Assembly: GCA_905181955.1 (NCBI GenBank)
Contig: CAJJAC010000001.1
Coordinates: forward strand, 1-64,000
Reading direction: 5' to 3'
Source of the DNA: SAR86 cluster bacterium SAR86B
GTDB taxonomy: Bacteria; Pseudomonadota; Gammaproteobacteria; Magnimaribacterales; D2472
Length of the DNA: 64,000 bases
The notes under the pieces are model-generated. The model saw only the letters and a list, made by a program, of their open reading frames with translations. It had not been told where the DNA came from and made no database searches. Each line of letters opens with the position of its first letter. Positions within the stretch are counted from its first letter, which is position 1. Positions 1 to 64,000 of this stretch are shown one piece after another. A program made the translations under genes and the position numbers.

Positions 1-74
1 TAGTGTAATTAATTTATTCATAGGTTCTAACTATAACAAAAAAACACGAGAACATTAGCAACAAACAACTTTCT

Positions 75-165
75 CAGCTCTCCCAGTTGTAACTTAGTAG
101 GCTTTCTTTTTACTCCAGGCATTTCTATAGGCCACCAAGATTTTGGTTTATACTTTTGGAATGAA
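75..165. repeat. 91-bp direct repeat, copy 1
   Basis: This stretch is repeated at 1098-1188 with three substitutions in 91 positions and no gaps, read by eye. The copy ends just inside the start of the esterase ORF, so it would form that gene's leader. The reverse strand is open through the repeat but has no start codon, and all three differences would be nonsynonymous there, so present-day coding on that strand is unlikely. Confidence 0.85.
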
Positions 166-1000
166 AAACTTAAAAATGAGTAAATTCAGCATAGAGAATA
201 CAGAACAGTTAGAAATCTTTAGCGAAGAAATAAATCAAAGATTTCTAATCAACGTGGGATTTCCTCCTAACTACTCAAAGGAGAATAAGAAATATCCAGT
301 TGTCTATGTAACTGATGCAGGATCAAATTTCGGTGGACTCATGAGCTCTTTACCATTGATGCAATTGGTAAACGATTTGCCCCATTTTATTTTAGTTGGC
401 ATTGATTATGTAAGTAATAATTTAAACGATTTTATGAGCCTTAGGAATAGAGATCTAACGCCAACTAATGATTCTGTTTGGATGACTAATCAAAAAGATA
501 TGTACAAGATATTTGGAGATTTACCTGAGGTAGAGGCTGGCGGTGCAAAAGAGTTCTTAGAATTTATAAATAATAAAGTTAAACCAATCATAAACGATAG
601 TTATCATGTCGATGCGTCAGACCAGACTTATTGTGGATTTTCTTTAGGTGGTTTATTTGGCCTTTTTACTTTATTTACTTCTCCTAAATCATTCAATAGA
701 TACGTAATAGGGAGTCCTTCTATTTGGTGGGATGATAGGCATATTCTAGAAGTCGAAAAAGAATATTCAGAGAACAATAAACACTTACCTGCTAAAATAT
801 TCTTATCAATTGGGAGTCTAGAAGAAGAAGAAGAAGGAATCGATTTTAAAATGGTTACAAATGTAAAATCCTTATCCAAAACTTTAAAAAAGAGAAATTA
901 CCAAGGGTTGACAGTAAATACTGCCATACTTGAAGACGAGACTCATTGTTCGGGCATTGCGGCGACTTTAAATCGCGGTCTGAGGAATGTCTTTTCTTAG
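161..1000 (+). CDS. Putative esterase, alpha/beta hydrolase fold (esterase D / enterobactin-esterase type)
   Basis: The protein looks like a serine esterase of the esterase D / IroE-like superfamily. A YPVVYVTDAG strand lies near residue 45, the nucleophile elbow GFSLGG near residue 160, and a late DETH segment could supply the catalytic histidine. No clear signal peptide is seen, so it is probably cytoplasmic. The ORF track opens at a TTG at 143, but that codon lies in the repeat. I prefer the ATG at 161, and the ATG at 176 is also possible. The length (about 280 residues) fits the family. It stands alone, and the substrate cannot be read from the sequence. Confidence 0.75.
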   Translation: MKNLKMSKFSIENTEQLEIFSEEINQRFLINVGFPPNYSKENKKYPVVYVTDAGSNFGGLMSSLPLMQLVNDLPHFILVGIDYVSNNLNDFMSLRNRDLTPTNDSVWMTNQKDMYKIFGDLPEVEAGGAKEFLEFINNKVKPIINDSYHVDASDQTYCGFSLGGLFGLFTLFTSPKSFNRYVIGSPSIWWDDRHILEVEKEYSENNKHLPAKIFLSIGSLEEEEEGIDFKMVTNVKSLSKTLKKRNYQGLTVNTAILEDETHCSGIAATLNRGLRNVFS

Positions 1001-1097
1001 TTTTTATTTTCTTAATAAGAAATCAAAAATAAGATTTTAGATGGCCGGGTATTTACTTTCGAGATAAATTGTAGGGGAGAAAAAGATGAATGACGAA

Positions 1098-1188
1098 CAG
1101 CTCTCCCAGTCGTAACTTAGTAGGCTTTCTTTTTACTCCAGGCTTTTCTATAGGCCACCAAGATTTTGGTTTATGCTTTTGGAATGAA
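1098..1188. repeat. 91-bp direct repeat, copy 2
   Basis: This is the second copy of the 75-165 repeat, with three mismatches. It again ends at an ATG, here the start of a 31-codon hydrophobic micro-ORF. The gap from 1001 to 1372 otherwise holds only this repeat and that micro-ORF. Confidence 0.85.
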
Positions 1189-1279
1189 TTTAAAAAACCC
1201 TGATACTAAAACACTAATAATCGTTTTCATAGCATTCATGGCTTTAGGAGAGTTTTTTGCTGACTTTGTTTTACTTTAA
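1184..1279 (+). CDS. Hypothetical 31-aa hydrophobic micro-protein
   Basis: A short ORF begins at an ATG at the end of repeat copy 2. It has a polar N-terminus (MNLKNPDTKT) followed by about 20 hydrophobic residues, enough for one membrane span. The only Shine-Dalgarno-like signal is a GGA directly before the start codon. The ORF is missing from the track because of its length. Its position after a duplicated leader makes translation plausible but unproven. Confidence 0.35.
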   Translation: MNLKNPDTKTLIIVFIAFMALGEFFADFVLL

Positions 1280-1372
1280 GCCTTTGGAATATAAAAATTA
1301 TTCTTGCTCAAATTCTCTGCAAGGAATATTATTTACTTAGATTTTTTTCCTTTTAAAAGGGGGGTTGTGAAT

Positions 1373-2458
1373 GTGGATTTTAAGATTAATAAAAATTCTT
1401 TAAAAATCTATTTAAATAGCAAAGTCGAGTATGAGCTTCCGCACTTATGGATGCGAGATAACTGCTCTTGTGAAGAGTGTAGAGTCTTTCAAACGCAGGA
1501 AAAAAGATTTATGCTTAATTCTGTTTCATCTGATCTAAAACCGGATAATGTATATATAGAAGGTAGTAATATCCATATTTCCTGGCCTGACAAACACAAG
1601 ACATCTATAAATTTTCAAGATATTAAATCTTTTCACCATCAACAAAAGCCTAAATTTTTTTTATGGAATAAAGATTTCACACCAGACTATTATGACTGGA
1701 ATGATTTTTTACATAATAATCACACTGCAATAGATGCTATAGAGACATTTATAACTAAAGGCGCTATATGTATTAAAGACGCTCCCCAAACCCCAAATAC
1801 ATTAGAGGATCTTGCACCAAGACTAGGCCCTCTAAGAGAGGTCTTATTTGAGCGCATTCATAATGTTTCATTAGATGGGCATGTATATAATATTGCTCAC
1901 ACCTCTTTAGAGGTTCCTCCTCATAATGATTTTGCAAGCTATTCTTGGCCTCCAAGCGTTCAAGCGCTCCACATGCTGAATAATGAGTGTGCTGGAGGAG
2001 AGACTATGATTGTTGATGGCTTGTCCGTATTAGCGGATTTAAGAAATGACCATCCTAATTTCTTTGATATTTTAACAACCTTTCCTGTTCCCTTTAGAGA
2101 ATTTGATGAAATAAATGAAACTTTTACTGAAGAACCAATTGTAAGACTTAATTCTGCAAATAAAGTAATTGGATTCCGATTCTCTAATCAGCTCATGCAA
2201 ATGATTAATCCTCTAAAAAAGGATTTAGATATATTTTACAAGGCATATCACGAGCTATGCACTAGAGTGAATAGTAAAAAATATAAATCAATATTTAGAC
2301 TTAATGCAGGCCATATACTATTAGTTTCAGGTCATAGGGTTCTTCATGGCAGAACAGAGTTTAAACCAAATGGTAAGCGCCATCTTCAAGATGCATACTA
2401 TGAAATGGATAATGTAGAAAATAATTTGGTTGTTTGTAAAAGATTTCGGAGCAAATAG
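1373..2458 (+). CDS. Gamma-butyrobetaine hydroxylase-like 2-oxoglutarate/Fe(II) dioxygenase
   Basis: The architecture matches the gamma-butyrobetaine / trimethyllysine dioxygenase family. An N-terminal GBBH-like (DUF971) domain carries LWMRDNCSCEEC, whose cysteines bind zinc in the family. A TauD-like catalytic domain follows, with the HxD iron ligands in PPHNDF and the distal histidine in GHRVLHGR. In known members it hydroxylates a trimethylammonium substrate using 2-oxoglutarate and O2. The track starts at TTG 1304, but a run of G's at 1359-1364 is a good ribosome binding site for GTG 1373 (or GTG 1367). The resulting 361 residues fit the family. No other carnitine genes are nearby, so the true substrate is open. 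Confidence 0.8.
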   Translation: MDFKINKNSLKIYLNSKVEYELPHLWMRDNCSCEECRVFQTQEKRFMLNSVSSDLKPDNVYIEGSNIHISWPDKHKTSINFQDIKSFHHQQKPKFFLWNKDFTPDYYDWNDFLHNNHTAIDAIETFITKGAICIKDAPQTPNTLEDLAPRLGPLREVLFERIHNVSLDGHVYNIAHTSLEVPPHNDFASYSWPPSVQALHMLNNECAGGETMIVDGLSVLADLRNDHPNFFDILTTFPVPFREFDEINETFTEEPIVRLNSANKVIGFRFSNQLMQMINPLKKDLDIFYKAYHELCTRVNSKKYKSIFRLNAGHILLVSGHRVLHGRTEFKPNGKRHLQDAYYEMDNVENNLVVCKRFRSK

Positions 2459-2473
2459 GTTGTTAAATAAAGT

Positions 2474-2482
2474 TGATATAAT
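2474..2482 (+). promoter_or_regulatory. Extended -10 promoter element
   Basis: TG-A-TATAAT is a perfect extended -10 element, 35 bp upstream of the ATG at 2518. No good -35 box is visible, which is common for extended -10 promoters. It likely drives the gene at 2518. Confidence 0.55.
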
Positions 2483-2517
2483 AAATACCTTCATGGATTT
2501 AATACAGGACACACCAA

Positions 2518-3102
2518 ATGAATTTTGATAAACAGTTTGATGAAACAGACTTGGTAGAAGTTGAAGATGTTCCAATATTTAAAGCTAGTGAGCAAGAAAT
2601 AGAGCAATTCTTAAAAGACCTTTACGGTTATTGTGTTCGTTTACATAATCATATTAAAGCTTATTCTTATCTTGGATTTACTCACGAAGAACAAACTGAA
2701 CTCTTTACATATTTAATTAAAAACTCGAGTGAACCCCAATATTGCCTATTGAGAAACATAACTGTTGCTAGAGCTATAAATAAGGATGACGACCCTTCTG
2801 GGAATGCTGTAGCTGAAGTATTCCCTGAGATGGAGTCTCTTAAGGCTTATGTTAAATCATTAAAAGCTATTACCTATAAAGATCTTCTTGTAAGGAGTGC
2901 AGCTGAGTATCTCTATATGGATGGTTTAACGGTTAATGAAATTACAGATGAACTAATAGCAGAGAAGTTTTTAGATGAATATAGTAAAGATGATGACTCA
3001 TTGCTTGATAATCATAGAAAGCGAATACGTAGATACATTTCCTCATTCAAAGATTTTGATATAATAATTGACGATCCTAAAGCGGAAAATTATCTTAATT
3101 AA
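2518..3102 (+). CDS. Hypothetical protein, paralogue of the gene at 4412
   Basis: I do not recognise this 194-residue acidic, soluble, apparently all-helical protein. It is clearly paralogous to the product of 4412-4957. Shared blocks are NSSEPQYCLLR (against NSNEPQYQALR), a segment around GLTVNEI (against DMTVKEI), and ISSFKDF (against VSSFPNF). The middle block resembles the start of a helix-turn-helix, but no full domain is evident. It has its own extended -10 promoter and is followed 13 bp later by a micro-ORF. The function is unknown, and the family may be lineage-specific. Confidence 0.8.
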   Translation: MNFDKQFDETDLVEVEDVPIFKASEQEIEQFLKDLYGYCVRLHNHIKAYSYLGFTHEEQTELFTYLIKNSSEPQYCLLRNITVARAINKDDDPSGNAVAEVFPEMESLKAYVKSLKAITYKDLLVRSAAEYLYMDGLTVNEITDELIAEKFLDEYSKDDDSLLDNHRKRIRRYISSFKDFDIIIDDPKAENYLN

Positions 3103-3115
3103 AAAAGGTGAGATT

Positions 3116-3199
3116 ATGAATAATTGGTGGAAAAATTTTATGTATGGCGTTCTTGCTGGAGTAATAACAATCGTAATATTAGAATTCTTTGTCTTATAA
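3116..3199 (+). CDS. Hypothetical 27-aa single-span membrane peptide
   Basis: The ORF starts MNNWWKNF and continues as one hydrophobic helix. A strong Shine-Dalgarno sequence (AAAAAAGGTGAG) sits directly upstream, which is the best evidence that it is translated. It lies 13 bp after the 2518 gene and is probably on the same transcript. It is too short for the ORF track. Confidence 0.5.
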   Translation: MNNWWKNFMYGVLAGVITIVILEFFVL

Positions 3200-3215
3200 A
3201 TACGAATAAAAAGAT

Positions 3216-3317
3216 ATGAAAAAAGAAGAAGAATCAGTTGGAATAATAAAGCTTTTAGGTATTTTATTTCTTAGCGTATCTGTTGTTGGATTTCTTTTTA
3301 TTAAGATATTCGCATAA
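3216..3317 (+). CDS. Hypothetical 33-aa single-span membrane peptide
   Basis: The N-terminus is charged (MKKEEESVG) and is followed by about 22 hydrophobic residues, ending FIKIFA. The ribosome binding site is weak (an A-rich tract with one AAAAAG). It lies 16 bp after the 3116 micro-ORF and 23 bp before the GIY-YIG gene, in the same direction. Confidence 0.4.
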   Translation: MKKEEESVGIIKLLGILFLSVSVVGFLFIKIFA

Positions 3318-3340
3318 AAAACTATTAATAATAAAGATTG

Positions 3341-3598
3341 ATGGACCAAAAAAATAAGCCTTGGTGGACTTATATAATTAAGTGTTCCGATGGAAGTTTA
3401 TATACAGGAATAACTACAGACATAGAAAGAAGAATAGAGGAACATAACAGCTCAATTAAAGGAGCAAATTACACTAAGACACGAAGACCAGTTAAATTAG
3501 TTTACAAAGAAAGCTATTTAGATAGGTCTAGCTCTTCAAAACGAGAAAGCGTAATAAAAAAGTTAACAAGAAAAGATAAGCTTAAATTAATAGGTTAA
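3341..3598 (+). CDS. GIY-YIG domain protein (UPF0213 / YhbQ type)
   Basis: This small protein is a single GIY-YIG nuclease-like domain. The WTYIIKCSDGSLYTGITTD segment contains the YII...YTG core, and the arginine (ERRIEEHN) and lysine/arginine-rich C-terminus follow as usual. Its length of about 85 residues matches the stand-alone YhbQ/UPF0213 family, whose role in DNA repair or processing is poorly defined. The track start is a TTG, and the ATG one codon later at 3341 is preferred. Confidence 0.85.
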   Translation: MDQKNKPWWTYIIKCSDGSLYTGITTDIERRIEEHNSSIKGANYTKTRRPVKLVYKESYLDRSSSSKRESVIKKLTRKDKLKLIG

Positions 3599-3611
3599 TT
3601 TATATTATCTT

Positions 3612-4079
3612 TTAAGTGGATAATATTTCCCAACTAAATCGCAAGGACATTCTTTTTAGCTTATTAATAACATCATCCTTACTTTGACTGTTCCAAGCAC
3701 AATTGTCATTTGATACATCATAAATCTTACTCCATGACAATCCTTGTTCAAACAAGGACCAGCAGAGATAAAAATTAGATTTATCAGCTGTTGTTCCTCT
3801 TCGGCATAAGCTGGATTGAATCTTTCCTATATTTACAGCATGTTTCATTATTCTTTTAATACTCTTATCACTTAAAGAAGCTTCCTTTTCATAAGCAGAC
3901 ACTATTCTTAATGCTGGTGATGTCATGTTGCTCGTTAATGGCGATGTTTCAGGTTCATCTTTAAGAGCTTTAACTATTGTTTGGTAAACATAATCCGCAT
4001 AAGCGCGATCATGCTCATATTTACTTCTTTGATTAAGTCTTGGAATGATTGATTCTGTTAAGGTTATTGGTTGAGCCAT
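3612..4079 (-). CDS. Hypothetical protein
   Basis: I do not recognise this 155-residue protein. It is polar, with no membrane segment or signal peptide. It reads as mostly helical, with basic segments (SDKSIKRIMKH) and a C-terminal WSLFEQGLSWSKIYDVS stretch. It is the only minus-strand gene in the 2.5-6 kb region and converges with the GIY-YIG gene, ending 13 bp from it. Its start faces the micro-ORF region across a short divergent spacer. Length and clean boundaries support a real gene, but its function is unknown. Confidence 0.7.
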   Translation of the reverse strand: MAQPITLTESIIPRLNQRSKYEHDRAYADYVYQTIVKALKDEPETSPLTSNMTSPALRIVSAYEKEASLSDKSIKRIMKHAVNIGKIQSSLCRRGTTADKSNFYLCWSLFEQGLSWSKIYDVSNDNCAWNSQSKDDVINKLKRMSLRFSWEILST

Positions 4080-4113
4080 TTTTTTATTTTACTCCCTATT
4101 TTTAATTAGTTTC

Positions 4114-4136
4114 AGACTATGACAAAATAAATAAAA
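4114..4136 (+). promoter_or_regulatory. Repeated 23-bp promoter-like motif, copy 1
   Basis: The motif reads GACTATGACAAAATAAAT plus flanking A's. It recurs at 5022 and 6388 with one or two changes. Each copy lies 13-18 bp upstream of a start codon. TG-N-CAAAAT inside it can act as an extended -10 element. Here it precedes the micro-ORF at 4150. Confidence 0.5.
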
Positions 4137-4149
4137 AAAAGGAAGATAA

Positions 4150-4233
4150 ATGAATTACACCACTTACATAATTGGAAATATTATTTTTATTGGCCTGCTT
4201 TACTATATTGTTAAAGATAATATTAAGTGGTGA
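4150..4233 (+). CDS. Hypothetical 27-aa single-span membrane peptide
   Basis: The peptide starts MNYTTYIIGN and has one hydrophobic helix, ending with a short charged tail (VKDNIKW). A good Shine-Dalgarno sequence (AAGGAAG) is placed correctly, and the promoter-like motif at 4114 lies just upstream. These two signals make it one of the better supported micro-ORFs here. Confidence 0.5.
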   Translation: MNYTTYIIGNIIFIGLLYYIVKDNIKW

Positions 4234-4243
4234 GCTCTAAAAT

Positions 4244-4303
4244 ATGAAAAAACTATTAATGCTACTAATACTATTGGTATTTGTAATCATGGCATTTAGC
4301 TAA
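4244..4303 (+). CDS. Hypothetical 19-aa hydrophobic peptide
   Basis: A tiny ORF (MKKLLMLLIL... ending AFS) follows the previous micro-ORF by 10 bp. It resembles a bare signal-anchor. A GAG precedes the start, but nothing else supports translation, so chance is a real alternative. Confidence 0.25.
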   Translation: MKKLLMLLILLVFVIMAFS

Positions 4304-4309
4304 ATTATC

Positions 4310-4408
4310 ATGGAGTTTTATAAGAAGTATGGTCAACTTATTAGCTACACTGTTGTCTTAGCTTTTGTTATTTATGTTTATAGGTATTTAAATAACTTCG
4401 GAGTCTGA
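4310..4408 (+). CDS. Hypothetical 32-aa single-span membrane peptide
   Basis: The sequence begins MEFYKKYGQL, has a hydrophobic core, and ends RYLNNFGV. It stops 3 bp before the ATG of the 4412 gene. The ribosome binding site of that gene (GGAG) lies inside its last codons, an arrangement that allows translational coupling. It has no strong ribosome binding site of its own. Confidence 0.4.
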   Translation: MEFYKKYGQLISYTVVLAFVIYVYRYLNNFGV

Positions 4409-4411
4409 TAA

Positions 4412-4957
4412 ATGACAAAACAAACCAAGCCACAAGTTTTAAAGCTTTCCCTAGTTCCCCATATACAAACAGGCGAATCTGTTGATCAGTATATTGAAAA
4501 GCTTAAAGAATTTTGTGTTGCATTTCATACCGAAGTTAAAGATATTCAATTTAATTCAGAAAAAGAAAAAGCTTCGTATTTTATGTGGCTAATGATTAAT
4601 TCTAATGAGCCTCAGTATCAAGCATTAAGACTTATATTTCAGTTTCAAAAAGAGAAAGCAGGGGACTCAGAGATATTAGATAGTATTTTTGCCCAAGTTG
4701 AATTATTAGATGTCTACAGAAAAAAGGTTGATGCTCAATCATTTGAAGATCGTGCTGTAAGAACAATGGCTGAGGTCTACTACTGGGGGGATATGACTGT
4801 TAAAGAAATTGTTGTACAACTTGTAAGCATTAAATTATTACCTGAGCGTGACAATGATAATAACTCGGCATTTGATACCCATCTACAACGAATTACTCAA
4901 TACGTGAGCTCATTTCCAAATTTCAATCCTGATATACGAAGAAGCCAAATAAAGTAG
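4412..4957 (+). CDS. Hypothetical protein, paralogue of the gene at 2518
   Basis: This 181-residue protein aligns along most of its length with the product of 2518-3102. Shared blocks are NSNEPQYQALR, the AEVYYWGDMTVKEI segment and YVSSFPNF. It is soluble, rich in charged residues and has no recognised domain. A GGAG ribosome binding site precedes the ATG. It lies at the end of three micro-ORFs and before yajQ. The approximate level of similarity suggests an old duplication rather than a recent one. The function is unknown. Confidence 0.8.
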   Translation: MTKQTKPQVLKLSLVPHIQTGESVDQYIEKLKEFCVAFHTEVKDIQFNSEKEKASYFMWLMINSNEPQYQALRLIFQFQKEKAGDSEILDSIFAQVELLDVYRKKVDAQSFEDRAVRTMAEVYYWGDMTVKEIVVQLVSIKLLPERDNDNNSAFDTHLQRITQYVSSFPNFNPDIRRSQIK

Positions 4958-5021
4958 ATTTCTATCTTAAATATGATCTTGGTGCGAATAGATTACTTAA
5001 ATCTGTATGGTGCATTTGCCC

Positions 5022-5044
5022 TGATTATGCCAAAATAAATAAAA
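5022..5044 (+). promoter_or_regulatory. Repeated 23-bp promoter-like motif, copy 2
   Basis: GATTATGCCAAAATAAAT with flanking A's matches the copies at 4114 and 6388. It ends 17 bp before the yajQ start and is its likely promoter -10 region. Confidence 0.5.
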
Positions 5045-5061
5045 CTTAATCATTAAATACT

Positions 5062-5544
5062 ATGGCATCTTTTGATATCAAATCAGAACTCAATACACAT
5101 GAACTAACTAATGCTGTAGACCAGGCGAATAGGATTTTAAAATCGAGGTTTGATTTTAAAGGTACAGGTGCAGAATTTACTCTCAGTGATAAACAAATCC
5201 TTCTTTCAACTAAAGAGGATTTCCAAATTAAACAAATGGAACCAGTTTTACATGAATCTCTTTCTAAGCGTGGAATAGATTTAAGAACCCTTAAACCAGG
5301 AGCAGTAGACGTGGCTAATGGTTCTGCTAGACAAGAGATTACTCTTCAAGAAGGCATAGATAGGGAATTGGGAAAAAAAATAACTACTCTAGTAAAGCAA
5401 TCAAAAGTTAAAGTTCAAGCTTCTATTCAAGGCGAAAGTATTCGTATTAGTGGAAAGAAAAGAGACGAACTTCAGCAAATTATTCAAATTATTAAAGATC
5501 AAAAATATGATCTACCTCTTCAGTTTGATAATTTTAGGGATTAA
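5062..5544 (+). CDS. yajQ: YajQ family nucleotide-binding protein
   Basis: The start MASFDIKSE and the segment ANRILKSRFDFKG are hallmarks of the YajQ family, and the 160-residue length is exactly typical. Family members have two ferredoxin-like domains, and some bind cyclic di-GMP or nucleic acid. The C-terminal IRISGKKRDELQQIIQIIK motif is also characteristic. It is cytoplasmic. It appears monocistronic, with the repeated promoter-like motif directly upstream. Whether this orthologue binds c-di-GMP cannot be judged from sequence alone. Confidence 0.95.
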   Translation: MASFDIKSELNTHELTNAVDQANRILKSRFDFKGTGAEFTLSDKQILLSTKEDFQIKQMEPVLHESLSKRGIDLRTLKPGAVDVANGSARQEITLQEGIDRELGKKITTLVKQSKVKVQASIQGESIRISGKKRDELQQIIQIIKDQKYDLPLQFDNFRD

Positions 5545-5612
5545 GAATGAATGCATTTATAAATCTAATAGTTCTTGTTAGAAAATCTTAGCTTAATTAA
5601 GGGTATTGGTTA

Positions 5613-6080
5613 ATGAAGGCATCTAAAGTTTGCTATGCAATGCTTATAATTATTGCAGGATGCTCTCTAGAGCAAGCTGAAATAGAGTGCACCAAAGTTG
5701 ATACACAAATGGCTACAGTTCTTTTGGACTGCTCCACAGAGCCTAAAGCAGTTAAAGAATGTATTAACTTAACTATTACTAGCTTAACTAGAGCTCAAGC
5801 CTTCAAAAAAGTAACGCTTATTAGATTTAGTGACTCACAAGATGATCTAGATGTAAGAGATTTCTTATTAACGCTATATCCGTCAGAGGGTAAATCAACC
5901 ATAAATCTAATGACCTTAAATAGATTAGATGTTGCTTTTAAAAAGGATAGAGAGCTAGGTAATGTTTATATCTATAAAATTCTAGATTTAATGGATAGAA
6001 ATTATGATATTAATAATTTCAGCAAAGATGCTAAAGATCAACTAAAAGCCGAAGCAGAGAAAATCTGTCAAAATAACTAA
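5613..6080 (+). CDS. Putative lipoprotein of unknown function
   Basis: The N-terminus MKASKVCYAMLIIIAGCS is a lipoprotein signal peptide with lipobox IIAGC, so the mature protein should be lipid-anchored at the cysteine near residue 17. The mature part is about 140 residues, charged, with three further cysteines in its first half (EIECTK, LLDCST, KECINL) and another near the end (EKICQN) that may form disulfides. No domain is recognised. It converges with the short gene at 6086, ending 5 bp away. Confidence 0.75.
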   Translation: MKASKVCYAMLIIIAGCSLEQAEIECTKVDTQMATVLLDCSTEPKAVKECINLTITSLTRAQAFKKVTLIRFSDSQDDLDVRDFLLTLYPSEGKSTINLMTLNRLDVAFKKDRELGNVYIYKILDLMDRNYDINNFSKDAKDQLKAEAEKICQNN

Positions 6081-6085
6081 ACTAT

Positions 6086-6310
6086 TTAAGAAAGTACTGG
6101 ACGTTTAAAATAGATTTGATCAGAACCATTGTTTGAGACCATCTCCCAACCTTCCTGGCCTAGTTTATTAATTTCAATATTCATCATTAACAATTTCCAG
6201 TCACTATCCTTATGCTCTTCTTTAAAATCTTCTGTTTCTGGATTGCTATAGCCCATTGAGGTTGAATTACTTAAGTCAGCTATTTTATATTCCCATTTTG
6301 TTGCAGTCAT
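6086..6310 (-). CDS. Small DUF4177-like protein
   Basis: The 74-residue product has WEYKI near the start and LGQEGWEMVSNN near the end, the pattern of DUF4177 proteins (WEYK...LNxxGxEGWE). An insertion of polar residues separates the two halves. It is soluble, and no biochemical role is known for the family. Its start faces the gene at 6429 across about 120 bp, so that spacer should contain divergent promoters. Confidence 0.65.
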   Translation of the reverse strand: MTATKWEYKIADLSNSTSMGYSNPETEDFKEEHKDSDWKLLMMNIEINKLGQEGWEMVSNNGSDQIYFKRPVLS

Positions 6311-6387
6311 ACCATCTCCTTATATAAAGTATAAATAATACTATGATTTATATTAAAACATTTTAAGGGTTTTTTCCTTTTCTTTTA

Positions 6388-6410
6388 AGACTATGCCAAA
6401 ATAAATAAAA
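6388..6410 (+). promoter_or_regulatory. Repeated 23-bp promoter-like motif, copy 3
   Basis: GACTATGCCAAAATAAAT with flanking A's is the third copy of the motif. It ends 18 bp before the start of the ABM-domain gene at 6429. A ribosome binding site (AAGGAG) lies between motif and start. Confidence 0.5.
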
Positions 6411-6428
6411 ATTTTAAGGAGTAATTGT

Positions 6429-6710
6429 ATGATTGGAGTTATAGCAACATTAAAAATTAAAGAAGGTTCAGGTAAAGACTTTGAGGCCGTAGCAACCAAA
6501 CTAGTTGAAAAAGTAAACGCTAATGAGGAGGGAGTTCTTTACTATGATCTTTATAAAGATAATGAAACAACTTATATCTTTTTAGAAAAGTATAAAGATC
6601 AAGAGGCTCAAAAAATACACGGTAAAACAGATTACTTTAGAGCCTTAGGGGCTGAAATGGGAGCCTTTATGACAGAAGCTCCAGATATCAAAATGCTTGA
6701 ACTTATCTAA
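6429..6710 (+). CDS. Antibiotic biosynthesis monooxygenase (ABM) domain protein
   Basis: This single-domain protein of 93 residues fits the ABM / dimeric alpha-beta barrel fold: MIGVIATLKIKEGSGKDFE at the start, then EGVLYYDLYKD and IFLEKYKDQEAQKIHGKTDYF. Members of this family (YgiN-like quinol monooxygenases, heme-degrading enzymes and others) act on small aromatic or quinone substrates, but many are uncharacterised. A strong ribosome binding site and the repeated promoter motif lie upstream. The GFA-domain gene follows after 11 bp, so the two probably form an operon. Confidence 0.85.
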   Translation: MIGVIATLKIKEGSGKDFEAVATKLVEKVNANEEGVLYYDLYKDNETTYIFLEKYKDQEAQKIHGKTDYFRALGAEMGAFMTEAPDIKMLELI

Positions 6711-6721
6711 TAAAAACTATC

Positions 6722-7234
6722 ATGAATAAAGAGTATGAAGAGTTTATTGAATCTGAGCAAGATAAGATAATAAAAAAAGATGCCGCCCAATTGAAACAGT
6801 CAGGCAGATGTCAGTGTGGAGACATATCTTATTCTTTTGATAGAGATAAACTTATATCAGCTCATAATTGTCATTGCAAAGATTGCCAGAGGTCTACAGG
6901 TTCTGGTAAAGCAACAATTTTATTTATAGCAAAAAAACATATATTAATGGAAGGAGATCTAAAGTTCTTCGAGGTAAAAGGCTCATCAGGATCTCATATA
7001 AGAAGGGGGTTTTGTGAGAACTGCGGGTCTGGGGTTCTAAGTTATGCTAAAGAGATATCACATATCCAATATATCAAAGCTGGAACCTTAGATGACTCTA
7101 GCTGGCTTAAAATAGATTCTAATTTTTTTATTGACTCAGCCCATGGCTGGAATAGCCCCAATGAATCCATAAAAAGTTTTAAAGGAAACCCTTCGATGCT
7201 TACTAAAATTAAAACACTATTTAAATCCTTTTAA
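6722..7234 (+). CDS. GFA (CENP-V/GFA) domain zinc protein
   Basis: The product has the zinc-binding GFA fold: GRCQCGDISY near residue 30, NCHCKDCQRSTGS near residue 57, and FCENCGSGV near residue 99. These cysteines form the two zinc sites of the glutathione-dependent formaldehyde-activating enzyme family. Most members are not true Gfa enzymes, so a general role in thiol or aldehyde chemistry is the safe call. An N-terminal extension of about 28 charged residues precedes the domain. It probably shares a transcript with the ABM gene 11 bp upstream. Confidence 0.85.
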   Translation: MNKEYEEFIESEQDKIIKKDAAQLKQSGRCQCGDISYSFDRDKLISAHNCHCKDCQRSTGSGKATILFIAKKHILMEGDLKFFEVKGSSGSHIRRGFCENCGSGVLSYAKEISHIQYIKAGTLDDSSWLKIDSNFFIDSAHGWNSPNESIKSFKGNPSMLTKIKTLFKSF

Positions 7235-7252
7235 TTGTATTTATACTAAATT

Positions 7253-7269
7253 TTGTAGTAAAACTACAA
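7253..7269. promoter_or_regulatory. Palindromic operator TTGTAGT-AAA-ACTACAA
   Basis: This is a perfect 7+3+7 inverted repeat, TTGTAGTAAAACTACAA. Its exact reverse complement occurs at 58301-58317 upstream of isocitrate lyase. It ends 45 bp before a putative -35 box. A matching half-site ACTACAA lies at 7347-7353, just after the putative -10 box. It is a likely binding site for a dimeric regulator, whose identity is unknown. Confidence 0.65.
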
Positions 7270-7314
7270 TAAATTAGCTTAAATAAACCTTCTAATACAA
7301 CTAATTTAAATTAG

Positions 7315-7343
7315 TTGACATTATTATTTCTCTAAATTAATTT
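7315..7343 (+). promoter_or_regulatory. Putative sigma-70 promoter of the cupredoxin lipoprotein gene
   Basis: TTGACA at 7315 is a perfect -35 box. After exactly 17 bp comes TAATTT as a weaker -10 box. The predicted start is about 80 bp upstream of the ATG at 7429, leaving a modest leader. The palindrome at 7253 lies upstream at about -90. Confidence 0.45.
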
Positions 7344-7428
7344 GTCACTACAAATACTGCCTTGCTTTGTTATATTGTTTATTTCATTGACGCCCAGTTC
7401 ATAGAGCCTTTTGGTTCAGGATTGCGTT

Positions 7429-9318
7429 ATGAATAAAAGAATTATAAAAAAATTACTCCCCCTAATAGTATTAACAGCATGTGGTGGTGGCGGTGGTGGA
7501 GGCGGATCTAGTTCAGGTGGCGGAGGTGACGGTTATAACCCCAACAACGCTCCCGTGATAGATTCCTCTACTACCACTTATTCAGTATTAGAAAATCAAA
7601 CTTCAGCCTTTACAGTTTCAGCATCAGATGCTGATGGTGATACATTAACCTACTCTATAAGTTCAGGAGATGATTCAGCTCTTATGAGTATTAATTCCTC
7701 CGGAGTTGTAACATTCATAAGTTCCCCAGATTTTGAATTACCTTCAGATGCTAATACTGATAATAATTATCAAATTACGGTTACAGTCTCAGATGGCTCC
7801 CTAACAGATAGTGAAAACTTCACTGTAACGGTAACAAACGATACATCCGATGATGTTACAACAACTAATTTTGACGGAGTTTTAATTAGAGATGGCTACA
7901 TTCAATCTGCAACTGTTTGCATGGCGGTCACTAATGCAGACGGAATTGATACTTGTGTAGATGCTACTTATTCAACTACAACTAACGCAGATGGTTCATT
8001 TTCGTTAGAAATAGATGACAATATTACTGCGACTATTAAATTATTAGCTCAGGATGGTTTTAATCCTGTCACTGATGATGCGGATTCATTTACTATGGGC
8101 TTAATTGACCCTACCACTGATCAAAATCTTGTTATTTCACCATTAAGTACAATGCTTTATGGTGATAATAGATTCTCTTATGAATCCCTTAAGGAAAAGC
8201 TTGGTGTTAACTCAAACTTCATGATTCGTTTTGATGATCCTTATCTTAGCGTTAACGATGCTGCATCAAATAAAGCAGCCTTAGTAAATACCCAGCTGCT
8301 GATGATGTATGAGGCCCTAAGTGCTCTGCAAAGTCAGTCAGGTGTTTCGGATAATTTAACAGCTGTTTCCACAATTAACGATGCTATTTTTAATCGAGAT
8401 GCTTCAACCGAAACCTCCCTTGGTGATACAACTCTAGTAAGAGACGTGCTACTTAATCTTGATTTACCTAATTACACAGTTACAAATGCACAACTAGAGA
8501 GCCTATCAGGAAGTTTTTCATCTTTTTTACAAAAGGTTTATGTTGATTCAAATAATGAGCAGGCATATTTCTCTATGACAGCAAGAGATCATGTGACTCC
8601 TCTTCTAAAAGGAATTTTGGATGATACAGTTGATAGCACTGAAATTGATCAAATAATTTTTAATACCTTGCAATGGATCTCAGATAAAAGTTCAAGAACA
8701 AATCTTACAGATGTTGAAGGCTTTAGAACAACATCCTATACAGTTGGAAATAGCGGCTCTGCGTACTATACAGTTGATGGAGTTAATGCAGATTCAACTG
8801 CGTTAGTAATATATGCAAAAGTTGGAGATACTATAGTCTTTGAGCCAACCGCAAATAGTGTTTTTACTGCACATCCATTTGAAATATCTACTACTCAAAA
8901 TGATACCGCTGGTAATAATAATATTGGTTCAAATCAAGGATGGAGCCAGTCAATTAATAGTCTTACAGTAACGGCAGATACGCCAACAGTTCTATATCCT
9001 CATTGTGGAGTGCATTCAGGTATGTACACTAACGGAAGAATAGAGATAGTGACAATATTTGATCAATCAAAACTAGATATTAATGAAACTTCTGGTGCAT
9101 TAGAGGTAAATGGTACTGTTTCTGTAGGCCCATACAAAGGTGCCTCAGGATTTACACACAAAGTCTATTTAAGAACTGCTGATGCTGGAGATAGTCAACA
9201 TGCACATGAGTTTAAAGAATATCCTGGAATAACTTTCTATATGCCAGCTGGGCAGGGTTATCACGGACAAGATACAACTTCAGGGGAACTTAGCTTTAAA
9301 ACTAAGTCGCATTATTAA
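7429..9318 (+). CDS. Polyglycine lipoprotein with cadherin-like and cupredoxin-like domains
   Basis: The signal peptide MNKRIIKKLLPLIVLTAC ends in a lipobox, and the anchor cysteine is followed by a polyglycine/serine linker. A cadherin-like Ig domain comes next (residues about 35-135, with SVLENQTS and ASDADGDTLTYSI). A long middle region is not recognised. Near residues 435-540 lies a blue-copper-like domain, with a histidine in FTAHPFEIS and the cluster YPHCGVHSGM giving Cys, His and Met ligands. A short His-containing tail follows. It is likely anchored outside the inner membrane or on the cell surface, binding copper for electron transfer. ATG 7429 is preferred over the upstream TTG because it starts the signal peptide. 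Confidence 0.8.
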   Translation: MNKRIIKKLLPLIVLTACGGGGGGGGSSSGGGGDGYNPNNAPVIDSSTTTYSVLENQTSAFTVSASDADGDTLTYSISSGDDSALMSINSSGVVTFISSPDFELPSDANTDNNYQITVTVSDGSLTDSENFTVTVTNDTSDDVTTTNFDGVLIRDGYIQSATVCMAVTNADGIDTCVDATYSTTTNADGSFSLEIDDNITATIKLLAQDGFNPVTDDADSFTMGLIDPTTDQNLVISPLSTMLYGDNRFSYESLKEKLGVNSNFMIRFDDPYLSVNDAASNKAALVNTQLLMMYEALSALQSQSGVSDNLTAVSTINDAIFNRDASTETSLGDTTLVRDVLLNLDLPNYTVTNAQLESLSGSFSSFLQKVYVDSNNEQAYFSMTARDHVTPLLKGILDDTVDSTEIDQIIFNTLQWISDKSSRTNLTDVEGFRTTSYTVGNSGSAYYTVDGVNADSTALVIYAKVGDTIVFEPTANSVFTAHPFEISTTQNDTAGNNNIGSNQGWSQSINSLTVTADTPTVLYPHCGVHSGMYTNGRIEIVTIFDQSKLDINETSGALEVNGTVSVGPYKGASGFTHKVYLRTADAGDSQHAHEFKEYPGITFYMPAGQGYHGQDTTSGELSFKTKSHY

Positions 9319-9391
9319 GTATTTAATTATGACGGTTGAGATTACCTCTCTCAATTCCGGCCATCATACTTTTTAAATAACTTAATGTTCT

Positions 9392-9418
9392 GGGGCCATT
9401 TCATATGGCCCCTTTTTT
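9392..9418 (+). terminator. Rho-independent terminator
   Basis: An 8-bp perfect stem, GGGGCCAT / ATGGCCCC, encloses a 5-base loop and is followed by six T's. It ends the cupredoxin lipoprotein transcript. It is the clearest intrinsic terminator I found in the window. Confidence 0.9.
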
Positions 9419-9450
9419 ATTTATACTTTAATTAAACAACAGGAAATAAT

Positions 9451-9543
9451 ATGGCTAAAGGATTAGATAAACAAAAAAATGAAAAGAAGAAAGGTAAAAC
9501 TTTAAAAGAAAAAAGAAAAGAAAAGAAAGAAAAGAAAAAGTAA
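9451..9543 (+). CDS. 30-aa lysine-rich small protein
   Basis: The peptide MAKGLDKQKNEKKK... consists mainly of lysine and glutamate and ends in KKEKKK. A good ribosome binding site (AGGAAA) lies 6-9 bp upstream. The ORF sits between a terminator and a convergent gene, so it must have its own promoter. From memory, similar MAKG...K-rich micro-proteins occur in many gammaproteobacteria, which supports reality, but their function is not known. High charge suggests nucleic acid or ribosome association, which is only inference. Confidence 0.6.
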   Translation: MAKGLDKQKNEKKKGKTLKEKRKEKKEKKK

Positions 9544-9555
9544 TTCTATAAAATT

Positions 9556-10158
9556 TTAATTTACTCTTTCTTTATTCATAACGATAACTGCTTTATAGAT
9601 AAAGAAAGGGAGTATTAGCCAAGGCACTTGGCTTTGCAGCATTACACTTCGACCATTAAATTCAAATAATAAAGGATTTATATATGGTCCAGCAGGCGAC
9701 AACGGCGCCCATGAAAGGTCTTTACCAACTGAAAGTTGGTCGTGGTATAAGAACATCTCAACAAAGATATTTTGCCCAATACACCAGGCCATAAAGATAC
9801 CAAAGGCACCCCAATTCCAATATTTAAATATATTATTATCTCTTTTTGCATAGCGCCACATTAACCATAATCCACCAAGCGTTATAGATCCGGCATCAGC
9901 AAGAGAATTCATAACCCAATTAATATTGATAGGTAGCCATTGATTTAATGTCGCTGAACGTCTTATATCAACTGAATCTCCATCTACCCAGCCATAGGTA
10001 AACCAAAGCTCCCACCCTATAGCGCAAGCTAAGAATGCACCAATATATATAGCTGGTACCCAATGAGGAAGAGATGATCTTTTTAAAATAATAAGATAGA
10101 TTGGTAACAGCGCTGCTACGTAAACTATAACTATTACTCTTAGTTCTTCAAAGGTCAT
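9556..10158 (-). CDS. Hypothetical multi-pass inner membrane protein
   Basis: This 200-residue protein has about five to six hydrophobic segments, starting with VIVIVYVAALLPIYLIIL and ending with VPWLILPFFIYKAVIVM. Aromatic residues are frequent, and several conserved-looking polar motifs lie in loops (WELWFTYGWVDGDS, NINWVMNSLADAG). I do not recognise a family. It is transcribed divergently from the crotonase gene across a 97-bp spacer with an inverted repeat, so the two may share regulation. It converges with the lysine-rich micro-ORF. Confidence 0.7.
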   Translation of the reverse strand: MTFEELRVIVIVYVAALLPIYLIILKRSSLPHWVPAIYIGAFLACAIGWELWFTYGWVDGDSVDIRRSATLNQWLPININWVMNSLADAGSITLGGLWLMWRYAKRDNNIFKYWNWGAFGIFMAWCIGQNIFVEMFLYHDQLSVGKDLSWAPLSPAGPYINPLLFEFNGRSVMLQSQVPWLILPFFIYKAVIVMNKERVN

Positions 10159-10180
10159 AATTGTTCATAATAAATATATT

Positions 10181-10225
10181 TAATACATGTCTAGCTCTAT
10201 ATTAATACATGATCGAAATGTATTA
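10181..10225. promoter_or_regulatory. TAATACAT repeats and inverted repeat in a divergent promoter region
   Basis: TAATACAT occurs at 10181-10188 and 10203-10210, and its reverse complement ATGTATTA at 10218-10225. The last two form an 8-bp inverted repeat around a 7-base centre. The position between divergent genes suggests an operator. The 8-mer is common by chance in AT-rich DNA, so only the arrangement is informative. Confidence 0.35.
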
Positions 10226-10255
10226 TATTAATTATCTTTAAATAGCATTTATATT

Positions 10256-10930
10256 ATGAATAAATCACTAGCAACTCTTACTAGACATAACGATGTATCC
10301 ATCATCACTCTTGATGACGGCAAGGCAAATGTATTTTCATACGATATGCTGTTTTCTCTTAACGAATGCCTAAAAGATGTTCCAAAAGATTCTGGCTCAC
10401 TTATCTTAGCTGGAAGAGATGGTATATTTTCAGGTGGATTTGATTTAAAAACACTTGGATCTGGCGATGTTGATGCCATTATAAAAATGGTTAGGTTAGG
10501 GTATAAAACTCTTTTAGACCTTTACGCATTTCCAAGACCTGTTGTTGCTGCAGTTACCGGGCATTCTGTTGCTTTAGGTATATTTGTAACCTGTTGTGCT
10601 GATTACAGGATTGCTATTGATGGTAATTACATATGCCAAGCGAATGAAGTTAGAAATAATATGGATATACCAATTCAAATAATGGAAATTGTGAAAGCCC
10701 GAGTAAACAAAAAATATTTCTACAGAGCTGTGCTTCATGGTGATCCTTTAAATATGAATCAGGCTGTTGAAGCTGGTTATATTGATGAACTGGTAAATGC
10801 TGAAGATTTGATGAAGAGAGCATTAGAGAAAGCGGAAGATTTAGCAACTCTTGGCCATCCTTTTTACGAAAATACTAAAAATGTTGCTCAAGCAGACATT
10901 GTTAAAAAAATTAGTGATGCAATTTTCTAA
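10256..10930 (+). CDS. Enoyl-CoA hydratase/isomerase (crotonase) family protein
   Basis: The 224-residue product has the crotonase fold. The oxyanion-hole segment LILAGRDGIFSGGFDLKTL lies near residue 50 and a second one, VAAVTGHSVALGIFVTCCADYRIA, near residue 100. It lacks the usual catalytic glutamate pair in an obvious form, so the exact reaction (hydration, isomerisation or another) is uncertain. Annotation as a crotonase family protein is safe. It acts on an acyl-CoA in the cytoplasm. It is divergent from the membrane protein gene and convergent with the NAD-binding gene at 10939. Confidence 0.85.
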   Translation: MNKSLATLTRHNDVSIITLDDGKANVFSYDMLFSLNECLKDVPKDSGSLILAGRDGIFSGGFDLKTLGSGDVDAIIKMVRLGYKTLLDLYAFPRPVVAAVTGHSVALGIFVTCCADYRIAIDGNYICQANEVRNNMDIPIQIMEIVKARVNKKYFYRAVLHGDPLNMNQAVEAGYIDELVNAEDLMKRALEKAEDLATLGHPFYENTKNVAQADIVKKISDAIF

Positions 10931-10938
10931 AATAAATT

Positions 10939-11622
10939 CTAATTAAAATTTTTATACGTAAAGTACTGAATTCCAGTACTATTGTTACTTAAATTTTTTA
11001 CTACAGATTGAGATAAAATCTTAACGTCAACTCCTTTATAGTCGATTAATCCTCCAATCATAAAAGGTTTAGTTAATAAGCTGACATATTCACCAAGAAA
11101 AACATCAAATCTGTATGAATTTTTATTTTTCTCCCAATCAATACGTCCGCACATGTGAGCAGGTCTAAAGATATTTGTAGATTCAAAATTCATACTAATG
11201 ATTTGATCCTCAACCTCACCCTTAGTTTTAAGATAGGTATTGAATGATTTAGAATTTGCTCCTACTGCTGAAACAATCGATATTTTTTGAATACCTGATT
11301 TTTTTGCTGCTTTGGCAAGATTGATAACATGCTGCTTATCAATCTTTATAAACGAAGAAATATCTTTCTTTTTGAGATAAATTAAATCCCAAAGCTTTAA
11401 AGGGGTTCCAAGGCATATAACGAGATGATCTGAGGAGGGTAGCTGAGTATCAGCACTGAGTTTATCAAAATCAAATATAAGATTAGTCGCGTTACTAGGA
11501 AGATTGTTGGGAATTTTCCTTGATAGTGTTGTTAATTCGACATCTTTTTTTGCCAGCTCCTGCATTATATGATTACCTGCAAAGCCCGAAGAGCCTACTA
11601 AAAGAATTTTCTGTTTGTTCAT
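10939..11622 (-). CDS. NAD(P)-binding Rossmann-fold protein (NAD(P)H-binding / epimerase-like)
   Basis: The start KILLVGSSGFAGNHIMQEL is a GxxGxxG Rossmann nucleotide-binding motif of the extended or atypical SDR family. Later segments, HLVICLGTPLKLWD and ISIVSAVGANSKSFNTYLKTKGEVEDQI, match the HTATIP2 / NAD(P)H-binding group, with the conserved serine and a YLKTK motif in place of YxxxK. The length of 227 residues is typical. The substrate is unknown. It is divergent from the TetR gene with about 150 bp between the two starts, and the TetR protein could control both. Confidence 0.8.
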   Translation of the reverse strand: MNKQKILLVGSSGFAGNHIMQELAKKDVELTTLSRKIPNNLPSNATNLIFDFDKLSADTQLPSSDHLVICLGTPLKLWDLIYLKKKDISSFIKIDKQHVINLAKAAKKSGIQKISIVSAVGANSKSFNTYLKTKGEVEDQIISMNFESTNIFRPAHMCGRIDWEKNKNSYRFDVFLGEYVSLLTKPFMIGGLIDYKGVDVKILSQSVVKNLSNNSTGIQYFTYKNFN

Positions 11623-11688
11623 AAAAAGATTTTATATTATCTATAAGCACTAATGTAATTAATACCAATAAATACACCATCATAATTT

Positions 11689-11702
11689 TGAGACATATCT
11701 CA
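11689..11702. promoter_or_regulatory. Short palindrome TGAGA-CATA-TCTCA, candidate TetR operator
   Basis: A perfect 5-bp inverted repeat around four bases lies in the divergent spacer, about 80 bp upstream of the preferred TetR start. TetR regulators often bind such palindromes near their own genes. The short arms leave room for chance. Confidence 0.35.
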
Positions 11703-11769
11703 TATAGATAAGTAAAATAAACAAATGATAGTTTCTACTACTAATTTTTTTTCTACCAATATTTTGGAT

Positions 11770-12330
11770 ATGTCAAAAAGAGAAAAAACCTACTTTAGCC
11801 TCATAGACGCATCAATTGATTTATTGGCTGATAAAGGTTTTCATAACGCTTCAGTAAAAGCAATATGTCAACAATCAGAGGTGGCTAATGGAACTTTTTA
11901 TAACTATTTTGTTGATAAAGAAGATATCTATTCTCAAGCATCTTTATACATTTCAAGACACTTAACTAAATATTTAGACTCTAAGAAATCTAAAGTTAAA
12001 GGCGCAGCTAATATTTTTAAAACTGGATATTTAGAATATATAAACTACCTTTCAGTAAGACCTAATTGGGCAGCTGTCTTAATACAGAGTCAAAGAGGGC
12101 ATTACGGAAAAGATGTTTGGAGTCTAAATAAAAGACGTGTGTCAGCTGATATTAAGCGAGGTATAAAAGAGGGTGTTTTTAAAATTAAATTTGATAATTT
12201 TCTTGTAGATCAAATCATGCAAATTGTGCTTCATTCAATAGGTCAGCAAATTGTATTTGCTCCAAGTAAAAGTATTACAAACAAAACTAGCATAGCGATA
12301 ATGAGGTTATTAAAATATGAAGAATCTTAA
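11770..12330 (+). CDS. TetR/AcrR family transcriptional regulator
   Basis: The N-terminal helix-turn-helix is clear: LIDASIDLLADKGFHNASVKAICQQSEVANGTFYNYFVDKEDIY is the TetR DNA-binding signature. A variable helical ligand domain follows. The track starts at 11725, but family members usually have only a few residues before helix 1, so I prefer ATG 11770, giving 186 residues. Neither start has a strong ribosome binding site. The gene overlaps the next one (thioesterase) by 14 bp, which implies coupled expression. A palindrome upstream may be an autoregulatory operator. The ligand may be an acyl-CoA or the substrate of the neighbouring hydrolases, by inference from context. Confidence 0.85.
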   Translation: MSKREKTYFSLIDASIDLLADKGFHNASVKAICQQSEVANGTFYNYFVDKEDIYSQASLYISRHLTKYLDSKKSKVKGAANIFKTGYLEYINYLSVRPNWAAVLIQSQRGHYGKDVWSLNKRRVSADIKRGIKEGVFKIKFDNFLVDQIMQIVLHSIGQQIVFAPSKSITNKTSIAIMRLLKYEES

Positions 12331-12736
12331 AGAAACAATGAAAATGTTTATTGAGCACAAGCCTGAGTTCCTAGAAATTTTAGGTTTTGAGGATTGCTCA
12401 TTTGATGAGAATAATAAAATATATTCATGCATTTTTAATCCATCAATTGCATTAACACATACAAATGGAACAATAGTTCAAGGTGGTTTTGTTGCTGGAA
12501 TGCTGGATTCAGCAATGGCTCAATACATACTAAATCTGCATGAGTTTAAAGTGAACCCATTGTCTTTGGATATCAATGTGAAGTACTTATTACCCTGTAG
12601 ACCAAAAAGACTAGAAGTTAATGCAAAGATTTTAAAAATGGGAAAATCAATTGCATTCACATCTGCTGAGCTATATCAGGATGGAAATCTTGTGGCAGCC
12701 GCAACTGCAACGAACAAACTGATAACCCTCAGATAA
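12317..12736 (+). CDS. PaaI-like hotdog-fold thioesterase
   Basis: The 139-residue product fits the PaaI/YbgC-like hotdog family. The segment ALTHTNGTIVQGGFVAGMLDSAMAQYI carries the usual catalytic region (G-G-x-x-x-x-x-x-D-x-A), followed by SLDINVKYLLPCRP and a late AAATATNKLI strand. Such enzymes hydrolyse acyl-CoA thioesters, often aromatic or medium-chain. It overlaps the TetR gene, so it is probably autoregulated by it, and it is followed by the HD-domain gene 37 bp later. The actual acyl-CoA is unknown. Confidence 0.85.
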   Translation: MKNLKETMKMFIEHKPEFLEILGFEDCSFDENNKIYSCIFNPSIALTHTNGTIVQGGFVAGMLDSAMAQYILNLHEFKVNPLSLDINVKYLLPCRPKRLEVNAKILKMGKSIAFTSAELYQDGNLVAAATATNKLITLR

Positions 12737-12773
12737 TTCACATGCTATATATATTTAATATATAATTTTTGAT

Positions 12774-13343
12774 ATGAATAATGAGCAAGCAAAATTTACC
12801 AAAATGATTGATGGTACAGAAGATGATTATAAAATCATTGGTGGTTGGGGTATGGAGCATACACTTAGTCTTTCTGGCAGACTTTTAGAGCATATGAAGC
12901 TTTTAAAAGGTGACACAGGTGGTTTTGCTGTAGATAGACTTACTCACTGCTTGCAAACTGCAACAAGAGCACATAAGGATGGCAGAGATACAGAGTATGT
13001 TGTCTGCGCATTACTTCATGACATAGGTGACACTTTGGGGCCATCTAATCATGCTGATATTGCAGCAACTATATTAGAGCCTTATGTTTCTGAAGAAAAT
13101 CATTGGATTGTAAAACATCACGGCATCTTTCAGGGTTATTATTTCTTTCATTTTCTTGGTTTGGATAAGAATATGCGAGATAAATACAAGAATAATAAGC
13201 ACTTTGACAAGTGTGCAGAATTTTGTGCAAAGTACGATCAAAATAGCTTCGATCCTGATTATGAATCTTATAATTTAGATTTCTTTATTCCTATGGTTGA
13301 AGAGGTCTTTAGAGCTCCTAAAAAATCTATATATAATTCTTAA
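12774..13343 (+). CDS. HD-domain metalloprotein (phosphohydrolase or MIOX/PhnZ-like oxygenase)
   Basis: The protein has an HD-superfamily core. LTHCLQTATRA supplies the first histidine near residue 62, ALLHDIGDTLG the HD pair near residue 83, NHADIAA another histidine, and KHHGIFQGYYFFHF a late pair. The two-histidine KHHG motif and the lack of a nucleotide-specific signature recall HD proteins of the diiron oxygenase group (MIOX, PhnZ). That would mean oxidative rather than hydrolytic chemistry, and I cannot decide between the two. The length of 189 residues suits both. It lies in the TetR-thioesterase-hydrolase run on the plus strand. Confidence 0.75.
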   Translation: MNNEQAKFTKMIDGTEDDYKIIGGWGMEHTLSLSGRLLEHMKLLKGDTGGFAVDRLTHCLQTATRAHKDGRDTEYVVCALLHDIGDTLGPSNHADIAATILEPYVSEENHWIVKHHGIFQGYYFFHFLGLDKNMRDKYKNNKHFDKCAEFCAKYDQNSFDPDYESYNLDFFIPMVEEVFRAPKKSIYNS

Positions 13344-13352
13344 TAGTAAATC

Positions 13353-14447
13353 ATGGAAAAAGAGGAATTATATAAACTTCTTGTACCAATAAAACCAAAA
13401 ACTACTTTTGCCCAATCTGAACATCCGGAGCAACCAGACTATTCAATAATTTATAATTGGGCGGCTTTACCCCACATTAAAGGTCTTCAGCATCAAGTTC
13501 CTGCTGATAATTATTCATCTATTACAGACTCTTCAGAAATAGATGTTTTTTATATTCACCCAACAGGTTTTTTTGGCAGACACTGGAATTGCAGAGTAGA
13601 TAAGAATATTGCTTCTTATGACAGAACAGAATTAATGCTCATAAATCAAGCCAGTGCTTTTAACGAGTCTTGCAATATATATGTACCTCATTATCGGCAG
13701 GCTACTTACTACTCTTACTTTGATAAAGGCGAGGATGGATTTAATGCTCATGATTTAGCTTATAGGGATATTGAGGATGCTTTTGAATATTATTTAGAGA
13801 ACTTTAATAACGGAAAGCCTTTTATCATTGCAGCTCATAGCCAAGGATCTCTTCATGGACAAAGACTTATTCATAATAAAATTCAAAATACTTCCTTAAA
13901 AGGTCAGATGATATGCGCATATCTAATTGGATATATGATTCCTGAAAATCATTTCAAAACTTTATTTCCAAATTTAGAACCATCTATATCACCTACCGAT
14001 ACTGGAACAATTATTACCTGGGCAACTGTAATGGAAGATTATATTAGAGCTAGAGAAAAAACAATTTTCTGGCTTCCTGATGGTTGGACAAAGCAAGATA
14101 TGGGCCAAAAAATAATTTCTACAAATCCACTTTCATGGACATTAGATGATGTTTGGGTAAATACATTAGATAAAAATTTAGCGGTAACAACTAAAGCTAA
14201 AAATTATAATTTTGCTGATCGTTTAGCTAAAGAATACTCTGGTTCTATTAAGTCGATCATTCCATCAAACCAACAAGATTTTAATTGCAAGATTAACCCT
14301 AGTAATGGCTTGCTTGAAACAAAAGGTGAGCTCGTTGATAAAATAAGAAAATTAGTAACCTCAGGTGATTTACATAGTTTTGATATTTCATTATTCTGGG
14401 GGTCCTTACGAAAGAATGTTAAAGATCGTATTCAAGCATTCATCTAA
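13353..14447 (+). CDS. DUF3089 family alpha/beta hydrolase
   Basis: The sequence matches DUF3089: IDVFYIHPTGFF near residue 80, a YVPHYRQATYYS segment near residue 135, and the nucleophile elbow IAAHSQGSLHGQRL near residue 175. Members are predicted serine hydrolases of the lipase/esterase type. No signal peptide is visible in this copy. It starts 10 bp after the HD gene and shares one base with the next hydrolase (stop and start overlap as TAATG), so the three are almost certainly one operon. The substrate is unknown. Confidence 0.85.
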   Translation: MEKEELYKLLVPIKPKTTFAQSEHPEQPDYSIIYNWAALPHIKGLQHQVPADNYSSITDSSEIDVFYIHPTGFFGRHWNCRVDKNIASYDRTELMLINQASAFNESCNIYVPHYRQATYYSYFDKGEDGFNAHDLAYRDIEDAFEYYLENFNNGKPFIIAAHSQGSLHGQRLIHNKIQNTSLKGQMICAYLIGYMIPENHFKTLFPNLEPSISPTDTGTIITWATVMEDYIRAREKTIFWLPDGWTKQDMGQKIISTNPLSWTLDDVWVNTLDKNLAVTTKAKNYNFADRLAKEYSGSIKSIIPSNQQDFNCKINPSNGLLETKGELVDKIRKLVTSGDLHSFDISLFWGSLRKNVKDRIQAFI

Positions 14448-15400
14448 TGTTTAAATACTCTCTTTTAATTTTATTACTTGGAATTAACTATCCTATGAAT
14501 GCATATAATGAGGGTTACTCAGACAATAATGGAGTTAAGATATTCTATAGAGATTATGGTCCTATGGGTGCTGAGCCTATAATCCTTGTTCAGGGTTTAG
14601 GGGGTCAATTAACTCAATGGCCTGATAACCTGATAGATCTTTTAAGAGACAATAATTTTAGACCTATTGTTTACGATAATAGAGATATAGGTCTTTCTAC
14701 AATGTTTACTGGATCGCCTAACTATACTACTGATTACATAAAATACCTCTTTAGACTCCCGCTTAAGTCTGAATATTCAATTGAAGATATGGGTCTTGAT
14801 GGCATATCTGTGCTAGATGAGCTGCAGATAGAATCAGCTCACTTATTAGGTATGTCTATGGGCGGAATGATTGCACAAATCATGGCATCAAATCATCCCG
14901 ATAGAGTTAAGTCATTTACACTCATCGCATCCACTGCTGCAACTCCCAGCCCTCTGAATAGCCCAACAAGAGAAGTTAGAAATCTACTTTTAGATAGATC
15001 CATAACTAGCAATACTTCTTACGAAGAGAGATACCAGCGTGCAGTAAAACTTATAAGTGTAATTGGAATGGATGGGTATGAATTTGATACTCCTGAATTT
15101 AAAGAACAGGCTATAGAGAATATGAAGCGCTCAAAAGACGATACTGGATTTTCAAGACAGCTACTTGCTATTCTTTCGTCAAAAAATAGATTCAATAAGA
15201 TTAAAGCTATAAACATTCCTACTTTGATTATTCACGGAGCAGATGATCCATTACTTAAGGTTAAAAATGCCTACAAGATGCATAAATTAATACCTGAAAG
15301 TGAATTAATAATAATTGATGATATGCGGCATCTTATAGAGCAACCTATACTCGAACAGTTTAAGAAAAGACTTCTTCAACACTTAAATTCTAATTCCTAA
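14447..15400 (+). CDS. Alpha/beta hydrolase, probably exported
   Basis: The mature protein is a classical alpha/beta hydrolase: VQGLGGQLTQWPD forms the oxyanion hole, LLGMSMGGMIAQ the nucleophile elbow (serine near residue 140), LIIHGADDPLL the acid, and DDMRHLIEQP the histidine. The first 19 residues (MFKYSLLILLLGINYPMNA) look like a signal peptide, suggesting periplasmic location. It is the second hydrolase of the operon, in contrast to its apparently cytoplasmic DUF3089 neighbour. A transporter gene follows 8 bp later. Ester or lactone hydrolysis is likely. Confidence 0.85.
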   Translation: MFKYSLLILLLGINYPMNAYNEGYSDNNGVKIFYRDYGPMGAEPIILVQGLGGQLTQWPDNLIDLLRDNNFRPIVYDNRDIGLSTMFTGSPNYTTDYIKYLFRLPLKSEYSIEDMGLDGISVLDELQIESAHLLGMSMGGMIAQIMASNHPDRVKSFTLIASTAATPSPLNSPTREVRNLLLDRSITSNTSYEERYQRAVKLISVIGMDGYEFDTPEFKEQAIENMKRSKDDTGFSRQLLAILSSKNRFNKIKAINIPTLIIHGADDPLLKVKNAYKMHKLIPESELIIIDDMRHLIEQPILEQFKKRLLQHLNSNS

Positions 15401-15408
15401 AATAAAAA

Positions 15409-16803
15409 ATGATATCAACAAGTCTTAAAAGAAATTATGCAACTGGGGCAGCAGCAAATGGTGTTAAGACTGACATGTTCACTTTCTTTTTACTATTTTT
15501 TTATACTAATATTGCAGGGTTGGAACCAGCTTTAGCTGGTTTAGCTATTTTAGTTGCCTTGTGTGTTGATGCAGTTACTGATCCTTTAATGGGAACAATA
15601 ACAGATAGAACCAATTCAAGATGGGGAAGAAGACATCCTTATATGTTTGTTTCATTCATACCTCTGGCAATAGGCTACGTATGCTTATTTATACCAAATC
15701 CTAGTTGGGATGTTTCGCAAAGTGGATTATTTCTATGGATGGTTAGTTTTGCAATTCTAACTCGAGTAGGTATGACTTTATTTGATATACCTCATAGAGG
15801 CTTAGGAGCCGAACTTTCAAAGGATTACGAAGAGCGAGCATTAATAATGTCCTGGAGAGAGCTATTTGGTTGGCTTGCTGGACTAACTAACGCATTTTTG
15901 GGTTATTTTATCTTCTTGAGAGCAACGCCTGAATATCCACGAGGCATGTTAAATCCAGAAGCCTATCTTCCATTTGCATTTGCAGGTGCTGCAATAATGG
16001 TCGTAGCTATTTTATTTTCATCTTTTACAACACTTAAAACAGGAAAATCACTTTCAAAGTGGGAAGGTTCTTTAAAGCTAATCGACATTCTTAAAGAATT
16101 AAAAATAGCTTTATCAAATAGATCTTTTATAAGACTCTTTTTTATAAACTTAACTTTAGCAATTGCATGGGGTCTTGGTAATGCTTTGACACTTTATGTG
16201 AATACATTTTTTTGGGAATTTACTACTGTTCAAATTACAGCCTTTTTGCCGGTTTATGCAATTTGCTCATATTTTGGTTTCTTATTAACGCCAATACTCA
16301 TTAAAAAATTCGATAAGAAATATATTGTTATATGCTCTCTATGTGTTGTTTCATTTATGACGGTTATGCCTTTTCTATTCTTCAACCTAGGTATGACTCC
16401 TGAAAAAGGTTCATGGATGTTACTTCCATTTCTATCATCGTTTCTTGTTTTCGGTATGACATTTAATATCATCGGTATTATGACCAGAGATTCTATGCTT
16501 GGTGACATTAGTGATGAAGTTGAGCTTGATAGCGGCAGAAGGCAAGAGGGCATTCTTTATGCAGCTGTATCTTTTATGCAAAAAGTTAATACTGGCTTAG
16601 GGAGTTTTACAGCAGGACTAGTTTTATCATTTATAGGTTTTAAAGGCTCAGTAAGTTCAAGTGAAGAGATATATTCTTTAATTGTTATCCAAGGCCCCGT
16701 TGTTGCCATTTTGATATTAATACCAACATTCCTTGTTTATAAATACAAAATTACTCGAGCTAGACATGCTGAAATTATTGCAGCTCTAAATACATCTTCT
16801 TAA
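15409..16803 (+). CDS. MFS transporter of the GPH (melibiose permease-like) family
   Basis: This 464-residue protein has about 12 membrane segments. Near residue 60 the loop DAVTDPLMGTITDRTNSRWGRRHPYM is the signature of the glycoside-pentoside-hexuronide (GPH) cation symporters, including the conserved D and RWGRRRP-like motif. Related proteins also import other small organic substrates. It follows the hydrolase gene by 8 bp, so the operon may take up a substrate or export the product of the hydrolases. Substrate specificity cannot be inferred from the sequence. Confidence 0.9.
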   Translation: MISTSLKRNYATGAAANGVKTDMFTFFLLFFYTNIAGLEPALAGLAILVALCVDAVTDPLMGTITDRTNSRWGRRHPYMFVSFIPLAIGYVCLFIPNPSWDVSQSGLFLWMVSFAILTRVGMTLFDIPHRGLGAELSKDYEERALIMSWRELFGWLAGLTNAFLGYFIFLRATPEYPRGMLNPEAYLPFAFAGAAIMVVAILFSSFTTLKTGKSLSKWEGSLKLIDILKELKIALSNRSFIRLFFINLTLAIAWGLGNALTLYVNTFFWEFTTVQITAFLPVYAICSYFGFLLTPILIKKFDKKYIVICSLCVVSFMTVMPFLFFNLGMTPEKGSWMLLPFLSSFLVFGMTFNIIGIMTRDSMLGDISDEVELDSGRRQEGILYAAVSFMQKVNTGLGSFTAGLVLSFIGFKGSVSSSEEIYSLIVIQGPVVAILILIPTFLVYKYKITRARHAEIIAALNTSS

Positions 16804-16850
16804 AATAAATAATTATATCTATCTACCCATAATTCAAATAGAATCACTTC

Positions 16851-17102
16851 ATGAAAATTACAGATAATCTAATCTTAATTCCCTGGTTCCTAGGTTTCAT
16901 AAATTTCACAACGCCTTTTAACAATATCTATCTCTTTTGGACTATTAATCTAATATTTTATGGATTACTATTTGCTCACTTAGTTGAGAGCATCATCTTT
17001 AGACAAAAAATTATCAATGGACCAAAAGGTCCCTGGATTGGATTTTCTTTAACCCTTATTTATGGTGTTTTATTCTTAAGATCTTTTAGTCAAAAAAGTT
17101 AA
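16851..17102 (+). CDS. Small membrane protein, possibly DUF1145
   Basis: The 83-residue product has three hydrophobic stretches (LILIPWFLGFINFT, IYLFWTINLIFYGLLFAHLVESIIF and WIGFSLTLIYGVLFL). The layout and size resemble DUF1145 proteins, but the match is by general pattern only. Its stop codon overlaps the start of the MATE gene (TAATG), implying translational coupling and possible functional association with that exporter. Confidence 0.6.
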   Translation: MKITDNLILIPWFLGFINFTTPFNNIYLFWTINLIFYGLLFAHLVESIIFRQKIINGPKGPWIGFSLTLIYGVLFLRSFSQKS

Positions 17103-18463
17103 TGGAAACTGTATACGAAGAATCTGATATTCCAAAAGGGTCGTCTGGTGTTTGGAGTTTAGCTTGGCCAACAATAATCACTAATCTTTTATTTGCATCA
17201 TCCTCAATCATTGCTATTAAAGTTGTTGGTGGCCTCGGTCAAGATGCTGTTGCTGCAACTATTACAGGTCAGAGAATTAGTTTCATTCTTCAAGCAATTC
17301 TTATGGGTCTTTTGTCTGGAACAACAGCGCTCATGGCAAGACACTGGGGAGCAAAAGAGCCCAAAGAAAGTAGCCAGTATTTATCTCAAACTATTCAATT
17401 AACACTAGCTTTTAGTATAGTTTTTTCAATATTGCTTTGGTTGTATGCAGAACCCTTCGTTGCTTTTCTTGGTCTAAAAGGTGATGCCTTATCAATGTCA
17501 GTTATATATTTAAAATACTTATGCCCATTTCTACCTCTTTTAGCAATAGGCTTATCAATTACAACCGGCTTCAGGTCTATAGGTGACGTCAAGACTCCAT
17601 TAATAATTTCAGTCATTATGAATATTATTGGTGTTAGTTCTATGATTGTTCTAACACATGGATACCTTGGTTTTAATAATTATGGTGTATATGGTGCAGC
17701 CATAGGAAATGGCATATCCTTCTTTTGTGGAGCTCTGCTATCTTTACTAGCTTGGAGATCTAATCTTGTAAAAACCAAGTACTCACCTTTGTTTGTAATT
17801 GATATCTCAAGAATAAAAAATATATTTGAAGTTGGTTTACCGGCTGCATTAGAACAAGCAGTTTTTCAGTTAGGTATTAATGCTTTTCTTATAATCGTAG
17901 CTCAATACGGAACGACAGCCTACGCTGCATATGGAATAGGGATACAAATATTAGCTTTTTCTTTTGTTATTGGATTTGGCTTCTCAATGGCTGGAGCAAG
18001 TCTGGTAGGTCAGCATATGGGGGCTGAGGATAATTTTCAAGCCAAGAGGTCAGCTTGGAGTGGAATGAGGCTATCCATAGCATTTATGACAATCTTTGGC
18101 GCATTTATTGTCCTATTTGCTGAACAAATCGTTGGTTTTTTAATTAATGATGCTGAGGTTATAAGATTAACTGTAATTTTTATATGGATTATGGGTTCAC
18201 TTCAACCGCTAATGGCAATAGAATTTTCTTTAGGAGGGGCTCTTAGGGGCGCAGGTGATACTAAATCACCTTTACTTATAACATTAACTTGTTTGCTGCT
18301 AATACGTGTCTTACTAGCTATGATTGTCTTATATTTAAATATGGGAGTTGAATGGATATTTGCAACTTTAATCGCAGACTATTCAGTTAAAGCCTTTTTA
18401 TATATAAAAACCTTTAGATCTGAAAAGTGGATGAATTCTCTGGATATTAAGGCAGGTCCTTAG
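17102..18463 (+). CDS. MATE family multidrug/metabolite exporter
   Basis: The 453-residue protein has about 12 membrane spans in two repeats. The first begins WSLAWPTIITNLLFASSSIIAIKVVGGLGQDAVAA and contains GLLSGTTALMARHWGAKEPKE; the second has VGLPAALEQAVFQLGINAF and GASLVGQHMGAED. These are MATE (NorM/DinF-like) signatures. Such proteins exchange Na+ or H+ for cationic drugs or metabolites. It is coupled to the small membrane protein upstream and overlaps the convergent DUF349 gene by 17 bp at its 3' end. Confidence 0.9.
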   Translation: METVYEESDIPKGSSGVWSLAWPTIITNLLFASSSIIAIKVVGGLGQDAVAATITGQRISFILQAILMGLLSGTTALMARHWGAKEPKESSQYLSQTIQLTLAFSIVFSILLWLYAEPFVAFLGLKGDALSMSVIYLKYLCPFLPLLAIGLSITTGFRSIGDVKTPLIISVIMNIIGVSSMIVLTHGYLGFNNYGVYGAAIGNGISFFCGALLSLLAWRSNLVKTKYSPLFVIDISRIKNIFEVGLPAALEQAVFQLGINAFLIIVAQYGTTAYAAYGIGIQILAFSFVIGFGFSMAGASLVGQHMGAEDNFQAKRSAWSGMRLSIAFMTIFGAFIVLFAEQIVGFLINDAEVIRLTVIFIWIMGSLQPLMAIEFSLGGALRGAGDTKSPLLITLTCLLLIRVLLAMIVLYLNMGVEWIFATLIADYSVKAFLYIKTFRSEKWMNSLDIKAGP

Positions 18464-19883
18464 AAAGATTATCTAAGGCCTTACTTATTCTAGACCAAAG
18501 CTTCTTCTCATCAGCTCCAGCATCTTTTGCAGGTAAACTAGAATAAAAGTCTACTAGCAATTTCTCGATGGCTAGTTTGTTATTATTAGAACCTTTGTTA
18601 AATTTATCAGCCAGCATTTCAAACTGAATAGCCTGCCTCATTTTTAAATCTTTTTTCAAGCCTTCGATATTAGCCATTAGTTCGAGCTTAATACATGAAT
18701 AGAGAAGCTTATCTTTATCTAATTTATTCTCTGAATCTTTAATAGCACTTAGTATTGATTTAGGAAGGGTTAGCCCATCTGAGCTTTTTTTACCTAACAA
18801 TATTTCAAATAAATCTTTATAAGACCCTACTTTGGCATTATTTAATTGATCACTAATATCTTTTTGATACGCATCAACACTCTTCATAAATGCATGCACT
18901 TCTTTAGATTTTTGAAGATTAACAAGAATCTCAGCTCCAGATCTTAGTTCAGAAGGGCTTTTAGATTTACTTTGTAGATCTTGAGTTAGCAGTTTTAAAA
19001 TTTCTAAATCTTTTTCAATATCTTCTTTTTTTGCATTAAAGAACCTATCAGCAGATTTATTAAATTTATCCCATAACTTGTTATCATTTTTTCTTCCAGC
19101 AGAGCCAGCTAATTTCCATTGCTGTTTAAGATCATTAAATTTCTTTATACAGGAATCATTATCGTCATCATGTATGAGATCAACTTTGGTGATTAAAGAT
19201 TCTTTAGCTTTTATAACAATATTTTCTTGACGCTCTATTTCTTTAGAAATAGGTTTCTTAGCTTCATAGTAGTCGTCTCTAAGCTTTTTCAAATCCTTAT
19301 CTAAGACAGGGGCAAATTCCTTCCATTGATTAAAAATAGTATTAATGAAATTAATTAAACTTCTAGCATCAGACCATTTACCTGAATTATCTTCCACAAA
19401 TTGGTTCATTTGTGTAACTAAATTTCTTCTTTGAACAGCATTTTGAATTTTCTTTTCTTTAAGCTCATCAAAAAACTCTTTACATGGTTCCCAAGCTTTA
19501 TTCGTGAGTTCATTAAAAGATTGCCACTGTTCTCTTCCTGCAGGTCTGCTTGAGAGGTCTAAGAGCTGCCATTTAGCTTGTAGGTCATGAATTATATTAG
19601 CTTGCTTCTTTGGAGTGTCTGAAGGGTTCTCGACAACCTTCTTGATAGCATCTATAAGTTCATTTCTCTTTGGGTTAGCAGCAAAAGAAGAAACATCATC
19701 ATAATATCGTGATTGAGCAAGAGCAGCATTAAACTTATGGCGCAACCTGTTAGGTACTTTTCCATATTTCTTCATCTGATTATTAACCTCTCGCACGATT
19801 TTCTGAGCTTTTTTAATAGCACCATCTGCAAAAAGCTTTTCAGCTTGATCTAAATCTTGAAATAAATCTTTACTAGCTTCCAC
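18447..19883 (-). CDS. DUF349 domain protein
   Basis: This 478-residue protein is highly charged, lysine-rich and helical. It contains repeated DUF349 motifs such as LQAKWQLLDLSSRPAGREQWQSFNELTNKAWEPCKEFFD and FNDLKQQWKLAGSAGRKNDNKLWDKFNKSADRFFNAKKE. The regular W/F spacing suggests tandem coiled-coil or helical-hairpin repeats. The family is widespread in proteobacteria, but its function is unknown. Known relatives are often much longer. It is divergent from trpS with only 30 bp between starts, so the promoters must overlap. Confidence 0.85.
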   Translation of the reverse strand: MEASKDLFQDLDQAEKLFADGAIKKAQKIVREVNNQMKKYGKVPNRLRHKFNAALAQSRYYDDVSSFAANPKRNELIDAIKKVVENPSDTPKKQANIIHDLQAKWQLLDLSSRPAGREQWQSFNELTNKAWEPCKEFFDELKEKKIQNAVQRRNLVTQMNQFVEDNSGKWSDARSLINFINTIFNQWKEFAPVLDKDLKKLRDDYYEAKKPISKEIERQENIVIKAKESLITKVDLIHDDDNDSCIKKFNDLKQQWKLAGSAGRKNDNKLWDKFNKSADRFFNAKKEDIEKDLEILKLLTQDLQSKSKSPSELRSGAEILVNLQKSKEVHAFMKSVDAYQKDISDQLNNAKVGSYKDLFEILLGKKSSDGLTLPKSILSAIKDSENKLDKDKLLYSCIKLELMANIEGLKKDLKMRQAIQFEMLADKFNKGSNNNKLAIEKLLVDFYSSLPAKDAGADEKKLWSRISKALDNLSKDLP

Positions 19884-19913
19884 ATTAACCCTTATGAAGT
19901 TTATAATTAAAAA

Positions 19914-20906
19914 ATGAAAAAACGAATTCTAACAGGAATTACGACAACTGGTACTCCTCATATAGGAAATTATATAGGAGCAATAAAGCCAAGCATTAAT
20001 TTAGCTCAAGAAAGCTCTGAATCTTTTTTCTTTTTAGCAGATTATCATGCTCTTATTAAAACAACTGATTCTCAAAGCATCAGAGCATCCGTTAATGATA
20101 TTGCTTTGGCATGGCTTTCATCTGGCTTAGATACCAATACATCATTTTTCTATAGACAGTCTGATATTAAGGAAATTACAGAACTGAGCTGGATCTTAAC
20201 TTGTATTACAGCTAAAGGCTTAATGAATAGGGCCCACGCATATAAAGCAGCCACTGCGGAAAATAAAACTGATGAGGATAAAGGAATAAATATGGGTTTA
20301 TTTTCATATCCAATTTTAATGGCTACAGATATCTTAATTTTTAATTCAACCCATGTCCCGGTTGGGCCTGATCAATTACAGCATCTTGAAATGACAAGAG
20401 ATATCGCTAATCGATTCAATCATCTTTATAAAAAGATTTTTAATATACCTGAAGCGATAATTCAGGATGATGGGAAAGTTGTACCTGGAATAGATGGAAG
20501 AAAAATGAGTAAGTCATACAATAATATTATCCCTCTTTTGTCAGATGAAAAAACCTTAAAGAAATCAATTGCAAAAATTGTGACAAATTCATTAGAGCCG
20601 GGCGTTCCTAAAGATCCAAATGGATGTAATGTTTTCAATCTATATTCTCATTTTTCAACTACTGAAGAGCAATCTCAGTTTAAAAGTGAATACCTTGATG
20701 GAATATCATGGGGCGATGCTAAAAATAAATTATTTACTAAGATTAATGAAGAATTAAGCCCAATAAGAGAGACATTTAATAAATTAGAGCAAGATAAGAA
20801 TCTTGTTAACGATTTGCTTGATGCTGGTGCTGCAAAGGTTAAACCTTTCGCTTCAGATATGCTTGGTGAAGTCAGGGAGCTCGTTGGTATTTCAAAGCTT
20901 GGCTAA
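19914..20906 (+). CDS. trpS: Tryptophanyl-tRNA synthetase
   Basis: The protein is a class I aminoacyl-tRNA synthetase charging tRNA(Trp) in the cytoplasm. The HIGH-equivalent TPHIGNYIGA is near residue 14, the ADYHALI tryptophan-pocket segment near residue 43, VGPDQLQHLEMTRDIA near residue 147, and the KMSKS signature appears as GRKMSKSYNN near residue 196. The length of 330 residues is standard. The ATG at 19914 follows a short spacer from the divergent DUF349 gene. The next gene probably starts inside its 3' end. Confidence 0.97.
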   Translation: MKKRILTGITTTGTPHIGNYIGAIKPSINLAQESSESFFFLADYHALIKTTDSQSIRASVNDIALAWLSSGLDTNTSFFYRQSDIKEITELSWILTCITAKGLMNRAHAYKAATAENKTDEDKGINMGLFSYPILMATDILIFNSTHVPVGPDQLQHLEMTRDIANRFNHLYKKIFNIPEAIIQDDGKVVPGIDGRKMSKSYNNIIPLLSDEKTLKKSIAKIVTNSLEPGVPKDPNGCNVFNLYSHFSTTEEQSQFKSEYLDGISWGDAKNKLFTKINEELSPIRETFNKLEQDKNLVNDLLDAGAAKVKPFASDMLGEVRELVGISKLG

Positions 20907-21438
20907 AATAATACCGCTCAAAGCAGCAAGATCTCATCTTGATAATATTCAAAGTATAAAAGTTAGATTAAGCAATCATGCAACTTTTGTGTCTCTTCAA
21001 TGGGATATTATCGATAAATCTAATTTAGATTGGAGTAATTTATTTTCAATTATTACCTCACATAATGAATATAACTTCATTCATTTAAATCATAACTCTT
21101 TTTCATTGAATGGATTTCATGGCCCCTATAATATAAATAATGCCAATCATAAACATTTTGATTTGATAGACTCAGAATTTTTTTACTCATCCTTGAACGG
21201 CATTCTGGCTAAAGATCATTGGCTTCAACCTCCTATGGATAATAGTAAAGTCTCAATCTTATTGCATAGAGCCAATGATCTAAGTAAAAGTTCATCTCAA
21301 ATTTATATGCTTAATTCAAGTTTCAATAAACCTACTAAACCTTATGATCATGAGTGGAGCCATACCTTTATTGAATATTATGAATATTTTGTAATTACCT
21401 CTACTAAAGTATTTGTTTGGAGTTTAGTTTATGAGTAG
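20884..21438 (+). CDS. Hypothetical protein downstream of trpS
   Basis: I do not recognise this protein. The track ORF begins at 20803 inside trpS, but its first residues look like frame-shifted trpS. A TTG at 20884 has an AGGGAG ribosome binding site 4 bp away, and another TTG at 20899 is also possible. Either way the gene overlaps the trpS end and the MFS start, which implies tight coupling. The mature sequence (IIPLKAARSHLDNI..., DHEWSHTFIEYYEYFVITST) is soluble, of mixed alpha/beta character, with many histidines and aromatic residues. The function is unknown. Confidence 0.6.
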   Translation: MVFQSLAKIIPLKAARSHLDNIQSIKVRLSNHATFVSLQWDIIDKSNLDWSNLFSIITSHNEYNFIHLNHNSFSLNGFHGPYNINNANHKHFDLIDSEFFYSSLNGILAKDHWLQPPMDNSKVSILLHRANDLSKSSSQIYMLNSSFNKPTKPYDHEWSHTFIEYYEYFVITSTKVFVWSLVYE

Positions 21439-22615
21439 TGGTGGTTTTTGGCTTAAATTTGGACTCTTTACTGTTGGCTTAGGTCAATCATTTGTATTTG
21501 TATTAGTGCCTCCATTAGCTAGAGATTTAGGTCTTTCTGAAGTTCAGACTTCTACAATCTTTGCAATTTCGGCTGTAGCTTGGGCTTTAACAAGTGCAGG
21601 CTGGGGCAGGGCAAGCGACACCTATGGAAGAAGGAATATAGCTATTCTTGGTCTTGTAGGCTATGCGATATCAATGATCGCCCTTATAACACCTTTATTT
21701 TTAGTCGAAAGGAATGTCTTGGATGTTATCTATCTTTTTCCTTTACTTGTACTGGGTCGTCTTATAAACGGGATTATTGGATCGGCAACAAGGCCGGCAT
21801 CTTTTGCATATGTAGCTGATACAAGCTCAAGAGAGGAAAGGACTTTAGAATTTGCAAGAATGGAATCAAGCTTTTTAGTTGGAACTGTTATGGGCCCATT
21901 AATTGGCGGCATGTTATTTTTAATTACTAAAGAGACTCCATTTTATTTATTTAGTGCTTTAGCATTAGTAGGTTCAATTGGAATATATTTCAACTTAGAA
22001 CAACATGAAATCAAACCAAGAGACCCAGAAGTATCAAAGATATCCTATTCATCTAATAACGTTTGGCCATTCTTATTTTTAGCATCATTGACAAGTTTAT
22101 GCCAAGCCTCATTACTTCAATCTATGGGTTTCTTTGTAACTGATACCTTTTCTTCACTTGATGACATACCCATTTTAATTAGTATCTCCTTTGCTCTCAT
22201 ATCAATTTCAGCAATTGTTAGTCAATATTTATTTACAGATTTAATAGCTTTAAATAATTATAAATTACTAATATGCGGTTCTTTATTAATGGCTATATCT
22301 TATTATGCTATGAGCTATGCTGACACTATCGCAACTTATTATTTAACATTGATATTTAATGGTTTTGGTATTGGGATGATGAGACCTGCGACAGCATCAA
22401 GCTTATCTCTTAGTCAATTATCTGAAAATCAAGGCTCTGCAGCTGGTTATCTTGGATCAGTTATGCCGATAGGTCATATGATGGTGCCTTTAGTAGCTAT
22501 GCCAATATATGCAATTCAGCCAAATTTTCTTTACGTATTTAGTGCAGGATTATGTATTCTTATACTTTTCTTTATAATAGTTCATCCAATCTTTAAGGAA
22601 AATTTAATTGATTAA
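21431..22615 (+). CDS. MFS transporter (drug-resistance type)
   Basis: This 394-residue MFS protein has about 12 membrane segments. The loop GWGRASDTYGRRNIAILG after helix 2 is the major-facilitator motif A (GxxxDxxGRR), and FVLVPPLARDLGLSEVQT is the first periplasmic loop. RLINGIIGSATRPASFAYVAD is near the motif region of DHA1 family exporters. The substrate is unknown. It starts inside the end of the previous gene and shares 8 bp with hemH, so the trpS-orf-mfs-hemH run appears to be one operon. Confidence 0.9.
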   Translation: MSSGGFWLKFGLFTVGLGQSFVFVLVPPLARDLGLSEVQTSTIFAISAVAWALTSAGWGRASDTYGRRNIAILGLVGYAISMIALITPLFLVERNVLDVIYLFPLLVLGRLINGIIGSATRPASFAYVADTSSREERTLEFARMESSFLVGTVMGPLIGGMLFLITKETPFYLFSALALVGSIGIYFNLEQHEIKPRDPEVSKISYSSNNVWPFLFLASLTSLCQASLLQSMGFFVTDTFSSLDDIPILISISFALISISAIVSQYLFTDLIALNNYKLLICGSLLMAISYYAMSYADTIATYYLTLIFNGFGIGMMRPATASSLSLSQLSENQGSAAGYLGSVMPIGHMMVPLVAMPIYAIQPNFLYVFSAGLCILILFFIIVHPIFKENLID

Positions 22616-23630
22616 AACGAAAGCATTATTATTGGTAAATCTAGGCACGCCAGATACTCCATCTTATTGGAGTGTTTATAAATTTTTAAATCAATTTCTT
22701 ATGGATAAACGCGTTCTGGACTATCCTTTTATTTTTAGATTTATTCTTGTTAACTTTATAATTTGTCCATTAAGGTCTTTTTCATCCTCAAAGATATATA
22801 GAAAATTATGGAATCCAACTACAGGGTCTCCGTTACTTCACAATACTAAGAAATTAAGTGAAAAAATAGAAAATTTATTACCTGATTTTGATGTAGCTTA
22901 CGCAATGCGATATCAAAAGCCCTCAATTGAAGAAAATTTAAATAAGCTTTTAGCAAATAATCCTGATGAGTTAATAATATTACCTTTATTTCCACATTAC
23001 GCAGCATCAACAACTGGCTCAGTCTTTGCTGAGATTTCTAGAGTACTCAATAAAAGGTGGTCAGTACCTAAAGTTAAATTTATTAATCAATTTTACGATG
23101 ATGAAGCTTTTCTAGATGCTTGGATAGATCAAGCGCAATCTTTTGATATCAAAAGTTACGACAAGATTATCTTTAGTTATCATGGCCTTCCTTTAAGCCA
23201 TGTAGATAAAATTTATCCTGATTCCTTATGTTCAGATAATGATTGTGAATCAGGAATCACAGAAGAAAATAAATTCTGTTATAAAGCTACAACCTATGAA
23301 ACTACTAAGCTATTAGCAAACAGATTGGGTATAGAGTCAACTGAGTTTATTGTCTCTTATCAATCTAGACTTACTAAAAACTGGCTTGAGCCCTTTAGTG
23401 ATGAGGTTTTAAAAGAACTTGCTTTATCTGGTTCTAAAAATGTATTAGTTTTTTCACCGGCTTTTACAGCAGACTGTCTTGAAACAATTATCGAGATAGG
23501 TGATGAGTACAAAGAACTATTTATAGAAGCTGGTGGTAAGAATCTTGACTTCGTTCCATCACTTAATTATTCAGATAAATGGGCAAATGCTATTATTAAA
23601 ATTATAAATAAAGAGGATAAAAATGTTTAA
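22608..23630 (+). CDS. hemH: Ferrochelatase
   Basis: This enzyme inserts Fe2+ into protoporphyrin IX, the last step of haem synthesis. The start LLLVNLGTPDTPS, the middle IIFSYHGLPLSH (with the catalytic histidine) and the late DCLETIIEIGDEY (catalytic acid) are diagnostic, and 340 residues is normal. The likely start is a TTG, read from the sequence ttgattaaaacg. A cysteine-bearing insertion, CSDNDC...FCYK, replaces the usual short GDPY loop. It resembles the internal iron-sulfur insertion known in some ferrochelatases, but with three cysteines where I would expect four. Confidence 0.95.
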   Translation: MIKTKALLLVNLGTPDTPSYWSVYKFLNQFLMDKRVLDYPFIFRFILVNFIICPLRSFSSSKIYRKLWNPTTGSPLLHNTKKLSEKIENLLPDFDVAYAMRYQKPSIEENLNKLLANNPDELIILPLFPHYAASTTGSVFAEISRVLNKRWSVPKVKFINQFYDDEAFLDAWIDQAQSFDIKSYDKIIFSYHGLPLSHVDKIYPDSLCSDNDCESGITEENKFCYKATTYETTKLLANRLGIESTEFIVSYQSRLTKNWLEPFSDEVLKELALSGSKNVLVFSPAFTADCLETIIEIGDEYKELFIEAGGKNLDFVPSLNYSDKWANAIIKIINKEDKNV

Positions 23631-24489
23631 AGATAACTTGTTGAAAGGAAAAAGAATTCTAGTAACTGGCGGAGGAACTGGTCTTGGTAAAGAAATGGCA
23701 ACTCATTTTGCAAAGCATGGTGCTGAAATATTTATATGCGGCAGAAGAGAAAATGTTCTTGAAGAAACAGCTAATGAACTCACTAAAGAATATGGAGCCA
23801 AGGTACATTTTTCAACCCTAGATATTAGAGACTCTAAAGATGTCGATAGTTACATCCAAAGTATATTTGATTCAGGGCCTTTAGACGGCTTAGTTAATAA
23901 TGCAGCTGGTAACTTTATATCTCCAACTAAGGATTTATCACCAAAAGGTTTTGATGCTATTGCTAATATCGTATTTCATGGAACATTCTATGTCACTCAT
24001 GCTGTTGGCAAAAGATGGATTGAATCAAATCATAAGGGATCAATTATTTCTATTCTAGCTACCTGGGTATGGACCGGTTCTCCTTATGTTGTTCCATCGG
24101 CAATGTCAAAATCTGGCCTTAATGCAATGACTCAATCTTTAGCAGCAGAATGGGGCCAATACGGAATTAAAGTTAATGCAATTGCACCCGGACCATTTCC
24201 TACAAAAGGAGCTTGGGAGAGACTAAATCCTAATGGAGAAGATGGAAGCGTAATGGGAGATCATCCAATGGGAAGGGTTGGAGAAATGAACGAGTTGCAG
24301 AATCTAGCAACTTTCTTGATGGCTGATGGTTGTGAGTACTTAACTGGACAAACTATAGCAATCGATGGAGCTCAATATCTAACTGGTGGTGGAACTTTTT
24401 CAAACCTCTCAAAATTGTCTGAGGATGATTGGGAACAAATGAGAAACATGATAAGGTCAAGTAATAACAAAGATAAGGCTGATAGATAA
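23623..24489 (+). CDS. 2,4-dienoyl-CoA reductase (DECR-type SDR)
   Basis: The short-chain dehydrogenase fold is clear: LVTGGGTGLGKEMA binds NADPH and LVNNAAGNF is the family motif. The active-site region SPYVVPSAMSKSGLNAMTQSLAAEWGQYGIKVNAIAPGP lacks the usual YxxxK and instead has S-x3-K. The same arrangement, with very similar sequence, is known from mitochondrial 2,4-dienoyl-CoA reductase (DECR1), so this gene likely removes double bonds from polyunsaturated acyl-CoA during beta-oxidation. It overlaps hemH by 8 bp and precedes an aldehyde dehydrogenase. It is 288 residues and cytoplasmic. Confidence 0.85.
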   Translation: MFKDNLLKGKRILVTGGGTGLGKEMATHFAKHGAEIFICGRRENVLEETANELTKEYGAKVHFSTLDIRDSKDVDSYIQSIFDSGPLDGLVNNAAGNFISPTKDLSPKGFDAIANIVFHGTFYVTHAVGKRWIESNHKGSIISILATWVWTGSPYVVPSAMSKSGLNAMTQSLAAEWGQYGIKVNAIAPGPFPTKGAWERLNPNGEDGSVMGDHPMGRVGEMNELQNLATFLMADGCEYLTGQTIAIDGAQYLTGGGTFSNLSKLSEDDWEQMRNMIRSSNNKDKADR

Positions 24490-24503
24490 CAGCGGGATAC
24501 ATT

Positions 24504-25934
24504 ATGGAAAATACATACGAAACAATGAATGGCGTCTTAAGTGCTCAGAAAAAACACTTCATAAAAGAGGGAGCTCCTTCTATTGATCTTAGAGTAGATA
24601 GACTTAATAGACTAAAAGCCTTAATTATGGATAACAGATATGACTTTGTTGAAGCCTTGAACTCTGACTTTGGCAATAGATCTAAAAATGCTTCATTAAT
24701 GACAGATGCTTACACAATAGTTCCTGAGATAGATAATGCTATTAAAAATATTAAAAAATGGACTAAGGTAGATAAAAGATCTTCTAACTTTCCAATGGGG
24801 CTCCTTGGAGCCAAGTCTTATGTAAGTTATGAGCCTCTTGGAACTGTGGGAATGATTTCTCCATGGAACTTTCCAGTAAATCTTGGTTTTGGTCCACTTG
24901 CATCTATCTTTGCTGCTGGCAATCAGGTTATGCATAAGCCTAGCGAACTATCACCTCTTTCAGCAGCTTTAATGAAAGATTTATGCGACAAGGCTTTTGA
25001 TGAAACAGAGTTTGCTACATTTTTAGGTGGCCCTGAGGTTGGATCGGCATTCACTAAACTTCACTTTGATCATTTGCTCTATACAGGCAGTGGAGAGGTT
25101 GCAAAACATGTCATGCAATCAGCTGCTCAAAACTTAGTTCCAGTAACGCTTGAGCTGGGTGGTAAATCCCCAGTTGTTATAGGAAATAGCGCTGATATGA
25201 AGGTGTCTGCAAAGAGAATTATGTTCGGAAAGACTATGAATGCAGGACAGATATGCCTAGCTCCAGATTATGTCTTGGTACATAAAAATAAAAAAGATGA
25301 ATTTATCTCTGAAGTAGAAAATGCTGTTAAGGAATTCTATCCTTCAATTAAAGATAATGAAGACTACACATCCATAATTAATGAAAGACATTTCGACAGA
25401 ATTAATTCACTTATTACTGACGCAAAAGAAAAGGGTGCTCATATCAATCAGATAAACCCATCAAATGAAGATTTCAGTCAGCAAGAGTTTTATAAGATTC
25501 CGCCAACAGTTATTACAAATACAACTGAAGATATGAATGTTATGCATGAAGAGATATTTGGACCAGTACTGCCTGTAGTTACCTACGAAAATATTAATGA
25601 AGCATTAGATCTTATTAACTCTAAGGATAGGCCTCTTGGTTTATATTACTTCGGTTCCAATAAAGATGAGCAAGCTAATATTTTAAATAACACCTCTTCT
25701 GGAGGCGTTACTATTAATAATGTAGTTGGTCATATTCAACAGAAAGATCTTCCTTTTGGAGGAGTAGGGCCATCAGGTATTGGCAGATATCATTCTTTTG
25801 ATGGGTTTAAAAATTTCTCTAACCAAAGGGCTGTTTTTAAAGATATTGGTTTTAAATTTGATAAACTCTTTGAAGCTATAAGACCTCCCTACAAAGGAAG
25901 CATTGAAAAAGTATTAAAATCATTACTAAAATAA
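24504..25934 (+). CDS. Aldehyde dehydrogenase, coniferyl-aldehyde type
   Basis: This is a 476-residue NAD(P)-dependent aldehyde dehydrogenase. ISPWNFPVNLGFGPLASIFAAGNQV and LTLELGGKSPVVIG-like (VTLELGGKSP) motifs bind cofactor, and the catalytic cysteine lies in NAGQICLAPDY. The C-terminal part (GGVTINNVVGHIQQKDLPFGGVGPSGIGRYH) is typical of the coniferyl aldehyde / fatty aldehyde subgroup. It oxidises aldehydes to acids. It lies 14 bp after the dienoyl-CoA reductase and just before lolC. A role in lipid or membrane-derived aldehyde detoxification fits the context, but the substrate is not certain. Confidence 0.9.
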   Translation: MENTYETMNGVLSAQKKHFIKEGAPSIDLRVDRLNRLKALIMDNRYDFVEALNSDFGNRSKNASLMTDAYTIVPEIDNAIKNIKKWTKVDKRSSNFPMGLLGAKSYVSYEPLGTVGMISPWNFPVNLGFGPLASIFAAGNQVMHKPSELSPLSAALMKDLCDKAFDETEFATFLGGPEVGSAFTKLHFDHLLYTGSGEVAKHVMQSAAQNLVPVTLELGGKSPVVIGNSADMKVSAKRIMFGKTMNAGQICLAPDYVLVHKNKKDEFISEVENAVKEFYPSIKDNEDYTSIINERHFDRINSLITDAKEKGAHINQINPSNEDFSQQEFYKIPPTVITNTTEDMNVMHEEIFGPVLPVVTYENINEALDLINSKDRPLGLYYFGSNKDEQANILNNTSSGGVTINNVVGHIQQKDLPFGGVGPSGIGRYHSFDGFKNFSNQRAVFKDIGFKFDKLFEAIRPPYKGSIEKVLKSLLK

Positions 25935-25937
25935 ATT

Positions 25938-27173
25938 ATGGTTAGTTTACCCATTCGCCTGGGTTACAAGTATTTTCGATCCAAGAAAGGCGGATTAATT
26001 TCTTTGACATCCGGTATTGCAATTGCTGCTCTTGCTATTGCTGTATCTGCATTAATTATAGTTACATCTGTAATGAATGGACTAGAAAAGGAATTACAAG
26101 ACAGAATCCTGGGAGTTGTTCCTCACGTTTTAATTCATTCAGATAAACCAATAAATAATTATGAGTTCCTGGTTGATGAGTTACAAAATGATCCCTTAGT
26201 AGTTACAGCTTCTCCTTATATCCAACTTCAAGCGCTAGCTTCATATGGAACAAAATCAAGAGGAATCATGCTAACTGGTATAGATTCATCTAAAGAACAA
26301 GATATGTCTATATTGCCTGATTTTATAATTGCTGGATCACTCGATAGTATTAATAATGGAAACAATATTGTTATTGGTAACTGGCTTGCATCATTTCTTG
26401 GCGTTTCATTGGGCGATACAATTACAGTAACAACAACAAACATCAGAACAACACTGATAGGATCATTTCCGCGCTCAATCAACTTAACTGTTTCAGGAAT
26501 ATTTGAGCTTAAAGCAGAGTTAGATCAATCGCTGGTAGTTACATCTCACCAATTAGCTCAAATTATAGACAATAAAAAGGAAGCAACTCAAAGTATTAGA
26601 GTAAAAGTTGATAATCTTTTTGAAGCCCAAGCAATAGCTAACGAACTCTCTTTTAATTTATCAAGTGAAAAACAATATTTTGTGGGCTCTAGCTGGAAAA
26701 GAACTCATGGAACTCTATTTAGAGCTGTTCAAATGGAAAAACTAATAACTAGCCTACTATTATTTTTAATAGTTATAGTGGCCTCATTCATAATCTTATC
26801 TACTGTGATTATGACAGTAAAATCTAAAGAAAGAGAAATTGGAATTCTAAAGACTATAGGCGCTTCCAATAAACAACTTGTTCTGATATTTATTTTTCAA
26901 GGTGCTTTAATAAGCTTTGTTGGAATTATCTTAGGTGTAATATTTGGATTAATTGGCACATGGAATGTAGCTAATCTTGTTTCTTTTATTGAATCTATTC
27001 TGCAAAGAAATTTACTTGATCAGTATTTTATTAATTACTTCCCATACAGCATTGAGCCTTTTCAAATACTAGCAATTTGCGGAATATCTTTTGCCTTAAG
27101 TATTATTGCTACATTAGTCCCTGCATTTAAAGTATCCAAATTAGATCCTAGTGAGATTCTTAGATATGAATAA
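25938..27173 (+). CDS. lolC: Lipoprotein-releasing system permease LolC/E
   Basis: This 411-residue inner membrane protein is the permease of the Lol ABC transporter that extracts outer-membrane lipoproteins. It has one N-terminal helix (about residues 23-48), a large periplasmic domain, and three C-terminal helices (near residues 270, 320 and 375), as in LolC/LolE. FRSKKGGLISLTSGIAIAALAI and VMTVKSKEREIGILKTIGASNKQ are family signatures. Only one permease gene is present beside lolD, so the transporter may be a homodimer (LolF-like) or a second gene lies elsewhere. It overlaps lolD by 8 bp. Confidence 0.92.
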   Translation: MVSLPIRLGYKYFRSKKGGLISLTSGIAIAALAIAVSALIIVTSVMNGLEKELQDRILGVVPHVLIHSDKPINNYEFLVDELQNDPLVVTASPYIQLQALASYGTKSRGIMLTGIDSSKEQDMSILPDFIIAGSLDSINNGNNIVIGNWLASFLGVSLGDTITVTTTNIRTTLIGSFPRSINLTVSGIFELKAELDQSLVVTSHQLAQIIDNKKEATQSIRVKVDNLFEAQAIANELSFNLSSEKQYFVGSSWKRTHGTLFRAVQMEKLITSLLLFLIVIVASFIILSTVIMTVKSKEREIGILKTIGASNKQLVLIFIFQGALISFVGIILGVIFGLIGTWNVANLVSFIESILQRNLLDQYFINYFPYSIEPFQILAICGISFALSIIATLVPAFKVSKLDPSEILRYE

Positions 27174-27843
27174 TATTTCATGTAAAAATATATATAAGAG
27201 CTTTCAGCACGATAATGAAGATATGCCTGTATTAGATAATATAAATTTATCTATAACCAAAGGAGATAAAATTGCTATCACTGGCGCATCAGGTGCTGGT
27301 AAAAGTACTTTACTTCAACTTTTAGCAGGATTAGATAAGCCTTCTCAGGGTAATGTTTTTATTGATGATATAGATTTACAAGCTATTAGCTCTATAGAGC
27401 AATCAAAAGTTAGACTAAACTCATTCGGTTTTGTTTACCAATTTCATCATCTCCTGGAAGATTTGAATGTTTTTGAAAATGTTCTTATTCCACAACAACT
27501 CAAATATGCAAATAATTCACATGAGTCTGTTATAAAAGTTACTGACATATTAGATCAATTAGGTCTAAGTTCACGTTCTAAGCACTTACCATGGAAGCTA
27601 TCAGGCGGGGAAAAGCAAAGAGTCGCAATAGCAAGAGCGATAATAAACAATCCGCATTTTTTATTTCTTGATGAGCCAACAGGTAATTTAGATGATGAAA
27701 ACTCTGCTTTGGTCCAAAATTTAATACTTCAAATAGCAGATGAGCATAAAATAGCCTTAATTTTATCTACCCACGATACTAATTTTGCGAATAAAATGAA
27801 TACAATATATAAGATCAATAATAGAAATATTAAAGAGGTTTAG
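27166..27843 (+). CDS. lolD: Lipoprotein-releasing system ATPase LolD
   Basis: The ATPase partner of LolC has Walker A GASGAGKST, the signature LSGGEKQRVAIARA, Walker B FLFLDEPTGNLD, and a late STHDTNFA H-loop. At 225 residues it is a normal LolD length. The track opens at GTG 27151, but the ATG at 27166 overlaps the lolC stop and is the more usual start. It works at the cytoplasmic face to power lipoprotein transfer to LolA. The exbB gene starts after only the stop codon. Confidence 0.93.
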   Translation: MNNISCKNIYKSFQHDNEDMPVLDNINLSITKGDKIAITGASGAGKSTLLQLLAGLDKPSQGNVFIDDIDLQAISSIEQSKVRLNSFGFVYQFHHLLEDLNVFENVLIPQQLKYANNSHESVIKVTDILDQLGLSSRSKHLPWKLSGGEKQRVAIARAIINNPHFLFLDEPTGNLDDENSALVQNLILQIADEHKIALILSTHDTNFANKMNTIYKINNRNIKEV

Positions 27844-28443
27844 ATGAGTGAATTAATAACAGCTGGAGGAGTCTTTATGTACCCACTTCTGATTTGCTCA
27901 GTTTTAATTTTTGCTATTAGTATAGAAAGATTTTGGTTTCTTCAAGAGCGTCTCGTTTCACCTAATGGCCTGAGATCTCAAGTGACTAATTTATTAAATC
28001 GTTCAAAACTTGATATAACTCAAAAACAAAACATTTCAGATATTTCGGCTTTAGGCTTGCTACTAATGACCGCATATAAATATAAAGATCTTAATAGGGA
28101 AGGTCTGGAATCTAAATTAAATGAAACAGGATCAGAAGTTAAATTTGTTCTTGAGAGAAATCTTACAATGCTAGGAACTATAGCAACCATAAGCCCATTA
28201 TTGGGACTCCTTGGAACCGTGGTTGGCATGATAGTAGCCTTTACAGGACTTACTGCCTCAGGTGGAGCAGACTCAGATGTTTTGGCGCTTGGTATCTCGC
28301 AAGCCCTTATAACAACTGCATTTGGTTTATCTATAGCTGTCCCAGGGCTGGTTCTGCATAAGTACTTCGAACAGAGAATTAGCCACCTTCTACTAATCCT
28401 TCAATCAGAGACTTCTGAGTTTATAGATTTTATTAACAAATAA
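27844..28443 (+). CDS. exbB: MotA/TolQ/ExbB proton channel family protein
   Basis: The 199-residue membrane protein has three spans: GVFMYPLLICSVLIFAIS near the N-terminus, and two near residues 110-135 and 155-175. ISPLLGLLGTVVGMIVAFTGL and LGISQALITTAFGLSIAVPG are the family's conserved proton-channel segments. With ExbD it converts the proton gradient into energy for TonB-type or lipid-transport machinery. In gammaproteobacteria the pair beside msbA/lpxK is a common neighbourhood. It starts directly after lolD, and exbD follows 5 bp later. Confidence 0.92.
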   Translation: MSELITAGGVFMYPLLICSVLIFAISIERFWFLQERLVSPNGLRSQVTNLLNRSKLDITQKQNISDISALGLLLMTAYKYKDLNREGLESKLNETGSEVKFVLERNLTMLGTIATISPLLGLLGTVVGMIVAFTGLTASGGADSDVLALGISQALITTAFGLSIAVPGLVLHKYFEQRISHLLLILQSETSEFIDFINK

Positions 28444-28448
28444 TTTTA

Positions 28449-28853
28449 ATGAATTTTTTAAAATCTGAAAAAAAGCCTTTAACCATAGAGATAACTCCAT
28501 TAATAGATATAGTCTTTTTATTGGTAATTTTTTTTGTAGTAACCTCAAAAGTTGGAGACTCTCAATACTTAGAATTAGATTTACCAGAAACTGAATCCTT
28601 TGCATATAATCTTGTCAAAGAAGGACATGAAATAACAATTTTAGAGAGCGGGAGTGTTTTAATAAATAATAAATCCTTCAATATGAATCAATATGGCGAA
28701 ATTGAAAATGCTATATTAAACCTTGATAATACTACTCAAATAGTAATTTTAAGTGCAGAATCCTTTTCATATCACACATGGGTTGTAACAATGATGGATT
28801 CATTACAGAGAAATGGGTTTAATGAAATTCAAATCAGAACAATAGAAAAATGA
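28449..28853 (+). CDS. exbD: Biopolymer transport protein ExbD/TolR
   Basis: The 134-residue protein has a short cytoplasmic N-terminus and one membrane helix, LIDIVFLLVIFFVVTSK, that carries the conserved aspartate (PLIDIVF). A periplasmic domain with an ExbD/TolR fold follows. It pairs with ExbB. It overlaps the msbA-lpxK gene by 4 bp (ATGA), consistent with translational coupling across the envelope cluster. Confidence 0.92.
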   Translation: MNFLKSEKKPLTIEITPLIDIVFLLVIFFVVTSKVGDSQYLELDLPETESFAYNLVKEGHEITILESGSVLINNKSFNMNQYGEIENAILNLDNTTQIVILSAESFSYHTWVVTMMDSLQRNGFNEIQIRTIEK

Positions 28854-31609
28854 AACCAAATACTTTAAGAAGACTATTTGCCTACACCCTAAGATATAAA
28901 TGGTCATTTATGGTCAGTGTGTTTGGGTTTCTAGCATTTGCAGCAGCAGATATAGCAGCAGTTGAATGGTTAAGAAGGATTATCGCCTTTATTAACTCTG
29001 ATACCAATGAACTTCATACCATATTAGCTTTATCACTTATTCTTATTGCCATTGGAAGGGGTTTTGGGTTTTTTGTTGGAAATTACTTTATGTCTAGAGT
29101 TGGGTTTGGAATTGTTCATGATTTGCGTGCCGAATTATTTCAAAAACTACACATGCTTCCAAAATCATATTTTGATAATAGTCAGTCAGGTCAATTAATT
29201 AATCGGATTACTTTTACAACCACTCAAGTATCTGGCGCAGCATCAAGTTCTGTAAAAACTCTTGTAAGAGAAGGTTTTTTATTAATAGGTTTATTAGCCT
29301 ATATGACCTTCTTAAATTGGAAATTAACCTCATTATTAATAATTACTGCACCAATCATAGCCCTGATTGTTTATGTCGCTGGGAAGCGCTTGAAAAAATT
29401 AGCAGCAGCCATTCAGACTGCTATGGGAGATGTTACTCATATTGCATCTGAGGCCGTTGATGGTCATGTTGAAATTAAGTCATTTAATGCTGAAGACTAT
29501 GAAAATAGTCGCTTCTTTGAGGCTAACACGGCTAACAAAACACAAAACCTTAAGCTTGAGGCTACTGGTAATATGGCCACCCCAATTATTCAGGTATTGG
29601 TATCTATATCTCTAGCTCTTATAGCTTATTTTGCTTTAGGATCAAGTTTAGGAATTTCTCTTGATGCTGAAACTTTTATAGCTTTCTTTACAGCAGCTGG
29701 CTTGGTAGCAAAACCTGTTAGACAATTATCGAACATAAATATTGTTATCCAAAAAGGTTTAGCGGCAGCAGTTGAGATATTTGATCAATTAGACTCTAAT
29801 GATGAAATTGATGAAGGTGCATCTGACTCTTCAATTACTGGAAAAATAGAATTTAACAATGTTTCATTTAGTTATGATGGATCTAAGCAAATTTTAGATA
29901 ATGTTAGCTTTTCTGCAAATAATAATCAGACAGTTGCTATTGTTGGTAAATCAGGCTCTGGTAAATCTACAATTGCAAACTTAATACCTAGGTTTTACTC
30001 CAATTATCAAGGAAGAATTTCAATTGATGACAAAGCAATAACTGACTATAAACTTCAGCACTTAAGGTCTGCTATATCCATAGTAAATCAATCACCTTCT
30101 TTATTTAATGACACTATTGAGAATAATATTGCTTATGGAGCAGACTTAATAGATGAGGATAAACTTAAAGAGGCATCTGCATTGTCAGGGTGTGACGAAT
30201 TTATAAATAACCTGCCTGAGGGCTTTAAATCAGAAATTGGTGATGATGGAGTCCTGCTTTCAGGTGGTCAGAGACAGAGAATTGCTATAGCTAGAGCATT
30301 CTACAAAGATTCTCCTATAATTATTTTAGATGAGGCTACCTCTGCATTAGATAACGAGTCTGAGTTAGTTATACAAGAGGCCTTGAATAGATTAATCACC
30401 AATAGAACAACTATTGTAATAGCTCATAGACTTTCAACCATTGAAGATGCTGACAAGATAATTGTTCTTGATAACGGGCAAGTTGCTGAAGAAGGATCTC
30501 ACAATGAGCTCTTAGAAAAAGATGGATTATATAAATCTCTGTATAGAAATAAATTTGAAGATTCAGGAAAAAAATTAAAATCTTCCGAACCATCCACTAA
30601 ATACATGCAAACTTATGAGCAAGAAGAAATTACCACAAGCATGGTTGTTGATGCTTGGTATAACAAAAGCTTATGGTTGTATCTACTTACACCTTTCTCT
30701 GTAATCTATTCCTATGTTGCATCAAGAAGAAGAAGACAATTTATTAATGGTAAACGTAAGTCCTGGAAGCCTGATACGCCAATAATTATTGTTGGAAATA
30801 TAACAATTGGTGGAACTGGAAAAACTCCATTGGTTAAATATATTGCTAGCGAACTTAAAAAAATAGGCTATAAACCAGGAATTGTTAGCAGGGGATATGG
30901 GGGTAGTTATTCAGGAACGCATGAAGTTACTTCGAAAAGTACATACAAAGAAACAGGCGATGAGGCCCAGATTTTATCGAAACTAAATATGCCATTTTAC
31001 TTAGATAGAGATCGCCCAAGAGCTGTAAAAAACTTAGTTGAAAATAATGATTGTGATGTAGTTATAGCTGATGATGGATTGCAGCATTATCAACTTGGAA
31101 GAGATATCGAAATAGTAGTCATTGATGGCTTTAGAAGACTAGGTAATTCATTGTGTTTTCCTGCTGGACCTCTAAGAGAGTCATCCAAGCGATTAGAGTC
31201 AGTTGATTTTGTAGTTAATAACGGCGGTCCAACAGATGAAGGTGAAAATCTGATGACTATTAGTCCAGCCAATTTTGTCCATCTCAATAGTAGCAAATCA
31301 TACTCTTTTGATTCTTGGCCTATGCATAATCAAGTTCATGCTGTGGCCGGATTAGGAAATCCAGGAAGATTCTTTGATACCCTTTCTAGATTAGGTTTCG
31401 ATGTGATTAGACACCCTTTTCCAGATCATCATAAATTTAATCATAAAGATTTATACTTTCTAGATAATCTTCCAATTATTATGACTGAAAAAGACGCATC
31501 TAAATGTAAGCATTTTGGTAATACTAAAATTTGGTATTTAACTATTGAAGCTGAATTACCAAAAGATTTCATTACTGAAATTGATGAAAAACTTAAAAAT
31601 ATTAATTAG
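28850..31609 (+). CDS. msbA-lpxK: Fused lipid A flippase MsbA - tetraacyldisaccharide 4'-kinase LpxK
   Basis: One uninterrupted ORF of 919 residues encodes two lipid A proteins. Residues 1-580 are an MsbA half-transporter: six N-terminal helices, Walker A GKSGSGKST near residue 371, signature LSGGQRQRIAIARA near 472 and Walker B IIILDEATSALD near 495. From about residue 598 the sequence is LpxK: a membrane-associated helix (SLWLYLLTPFSVIYSY), then PIIIVGNITIGGTGKTPLVK (P-loop), VSRGYGG, DDGLQHYQLGRD and a C-terminal FPDHHKF motif. LpxK phosphorylates the lipid A disaccharide and MsbA flips lipid A. An internal ATG at residue 598 lacks a clear ribosome binding site, so separate LpxK translation is unlikely. 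Confidence 0.9.
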   Translation: MKPNTLRRLFAYTLRYKWSFMVSVFGFLAFAAADIAAVEWLRRIIAFINSDTNELHTILALSLILIAIGRGFGFFVGNYFMSRVGFGIVHDLRAELFQKLHMLPKSYFDNSQSGQLINRITFTTTQVSGAASSSVKTLVREGFLLIGLLAYMTFLNWKLTSLLIITAPIIALIVYVAGKRLKKLAAAIQTAMGDVTHIASEAVDGHVEIKSFNAEDYENSRFFEANTANKTQNLKLEATGNMATPIIQVLVSISLALIAYFALGSSLGISLDAETFIAFFTAAGLVAKPVRQLSNINIVIQKGLAAAVEIFDQLDSNDEIDEGASDSSITGKIEFNNVSFSYDGSKQILDNVSFSANNNQTVAIVGKSGSGKSTIANLIPRFYSNYQGRISIDDKAITDYKLQHLRSAISIVNQSPSLFNDTIENNIAYGADLIDEDKLKEASALSGCDEFINNLPEGFKSEIGDDGVLLSGGQRQRIAIARAFYKDSPIIILDEATSALDNESELVIQEALNRLITNRTTIVIAHRLSTIEDADKIIVLDNGQVAEEGSHNELLEKDGLYKSLYRNKFEDSGKKLKSSEPSTKYMQTYEQEEITTSMVVDAWYNKSLWLYLLTPFSVIYSYVASRRRRQFINGKRKSWKPDTPIIIVGNITIGGTGKTPLVKYIASELKKIGYKPGIVSRGYGGSYSGTHEVTSKSTYKETGDEAQILSKLNMPFYLDRDRPRAVKNLVENNDCDVVIADDGLQHYQLGRDIEIVVIDGFRRLGNSLCFPAGPLRESSKRLESVDFVVNNGGPTDEGENLMTISPANFVHLNSSKSYSFDSWPMHNQVHAVAGLGNPGRFFDTLSRLGFDVIRHPFPDHHKFNHKDLYFLDNLPIIMTEKDASKCKHFGNTKIWYLTIEAELPKDFITEIDEKLKNIN

Positions 31610-31617
31610 ATTTTATC

Positions 31618-32361
31618 GTGACTGATCCATATGTAGTTATTATTCCATCAAGATTGGCTTCTACACGTTTACCTAGAAAACCTCTTGCTGACATTGCTGG
31701 TAAATCCCTCATCCAAAGAGTTTATGAAAGAGCAATTCAATCTAAAGCTAGAAAAGTCTACGTAGCAACAGACGAGAAAGAAATATTTAATCATGTTAGA
31801 AGCTTTTCAGATGATGTAATCATGACTTCAGAAAATCATATATCTGGAACTGATAGAATCCAGGAAGCTTCAAATGTTATAAATATTCAGCCTAATGAAA
31901 CTATTATAAATCTTCAGGGCGATGAGCCATTCGTTCCTATTGATCTTATAAATAATTTATCCAATGTCTTCAATAACTCATCTTGTGATGTAGGAACAGT
32001 TGTTAGTAAGTTTGGTGATGCTGATGAGGTGGATAACCCTAATTCCGTAAAGGTTGCTTTATCTAATTCTAATAAAGCCTTATATTTTTCTAGATCTGTA
32101 ATTCCTGATAATTTTACTAAAACAGATCAAATTTTTTATAGGCATATTGGTATATATGCATACAAGAAATCAACACTTGATAGATTGGTATCCTTGCCAC
32201 CATCAAGCTTAGAGTTATTAGAGAAATTAGAACAACTTAGGTTTATTGAAAATGGTTTTACCATTGAGGCATTAATTTATAATTCTTTAATACCCTCAGG
32301 TATTGATACCCAAGAGGACCTTCAGTCTGCTGTAGACTTTATAAAAAATGCTCATAAATAA
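31618..32361 (+). CDS. kdsB: CMP-Kdo synthetase
   Basis: KdsB activates Kdo with CTP for transfer onto lipid IVA. The N-terminal nucleotide-binding motif VIIPSRLASTRLPRKPLADI and the later NLQGDEPFVPIDLI are diagnostic, and FYRHIGIYAYKKSTL follows. The 247-residue length is typical. The start is GTG (gtgactgatcc), 8 bp after the msbA-lpxK stop. It overlaps murB by 14 bp. This is the standard gammaproteobacterial lpxK-kdsB-murB order. Confidence 0.96.
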   Translation: MTDPYVVIIPSRLASTRLPRKPLADIAGKSLIQRVYERAIQSKARKVYVATDEKEIFNHVRSFSDDVIMTSENHISGTDRIQEASNVINIQPNETIINLQGDEPFVPIDLINNLSNVFNNSSCDVGTVVSKFGDADEVDNPNSVKVALSNSNKALYFSRSVIPDNFTKTDQIFYRHIGIYAYKKSTLDRLVSLPPSSLELLEKLEQLRFIENGFTIEALIYNSLIPSGIDTQEDLQSAVDFIKNAHK

Positions 32362-33346
32362 AAATGCTACCCTGATTAATTCTTTAGCTATTAAATCAAT
32401 TGCTAAATATCTAATAACCATTGAATCAGAGCAATGTTTAGATGAGCTATATCTTTTTTTAATAAACCATAACGATAAAGTTTTAGTATTAGGGGAGGGT
32501 TCTAATGTAGTTCTACCAGATTACTTTGATGGCATTGTTATCAAAACTAATCTTAATGATATAGCGATGCTAACAGATTCAAAAGTTACAGTTGGGTCAT
32601 CTTTTAATTGGAGTTCTTTTGTTAACTGGTCGCTAGATAATAATTTTCATGGTCTAGAAAATTTATCATTAATACCAGGAAGTGTAGGTGCTGCGCCTAT
32701 TCAGAATATTGGAGCTTATGGAGTAGATTTGAGTCAATTTGTTGAATCAGTGCGTTTTTATGATTTATTGACTAATAAAATTAAAGAATTTAATAATAAT
32801 GAATGTAAATTTTCCTATAGAAGTTCTATTTTTCAAAATATGAATATCATAATATTAAGTGTTAATTTTAAATTCTTACCAACTACTTTAAATATTGAAT
32901 ATTCATCAATCAAAGATTACCTTTTTCATAATGAAATTGATAAATCTGATCTAACCCCTCAAGCTCTTGCTAAAATTATTCAATCAATAAGGCTAAGTAG
33001 ATTACCTGACCCCGGCGTTATTCCTAGTGTTGGTAGTTTTTTTAAGAATCCCATTGTCAAAAGAGAGACAATAAACACTGATCATTTTGCATACAGTGAT
33101 TTAATTATCTGGGCTCAGAGTCAAGATAACGTAAAGGTTGGTGCAGCTAGATTAATTCAGTTAATTAAAGATTCAATTCCCTCTGATTTAGAAGTTGGCC
33201 TCTATGAAAACCATGCCTTAGTTATAATTAATAAAGGTAATGCATCTCAAGATGACATTATTAATTTCTCTAGAATCATACAAAAACAAGTCCTAAAAAC
33301 CTTTAATATCAACTTGGATATTGAACCTACTATTATTTATTCCTAA
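32348..33346 (+). CDS. murB: UDP-N-acetylenolpyruvoylglucosamine reductase
   Basis: MurB reduces the enolpyruvyl group to form UDP-MurNAc, using FAD and NADPH. The E. coli-like type I form is indicated by VLGEGSNVVLPD, LENLSLIPGSVGAAPIQNIGAYG (FAD site), FSYRSSIFQ and the catalytic-serine segment GSFFKNP. A C-terminal extension with GLYENHALVIINKGNAS matches the type I architecture. The length of 332 residues is typical. The start overlaps the kdsB end. The next gene (LysE) shares one base. Confidence 0.95.
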   Translation: MLINKNATLINSLAIKSIAKYLITIESEQCLDELYLFLINHNDKVLVLGEGSNVVLPDYFDGIVIKTNLNDIAMLTDSKVTVGSSFNWSSFVNWSLDNNFHGLENLSLIPGSVGAAPIQNIGAYGVDLSQFVESVRFYDLLTNKIKEFNNNECKFSYRSSIFQNMNIIILSVNFKFLPTTLNIEYSSIKDYLFHNEIDKSDLTPQALAKIIQSIRLSRLPDPGVIPSVGSFFKNPIVKRETINTDHFAYSDLIIWAQSQDNVKVGAARLIQLIKDSIPSDLEVGLYENHALVIINKGNASQDDIINFSRIIQKQVLKTFNINLDIEPTIIYS

Positions 33347-33945
33347 TGTTTTTATGGTCTGCTATTGCTCATTTTCTCGCTGTTATTAGTCCAGGACCAG
33401 ATACCGCTTTAATTATTAGACAAGTTGCAAAAGGAGGTCGATCTAGTGGCTACTATGCTTCTCTAGGCATTGGTTTTGGAGTTTTTATTCATTCTGTTCT
33501 TGCTTCATCAGGAATATCTTTATTACTCTTATCTAATGCAAATTTAAAATTTATTATTAGTTTAATGGGTGGTCTTTACTTAATTTATATTGGGCTAAGC
33601 TCCTTATTGCCAAAAAAAATAAATAATGAAGAGCTTTACGAATATGACGCCTCATCTTTTCTTAAAGGGCTTCTTACAAATTTATTAAACATCAAGGCGT
33701 TAATATTTTTTGTTTCTTTATTCACAATCATCACAGATTCTTTAAACGGAATATGGTTATTTCTTTACCCACTCTATTTTGGAGTTATGACTATTGCCTG
33801 GTTTAGTTTTCTTTCTTTTATTCTCACGACACCAAAATTAAATTCCTTATTTATAAAATATGACATTTATTTTGAAAAAATATCATCAGCATTCTTGCTC
33901 TTTATTGGATTATTAATTTTATTTAATATTTTTTATGTCAATTGA
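33346..33945 (+). CDS. LysE/RhtB family amino-acid exporter
   Basis: The 199-residue protein has about six membrane segments and the family signature AVISPGPDTALIIRQVAKGGRSSGYYASLGIGFGVFIHS. LysE/RhtB exporters remove excess amino acids such as lysine or homoserine; the substrate here is not known. It starts on the last base of murB and overlaps the DUF1285 gene by 11 bp, so it belongs to the same transcript as the envelope genes. Functional linkage to them is not obvious. Confidence 0.9.
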   Translation: MFLWSAIAHFLAVISPGPDTALIIRQVAKGGRSSGYYASLGIGFGVFIHSVLASSGISLLLLSNANLKFIISLMGGLYLIYIGLSSLLPKKINNEELYEYDASSFLKGLLTNLLNIKALIFFVSLFTIITDSLNGIWLFLYPLYFGVMTIAWFSFLSFILTTPKLNSLFIKYDIYFEKISSAFLLFIGLLILFNIFYVN

Positions 33946-34480
33946 TTCAATAATAAAATCACTTAAAGATTACGATAATTCGACTTTTCCTCCTGTCCAT
34001 TTATGGAATCCAGATTTATGCTCCAACGCATCTTTTTTAATTGATATAAAAGGGGATTGGTATTACAACGGTTCAATAATAGGAAGAAAAAGATTAAAAA
34101 AATTGTTTTCAACAGTTCTTAAAAAAGAAGAAGACTCTTACTACCTAGTCACTCCAGTCGAAAAAATTAAGATTGACGTTGAGATTGCTCCTTATATGAT
34201 TACTGATTTTCACTATGATAAGAATACCAAGGAGATAGTTTTAGATACTAACTTTGATTACTCTTTTCCATTAAATCAAGAACACCCATTAACTATTAAA
34301 ACGGTAAATAAAGACGACTTTCCGATTGTTAATGTCAGATCAGAACTCGAAGGCCTAGTCACAAGAAATGTTTTTTATAAATTAATTGATATTGCCATTA
34401 GTCAAAATAATAATAGCTCTACAGAGAAATTGGTATTAGAAAGCTTCAACTCTTTTCATGAACTAGGATCTCTTGCATAA
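33935..34480 (+). CDS. DUF1285 family protein
   Basis: The 181-residue product fits DUF1285: FPPVHLWNPDLCSNASFLIDIKGDWYYNGSIIGRKRLKKLFSTVL, followed by YYLVTPVEKIKIDVEIAPYMITDF. The family is widespread in proteobacteria with no assigned biochemical role. It is soluble and cytoplasmic. It overlaps the LysE gene upstream and the DUF2256 gene downstream. The two short genes may be co-translated. Confidence 0.88.
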   Translation: MSIDSIIKSLKDYDNSTFPPVHLWNPDLCSNASFLIDIKGDWYYNGSIIGRKRLKKLFSTVLKKEEDSYYLVTPVEKIKIDVEIAPYMITDFHYDKNTKEIVLDTNFDYSFPLNQEHPLTIKTVNKDDFPIVNVRSELEGLVTRNVFYKLIDIAISQNNNSSTEKLVLESFNSFHELGSLA

Positions 34481-34628
34481 AAAATTAAATCTCCCATCCA
34501 AGATATGTCTTAACTGTCAGAAATCTTTTGTATGGAGAAAAAAGTGGCAGAGAAGTTGGGATGAGGTTCAACACTGTAGTAAAAAATGTAAAAAATCTTT
34601 TTCTACGAATTTAACTCTTAGAGGCTAA
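34473..34628 (+). CDS. DUF2256 zinc-ribbon-like small protein
   Basis: A 51-codon ORF starting TTG overlaps the DUF1285 stop by 8 bp. Its sequence LPSKICLNCQKSFVWRKKWQRSWDEVQHCSKKC is the full DUF2256 domain, with two CxxC-like cysteine pairs (CLNC and CSKKC) that likely bind zinc. In many bacteria DUF2256 genes are found as very short ORFs. The track omits it because of length. Its end overlaps the convergent DUF885 gene by 18 bp. Confidence 0.8.
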   Translation: MHKKLNLPSKICLNCQKSFVWRKKWQRSWDEVQHCSKKCKKSFSTNLTLRG

Positions 34629-36350
34629 CCACTCATCCATATAAAGCTCTAATGTTGATAGCGGCAAAGCGCCTCTTTTTAAAACTTCATAATGAAACTC
34701 TTTAATATCAAATTTATCGCCAAGCTGGTTTTCTGATTTTTCTCTTAATTCTAATATCTTCATTTGACCAATTTTATAAGCAAGAGCTTGACCGGGCCAG
34801 TTAATATATCTATCAACCTCATTAATTATGTCTTGTTTACTTTTTGCTGAATTTTCAAGAAAGAAGTTTATAGAATCATCTCTAGACCAATTCTTGTAAT
34901 GCATACCGGTATCAACAACTAATCTGATGGCTCTCCACATCTCATAAGTCAGTTGACCAAATTGTGAATAAGGATCTTTATATAGACCTAGATCATAACC
35001 AAGAGCCTCACTATAAAGACCCCAACCCTCAACAAAGGCTGTTGTGCCTCCATATTTCCTAAAATTAGGCAAATCTAATTCCATGCTAATAGAGATTTGT
35101 AAATGATGACCAGGCATTGCTTCATGAACAGTTAATACTTCTATTTCATATTTTGGGCGAACTTCTGGTCTATAGAGGTTTACATAATAATATCCTGCTC
35201 TAGTTCCATCAGCTGCTGGTCGTTGATAGTAAGCTGTTGTTGTATCTGGAGCACTTTCCATAGGTATTGGTCTGATTCCGTATGGAATAGAGGGGAGGTA
35301 GTTAAATAAGTTTACCAATTCAGGATCTATCCTTTTCGCTGTAGCAAGATATTCTGTGAGGAGATCATCAGGATTATCAAAATAAAATTTAGGATCTGAT
35401 CGAAGATATTCTAGAAATTCTCTAAATGATCCATCCCAATTAACATCCTCAACAATCTGGACCATTTTAGATTTAATACGCTTAACCTCGCTAAGTCCTA
35501 TGTTATGTATTTCATCTGGATGAAGTTCAGTTGTAGTAAAGCTTTTAGCTAAGGCTTCATAATACTTATCCCCATTTGGTATTTTATTGATACCAATAGT
35601 ATCTCTAGAGTTAGGCAGATATTCATTTTTAAAAAAATTATAAAAATTTACATATGCAGGTATAACAATATTTTCTATAACTATTAAAGCTTGAGTTTGA
35701 ATTTTAGCTATATCGTCACCAGAAATAGACGAAGGCATTTCATAAAAAGCTTTATAAAAAGGGCTTAGGGAAGGGGTTACAAATGCTTGTTTCTCAATTT
35801 GATCAAGGACTCTTTCCATTAGAATGCGTGGCGGCATAATACCCTCATCAATTCCCTTTTTAGCTATTTGTATATGACCATCAATATATTCATCAATTGT
35901 TGATAGTCTTGTTAGCCAATCCTTGTAATGCTCAGCAGTCCTAAGAGGTAAATTTTCAGCTGATTCATGTTGAAGTTGAATACCACCTCTGTGACTAAAA
36001 GGAACTAAAAAAGATTTAAATTCATGCATTTCAATTGATTTCTGATACCGATCTTTAAATAGTTGAATATTCAAAACATTGTCAGCATTAAATTTATCTA
36101 CAGACAGAGCATTTAGATCCGATAGTATTTTCTTATCATGCTCATGATTTGCATTAATTTTATCTAATGAGTAGATCGGCCATTCATCATTTTTGTCTAA
36201 ATTACCCATACTTGATGCATAAAGAGGGCTTTCATCTATACTTCGCTGCCATTCAGAATCCATTATAGATATAAAGATAGACTCATCTGTAACCTTAGAG
36301 CATGACGCTAAAATAAATGAAATTAGTAAAAGATATATAAAATTTTTCAA
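34611..36350 (-). CDS. DUF885 family lipoprotein (predicted metallopeptidase-like)
   Basis: The product is a lipoprotein: LKNFIYLLLISFILASC is a signal peptide with lipobox LASC. The mature protein of about 560 residues fits DUF885, with EVLTVHEAMPGHHLQISISME near residue 410 (an HEAxPGHH metal-binding motif) and FVEGWGLYSEALG near residue 450. These are the core motifs of the family and suggest a zinc peptidase-like activity. The track ORF runs further upstream into the ETF-QO gene; I set the start at TTG 36350, one base after the ETF-QO stop. It overlaps the DUF2256 gene at the 3' end. Confidence 0.85.
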   Translation of the reverse strand: MKNFIYLLLISFILASCSKVTDESIFISIMDSEWQRSIDESPLYASSMGNLDKNDEWPIYSLDKINANHEHDKKILSDLNALSVDKFNADNVLNIQLFKDRYQKSIEMHEFKSFLVPFSHRGGIQLQHESAENLPLRTAEHYKDWLTRLSTIDEYIDGHIQIAKKGIDEGIMPPRILMERVLDQIEKQAFVTPSLSPFYKAFYEMPSSISGDDIAKIQTQALIVIENIVIPAYVNFYNFFKNEYLPNSRDTIGINKIPNGDKYYEALAKSFTTTELHPDEIHNIGLSEVKRIKSKMVQIVEDVNWDGSFREFLEYLRSDPKFYFDNPDDLLTEYLATAKRIDPELVNLFNYLPSIPYGIRPIPMESAPDTTTAYYQRPAADGTRAGYYYVNLYRPEVRPKYEIEVLTVHEAMPGHHLQISISMELDLPNFRKYGGTTAFVEGWGLYSEALGYDLGLYKDPYSQFGQLTYEMWRAIRLVVDTGMHYKNWSRDDSINFFLENSAKSKQDIINEVDRYINWPGQALAYKIGQMKILELREKSENQLGDKFDIKEFHYEVLKRGALPLSTLELYMDEWLASKS

Positions 36351-36351
36351 T

Positions 36352-37980
36352 TTACATATTTGGATAATTTGGTCCACCAGGACCCTCAGGTGATACCCAT
36401 TTAATATTTTGAGATGGGTCCTTAATATCACATGTTTTACAATGAACACAGTTTTGCGCATTAATAACAAATTTCTTTTCTCCGTCTTTCTCTACAACTT
36501 CGTATACTCCTGCTGGGCAATATCTTTGAGCTGGTTCGTCATACAAAGGAAGATTCTTTAATATAGGTATAGTTGGATCTTTGAGTTGAAGATGGCAGGG
36601 TTGATCTTCTTCATGATTTGTATTTGATAGATAGACAGAGCTAAGTTTATCAAATGAATAAACACCATCAGGTTTTGGGTAATCTATTTTTTTTGCTTTA
36701 TCAGCATGAATAAGTGTGTCGTGATCAGGAGTAGGGTTGCTAAGAGTAAATGGTAGATTCCCTCTAAATATAAACTGATCTATAGCATTAAATACTGCGC
36801 CAAATAGTGCACCAAATTTATGGAACAAAGGTCCAAAATTTCTACCCTTATAAAGCTCATCATAAATCCAAGATTTTTTAACAAGGTCGTCATATCCAAA
36901 GTCATCAGATGGATTCACTAACTTATCATGCATATATTCACCAGCGAGTATTCCTGATTTCATTGCTGTATGAGACCCTTTAATTTTAGAAAAAATAAGT
37001 GTCCCCGCATTATCTCCAACTAACAGCCCGCCTGAAAATTCCATTTTAGGCAACGACTGTAAGCCGCCTTTGATTAAAGCCCTAGCTCCATAGCTAATTC
37101 TTTGACCACCTTTTAAATAAGCTGAAATTGAAGGATGAGTTTTCCAAGTTTGAAATTCATCAAATGGACTTAGATATGGATTCTTATAATCAAGTGGGAC
37201 TACATAACCTAAATAAACTTCTTCGTTCTCACCATGATACAGGTAGGATCCTGAGGGCGTATCAAGATTAGTTGGCCAGCCGTTGGTATGAATAACTAGA
37301 CCAGGCTCATGCTGTTCCTTTGGTATCTTCCAAACCTCTTTAAAGCCTATGCCGTAATGTTGTGGGTCTCTATCAGCATCTAAATCAAATTTAGAAATTA
37401 ACTCTTTACCTAAATGACCTCTACAGCCTTCAGCAAAAATTGTATGTTTTGCCCGAATTTCAATTCCAGGTTCAAAGCCAGCCTTTTCAGAACCATCCAT
37501 CGCAATACCCATATCACCAGTTTGAATACCTACAACCTTATTATCTTCATAAATAATACTGCTAGCAGGGAAGCCTGGAAATATTTCAACACCTAAATTT
37601 TCAGCGTGCTCACCTAGCCATCTACATAAATTTCCCAAACTTAAAACATAATTTCCATGGTTATTCATTGGCGGCATAACAAAAGTAGGAACAGGTATAG
37701 CTACATTTTTTAATAAAAATTTAAGTTTATCTTTTGTAACCGGAGTATTTAAAGGTGCACCCAAATCTTTCCAATTTGGAATAAGTTCATTTAAAGCTGT
37801 TGGTTGAAAGACATTGCCTGAAAGAATATGAGCACCTATCTCTGAACCTTTTTCTAAAAGGCAGATACTAAAATCAGTATTATTTTGTTTATTTAGCTGA
37901 GCAAAACGTATGGCTGTTGAAAGACCAGCAGGACCTCCGCCAACAACAACAACGTCATATTCCATTATCTCTCTTTCCAT
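36352..37980 (-). CDS. etfD: Electron-transfer flavoprotein:ubiquinone oxidoreductase
   Basis: ETF-QO passes electrons from ETF to ubiquinone at the inner membrane. The N-terminus has the FAD motif VVVVGGGPAGLSTAIRFAQ, the middle carries GCRGHLGKELI and the quinone region, and the C-terminus holds the 4Fe-4S site QNCVHCKTCDIKDPSQNIKWVSPEGPGGP, with the first cysteine of the motif in RYCPAGVYE. At 542 residues it is typical. A good ribosome binding site (GGGAAG) precedes the ATG at 37980. It is divergent from etfBA across 132 bp, giving one coherent module. Confidence 0.95.
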   Translation of the reverse strand: MEREIMEYDVVVVGGGPAGLSTAIRFAQLNKQNNTDFSICLLEKGSEIGAHILSGNVFQPTALNELIPNWKDLGAPLNTPVTKDKLKFLLKNVAIPVPTFVMPPMNNHGNYVLSLGNLCRWLGEHAENLGVEIFPGFPASSIIYEDNKVVGIQTGDMGIAMDGSEKAGFEPGIEIRAKHTIFAEGCRGHLGKELISKFDLDADRDPQHYGIGFKEVWKIPKEQHEPGLVIHTNGWPTNLDTPSGSYLYHGENEEVYLGYVVPLDYKNPYLSPFDEFQTWKTHPSISAYLKGGQRISYGARALIKGGLQSLPKMEFSGGLLVGDNAGTLIFSKIKGSHTAMKSGILAGEYMHDKLVNPSDDFGYDDLVKKSWIYDELYKGRNFGPLFHKFGALFGAVFNAIDQFIFRGNLPFTLSNPTPDHDTLIHADKAKKIDYPKPDGVYSFDKLSSVYLSNTNHEEDQPCHLQLKDPTIPILKNLPLYDEPAQRYCPAGVYEVVEKDGEKKFVINAQNCVHCKTCDIKDPSQNIKWVSPEGPGGPNYPNM

Positions 37981-38112
37981 ATCTAACTTCCCTTATATAT
38001 GTACTTAATTTATATCTAATAATATCCCCTATATATATCTTTAGATAATTTATAAAAAACATTACAATTATACAGTTTTTTAAAATCATCAATAACACAT
38101 ACTGAGGAAAAA

Positions 38113-38865
38113 ATGAAAATCTTAGTTCCAATTAAAAGAGTGGTTGATTATAACGTAAAAGTTAGACCGCTATCAGATCAATCTAATGTTGATCTCAACA
38201 ATGTAAAAATGTCTGTTAACCCATTTTGTGAAATTGCTTTAGAGGAAGCTGTAAGACTTAAAGAGTCTGGAGCTGCTACTGAAGTTATTGCAGTAACTGT
38301 TGGAAAGCAGGCCTCACAAGAGCAGCTAAGAACAGCTTTAGCCTTAGGAGCTGATAGAGCTATTTTGGTTGAATCAGATACTCTTGCTGAGCCATTAGTT
38401 ATTGCTAAAGCTCTCGCTAAAATATGTGAAGATGAAAAACCACATTTAATTATTTTAGGTAAACAAGCAATTGATGGTGATAATAATCAAACTGGCCAAA
38501 TGCTTTCAGCATTAATGGGTTACTCTCAAGCTACCAATGCTTCTGAAATCAAACTATCAGCAGACTCAGCAGATGTAACAAGAGAAATTGATGGAGGACT
38601 CCAAACTATTAAAATTAGTCTTCCAGCCATTGTAACTACCGACTTAAGACTCAACGAGCCTAGGTATGCATCCTTGCCAAATATCATGAAGGCTAAGAAA
38701 AAAGAACTTAATATTATTAACTTATCTGAGATGGGATTTGATACAAGCATCAGAACTGAATTACTTTCAGTAGAACTTCCACCTCAAAGAGCTGCTGGTG
38801 TAATTGTAGAATCAGTCGACGAGCTTATAGATAAACTTAAAAATGAAGCGAAGGTTATATCATGA
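38113..38865 (+). CDS. etfB: Electron-transfer flavoprotein beta subunit
   Basis: EtfB is the small subunit of ETF, which accepts electrons from acyl-CoA dehydrogenases. It starts [19 protein letters not shown] and contains [26 protein letters not shown] and [22 protein letters not shown] (the AMP/FAD region), all conserved. The 250-residue length is standard. A GAGGA ribosome binding site precedes the ATG. It overlaps etfA by 4 bp (ATGA). Confidence 0.96.
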
Positions 38866-39791
38866 AAATATTAGTAGTAGCAGAACACGATAATTCGACT
38901 TTAAAAGGGTCTACCAATTCAACAATTGCAGCAGCAAAAGAAATTGGTTCTGATATTAGTGTGCTTGTAGTCGGAAATTCATGTTCAAGCGTAGCAACTG
39001 AAGTGGCAAGCCTTGATGGTGTTACAAATGTAATGCTTGCTGAAGATGAAATCTATTCAAACTTTCTTGCTGAAGATTTAGCTAAGTTGGTAGAATCAGT
39101 ATCAGATGAGTATGAATACATACTGGCACCAGCAACAACTTTTGGTAAGAACTTTTTACCAAGAGTTTCTGCATTATTAGACTCTCAACAAATTTCAGAA
39201 ATTACTGAAGTGGTAAGCTCTGATACTTTCAAAAGACCTATTTACGCTGGTAGCTGTATAGCGACTGTTAAGTCTCTTGAGACTAAAAAAATTATTTCAG
39301 TTCGATCGACTGCATTTGATGGTGTTGTTGTAGGTCCATCTGAGGCTCCAATTTCTAATGTTGCTTCATTAGATTCATTAAATATTTCATCTTTTGTAAA
39401 TGAAGATCTTGCTGTAAGCGATAGACCTGAATTAACTGCAGCAGATATAGTTGTTTCAGGCGGAAGAGGAATGCAATCGGGTGATAACTTCCATCTATTA
39501 GACAGCATTGCAGACAAGTTAGGAGCTGCAGTTGGAGCATCTAGAGCTGCTGTTGATGCTGGCTTTGTACCAAATGACTATCAGGTTGGGCAAACGGGTA
39601 AGATTGTTGCACCTGATCTATATATAGCTGTAGGAATTTCAGGAGCAATCCAGCATTTAGCTGGCATGAAAGATTCTAAAGTTATCGTTGCCATCAATAA
39701 AGATGAAGATGCGCCTATATTTCAAGTCGCTGACTATGGCCTGGTAGCAGATTTATTTGAAGCTTTACCTGAATTAGATTCAAAATTATAA
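38862..39791 (+). CDS. etfA: Electron-transfer flavoprotein alpha subunit
   Basis: EtfA binds most of the FAD of ETF. The C-terminal domain [73 protein letters not shown] is the diagnostic FAD-binding region. The 309-residue length fits. It pairs with etfB upstream and acts with ETF-QO, and the acyl-CoA dehydrogenases at 45.7-48 kb are plausible donors. It converges with trmA, ending 5 bp away. Confidence 0.96.
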
Positions 39792-39795
39792 GTAT

Positions 39796-40803
39796 CTAAA
39801 CTTTAGTTAATAAAGCTACTAATTCTAAGTGGGGAGTATTTGAAAATTGATCAAATACTTCTAGCTTTTTAACTTTATAATCTTTTAAATTCATAATATC
39901 TCTTTCAAAAGTCTCCGGATTGCATGAAATATAAATTATATTTTTAAATTTATTAAGAATATCTGTAACATTCTCATTTAATCCTGATCTTGGCGGATCT
40001 ACTAAAACATGGCTAAAATCATAATCACTTAGATTAATCTCACCCATTCTTCTAAATTTTCTACCATTAAAGGCCTCAGTTAATTCAGTATCCGAAATTC
40101 TTGATTGAAGAACATTGGTTACCTTATTTTTATTAATAGACTTATTTAAGTAAGTAATTGATGCACGGTTATTTTCTGTTGCAAAAACTTTATTAAAACA
40201 TCTACTCATTGGGATTGTAAAAGTACCAGATCCACAATAAAGCTCTAAAAGATCCTTAGGCTTATCTATTAAAGATAAGCTAAATTCAACCATCTTGGAC
40301 ATTAAGTATTTATTGGGTTGATAGAAGGTCTTATCATCCTGATAAAGATAATAGGGATTATCTACATCTATTAGTTCTTCAAGTTCACTAATTCCGGTAG
40401 CTAGAAGTTTCTTTCTAGACCTGCCAATAATATGAATGTTTAAATTTGAAGCAATGATTTTAGCATTTTCAAGCCAATCACTATCTAGCTCTTTGTGATA
40501 GATAAGAGTTACCAATACAACATCATGCGCAGTGCGAAAATTTATTTGAAATAACTTTTTCTTAATTAATAAATTTAATTGAATTTCTTTTAACAAAGGC
40601 TCCATTATGTTTTGAATCGATTGATGAGGTAGATTAAAAGTTGTTAAAAATACTTTTTTACCATTATCCATCATGGTGTAACAATTATCTTTATAACCAA
40701 ATTCACATCTAGCTCTATAGCCAGTAGCAGGACTTAAATTAATATTTATATCTTTGTTGTAGTACTTTGATAAGGATTTCTTAACTTTAATAAACTTATT
40801 CAT
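39796..40803 (-). CDS. trmA: tRNA (uracil-5-)-methyltransferase
   Basis: TrmA methylates U54 of tRNA (T-loop) with SAM. The SAM motif LELYCGSGTFTIPMSRCF lies near residue 190, HVLVDPPRSGLN near 270, and the catalytic cysteine is in YISCNPETF near 295. The protein is 335 residues, somewhat shorter than the E. coli form. The N-terminal region has the usual YRARCEFGYKDN segment. It is divergent from the short ORF and nfuA gene. Confidence 0.93.
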   Translation of the reverse strand: MNKFIKVKKSLSKYYNKDININLSPATGYRARCEFGYKDNCYTMMDNGKKVFLTTFNLPHQSIQNIMEPLLKEIQLNLLIKKKLFQINFRTAHDVVLVTLIYHKELDSDWLENAKIIASNLNIHIIGRSRKKLLATGISELEELIDVDNPYYLYQDDKTFYQPNKYLMSKMVEFSLSLIDKPKDLLELYCGSGTFTIPMSRCFNKVFATENNRASITYLNKSINKNKVTNVLQSRISDTELTEAFNGRKFRRMGEINLSDYDFSHVLVDPPRSGLNENVTDILNKFKNIIYISCNPETFERDIMNLKDYKVKKLEVFDQFSNTPHLELVALLTKV

Positions 40804-40827
40804 TAGAGAAGAAACATAGTTATTGCT

Positions 40828-40989
40828 ATGATGGTTGATATGAAAACAATATTGAGTAAAAAAAATAATATAATGACCTTAGGTATTGATAATCCTGCTA
40901 GATCTTTCTCAAGATCTTTTTTAGATCTAACGCCTAATAGAGATGAAATTATTCTTTTTAACCACATGAGTGCATTATGTCAAAAATAA
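40828..40989 (+). CDS. Hypothetical 53-aa protein overlapping nfuA
   Basis: A short ORF has three in-frame ATGs in its first 5 codons and another at codon 16. Its C-terminal half reads NPARSFSRSFLDLTPNRDE and looks like real protein, not random AT-rich translation. It overlaps the nfuA start by 13 bp, suggesting translational coupling. The ribosome binding site is A-rich and weak. I do not recognise the family. Confidence 0.45.
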   Translation: MMVDMKTILSKKNNIMTLGIDNPARSFSRSFLDLTPNRDEIILFNHMSALCQK

Positions 40990-41570
40990 TTAATATTACT
41001 AAGTCCGCAGAAGAATATTTAGCTAAATTAATTGCCGATAAGGATGATGAAAGTATTGGAATTAGAATATTTATTTCTGATCCAGGAACTCCTAAAGCAG
41101 AAACATGCTTAGCTTATTGTAAATCAGATGAAGCCGATCCTTCGGATGAGCTAATTAAACTAGACACACTAGATGCCTTCATTGATAAAAGAAGTATCCC
41201 TTTTTTAAAAGACGCAGAAGTAAATTTTGATCATGATAATTTTGGTGGCCAGTTAACAATCAAGGCACCTAATGCAAGATTTCCTAATATATCTCCCGAT
41301 AGCCCGGTTGAAGATAGAATTAATTATGTTATTTATAATGAAATAAATCCAATGCTTGAATCGCATGGTGGAGAGGTTAGTTTGATTAAATTTACAGAAA
41401 AAAAAGAAGCAGTTCTTCAGTTTGGCGGTGGTTGCCAGGGTTGCGGCATGGTTGATGTGACATTAAAAGATGGAATAGAGAAAACCCTTATAGAGCAAAT
41501 ACCAGAACTAAAAAGTGTAGTAGATATTACAGATCACTCAGATAGCGAAAATGCTTTTTATAAACCTTAA
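40977..41570 (+). CDS. nfuA: Fe-S biogenesis protein NfuA
   Basis: NfuA is an iron-sulfur cluster carrier that delivers 4Fe-4S clusters and protects them under stress. The N-terminal part is an A-type-carrier-like degenerate domain (IRIFISDPGTPKAETCLAYC), and the C-terminal Nfu domain has LESHGGEVSLIKFTEKKEAVLQFGGGCQGCGMVDVTLKDGIEKTL with the CxxC cluster ligand. The length of 197 residues is typical. The ATG is overlapped by the short upstream ORF. The 3' end overlaps csiV by 4 bp. Confidence 0.95.
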   Translation: MSKIINITKSAEEYLAKLIADKDDESIGIRIFISDPGTPKAETCLAYCKSDEADPSDELIKLDTLDAFIDKRSIPFLKDAEVNFDHDNFGGQLTIKAPNARFPNISPDSPVEDRINYVIYNEINPMLESHGGEVSLIKFTEKKEAVLQFGGGCQGCGMVDVTLKDGIEKTLIEQIPELKSVVDITDHSDSENAFYKP

Positions 41571-42286
41571 GCCTTATCTTTAATTGAAACAATAACCCCA
41601 AATCTGGGATGATCAAAATAATAAATTTCATTTGGAAAAACTCTAATAGTTTGTTCTATAAAAAATTTTCTTAAATTATCCTCAGCCATAATCTTGTTAC
41701 CTAACTTAATTAGATTGCTATCATTTTCAGATTCTAAATAAGCCTTCACATCAAGATGAAGGTATCTCGACTTATAGGTTTTTATATATAAACCATACTT
41801 CCCATCTTCATTTAAATAGACAAAAGGACTATCTTCGATATCTACTGCTCCTTGACGCCAGGTAAAGTGATCTAATAACTCATAATCCTTTCGTCTTAAA
41901 ATTCTTCTTTTTAGTGAATTTAAAGAATTCCCATTGTTCAACTCTCTAAACCAATAGCCGCTATTTGTTGAGTAAACCTTTTCTTTTTCTTCGCTTGTTT
42001 CAATTGAAAGAATATTTTTAAATATATCGCTAAATTTATATTCATATTTAAATGACTCACTCATAGCAGTTAAATTTATGGACTGAGGTGGAGAAGATAA
42101 CTCCACAACTTTTTCACTATCTATTAGAAATGTATTTTTAGTATTAAATATTTCTTTAGTTTTAAAATTTGGCGTTGAATAAATCAATATCTCAATTTCA
42201 TAGGTAACCGAAGCCTCAGCGTCTTGTGATTGAGACAATGGTGCAAATAAAAAGGATAGTAGGTATAAAGCTCTAAGAGATTTCAT
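41567..42286 (-). CDS. csiV: CsiV family periplasmic protein
   Basis: CsiV binds peptidoglycan and supports the activity of LpoA/PBP1-type peptidoglycan synthesis in Vibrio-type bacteria; this is a family-based assignment. The N-terminus MKSLRALYLLSFLFAPLSQSQ is a signal peptide, followed by YEIEILIYS. The C-terminal RVFPNEIYYFDHPRFGVIVSI is the characteristic terminal motif of the family (HYxDHPxFGVLV). The neighbouring mfd gene overlaps it by 14 bp, the same neighbourhood as in other gammaproteobacteria, which strengthens the call. Confidence 0.8.
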   Translation of the reverse strand: MKSLRALYLLSFLFAPLSQSQDAEASVTYEIEILIYSTPNFKTKEIFNTKNTFLIDSEKVVELSSPPQSINLTAMSESFKYEYKFSDIFKNILSIETSEEKEKVYSTNSGYWFRELNNGNSLNSLKRRILRRKDYELLDHFTWRQGAVDIEDSPFVYLNEDGKYGLYIKTYKSRYLHLDVKAYLESENDSNLIKLGNKIMAEDNLRKFFIEQTIRVFPNEIYYFDHPRFGVIVSIKDKA

Positions 42287-45200
42287 TTACAAAGTTTCTC
42301 ACAAATAAGCGTCTTTGATTACTATTTTTAACATCAAGCATGTTAATTTCTAATTTCCCACTAGGATCCATTTTATATAATTGAGTATTTGTTCTAATGA
42401 TATCTAATATTTTATTTAAAACATGATCATCTAGCTTAGGATCAAATTGAATAGTAGTTCTGTCTTTATTTGATAATATTTTGTTAATACCAACTGCCTT
42501 AGATAATAAAAGTAACTCAGCATTACTAAAAAGCGCATCAACTTCATTTATATACTTTCCACATCTATCGATAAGCTCTAACTTTAAGCTAAACAAGTCT
42601 TTAACTGACTTAATCTCGTTAATTCTTCTGTAGACTTTGAGTCTTTCTGTTGGAGAGGGTAAATACATATCAGGTATAAAGGCATCATCAAAAAAATTAA
42701 CTTCAGGGCTTATAGACTTATATGCATGAGCGGGGTTCTTAATCCCTTCAATTGAATCTTTTAACATTGATAGATATAAAGAAATTCCAATGGCATCGAC
42801 GTGTCCGCTTTGTTTTTCTCCTAAAATTTCACCGCCACCTCTGAGTTCTAAATCTTCTTGCGCAATAAAGAATCCAGACCCAAGTTCAGACAATCTTATT
42901 ATAGAATCTAATCTTTCTTTAGAACTTTTTGGTAGATCGGGAGTAGGAATTAAGAAATAACAGTAACCTTGTTTACTCGACCTTCCAACACGACCTCTTA
43001 GCTGATGAAGTTGAGCAAGACCAAAATTATAGGCATCCAAAATAATCATGGTATTGGCATTAGGTATATCTAAACCCATTTCTACGATAGTAGTGCATAA
43101 AAGAACATCAATTTTACCTAACTGAAATAGACTCATTGTCTTTGTAATATTTGCTTTATTAAGCTGCCCGTGGGCAATTTCAATTTTTAGTTCAGGTAGA
43201 AGTCTTAATAAATGTTCTCTTAAAATGCCTAGTTTTTTAATATCATTTTGAATAATAAAACATTGACCATCTCTAGAGCTTTCTCTTTTTATTGCTTCCA
43301 TCATTAAGTTATCAGTTTCAACTTTAAGAAATGATTTGATGCTAAGTCTATTTGTAGGCGGGGTATGAAGGAATGAAAAATCCTTTAATCCAGCAAAAAT
43401 AAAGTTCATTGTTCTTGGAATAGGAGTAGCCGATAGATATAAAACATGAACATCTGGCTTCTTTGATTTAATTATGTCTTTTTGTTTTGTACCAAATCTA
43501 TGCTCTTCATCAATAACCAGTAACCCAATATTATCAAAGACTAATGACTGATTAAATAAAGCATGGGTTCCAATGATGATATCAACTTTACTATTATTAA
43601 AATCATCAATAGTCGACTTTTTTTCAGCTGAGCCTGAGTGCCTATTTAAAGATTTTATAGTTATACCAAATTTTTTAAATCTATCTACAAATGATTGAAA
43701 ATGCTGGGTAACTAGCACAGTACTTGGAGCCAAAATCACAACTTGCTTACCAGCATTAACACTTATAAAAGCTGCTCTCATAGCTATTTCAGTTTTACCA
43801 AAACCAACGTCTCCACACAAGAGTCTATTCATGGGTTTAATTAAAGATAAATCTTTTTCTATAGCTTCTATAGCTAGAAATTGATCATTAGTCTCTTTAT
43901 ATGGAAATTCTTTTACAAACTCCTTATAGCTAGATGCTTCAATCCTAAGTGCTGGAGCCTGTGATGAAAGTCGTCTAGATTCAATATCTAATATTTCAGC
44001 AGCATGATCATATGCTCTTTTTTCAGCACGCTGTTTCTTTTGAGACCATTTATTATTTGATAATGAGTCAAGTGTTGTGTCAATTTTATCGCTATTTTTA
44101 TGATATTTAGAAATAAGAAATGTCTTAGCTAATGGCACATATAAATTTTCATTATTTGAATATGAAATTTTAAGGTACTCATTTTTAACACCTTTAGATT
44201 CAACAATTTCAAGACCTTTGTAGACACCAAGTCCATAGCTCTCATGAATAACATAATCATTAAAACTAAAATGTATGCTTGTATCAATTCGAATATTAAC
44301 AGGTGAATTATCATCTCTATTTATCGGAGTTTCGTTTTCAAAGAATTCTCTATGTAAGTAAATTGTCTTTAAATTTAAATCATAAAGAGGTCTAAAAATA
44401 TTCTTGTTTATTAGATTAATACTATTTTTTAATTTATCAATATTTTCAATTTCATTAATTGAGGATAGATAGACATTCTTAATAGCTTCATATTCACTGG
44501 GTATAAGGCTTGATACAACAATTTTTTCAACTGTACCTTCGTTAAGTAATAAATTTGCAAGTTTTAAGTTCTCTTCAAATCCAAGCTCATAATCTAATTC
44601 TTTATAAGCTGAATTATCAACATCCAATAACTCAGATTTATCAATAAAATTATTAACAATATCTATATTAAAAAAAAGATCTTTGGGTTTTAAAAGTGGT
44701 CTCGATGCATCAATATTTTCTTCATCAAAGCGTCTATTTATTTCATGCCAATAAAGCAGATTTTCTTCAATAACCCCATTAGCTGTTATAAATCTATAAT
44801 CACTAAAAAGATCCTCAAATGATTCAGTACTGTCAAAAAATAAAGGCAGATATATTTCATACCCTTCACAAAGAACCTTATTATTAAGATCATTAAACAA
44901 GTCACAAAACCTTTCATCATTTTCAGGAAAGTAATCCCTCCAACTATCCCTAAATAATTTAAGGCCCAGATCGTCAAGTGGAAGATTAGATCCAGTAGTC
45001 AGATTAAATTTTGTTATTTTATTTAGTGTTAACTGTGTAGAAGGATTAAATGTCCTAATAGACTCGATTTCCTCATCAAAAAATTCAATCCTTATTGGGT
45101 TGTGATAAATAGATGGCCAAATATCCAAAACACCACCTCGAGAAGAAAATTTATTAATGCTATCAACTCTTTCTGTATTTAAAAAATGATTATCTATAAG

Positions 45201-45575
45201 AATTTTTTTAAATTTATCTAATGCAATAGTTTCTCCAAGACTAAAGGTTTGCAAAGACTTAAAAAATGATTTTGATGGATAGCGTTCAAATATATTCTTT
45301 GAACTTGTAATCAATATATTAGGAGAGCTACTTACTTTATTAAGTATTTGAAATCTTTCTTTTATTATCGATTCAGGCGAAGAGAAGTGATCATATGGCA
45401 ATATTTCTCTTTCAGGAAAGTAACTTATTAAGTCATCATCTAGATATAAGCTTAATTCATTACTTAGCATTCTCGCTTCAGCATTAGTTGATGTTATATA
45501 GCACAGAGATTCCTTAGAATCCTTTAGAGTCTTAGCAAGAGTGGCTGCAATAATATGACTACTTGGTTTTAACAT
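42273..45575 (-). CDS. mfd: Transcription-repair coupling factor Mfd
   Basis: Mfd removes stalled RNA polymerase and recruits UvrA. The 1100-residue protein has a UvrB-like N-terminal domain, an RNA-polymerase-interaction region with FNDYVIHESYGLGVYKGLEIVESKG, then the SF2 helicase motor: Walker A CGDVGFGKTEIAMRA, DEEHRFG (motif II), LSATPIPRTMN, and LLCTTIVEMGLDIPNANTMIILDA. The C-terminal TRCF domain has the YLPSPTERLKVYRRIN segment. The length is standard. It overlaps csiV and is divergent from the acyl-CoA dehydrogenase operon. Confidence 0.97.
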   Translation of the reverse strand: MLKPSSHIIAATLAKTLKDSKESLCYITSTNAEARMLSNELSLYLDDDLISYFPEREILPYDHFSSPESIIKERFQILNKVSSSPNILITSSKNIFERYPSKSFFKSLQTFSLGETIALDKFKKILIDNHFLNTERVDSINKFSSRGGVLDIWPSIYHNPIRIEFFDEEIESIRTFNPSTQLTLNKITKFNLTTGSNLPLDDLGLKLFRDSWRDYFPENDERFCDLFNDLNNKVLCEGYEIYLPLFFDSTESFEDLFSDYRFITANGVIEENLLYWHEINRRFDEENIDASRPLLKPKDLFFNIDIVNNFIDKSELLDVDNSAYKELDYELGFEENLKLANLLLNEGTVEKIVVSSLIPSEYEAIKNVYLSSINEIENIDKLKNSINLINKNIFRPLYDLNLKTIYLHREFFENETPINRDDNSPVNIRIDTSIHFSFNDYVIHESYGLGVYKGLEIVESKGVKNEYLKISYSNNENLYVPLAKTFLISKYHKNSDKIDTTLDSLSNNKWSQKKQRAEKRAYDHAAEILDIESRRLSSQAPALRIEASSYKEFVKEFPYKETNDQFLAIEAIEKDLSLIKPMNRLLCGDVGFGKTEIAMRAAFISVNAGKQVVILAPSTVLVTQHFQSFVDRFKKFGITIKSLNRHSGSAEKKSTIDDFNNSKVDIIIGTHALFNQSLVFDNIGLLVIDEEHRFGTKQKDIIKSKKPDVHVLYLSATPIPRTMNFIFAGLKDFSFLHTPPTNRLSIKSFLKVETDNLMMEAIKRESSRDGQCFIIQNDIKKLGILREHLLRLLPELKIEIAHGQLNKANITKTMSLFQLGKIDVLLCTTIVEMGLDIPNANTMIILDAYNFGLAQLHQLRGRVGRSSKQGYCYFLIPTPDLPKSSKERLDSIIRLSELGSGFFIAQEDLELRGGGEILGEKQSGHVDAIGISLYLSMLKDSIEGIKNPAHAYKSISPEVNFFDDAFIPDMYLPSPTERLKVYRRINEIKSVKDLFSLKLELIDRCGKYINEVDALFSNAELLLLSKAVGINKILSNKDRTTIQFDPKLDDHVLNKILDIIRTNTQLYKMDPSGKLEINMLDVKNSNQRRLFVRNFVNEIS

Positions 45576-45649
45576 CTTTTAAATTATTAGAATATTTATT
45601 GCCATAATACATTTGAATTATTAATATATTTATTAGTTAAAGAATTTTA

Positions 45650-45678
45650 TTAAGATTTAATATAGTTTCTTGTATAAT
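45650..45678 (+). promoter_or_regulatory. Sigma-70 promoter of the acyl-CoA dehydrogenase operon
   Basis: TATAAT at 45673-45678 is a perfect -10 box, and TTAAGA, 17 bp upstream, matches four of six -35 bases. The ATG is at 45722 with a good ribosome binding site (AAGGTAAG). Confidence 0.6.
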
Positions 45679-45721
45679 ACGGACACATTTTAGCAACCCA
45701 ATATATAAAAAAGGTAAGAAT

Positions 45722-46891
45722 ATGGAAATTAATTTCACTGATTCAGATATTAAGTTTAGAGATGAGGTTAAAGCATTTTTAAAAGATGAATACCCATCGC
45801 ACGTTAAACATAAACAAGATAATGGAATTGAGCTTACAAAGCAGGACATGATTGATTTTCATAAGTCAGTTTCAGTTAAAGGCTGGATGGGTTATAACTG
45901 GCCAGTTGAATATGGCGGAACGGGCTGGACCACAACCCAAATTTATATTTTTCAAACAGAATGCGGCTTAGCGGGCTGCCCACCATTACTAGCATTTGGT
46001 GTGAGCATGGTTGGTCCAGTAATTTATACCTTTGGTAATGAAGAGCAAAAATCGAAATATTTACCAGATATTCTTAATTTTGATACTTGGTGGTGTCAAG
46101 GTTATTCAGAGCCTGGTTCAGGATCAGATCTAGCCTCTTTAAAGACTAAAGCCATAAGAGATGGTGATGAGTATGTTATCAATGGATCAAAAACTTGGAC
46201 TACTTTAGCTCAAAATGCAGATTGGATTTTTTGTCTAGTTAGAACGGAAACAACTGCAATAAAACAAGAAGGCATATCATTCATTCTTATTGATATGGAT
46301 AATCCAGGTATTGAAGTTAAGCCTATTATTACAATTGATGGTGAGCACGAAGTAAACTCAGTTTTCTTTACAGATGTTAGAGTTCCAGCAGCTAATCTAA
46401 TTGGCGAAGAGGGTAAAGGTTGGACTTATGCAAAATTTCTATTAGCTCATGAAAGGTTTGGAATAGCAGCTGTTGGTGGTTCAAAAAGATCATTGGCTCG
46501 TTTAAAAGATATAGTTAGTGAACTAGATAACCCAATTTTATCTAGAAAAGTCACTCAACTAGAAATTAATCTTAGCTCATTGGAGATAACAGAATTACGT
46601 TTATTATCAGCTTTAGAGAATGGAGCCCATCCGGGAGCTGAATCATCTATCTTAAAAATTAGAGGTACAGAAATTCAACAAGAACTTACAGAGCTTTACG
46701 TAGAAGCTGCAGGAGAATATGCATTAATTTATCCTGGCCCTCATGGACATGGTGACAATGCTATGCCTGCTGGTCCAGAACATGCTCCTCATTCAGTATC
46801 AAAATATTTAAATATGCGAAAAACTTCTATTTATGGCGGAAGTAATGAAATTCAAAAAAATATTATTTCAAAACACGTACTAGGAGTATAA
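45722..46891 (+). CDS. Acyl-CoA dehydrogenase (large-subunit type)
   Basis: The 389-residue flavoprotein has the acyl-CoA dehydrogenase fold: WWCQGYSEPGSGSDLASLKT binds FAD, VINGSKTWTT is the substrate-binding sheet, and the C-terminal RKTSIYGGSNEIQKNIISKHVLG is the final motif. Sequence character (WPVEYGGTGWT and the long DNAMPAGPEHAPH insertion) fits the PimC-like group that pairs with a second, divergent dehydrogenase. The next gene is such a partner, 2 bp later. It donates electrons to ETF. The substrate is unknown. Confidence 0.9.
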   Translation: MEINFTDSDIKFRDEVKAFLKDEYPSHVKHKQDNGIELTKQDMIDFHKSVSVKGWMGYNWPVEYGGTGWTTTQIYIFQTECGLAGCPPLLAFGVSMVGPVIYTFGNEEQKSKYLPDILNFDTWWCQGYSEPGSGSDLASLKTKAIRDGDEYVINGSKTWTTLAQNADWIFCLVRTETTAIKQEGISFILIDMDNPGIEVKPIITIDGEHEVNSVFFTDVRVPAANLIGEEGKGWTYAKFLLAHERFGIAAVGGSKRSLARLKDIVSELDNPILSRKVTQLEINLSSLEITELRLLSALENGAHPGAESSILKIRGTEIQQELTELYVEAAGEYALIYPGPHGHGDNAMPAGPEHAPHSVSKYLNMRKTSIYGGSNEIQKNIISKHVLGV

Positions 46892-46893
46892 GA

Positions 46894-48000
46894 ATGAATC
46901 TTAATTATTCAGATGAGCAACAAATGCTTAGAGACCAAGTTCAAAAGTTCTGTGATGCTGATTATTCATTCAATAAAAGAGAAGAGATTCTTAAATCTGA
47001 TTTAGGTTATGACGCTGATTTATGGAAATTATTTTCAGAGTTAGGCTGGCTTTCACTTCCATTTTCAGAAGAGAATGGTGGATTTGGTTATGGCCCAATT
47101 GAGTTATCAGTTTTGTTTGAAGAATTTGGAAAAGTTTTAATTGTTGAACCATATTTAAGCACGATAGTTCTTTCAGGATCTGTTTTAGACAAATCAAATT
47201 ATGCAGGACGTGCTGATCTTATTGAATCAATTACTTCAGGTGGTTCTCATATTTCTCTGGCTTACTTAGAAGAAGGTTCAAAAAATAATTATGCTTTTGC
47301 TAATGCTAGCTTAACTAGCTCGGATAATGGTTTGGTTTTAAATGGAACTAAGGCTCTTGTTCTTAATGGTGGCAATGCCTCTAAGTTAATAGTTTCAGCA
47401 ATGATGAATGATGAACTTGTTTTAGTTATGGTAAATACAGATGCAGAGGGCGTTTCGAGTATTACCTACCCAACAATTGACGGTCAATCATGTGCTGAGA
47501 TTTCATTTGAAAATGTTCAACTTGATGAGTCTGTAATTATTTCAAAAGGTTCTGAGTCGATTGATTTACTTGATAATGCTATTAATATTGCAACTTTATG
47601 CATTAGTGCAGAGAGTATTGGATGCATGATTGCATGTTATAAAAAAACTGTTGAATATACAAAAAGCAGAGAACAATTTGGTCAACCAATAAGTAATTTT
47701 CAGGTTCTTCAACATAAAATGGTAGATATGTTTATAGAAAGCGAAGTCTGCAAATCACTTTTATTTAAAGCTATGCTTGAATGTGAATCAAATGAAGTTA
47801 CAAAAAATAAATCTGTTTCTGCATTAAAAGCACAGATTGGTCTTTCTGGTAAATCAGTTGCTCAAGATGCTGTTCAGCTTCACGGCGGAATGGGGGTTAG
47901 TGATGAGATGTCTATCGGCCATTATCTTAAAAAACTGATTGCTGTTGATGCTTTATTTGGAAATTCTAATTACCATTTAAATAAATATAGCCAACTATAA
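46894..48000 (+). CDS. Acyl-CoA dehydrogenase (small-subunit/PimD type)
   Basis: This second acyl-CoA dehydrogenase of 368 residues starts MNLNYSDEQQMLRDQVQKF and has the FAD/substrate segment GLVLNGTKALVLNGGNASKL and the C-terminal VQLHGGMGVSDEMSIGHYLKK. It is divergent in sequence from its neighbour, in the manner of the heterodimeric dehydrogenases PimC/PimD and related steroid-degrading pairs. It lies 2 bp after the first gene. Together they probably form a heteromeric enzyme for an unusual acyl-CoA, such as dicarboxylic or branched ones. Confidence 0.85.
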   Translation: MNLNYSDEQQMLRDQVQKFCDADYSFNKREEILKSDLGYDADLWKLFSELGWLSLPFSEENGGFGYGPIELSVLFEEFGKVLIVEPYLSTIVLSGSVLDKSNYAGRADLIESITSGGSHISLAYLEEGSKNNYAFANASLTSSDNGLVLNGTKALVLNGGNASKLIVSAMMNDELVLVMVNTDAEGVSSITYPTIDGQSCAEISFENVQLDESVIISKGSESIDLLDNAINIATLCISAESIGCMIACYKKTVEYTKSREQFGQPISNFQVLQHKMVDMFIESEVCKSLLFKAMLECESNEVTKNKSVSALKAQIGLSGKSVAQDAVQLHGGMGVSDEMSIGHYLKKLIAVDALFGNSNYHLNKYSQL

Positions 48001-48012
48001 AAAAATAAAATT

Positions 48013-49515
48013 ATGAGTGAAAAAGATACAACTTTTAATTCAACCAAAAGACAAGACAGAGTTCTTCCTGAGGATTCATTTGGAGATTGGAGATGGCGTG
48101 AAGCGTTAGCAGAGCTTATGGTTCCGATGATTGGGTCACTCTCCAGAGATGGAATTAAAATTCTTATGTACGGAAAATCACTGGTTAATGAAGCCCCGGT
48201 ATCAATCATGACAGCCCACAGATTCATAAGGCAGGTTGAAGCTAATGAGTTAAGTGAGCAAGAAACTTTTCCTATTCTTGAGGCTCTAACTAAATTAAAT
48301 TTAGCAGATTGTGAGATTGATCTTGGTGAGCTAACCGTTAACTATCCATCTTTTAACAAATTACCTGAAGACACCTCTGGATTAGATGAATATCTGCAAA
48401 GTGAATTATCATCAATAATAGATTTAAAAACATCAAGACCAGATAAGCCTCAAGATATAGTTTTATATGGATTTGGAAGGGTTGGAAGACTTGTAGCAAG
48501 AATGCTAATTGAAGCCACCGGTCCAGGTAATTATTTTAGATTAAAAGCCGTAGTTGTTAGGAAAACTAATTTAGATGATCTTGCTAAGAGAGCAAGCTTG
48601 CTTCAAAGAGATTCTGTTCACGGAAGATTTAGCGGAACAATAAGAGTTGATGATGAAAATAGCTGTTTAGTTGTAAATGGTAATCCTGTTAAATTTATCT
48701 ATGCTTCTGGACCCAATGATTTTAAATACAAGGACCATGGTTTAACGAATCCTATTGTTATTGATAATACTGGTATTTGGAGAGATGAGAATAGTCTTGG
48801 TAGACATATCAGCGGGGGAGCTGGAAAGGTAATTTTAACAGCGCCCGGTAAAGATAAAATTAAAAATATTGTTTTTGGCGTTAATGACTCTGAATTAAAG
48901 GATGAAGATAAAATTATTTCAGCCGCTTCATGTACCACTAATGCAATTGTTCCAATTCTAAAAATTGTGCATGATAAATATAATATAACATCAGGTCACA
49001 TTGAAACAGTCCACTCATACACCAATGATCAAAATCTAATTGATAATTATCATAGTGGAGACAGAAGGGGAAGAAGTGCAGCTTTAAACATGGTTATAAC
49101 GAGCACAGGTGCAGTTGCAGCTGTAGGTAAAGCAATACCAGAACTGAATGGTATTCTTACTGGTAATGCAATAAGAGTTCCGACTCCCAATGTTAGTCTT
49201 GCTGTAATTTCATTAATGTTAAGTGAAGAAATCACAAAAGAAGAAGTTAATGAGTTTTTGAAAAAAAATGCTTTTCATTCAAAATATAGAGAAATTGTGG
49301 GTTATGTAAATTCACCTGAGATAGTTTCAACAGATTTTTATTCAAGTCCTTTTGCGTCCATTATCGATTCCCAGGCAACTATAGCTTTAGGTAATCGTAT
49401 AACTTTGTATTGCTGGTATGACAATGAATATGGTTATTCTAAGCAGGTTGTTAATCTTGCTAAGAAAATTGCTAATATTAAAATGCCAAGGTTGCCCTTA
49501 CCAAAAGAGAATTAG
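48013..49515 (+). CDS. gap: Glyceraldehyde-3-phosphate dehydrogenase, long form
   Basis: The product is a long GAPDH of 500 residues: an N-terminal extension of about 150 residues, then the Rossmann domain (VLYGFGRVGRLVARML) and catalytic SAASCTTNAIVPILKIVHDKY. The catalytic cysteine lies near residue 309. The C-terminal WYDNEYGYSKQVVNLAKKI is the standard last motif. This long form next to nqr and mfd is a known gammaproteobacterial arrangement. It may act in gluconeogenesis rather than glycolysis, which is inference. Confidence 0.93.
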   Translation: MSEKDTTFNSTKRQDRVLPEDSFGDWRWREALAELMVPMIGSLSRDGIKILMYGKSLVNEAPVSIMTAHRFIRQVEANELSEQETFPILEALTKLNLADCEIDLGELTVNYPSFNKLPEDTSGLDEYLQSELSSIIDLKTSRPDKPQDIVLYGFGRVGRLVARMLIEATGPGNYFRLKAVVVRKTNLDDLAKRASLLQRDSVHGRFSGTIRVDDENSCLVVNGNPVKFIYASGPNDFKYKDHGLTNPIVIDNTGIWRDENSLGRHISGGAGKVILTAPGKDKIKNIVFGVNDSELKDEDKIISAASCTTNAIVPILKIVHDKYNITSGHIETVHSYTNDQNLIDNYHSGDRRGRSAALNMVITSTGAVAAVGKAIPELNGILTGNAIRVPTPNVSLAVISLMLSEEITKEEVNEFLKKNAFHSKYREIVGYVNSPEIVSTDFYSSPFASIIDSQATIALGNRITLYCWYDNEYGYSKQVVNLAKKIANIKMPRLPLPKEN

Positions 49516-49540
49516 TCCTAGAAACATACTTTTTTTAGTT

Positions 49541-49546
49541 TATAAT
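49541..49546 (+). promoter_or_regulatory. Putative -10 box of the nqr operon
   Basis: TATAAT lies in the 74-bp gap between gap and nqrA. No convincing -35 box is visible 17 bp upstream, so activator-dependent initiation or a chance match are both possible. Confidence 0.4.
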
Positions 49547-49589
49547 TACCTCGTTTTAGAGGCATTAAAAAGCATAATACAAGGGATTT

Positions 49590-50906
49590 GTGTACATTAT
49601 AAAAAAAGGTCTAGATTTACCGATTTCAGGTGTTCCATCACTTGAATTAGAGGACTCATCTAAAATATCTTCTGTTGCAATTCTTGGCTCTGACTATGTA
49701 GGTTTAAAACCTACTATGTTAGTTAAAGTTGGTGATTGCGTTCAATCAGGTCAAAAAGTTCTTGAAGATAAGAAAAATCCAGGAGTCTTTTTAACAGCCC
49801 CAGCATCAGGAACTATAAGTTCTATAAATAGAGGTGACAAGAGACGCTTTATCTCAATTGAGATAGATACAGACACAGAAAATAGCCCAAAAACATTTAA
49901 AAATGCTTCAGGCAAAGCAGAAATCATCAATTTACTTCAAGAATCTGGTCTTTGGAGCGCATTGCGTACAAGACCTTTTAACAGAACACCTAAAATAAAT
50001 ACTTTACCTGATGCTATTTTTATAAATGCATGTGATACCAATCCTTTATCTACAGACCCTTTTAATATAATTCAAGAAGATCAAGACCTTTTTAATTTAG
50101 GTCTTTTAACTTTAGCTGAGGCATTCAATCTTCCTATTCATTGTTGCTTTCAAAACTCGGATTTTAGCACTGCTATTGATAGCGTAAAATATCATCAATT
50201 TTCTGGACCGCACCCATCTGGTCTGACGTCCACACACATACATAATATCTACCCTGTAGGCAAAGATAGACTAGTTTGGGCCTTAGGTTTCCAAGAATGC
50301 ATTTCACTTGGATACTTAATTAAAAATAAAGAAATTCGAACTTCTAAAATTATAGCTTTAAGTGGCGAGGGTGTAAGTGAACCAAAGCTTATTAGAACTA
50401 ACTATGGAGCAAACATTTCCTCTCTCACTGCCGGAAAAGTTGATGATACATCTAGAGTGATTTCAGGCTCAGTCATTTATGGGCATTCAGCTGACTCTGC
50501 TATGAATTATTTAGGAGCATTTCATAATCAAGTTTCAGTCATCCCTGATCAATATGATGAACCTTTTATGAGTTGGCTAATGCCTGGCTCAAAAATTCAT
50601 TCAAAATTAAATGTTTTTATTTCATCTTTTATCAAGCCTGAAAAATTTAATTTCAATACCGCTATGAATGGAAGTGATAGAGCTATTGTTCCTATAAGTT
50701 CTTATGAAGAAGTCATGCCAATGGATATTCTGGTAATACAACTCTTAAAGGCCTTAGCTACTTATGATTTAGAGATGTTAATTGACTTGGGGGTGCTTGA
50801 GTTATGTGAAGAGGATATGGCCTTGTGTAGCTATGTGTGTCCTAGCAAGTATGACTATTCAAGTCTATTATCTGAAAATCTTGAAATGATATATAACGAA
50901 CTATAA
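49590..50906 (+). CDS. nqrA: Na+-translocating NADH:quinone reductase subunit A
   Basis: NqrA is the cytoplasmic subunit of the sodium-pumping complex and takes part in quinone binding. The sequence YIIKKGLDLPISGVP at the start, GPHPSGLTSTHIHNIYPVG (a quinone-region signature) and DIELCEEDMALCSYVCPSKYDY-like C-terminus (LELCEEDMALCSYVCPSK) fit. The start is GTG at 49590, giving 438 residues. It overlaps nqrB by one base. The operon runs A-B-C-D-E-F followed by apbE and nqrM. Confidence 0.95.
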   Translation: MYIIKKGLDLPISGVPSLELEDSSKISSVAILGSDYVGLKPTMLVKVGDCVQSGQKVLEDKKNPGVFLTAPASGTISSINRGDKRRFISIEIDTDTENSPKTFKNASGKAEIINLLQESGLWSALRTRPFNRTPKINTLPDAIFINACDTNPLSTDPFNIIQEDQDLFNLGLLTLAEAFNLPIHCCFQNSDFSTAIDSVKYHQFSGPHPSGLTSTHIHNIYPVGKDRLVWALGFQECISLGYLIKNKEIRTSKIIALSGEGVSEPKLIRTNYGANISSLTAGKVDDTSRVISGSVIYGHSADSAMNYLGAFHNQVSVIPDQYDEPFMSWLMPGSKIHSKLNVFISSFIKPEKFNFNTAMNGSDRAIVPISSYEEVMPMDILVIQLLKALATYDLEMLIDLGVLELCEEDMALCSYVCPSKYDYSSLLSENLEMIYNEL

Positions 50907-52138
50907 TGAAATTTTTAAGAACAACCATCGATAACCTTAAACCAAACTTTCTTGAAGGTGGTAAATACAATAAATGGTTTCCTCTATTTGATGCTTTAGA
51001 GAATTTATTTTTTACAACAAGTGGTAAAACCATGAATCCAATTCATGTTAGAGATGGATTAGATATTCAAAAATTAATGGTTACAGTTTGGCTTGCGGCT
51101 TTTCCAGCTATGTTTTTTGGTATGTATAACCTTGGTAATCAATCATTAGATTATTTAAATCAGATTGATACTCTCAATACTGGAGATTGGCATCATTACT
51201 TCGTTTCAATAGTTGGTTATGACCATAACAGTTTCTTTAATAAAATTTGGTTTGGTGCTGTTTACTTCATTCCGATATATTTAGTTGTATTTGTAGTCGC
51301 CATAGCTTGGGAGGCACTTTTTGCTAGTATAAGAAAACATGAGATTAATGAAGGGGCTTTCGTTACAACAATTTTATTTGCTTTGACTTGTCCTCCTGAT
51401 ATACCTTTATGGCAAGCAGCAATGGGGATAACTTTTGGTATTGTTATAGGTAAAGAAATCTTTGGAGGTACTGGTAAAAATTTCTTAAATCCAGCCCTTA
51501 CAGGTAGAGCATTTATTTATTTTGCTTATCCAACTCAGTTATCTGGAGATAAGGTATGGATTGCTGGTATAAGTGATAACCTGGTAATGCCTGCTGGTTA
51601 TAGTGGAGCTACTCCTTTAGGCGTTGCTGCTGAGCAGGGTATACCTGGCCTTACTTCTTCATTTACATGGTTTGATGCTTTTGCAGGTCATATTCCTGGC
51701 TCAGTGGGTGAAACATCAGTAATAGCAATATCTATTGGCTTATTTATCTTATTAGTTACTAAAGTTGCCTCCTATAGAATTGTCTTAGGTACCCTTGCTG
51801 GCATGATAGTTATGAGCTCTATGTTAAATATTATTGGTTCAGATACCAATCCAATGTTTGAAGTGCCATGGTATTGGCATCTTGTTATTGGAAGTTTTGC
51901 ATTTGGTCTCGTATTCATGGCTACTGAACCAGTCTCTGGATCTGGAACGAATTTAGGGAGATGGATATATGGTGGACTTATTGGTGTTATGGTTGTACTT
52001 ATAAGGGTTGTTAATCCAGCCTTTCCAGAAGGGATGATGTTAGCAATTTTATTTGCTAATCTTATAGCTCCAGTTATAGATCATATGGTGGTTACCTCAA
52101 ACATAAAAAAACGAAAAAGAGTCCTAACAAATGAATGA
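50906..52138 (+). CDS. nqrB: Na+-translocating NADH:quinone reductase subunit B
   Basis: NqrB is the main membrane subunit with about ten helices. The flavinylation motif SGAT appears in PAGYSGATPLGVAAEQ; its threonine carries covalent FMN attached by ApbE. FGGTGKNFLNPALTGRAFIYF and MATEPVSGSGTNLGRWIYGGL are typical. At 410 residues it has normal length. It overlaps nqrC by 8 bp. Confidence 0.97.
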   Translation: MKFLRTTIDNLKPNFLEGGKYNKWFPLFDALENLFFTTSGKTMNPIHVRDGLDIQKLMVTVWLAAFPAMFFGMYNLGNQSLDYLNQIDTLNTGDWHHYFVSIVGYDHNSFFNKIWFGAVYFIPIYLVVFVVAIAWEALFASIRKHEINEGAFVTTILFALTCPPDIPLWQAAMGITFGIVIGKEIFGGTGKNFLNPALTGRAFIYFAYPTQLSGDKVWIAGISDNLVMPAGYSGATPLGVAAEQGIPGLTSSFTWFDAFAGHIPGSVGETSVIAISIGLFILLVTKVASYRIVLGTLAGMIVMSSMLNIIGSDTNPMFEVPWYWHLVIGSFAFGLVFMATEPVSGSGTNLGRWIYGGLIGVMVVLIRVVNPAFPEGMMLAILFANLIAPVIDHMVVTSNIKKRKRVLTNE

Positions 52139-52904
52139 ATCTGTAATAAAAACTCTAACGGTGTCATTTGTTATATGCCTTGTATGCTCTCTTGTGGTGT
52201 CATTTGCAGCTGTAGGCTTAAGAGATATTCAAATTGAAAATAAGCTAAATGATCAAAGGATTAAAATCCTTCAGGCTGGCAAGATATACAATCCTGAAAT
52301 GGATGTTAAGACTCAATTCGACGGACTCGAAGTTAAATTTATTAACTTTAAAACTGGAAAATTAACTTCTGAATTTAATAATCTATCTTTAGATACCTAT
52401 GATCAAATACTAGCAACAAAAGACACAGATCTTTCCTCTAAAGTTCCACAAGATAAAGACATAGCTATTATTAAAAATAGAGAAAATATAGGTAAGGTTT
52501 ATATAATAAGAGATTCTCTTGGTGAAATTTCTAAACTTATTCTTCCTATACGTGGTTTTGGTCTCTGGGGAACTATGTATGGTTATATTTCTTTAGAAAA
52601 TGATTTTAATACTGTTGCTGGAATTGAATTCTATCAGCATAAAGAAACACCGGGACTTGGTGCAGAAGTAGATAACCCTAAATGGAAAGCCTTATGGCCA
52701 GGTAAGCAAATTTATCAAAATAATGAGGTTGTTTTAAAAGTAATTAAAGGCAAGGCTGAATCAGATGACAGTATGTATGCTTATAAGGTTGATGGGCTCT
52801 CTGGTGCTACTCTTACAAGTCGAGGTGTTTCCAATATGATTGAATACTGGTTTAGTGAATCAGGCTATTCTACTATGTTAAAGGAGCTAGACTATGAGTC
52901 TTAA
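52131..52904 (+). CDS. nqrC: Na+-translocating NADH:quinone reductase subunit C
   Basis: NqrC has one N-terminal helix ([23 protein letters not shown]) and a periplasmic domain. The second flavinylation motif SGAT is in [21 protein letters not shown]; the threonine is the FMN attachment site. [19 protein letters not shown] is also conserved. The 257-residue length fits. It overlaps both neighbours by 8-11 bp. Confidence 0.97.
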
Positions 52905-53580
52905 AAGATATCAAGAAGTCATCATCCGTCCTTTAATTGATGAGAATCCAATTGCATTACAAATTTTAGGCATATGCTCAGCTTTAGCTGTGACTAATAG
53001 TCTTACAGTTACATTAGTTATGTGTGTTGCTTTAACCACAGTTGTATCATTTTCTAATTTATTTATTTCGATAATAAGAAATCACATACCTTCAAGTATT
53101 AGAATTATTGTTCAAATGACAATTATTGCCTCCTTGGTTATTGTTGTTGATCAAATACTCCAAGCATATGACTATGAGACCAGCAAGAAACTATCTGTTT
53201 TCGTAGGTCTTATAATTACAAACTGCATAGTTATGGGAAGGGCTGAAGCCTTTGCTATGAAAGAGAAACCATTATTAAGTTTCTTTGATGGGTTAGGTAA
53301 TGGTTTAGGCTATAGCCTTATTCTTATTGCAGTAGCTATAATTAGAGAGCTATTTGGTTCAGGAACGTTAATGGGTTATGAGATATTACCCTTAGTTTCC
53401 AATGGCGGCTGGTATGTAGGTAATAATTTACTTCTATTACCACCAAGCTCATTTATTATTATTGGTCTATTTATATGGGCTATTCGTTCCATTAGGCCTG
53501 AACAGGTTGAAGAGGCAGACTTTAAACTTGCGAAGCATTCAACAGCACCTGATTTAAGTAAGAGAGAGTTAAATGTTTGA
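52894..53580 (+). CDS. nqrD: Na+-translocating NADH:quinone reductase subunit D
   Basis: NqrD is a six-helix membrane protein related to NqrE and Rnf[19 protein letters not shown] and [20 protein letters not shown] carry the two cysteines that, with those of NqrE, hold an intramembrane iron centre. [35 protein letters not shown] is typical. The length is 228 residues. It overlaps nqrE by 8 bp. Confidence 0.97.
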
Positions 53581-54190
53581 ACATTATTTAAGTCTTTTTG
53601 TAACCACTGTATTTATTGAAAATATTGCTTTATCTGTTTTCTTAGGCATGTGTACCTTTATCGCAATATCAAAAAAAATTGATGCTGCTTTTGGTCTTGG
53701 TATTGCTGTTATTGTTGTTTGTCTCATCACAGTTCCACTCAACAATTTTCTTTATAACTTTGTAATTCGTGATGGTGCCCTAGAGTGGCTTGGCTCATCA
53801 TTTGCAGATGTTAACTTGGAATTTGTTGGCTTAATAAGCTACATAGGAGTTATTGCTGCAGTTGTTCAAATACTAGAAATGTTTTTAGATAGATACGTTC
53901 CAGCTTTATATAACGCCCTTGGTGTGTTTTTGCCTTTAATAACAGTTAACTGTGCAATATTAGGAGCTTCTCTATTTATGGTAGAAAAAGATTTAATGTT
54001 TGTTGAAAGTATAGTTTATGGGTTTGGTGCAGGATTTGGTTGGGCTCTAGCAATTGTTATATTGGCGGGCATCCGTGAGAAATTAAAATACTCCGATATA
54101 CCAGAAGGTCTTCAGGGTCTTGGAGCAACTTTTATTATTGTTGGTTTAATGAGTTTTGGATTTATGTCATTTGGAGGTATTTCTCTTTAA
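53573..54190 (+). CDS. nqrE: Na+-translocating NADH:quinone reductase subunit E
   Basis: NqrE has six helices in inverted topology to Nqr[23 protein letters not shown] and [20 protein letters not shown] hold its cysteines for the shared intramembrane iron centre. [36 protein letters not shown] is conserved. It is 205 residues. nqrF follows 15 bp later. Confidence 0.97.
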
Positions 54191-54205
54191 GAAGAGTTTA
54201 TTAAT

Positions 54206-55435
54206 ATGAATATATTAGATTTAGTATTAGGTGTATTTGGATTTACAGGAATTGTATTAGTTTTAGTTCTAATTATTCTTGCGGCCAGATCTCAACTTGT
54301 AAGTACAGGGTTAGTTTCTATTGAAATCAATGGAGATTCTGCTAACCCTATAACAGTAACGTCAGGCTCGAAGTTATTACAGACTCTTGCTGAAAATAAA
54401 ATATTTTTATCATCAGCTTGTGGCGGTGGTGGTACTTGTAGTCAATGTAAGTGTCAGATTTTAGAAGGCGGTGGATCTATCTTGCCAACAGAAGAATCTC
54501 ATTTTAATTCGCGTGAAAAAAATGACGGCTGGAGACTTTCATGCCAAGTTGCTGTAAAAAATAATTTAAAGATTAATGTTCCTGAGGAAATATTTGGTGT
54601 AAAGGAGTGGGAATGTGAAGTCGTATCTAATGATAATGTTGCTACTTTTATTAAAGAATTAATTCTTAAGCTTCCTGATGGTCAATCCGTAGATTTTAAA
54701 GCTGGTGGTTATGTTCAATTAGAAGCGCCTGAATATGAAATAGATTATAAAGATTTTGATATTGGCGAAGAATATCATGAGGACTGGGATAAATTTAAGA
54801 TATGGGAAAATAAGGCTATCAATAATGAGCCCGTAATAAGAGCCTACTCAATGGCTAATTATCCTGAAGAAAAAGGCATCATTAAATTTAATATTAGAAT
54901 CGCATCACCTCCACCAGGTTCTGATTTTCCTCCTGGCGTTATGTCATCTTGGACATTTAATTTAAAGCCTGGAGATAAGGTAAAGGTCTTTGGCCCCTTT
55001 GGAGAGTTTTTTGCTAAAGATACATCAAACGAAATGGTGTTTGTTGGTGGCGGTGCAGGGATGGCACCAATGCGATCACATATCTTTGATCAGCTATTAA
55101 GAATTCATTCTGATAGAAAAATTACTTTTTGGTATGGAGCTAGAAGTTTAAAAGAAATGTTCTATGTCGATGAGTTTAATAAACTTGCTGAAGAAAATGA
55201 TAATTTTACTTGGCATGTTGCTTTATCTGATCCTCAGCCCGAGGATGACTGGGATGGAAAGACGGGCTTTATTCATAACGTCTTATATGAAAATTATCTT
55301 AAAGAGCACCAAGCACCAGAGGATTGTGAGTATTATATGTGTGGTCCACCTATGATGAATAAGGCATGTATTGATTTGTTGGTAAGCCTTGGTGTTGAGC
55401 CTGAAAATATTGCTTTGGATGATTTTGGTGGCTAA
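54206..55435 (+). CDS. nqrF: Na+-translocating NADH:quinone reductase subunit F
   Basis: NqrF takes electrons from NADH. An N-terminal helix anchors a 2Fe-2S domain ([21 protein letters not shown], with the fourth cysteine in LSCQVAV), followed by an FAD domain ([12 protein letters not shown]) and an NADH domain ([20 protein letters not shown]). The C-terminal [34 protein letters not shown] is standard. The length is 409 residues. apbE follows 6 bp later. Confidence 0.97.
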
Positions 55436-55441
55436 ATACTT

Positions 55442-56437
55442 TTGCTAAGTAGACAATTAATCTCTAAATTTTTTGCCCTTCTTGTTGGTCTTGGCTGTAT
55501 TTATATTGCCTATGAATATAACTCTAAATCTAATTCTCTTTTAAAGGGATCAATTTATGGAACAACTTGGAACATAAATTCATCTGATTATATTTCTGAT
55601 TACCATGTAGCTAATATTAAGAATATTTTAAATTCCATTGATCAGCTAGCATCTAATTACAAAGAAGATTCGGAGATTTCCCTAATCAATAAAAGACCTC
55701 TAAATGAGTCTTTGAGTATCTCTAAAGAGTTATATGAACTTATCAATACTGCTAAATCAATAACAGATCTATCTAATGGCTCTTATGATATTACTTTAGG
55801 GAAAGTATCAGCAAGTAATGGTTTTTCTCCAAATTTTGGCAAAAAACTATTAATCCAAGATAACAATTCAAATAAAAAATACGATATAAATCAGACAACA
55901 TTGATTAAATACCAAGACTTCTGGTTTGATATGTCATCAATAGCAAAGGGATACGCAGTCCAAAAGCTTCATGAGTACTTATTAAGTAATGATTTAAAAA
56001 ATCATCTTATAGATATTGGTGGAGAGATAATCATCCATGGTAATAATAAATCAATAGCTTGGGTGGTTGGTATTCAGGATCCAACTAATAAAAAAGATAA
56101 ACCTATTATTACTATATCTAATAAAGACTCAAGCTTTCTAGCTATAGCAACCTCTGGAGAGTATCGTAATTATAGATATGCTGATGGTGAAACAATTACC
56201 CATACGCTTGATCCAAGTACCAATAAATCTATTAATAATAACCTTCAGTCCATAACAGTTGCGTCTCAAATTTCAGCAACATTAGCTGATGCTTATGCAA
56301 CTGCTATTAATGTTATGGGTTATGAAAAAGGCCTAGAATTTGTGAATAAGAACAATATTGCTGCACTTTTTATAATAAGCGAAGAGGGTGAGCTTCAACT
56401 AATTAAATCCCAGAAATGGTATGATTTGAGCTTATGA
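55442..56437 (+). CDS. apbE: FAD:protein FMN transferase
   Basis: ApbE attaches FMN to the SGAT threonines of NqrB and NqrC. The 331-residue protein has an N-terminal signal anchor or lipoprotein-like segment (FFALLVGLGCIYIAYE). GSYDITLGKVS, DFWFDMSSIAKGYAVQKLHEYL and the late THTLDPSTNKSINNNLQSITVASQISATLADAYATAINVMG are ApbE motifs. The start is a TTG. It overlaps nqrM by 4 bp. Co-location with nqr is the normal arrangement. Confidence 0.94.
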   Translation: MLSRQLISKFFALLVGLGCIYIAYEYNSKSNSLLKGSIYGTTWNINSSDYISDYHVANIKNILNSIDQLASNYKEDSEISLINKRPLNESLSISKELYELINTAKSITDLSNGSYDITLGKVSASNGFSPNFGKKLLIQDNNSNKKYDINQTTLIKYQDFWFDMSSIAKGYAVQKLHEYLLSNDLKNHLIDIGGEIIIHGNNKSIAWVVGIQDPTNKKDKPIITISNKDSSFLAIATSGEYRNYRYADGETITHTLDPSTNKSINNNLQSITVASQISATLADAYATAINVMGYEKGLEFVNKNNIAALFIISEEGELQLIKSQKWYDLSL

Positions 56438-56607
56438 TCGAAATTATTCTTGGAATTATCGTCGTCTCTAGCTCATTTGCACTATTAGCAATTGGTGTTA
56501 TTGCAAACAACAAACCTATCGCTGGCTCGTGTGGAGGTATTGCTAATTTGGAAGATGGTGCGCCATGCCAGATTTGCGGACGCACCACTGATGGGTGTGA
56601 ATCTTGA
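56434..56607 (+). CDS. nqrM: Na+-NQR maturation protein NqrM
   Basis: A 57-residue protein has one N-terminal membrane helix (IILGIIVVSSSFALLAIGVI) and four cysteines in the pattern SCGG...PCQICGR...GCES. This is the NqrM (DUF539) family, which delivers iron to the NqrD/NqrE site. It is the last gene of the nqr operon and was absent from the track. It overlaps the apbE end and converges with aceA, ending 4 bp away. Confidence 0.93.
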   Translation: MIEIILGIIVVSSSFALLAIGVIANNKPIAGSCGGIANLEDGAPCQICGRTTDGCES

Positions 56608-56611
56608 GTAT

Positions 56612-58192
56612 TTAGAACTGATTCATAGTATTGTCTTCACCAGAAGCTTTTAAAGCCGCCTCTCCTGCAAAATACTCTTTATGATCGTCTCCCATATCAG
56701 ATCCAGCCATATTTTGATGTTTCACACAGGCAATACCTTGACGAATCTCTTTTCTTTGAACACCAGCAACGTAACCAAGCATACCTTCTTCACCAAAGTA
56801 ATCTTTAGCCAGATTGTCAGTAGATAAAGCTGCGGTATGGTAAGTAGGTAATGTTATCAGGTGATGGAAAATTCCAGCTTCTTTAGCTGCATCAGCTTGG
56901 AAGGTTTTAATCTTATTATCAGCCTCTCTGGAAAGATCAGTATCGTCGTATGATTCATCCATAAGCTCATCTCTTTGGTAGCTTGCTAAATCTTTTCCAT
57001 CAGCTTCCCATGCGTCAAATACTTGCTGGCGAAAATTAAGAGTCCAATTAAATGAGGGACTATTGTTGTAGACTAATTTTGCATTAGGGACAACTTTTTT
57101 AATTTCATCCATCATTGCTCCAATCTGCTCAATGTGTGGTTTTTCAGTTTCGATCCAAATAAGATCAGCACCATTTTGTAAGCTAGTTATAGAATCAAGA
57201 ATACATCTCGCTTCACCAGTTCCATCTTTAAATCTATATAGATTACTTGGCAATCTTTTTGGTCTAACCAGTTTTCCATCTTGATTAATTAAAACATCAC
57301 CATGATTCATATCTTCAGGTGAAACTTCCTCAACATCTAAGAATGAATTATATTGATCCCCCAAATCACCTTTTTCACGTGTTACAGCGATTTGCTTAGT
57401 GAGCCCAGCCCCCAATGAATCTGTTCTAGCTACAATAACCCCATCATCAATACCTAGTTCTAAGAATGCATATCTAACAGCATTAATCTTCGCTAAGAAA
57501 TCAGAGTGAGGAACAGTAACTTTTCCATCCTGATGGCCGCATTGTTTTTCATCGGAAACTTGATTTTCAATTTGTATACAACAAGCACCAGCTTCAATCA
57601 TTTGTTTAGCCATAAGATAGGTAGCTTCAGCATTACCAAATCCTGCATCAATGTCTGCAATTATTGGAACTACATGTGTTTCAAAGTTATCGATTTTATC
57701 TTGAATATCTTTTTTAGCATCCCCATTAGCAGAGTCTAGCTGTCTAAAAAGCCCACCTAGTTCTCTGGCATCTGCCTGCCTTAAAAACGTATAGAGTTCT
57801 GCAATAAGACTAGCTACGGATGTTTTTTCGTGCATGGACTGATCTGGGAGTGGTCCGAAGTCAGATCTTAAAGCGGCAATCATCCATCCAGACAGGTAGA
57901 GATACTTTTTATCATTGCTGCCAAAATGTTTCTTAATAGAGATCATTTTTTGCTGACCTATAAAACCATGCCAACAACCAAGAGATTGGGTATAAGCTGA
58001 TGTGTCAGCATCATACGCATCCATATCAGTTCTCATTATTGCAGATGTATATTTAGCAACATCTAAACCTGTTTTAAAACGGTTTTGCAATCGCATCCTA
58101 GCAACATAATTAGGGTCAATAGCTGCCCATGAATCATTATTCATAGAAGATACATCATTTGCTTTATTTACTTCATCATTAAGGTTAGACAT
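56612..58192 (-). CDS. aceA: Isocitrate lyase
   Basis: Isocitrate lyase splits isocitrate into succinate and glyoxylate, the entry to the glyoxylate shunt. The catalytic loop is in DEKQCGHQDGKVTVPHSDF (KQCGH, long-form type found in Pseudomonas), and IADIDAGFGNAEATYLMAK is the metal-binding strand. The 526-residue length fits this class. The track starts at TTG 58207, but the ATG at 58192 is preferred because a GGAG ribosome binding site sits 9 bp before it. It has its own promoter and the shared palindrome upstream. Expression on acetate or fatty acids is expected. Confidence 0.95.
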   Translation of the reverse strand: MSNLNDEVNKANDVSSMNNDSWAAIDPNYVARMRLQNRFKTGLDVAKYTSAIMRTDMDAYDADTSAYTQSLGCWHGFIGQQKMISIKKHFGSNDKKYLYLSGWMIAALRSDFGPLPDQSMHEKTSVASLIAELYTFLRQADARELGGLFRQLDSANGDAKKDIQDKIDNFETHVVPIIADIDAGFGNAEATYLMAKQMIEAGACCIQIENQVSDEKQCGHQDGKVTVPHSDFLAKINAVRYAFLELGIDDGVIVARTDSLGAGLTKQIAVTREKGDLGDQYNSFLDVEEVSPEDMNHGDVLINQDGKLVRPKRLPSNLYRFKDGTGEARCILDSITSLQNGADLIWIETEKPHIEQIGAMMDEIKKVVPNAKLVYNNSPSFNWTLNFRQQVFDAWEADGKDLASYQRDELMDESYDDTDLSREADNKIKTFQADAAKEAGIFHHLITLPTYHTAALSTDNLAKDYFGEEGMLGYVAGVQRKEIRQGIACVKHQNMAGSDMGDDHKEYFAGEAALKASGEDNTMNQF

Positions 58193-58225
58193 TGTAGTTA
58201 ACTCCAAGTTGTCAATATGTAGTGC

Positions 58226-58254
58226 AGTACACTTGAATTGATAAAAAAAGTCAA
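58226..58254 (-). promoter_or_regulatory. Putative sigma-70 promoter of aceA
   Basis: On the minus strand, TTGACT (-35) and TGTACT (-10) are separated by exactly 17 bp. Immediately after the -10 box comes ACTACAT, nearly the half-site of the palindrome at 58301. Another ACTACAA overlaps the start codon. Confidence 0.45.
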
Positions 58255-58300
58255 TAAATAAGTAATTTACGGTTACAAAAAGGATTTCAAGAGACTTATT

Positions 58301-58317
58301 TTGTAGTTTTACTACAA
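58301..58317. promoter_or_regulatory. Palindromic operator TTGTAGT-TTT-ACTACAA upstream of aceA
   Basis: This is the second copy of the 17-bp palindrome, the exact reverse complement of 7253-7269. It lies 46 bp upstream of the putative aceA -35 box, nearly the same spacing as at the other site. It sits between purB and aceA, which points to regulation of aceA. Confidence 0.65.
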
Positions 58318-58330
58318 AAAAAAGAGTTTT

Positions 58331-59701
58331 TTACAATTTAGATAAAGATTTAGCAAGTCCAATATATAAAGCTGGAGTTAATATAAGTAATTTATCTTTA
58401 GATTCTGACGTTATATCGAGATTTTTAATAAACTTAATGTAATCATTTTTCTGAATAGAGGATCCACGAGAAAGTTCTTTTAATTGCTCGTAAGCATCAG
58501 GAATACCCTCATACCTCATTACCGTTTGTACAGCTTCAGTTAATACTTCCCAGTTCTGATCAAGTTCAGATAATAATTTTTCTTTATTTGGAGATAATTT
58601 ACCAAGGCCTTTATTAAGACTTGATATAGCAAGAGCTGAATAACCAAAACCAAGACCTACATTTCTTAATACTGTTGAATCAGATAAATCTCTTTGCATT
58701 CTAGATTTCTGAAGTTTGTTTGCAAAAAATTCAAGCAAACTGTTGGCTATACCAAGATTACCTTCAGAATTTTCAAAATCAATTGGATTAACTTTATGAG
58801 GCATAGTGGAAGAACCAACCTCGTCTTTTAAAAGCTTTAGTTTGAATAAGTCATTGGTTATATACATCCAAATATCTTGATTTAAATCAATTAAAATATT
58901 GTTAATCCTAGACATGTTATGACAGGTTTCAGCTATCCAGTCATGAGGCTCAATCTGCGTTGTAAGAAGGTTTTGCTCTATCCCACATTGTTTTATAAAA
59001 TTCCCACAAAATTTAGGCCAATCAATTGATGCATCAACAATATTAAATGTATGAAAGTTTCCAGTTGCACCAGACCACTTAGCCATTGGTTTAATAGCCT
59101 TGATTTGATTGATCTGTCTATTAATGCGACTATAAAAAACTTTAAATTCTTTGCCTAAGGTAGAAGGGGATGCTGGTTGACCATGAGTTCTAGCCAGCAA
59201 TGGAATGGATGACCATTGTTTAGATTTTTTAGATAATACTGACTGTAATGACTTTAGATTATTTAGATGCTCATTTATGCCAGCTTTTAATATCACTGCA
59301 TAACTAAGCGAGTTTAGATCCTCGCTAGTAAGACCAAAATGTATTAAGTGAATATATTTAGCTAAGATTTTATCAGTTAAGAAATAATCTCGAATATAGT
59401 ACTCGACCGCTTTAACATCATGGTTAGTTTTTGATTCAATCTTTTTTACAGCTACAACAGATTTATCATCGAAATTTTTCTTAAATTTAAGAATTTTATT
59501 AACAGAAGTTTCAGAGAGTGTTGGAAAGTTACTAGGTAATTTTTTACATAAAAATAAGAGCCAGTCAATTTCTAGATCAAATCTTACTTTTATTAAATTA
59601 GCTTCTGAAAAAATAGTTCGTGTATCTTCAATTTTTGAAGCATAACGACTATCAAGAGGAGAAATATTATCATGCGACTTTTTCATATGTAATTTTACCA
59701 T
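58331..59701 (-). CDS. purB: Adenylosuccinate lyase
   Basis: PurB cleaves adenylosuccinate and SAICAR in purine synthesis. The substrate-binding motif GSSTMPHKVNPIDFENSEGNLG near residue 300 is the fumarase/aspartase superfamily signature, and TKTNHDVKAVEYYIRDYF-like (SKTNHDVKAVEYYIRDYFL) and ARTHGQPASPSTLGKE are also conserved. The length of 456 residues matches the E. coli type. The ATG at 59701 or 59686 may be used. It lies 8 bp after mnmA on the same strand, so the two form an operon. Confidence 0.95.
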   Translation of the reverse strand: MVKLHMKKSHDNISPLDSRYASKIEDTRTIFSEANLIKVRFDLEIDWLLFLCKKLPSNFPTLSETSVNKILKFKKNFDDKSVVAVKKIESKTNHDVKAVEYYIRDYFLTDKILAKYIHLIHFGLTSEDLNSLSYAVILKAGINEHLNNLKSLQSVLSKKSKQWSSIPLLARTHGQPASPSTLGKEFKVFYSRINRQINQIKAIKPMAKWSGATGNFHTFNIVDASIDWPKFCGNFIKQCGIEQNLLTTQIEPHDWIAETCHNMSRINNILIDLNQDIWMYITNDLFKLKLLKDEVGSSTMPHKVNPIDFENSEGNLGIANSLLEFFANKLQKSRMQRDLSDSTVLRNVGLGFGYSALAISSLNKGLGKLSPNKEKLLSELDQNWEVLTEAVQTVMRYEGIPDAYEQLKELSRGSSIQKNDYIKFIKNLDITSESKDKLLILTPALYIGLAKSLSKL

Positions 59702-59709
59702 TTATTAAC

Positions 59710-60795
59710 TTATTTAAAAGTCTTAGCTATAACGCCACCACCTAAACATATATCTTTACTATAAAGAACAGCTGATTGGCCTGGCGCTATAGCTCTTATG
59801 CTTTCTGCAAATTTAATTAAATAGCCATCATTTTCGATAGTTACTTGGCAATCTATGGGTGTATGTTGGTGCCTAATTTGAACAGAGCAATCAAGTGGAA
59901 ACCTGTAATCTATTTCATTTATAAAATTAATATTCTCAAGCCATAATCCAGAGTTCATTAATAATTGATTATTAACACCCTGACAAACACTGATCTCATT
60001 ATTAAGAATATCTTTTTTATAGACATACCAGGGCAGCTCATCCCGACCTTTAACCCCACCAATATGTAAACCTTGCCTTTGTCCTTCTGTATAAAGTATT
60101 GAGCCTTGATGCTCACCTATAACATTACCAGTTTCATCTTTAATGGGGCCTTTTTTAAATGTTATAAATTTATTTAAAAAATCTTTTAAGTTTCTTTCTC
60201 CTATAAAACAAATTCCAACAGAATCTTTCTTGCCTGCAATTGATAAATTATTTTTAATAGCTATCTCTCTGACTTCTGGTTTAGTTAAGTTAGCTAAAGG
60301 AAAAATACATTTTTTAAATTCTTCTTCTTTAACTTCATGCAAAAAATAAGTTTGATCTTTGTCTCTATCCTTTGCTCGAATTAGGTGGGTATGATTATTC
60401 ACTTCTCGCAAATTTGCATAATGGCCAGTAGCGATCAAGTCAGCGCCTATTTTTAGTGCGTAATCAAGGAATGATTTAAATTTGATCTCTCTATTGCATA
60501 ATATATCTGGATTAGGTGTCCTACCTTTCTTATGTTCACTTAAAAATTCTTTAAAAACCTTGTCCCAATATTCATCCGCAAAATTTGCTCTATGCAAAGG
60601 TATATCAAGAAGGTCGCATACAGCTGAAGCATCCTTAAAATCAATTTCCGATGTACATTCCTCATCGGCTTCATTTTGCCAATTTTGCATGAATAGGCCT
60701 TTAACATTGTAACCTTGCTCTTTGAGTAACAAGGCTGAAACTGAAGAATCAACTCCTCCTGACATTCCGACTATAATAGTTTTACTTTTGCTCAT
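59710..60795 (-). CDS. mnmA: tRNA-specific 2-thiouridylase MnmA
   Basis: MnmA thiolates U34 of tRNA(Lys), tRNA(Glu) and tRNA(Gln). The PP-loop SGGVDSSVSALLL is near residue 11. The catalytic cysteines are in TPNPDILCNREIKF and SVGICFIGERNLKDFL. YTEGQRQGLHIGGVKG follows. The length of 361 residues is typical. The start is an ATG at 60795, and icd is transcribed divergently about 95 bp away. Confidence 0.96.
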   Translation of the reverse strand: MSKSKTIIVGMSGGVDSSVSALLLKEQGYNVKGLFMQNWQNEADEECTSEIDFKDASAVCDLLDIPLHRANFADEYWDKVFKEFLSEHKKGRTPNPDILCNREIKFKSFLDYALKIGADLIATGHYANLREVNNHTHLIRAKDRDKDQTYFLHEVKEEEFKKCIFPLANLTKPEVREIAIKNNLSIAGKKDSVGICFIGERNLKDFLNKFITFKKGPIKDETGNVIGEHQGSILYTEGQRQGLHIGGVKGRDELPWYVYKKDILNNEISVCQGVNNQLLMNSGLWLENINFINEIDYRFPLDCSVQIRHQHTPIDCQVTIENDGYLIKFAESIRAIAPGQSAVLYSKDICLGGGVIAKTFK

Positions 60796-60890
60796 ATTTT
60801 TAACTCTTAGGGTAAAAAAATTAATTCATTTAGAGTATAATCATCACCCGAATTTGTATTATAAAGCTTAATTAAAACAAGGAACTATAA

Positions 60891-62144
60891 ATGCCATACA
60901 AAAATATTAAAATACCAGAAAGCGGTTCTAAGATATCTATAGAGAATGGAATTTTAACTGTGCCAGATAATCCAATTATTCCGTTTATAGAGGGGGATGG
61001 TATAGGTGTCGATATAACTCCTGCAATGATAGCTGTCGTTAATAGCGCTGTTGAAAGAGCATATGAAGGTACTAAAAAGATTGAATGGATGGAGGTTTTT
61101 TGCGGTGAGAAAGCTACAAATGTATACGAAAAAGATACCTGGTTACCAGATGAAACTATTGAAGCCTTGAAAGAATATGTAGTAAGTATAAAAGGCCCTT
61201 TAACGACTCCCATTGGTGGCGGTATTAGGTCATTAAATGTCTCATTAAGACAAATATTAGATTTATATGTTTGCTTGAGACCCATTAGGTACTTTAAAGG
61301 AGTTCCAAGCCCAGTCAAAAATCCAGCTGATGTTGATATGGTTATTTTTAGAGAAAACTCAGAAGATATATATGCTGGTATTGAGTTTAAATCACAAAGT
61401 GACGAAGCTAAGCAGCTTATAAAGATTCTACAAGACACCTTTGGAACAACTCAAATACGTTTTCCAGATACTGCCGGTCTTGGTGTTAAGCCAATATCTG
61501 AAGAAGGAACAAAGAGACTGGTTAAACAAGCTTTTGATTACGCAATATTAAATGACAGATCCTCAGTTACTCTTGTTCATAAAGGCAACATAATGAAATA
61601 CACCGAAGGTGCATTTATGGAGTGGGGTTATGAATTAGCCAAAACTGATTACGAAGGGTCTGAGCTTGACGGTGGTCCCTGGCAAGCAATTAAAAATCCT
61701 AATAATGGTAAATCTATTATTATTAAAGATGTTATTTGTGACGCATTCCTTCAGCAAATACTTACTAGACCAAAAGAGTATGACGTTATAGCAACCATGA
61801 ATCTAAATGGTGATTATATTTCAGATGCTTTAGCGGCATGTGTTGGAGGTATCGGCATAGCTCCTGGTGCAAATATTGGTGATGATTGTGCTGTATTTGA
61901 AGCTACACATGGAACAGCTCCTAAATATGCAGGTCAAGATAAAGTTAACCCAGGTTCATTAATACTTTCTGCTGAAATGATGTTAAGACATCTTGGTTGG
62001 ACTGAGGCTGCAGATTTAATCATTAAATCGATGGAAGCAACTATAGGCGATAAAATGGTTACTTACGACTTTGAAAGATTAATGGATGATGCTAATCTAA
62101 AATCTTGCTCAGAATTTGCTAATGAAATGATTACAAGGATGTGA
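60891..62144 (+). CDS. icd: Isocitrate dehydrogenase [NADP+]
   Basis: This TCA-cycle enzyme converts isocitrate to 2-oxoglutarate and CO2 with [37 protein letters not shown] contains the isocitrate-binding serine, which in E. coli is the AceK phosphorylation site. [15 protein letters not shown] and the NAD(P) region near [33 protein letters not shown] are standard. The length of 417 residues fits. A good AAGGAA ribosome binding site precedes the ATG. It competes with isocitrate lyase, encoded on the other side of purB-mnmA. It overlaps clpS by 4 bp. Confidence 0.96.
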
Positions 62145-62482
62145 TTAAACTCAACCTGCCAGAGGATAGCGAATTAGATCGCTCAAGCGGAACAGTTGTT
62201 CTTGAGGATGAGCCTCAAGTTAAAGAGCCGCCAATGTACCAAGTGCTGCTCTTAAATGATGACTATACGCCAATGGAATTTGTAGTCTATGTGCTTCAAT
62301 ATATATTTAATCATGATCATGAAAAATCAACACAAATTATGATGGCTGTTCATTCAAGAGGTAAGGGTGTTTGTGGTATATTTCCTAAAGAGATAGCAGA
62401 AATGAAATCTCATGAAATTATTACAATGGCTCAAGCTCATGAACATCCATTGATAAGTGAAATAGAGCCTTTAACTGATTAA
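62141..62482 (+). CDS. clpS: ClpAP adaptor protein ClpS
   Basis: ClpS delivers N-end-rule substrates to ClpAP. The core [27 protein letters not shown], followed by [19 protein letters not shown], is diagnostic, including the substrate-binding NDDYTPM segment. The length of 113 residues is normal. The start is a GTG overlapping the icd stop. clpA follows 4 bp later. Confidence 0.95.
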
Positions 62483-62486
62483 ATAT

Positions 62487-64000
62487 ATGTTTAGTAAAGA
62501 ATTAGAACAATCCATCGCTAGCCTTTTTGACCAGGCGCAAGATAAAAATATTCAATATATAACAATTGAACATTTACTTTTAATGATCTTAAATGACTTT
62601 GAAGTAGCAGATGCCCTTGAAAACTTAAATGTTAGTCGAGATCATTTAAGAACGGGTGTAGAAGAGTATCTTTCTGATACCACCATTTTAAAAGCTGATG
62701 AGTCAAAACCAGTTCAACCAACTTTAGGTTTTCAAAGAGTTTTACAAAGAGCAGTTTTTCACATTCAATCGTCAGGAAAGGGTGTAGTTAAACCAATAAA
62801 TATCCTTGTTGCTATATTCTCTGAAAAAGAAAGTCATGCTGTATTCCTTCTCTCAAAAATAGGTGTATCTAGATTAGATATAGTCTCCTACATATCTCAT
62901 GGTTCAAGCTCAACCAATAAGGAAGCAAAATCTTTAAATGAAACTGAAGAAGAGATTGCTGTTGAAGAAACACCAAAGCCAGATACTAATGAATACCTTA
63001 TTAATTTAAATAATCTTGCTATAGATAATAAAATAGAAACATTGATTGGGCGTGAGCATGAGATTGCTCGAATGATTCAAATCCTTGCAAGAAGAACAAA
63101 AAATAATCCACTTTTAGTGGGTGAGTCAGGTGTAGGAAAAACTGCAATTGCAGAGGGTGTGGCATTACAAATTGTTTTAAAACAAGTTCCTGAAATTTTA
63201 CATGAATCTATTGTCTACTCCCTGGACATTGGAGCACTTATAGCTGGTACTAAATATCGTGGTGATTTTGAAAAACGATTAAAAGGCGTATTAAATTTCT
63301 TAGAAAATGAAGAACGCTCTATTTTATTTATAGATGAAATACATACTATTATTGGAGCAGGCTCTGCCTCAGGTGGATCTTTGGACGTTTCAAACTTACT
63401 AAAGCCAGCTTTAGCTAAAGGCTCTATTAGATGTATTGGTTCAACTACATTTCAGGAATATAGAGGCATATTTAATCAAAACCAAGCGCTCTCAAGAAGA
63501 TTTCAAAAAATTGATGTTATAGAGCCATCCTATGATGAGTGTGTAGATATATTAAAGGGAATTAAATCTAGTTATGAGGATTATCATAATGTTAAATATT
63601 CAGATGAGTCTATCCTATCCGCTGTCGAACTTTCCTCTAAGTATATTAATGATAAATTCTTACCAGATAAGGCGATAGATGTTATTGATGAAACTGGCGC
63701 TTCTTTAAATATATTAAGAAAAAATAATAAAAAAATAACCGTAAAACAATCAGATATTGAAGAAACTATTTCTAAAATTACCAAAATTCCAGAACAATCA
63801 ATATCAACTACTGATAAAAAGAATCTTAAGAATATTGAAGAAGATTTGAAAAGGGTAATCTTTGGTCAAGATCCAGCTGTGGAGACTCTTAGCAATGCTA
63901 TTAAACTTTCCAGAGTAGGTCTCAGAGATGACAATAAGACGATTGGATCATTCCTATTTACTGGACCTACAGGTGTTGGTAAGACTGAAATATCTAAACA
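62487..64000 (+). CDS. clpA: ATP-dependent Clp protease ATP-binding subunit ClpA (truncated by window end)
   Basis: An ORF starting MFSKELEQSIASLFDQAQ runs open to the window edge, so only about 504 of roughly 750 residues are present. The N-domain is followed by the first AAA+ module with Walker A GESGVGKTAIAEG near residue 211 and Walker B ILFIDEIHTIIGAG near 280, and by the second module up to its Walker A FTGPTGVGKTE near 491. Together with ClpP it unfolds and degrades proteins delivered by ClpS. The clpS-clpA order is universal in gammaproteobacteria. The track omits the gene because it has no stop codon in the window. Confidence 0.95.
   Translation, partial: MFSKELEQSIASLFDQAQDKNIQYITIEHLLLMILNDFEVADALENLNVSRDHLRTGVEEYLSDTTILKADESKPVQPTLGFQRVLQRAVFHIQSSGKGVVKPINILVAIFSEKESHAVFLLSKIGVSRLDIVSYISHGSSSTNKEAKSLNETEEEIAVEETPKPDTNEYLINLNNLAIDNKIETLIGREHEIARMIQILARRTKNNPLLVGESGVGKTAIAEGVALQIVLKQVPEILHESIVYSLDIGALIAGTKYRGDFEKRLKGVLNFLENEERSILFIDEIHTIIGAGSASGGSLDVSNLLKPALAKGSIRCIGSTTFQEYRGIFNQNQALSRRFQKIDVIEPSYDECVDILKGIKSSYEDYHNVKYSDESILSAVELSSKYINDKFLPDKAIDVIDETGASLNILRKNNKKITVKQSDIEETISKITKIPEQSISTTDKKNLKNIEEDLKRVIFGQDPAVETLSNAIKLSRVGLRDDNKTIGSFLFTGPTGVGKTEISK

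Follow-up and report, generated by a model that had tools for sequence, protein, structure and literature searches.

A conserved two-site promoter layout in SAR86 bacteria points to a lineage-specific variant of the RccR regulon

Two copies of a palindrome in a 64,000-nucleotide stretch of the SAR86B genome (hereafter the window) appear to be operators of the RpiR-family regulator RccR, and comparison across the family points to a real, conserved regulatory element and to a form of the RccR regulon specific to this lineage. The type of operator is already known. The new features are a two-site promoter layout, added target genes, and a probable change of ligand.

The 17-mer TTGTAGTAAAACTACAA is present at positions 7253 to 7269 on the plus strand, and its exact reverse complement is found at 58301 to 58317, as the initial annotation reported. 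The identity between the copies spans 19 bp (7251 to 7269 versus 58301 to 58319), and TTGTAGTAAAACTACAA contains the 15-bp sequence TGTAGTAAAACTACA. The accompanying statement that such a match is very unlikely by chance was overstated. Under an order-3 Markov model of the window (33% GC), approximately three repeated 17-mers are expected per 64 kb from composition, so that the repeat alone proves little and would fit a chance repeat without function. The number of sites in the window was equalled in none of 100 shuffles. Significance derives from the perfect palindrome together with a whole layout that is conserved at orthologous promoters. This conservation, seen in several genera, and the zero control matches in the 107-genome pattern search described below refute the chance explanation, whose probability we consider negligible. 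It is this comparative evidence that decides, and it indicates a genuine palindrome with a functional role.

Both copies precede promoters with the described geometry. In the first, the predicted distal RccR operator at 7253 to 7269, found at the equivalent position in G001, G003, G004, and further SAR86 genera, is followed on the plus strand by a predicted -35 box, TTGACA (7315 to 7320), which starts 45 bp past the end of the site, and by a predicted -10 box, TAATTT (7338 to 7343), a weak match placed from the sequence and the cross-promoter consensus. A proximal half-site, CACTACA, coincides with the predicted transcription start (7346 to 7352). The target gene (7429 to 9318, plus strand) encodes a lipoprotein with an Ig-like region and a C-terminal cupredoxin-type H..C..H..M motif (AHPF...YPHCGVHSGMY). 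In Pfam, this protein matches an Ig-like domain only, with no cupredoxin match; its orthologs conserve the His/Cys/His/Met residues that make up a type-1 copper site. The second promoter, on the minus strand, comprises the predicted distal operator (58301 to 58317), a predicted -35 box, TTGACT (58249 to 58254), starting 46 bp past the site at 58254, a predicted -10 box, TGTACT (58226 to 58231), and the half-site CACTACA (58218 to 58224). It precedes aceA (56612 to 58192, minus strand), an isocitrate lyase gene of the PRK06498 type (1,027 bits; cut-off, 446). The 17-bp spacers between the boxes and the half-site just downstream of each -10 box were likewise borne out. The boxes themselves are still predictions: TTGAC is strongly conserved, 30 to 31 bp before CACTACA, while the second base of the -10 box is atypical. 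An additional half-site that had been noted at the aceA start codon (58193 to 58198) is missing from G003, a relative in the same genus, and probably reflects chance. Elsewhere in the window, near its start, a direct repeat of approximately 63 bp (two exact blocks) occurs at 89 to 151 and 1112 to 1174, about 1 kb apart.

The source genome assembly (1.29 Mb in 13 contigs, 88.8% complete) contains four exact copies of the core GTAGTAAAACTAC. Three lie upstream of the lipoprotein gene, aceA, and pntA (L003), and the fourth (C8:47235) sits in the end of dsbB but, on the minus strand, points to pckA (L042). A fifth site, GTAGCAAAACTAC at C7:168888, differs by one change and lies ahead of sdhC in an sdhCDAB-sucA operon. 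In all five promoters, the 17-bp site is followed by TTGAC at approximately 45 to 46 bp and by a CACTACA half-site at approximately 75 to 77 bp; this layout is absent from the weaker matches in the source genome, which differ from the full site at two positions or from the core at one. The pntA (about 1560 to 1600 of L003) and pckA promoters, which serve unrelated genes, are also identical over 39 bases running from TTGACT to CACTACAAA.

The distal palindrome and the proximal half-site were combined into a bipartite pattern, TAGTNNNACTACN{68,90}CACTACA, and searched in 107 genomes of the family. The pattern matched in 72 of these, and a reversed-pattern control gave zero matches. Nearly all matches are located upstream of six gene families: among 98 distinct promoters, 42 precede aceA, 20 pntA, 16 the lipoprotein gene, 8 pckA, 6 sdhC, 5 a cupin-like gene, and 1 another gene. 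A check proposed in the initial annotation was thereby run, and the motif proved to lie upstream of genes and to be conserved in orthologous aceA promoters. The cupin-like cases belong to genus g5 (L068, L112, L113, L116, and L118), where the two-site promoter precedes a gene for a small protein without a Pfam match. Outside the family, a search of 367 genomes of the class returned one match, which lacks TTGAC, fewer than the reversed control; the strict pattern used there would miss the site pair of Pseudomonas aceE.

The spacing of the two sites is strikingly constant, within a tolerance of about 1 bp. Over 119 promoters, the span is either 96 to 99 bp (94 promoters) or 85 to 87 bp (25 promoters), and no other span in the range of 57 to 109 bp (57 to 84, 88 to 95, or 100 to 109) occurs among the family genomes. 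A second search with shorter gaps yielded spans of 85 to 86 bp only, all at aceA of genus g8. Measured from half-site to half-site, the distances are 84 ± 1 bp, or 8.0 helical turns at 10.5 bp per turn, and 73 ± 1 bp, or 7.0 turns, at g8 aceA. In the shifted class, the distance from the palindrome to the -35 box changes from 47 to 50 bp to 36 to 38 bp, and that from the -35 box to CACTACA is unchanged at 30 bp. Both classes are present together in g8 genomes such as G060, G071, and G083. Since the 7-turn class occurs at a single gene in a single genus, it probably arose once, through an ancestral 11-bp change, and by itself it is therefore weak evidence for phasing. Stronger evidence comes from the ±1-bp constancy at unrelated promoters within diverged intergenic DNA. 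The proximal site has no conserved left half in either a 15-bp or a 28-bp arrangement, leaving CACTACA as a half-site only; control via 28-bp sites (TGTAGT-N16-ACTACA) was rejected, as no conserved left half stands 16 bp before the proximal ACTACA.

One full-length RpiR/SIS gene is present in the source genome (G000:C3:37486-38328, minus strand), and its product carries HTH_6 (RpiR) and SIS domains. The closest solved structures are those of Pseudomonas aeruginosa RccR (8k3b and the near-identical 8ju9; E value of about 1e-75), with which the protein shares 47% identity, compared to 35% with Escherichia coli HexR. Its named relatives are SAR86 genomes first, an order that also places the window in this lineage, then gammaproteobacteria, and then Pseudomonas proteins carrying the RccR residue signature. 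Judged by these comparisons, the regulator would be the SAR86 ortholog of RccR. Assignment to HexR, which belongs to the same RpiR family, has a KDPG-type SIS pocket, and uses a similar inverted-repeat site with TTGT...ACAA ends (TTGT-N7-8-ACAA), is suggested by the best NCBIfam model for the SAR86 protein, that of HexR, at 233.8 bits. However, this score falls short of the cut-off of 296, and the model separates HexR from RccR poorly because P. aeruginosa RccR itself narrowly exceeds that cut-off (305.6 bits). The lower identity to HexR, the retention of the RccR residues H148 and H164 (N and V in E. coli HexR), and a target set that is that of RccR and not zwf/edd (HexR targets zwf, edd, and gap) make a HexR-type regulator highly unlikely. 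The GT-N3-AC centre of the palindrome resembles the sites of GntR-family regulators of the PdhR/LldR type, which could in principle use it; a GntR domain was not found in the 88.8%-complete source assembly, which largely refutes this proposal and leaves it scarcely credible.

The presence of the RccR gene matches that of the motif across the family genomes, the outcome of a second check raised in the initial annotation. Among 19 genomes that are at least 90% complete, 13 carry both RccR and the pattern, 2 carry RccR without an exact pattern, 4 carry neither, and none has the pattern without RccR. In the 10 genomes of genus g3 (up to 93% complete), both the RccR ortholog and the pattern are absent, with weak SIS-domain matches only. 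Genome G048 (one contig, 92%) also lacks both; its genus mates carry both. RccR-bearing genomes without an exact match include some in g2 and g10, as well as G068 and G074. In some less complete genomes, including G025 to G027, the pattern is present and RccR was not found, as missing contigs would lead one to expect. The proximal element by itself (TTGAC-N24-26-CACTACA) is likewise tied to RccR: 16 RccR-bearing genomes hold 52 copies (control, 7), and the 10 g3 genomes hold one. The conserved layout, the known RccR targets, and the absence of both RccR and the pattern from g3 together support the original proposal of one regulator acting at a distal and a proximal site, with RccR as the predicted regulator.

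The closest known counterpart of the predicted regulon is that of Pseudomonas. In Pseudomonas fluorescens, RccR binds 15-bp sites, one of which is TGTAGTAAAACTACA at aceE, and controls aceA, glcB, pntAA, pckA, gap, aceEF, and itself (PMC5489143). The SAR86 sites hold an identical 15-bp operator, with TGTAGT/ACTACA arms and a 3-bp linker; aceA, pntA, and pckA are targets in both lineages, and the regulators are orthologous tetrameric RpiR/SIS proteins that share most KDPG-contact residues (PMC5489143, PMC10810197). P. fluorescens aceE has two RccR sites with a reported separation of 68 bp, which would make 83 bp from start to start if the figure was measured between sites, near the 84 bp of SAR86, and at several Pseudomonas promoters sites overlap the start, like the proximal SAR86 site at the predicted start. 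The systems differ in that aceA and pntAA of Pseudomonas use 28-bp sites (TGTAGT-N16-ACTACA), whereas SAR86 combines a 15-bp site with a proximal half-site in fixed phase. SAR86 also adds sdhC, the cupredoxin-like lipoprotein gene, and, in one genus, the cupin-like gene, and K270 and R277 are changed. Finally, Pseudomonas has an autoregulatory rccR operator (TGTAGTATAACTACA, 55 to 63 bp upstream in four Pseudomonas rccR promoters), unlike the five SAR86 rccR promoters examined, which lack such an operator. A weak site near rccR (L005, two mismatches) was discarded; it lies inside a neighbouring helicase-like gene and lacks a proximal element.

Operator identity, regulon, fixed phase, and co-occurrence with RccR can all be read from the sequences; RccR binding, looping, repression as in Pseudomonas, and a ligand are what we infer. 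It is quite probable that the palindromes are distal operators of SAR86 RccR, from which a tetramer loops to CACTACA, with the ligand setting joint control. RccR would occupy the complete palindrome, roughly 90 bp ahead of the predicted transcription start, and the second subunit pair of the same tetramer would contact CACTACA at the promoter start. This contact would lie on the same helix face at a distance of 8.0 turns (7.0 for the aceA promoters of one genus), so that a small loop would block the promoter. A sugar-phosphate-like signal in the SIS domains would set operator occupancy and, with it, joint control over aceA in the glyoxylate shunt, pntA in NADPH supply, pckA in gluconeogenesis, the sdh-suc operon, and the gene for the cupredoxin-like lipoprotein. 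Sites of class-I activators are also helix-phased relative to the promoter. The main competing explanation is that RccR on the distal palindrome is an upstream activator touching RNA polymerase in class-I style, near -90 or -80, with CACTACA being either start-site sequence or a repressor half-site in its own right and the phase reflecting polymerase contact instead of looping. The conserved distance from palindrome to -35 box would fit this, as would the atypical -10 box, like that of many activated promoters. Yet CACTACA is identical to the RccR half-site, genomes without RccR almost completely lack its promoter-linked form, and aceA, pntAA, and pckA are repressed by RccR in P. fluorescens (PMC5489143). 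Activation thus deserves some weight but is unlikely, and a repressing tetramer that bridges the distal site and the promoter half-site is the most likely arrangement.

The ligand of this regulator may have changed. In the SAR86 orthologs examined, six of the nine residues that contact KDPG are retained (S139, H148, R152, H164, S183, and S185); in the same proteins, S188 is replaced by T, R277 mostly by K, and K270 by A, V, or I. In P. aeruginosa RccR, the K270A substitution abolishes KDPG binding. KDPG aldolase scored above the cut-off in 24 of the 107 family genomes and in none of the 34 genomes of g8, the largest genus, most of which nevertheless keep RccR, many with operators. The loss of K270 and the retention of RccR in g8 without a recognisable KDPG aldolase suggest that a signal other than KDPG, or one additional to it, acts on SAR86 RccR. 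In the source genome, which does have KDPG aldolase, its gene eda adjoins an edd-like dehydratase gene (L198:1486-3563, G000:C5). Several genomes of genera g2 and g9 have a second, more distant RpiR gene (33 to 36% identical to RccR) approximately 8 kb from eda, for example at G097:C5:6656 and 15018 and at G095:C3:224901 and 233263; it may be a local Entner-Doudoroff regulator. A fuller scenario, which we put forward tentatively and at somewhat less than even confidence, is a rewired RccR that has kept its operator and its glyoxylate/gluconeogenesis regulon, has lost KDPG sensing in favour of another phosphorylated metabolite, works through a two-site loop fixed at 8 (or 7) turns, and also drives the cupredoxin-like lipoprotein.

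In SAR86, an abundant ocean bacterium, RccR thus seems to govern a small set of genes for acetate- or fat-like food together with a copper-type surface protein. In a small, streamlined genome with one such regulator, the target set can be read from the sequence with almost no background, and the result is a testable map of the SAR86 switch to carbon of the acetate and fatty-acid type. It would place an unstudied cupredoxin-like lipoprotein in this response. The fixed helical spacing offers a clean natural case for loop-type control, and what RccR senses where the Entner-Doudoroff pathway is missing becomes a directly testable question.
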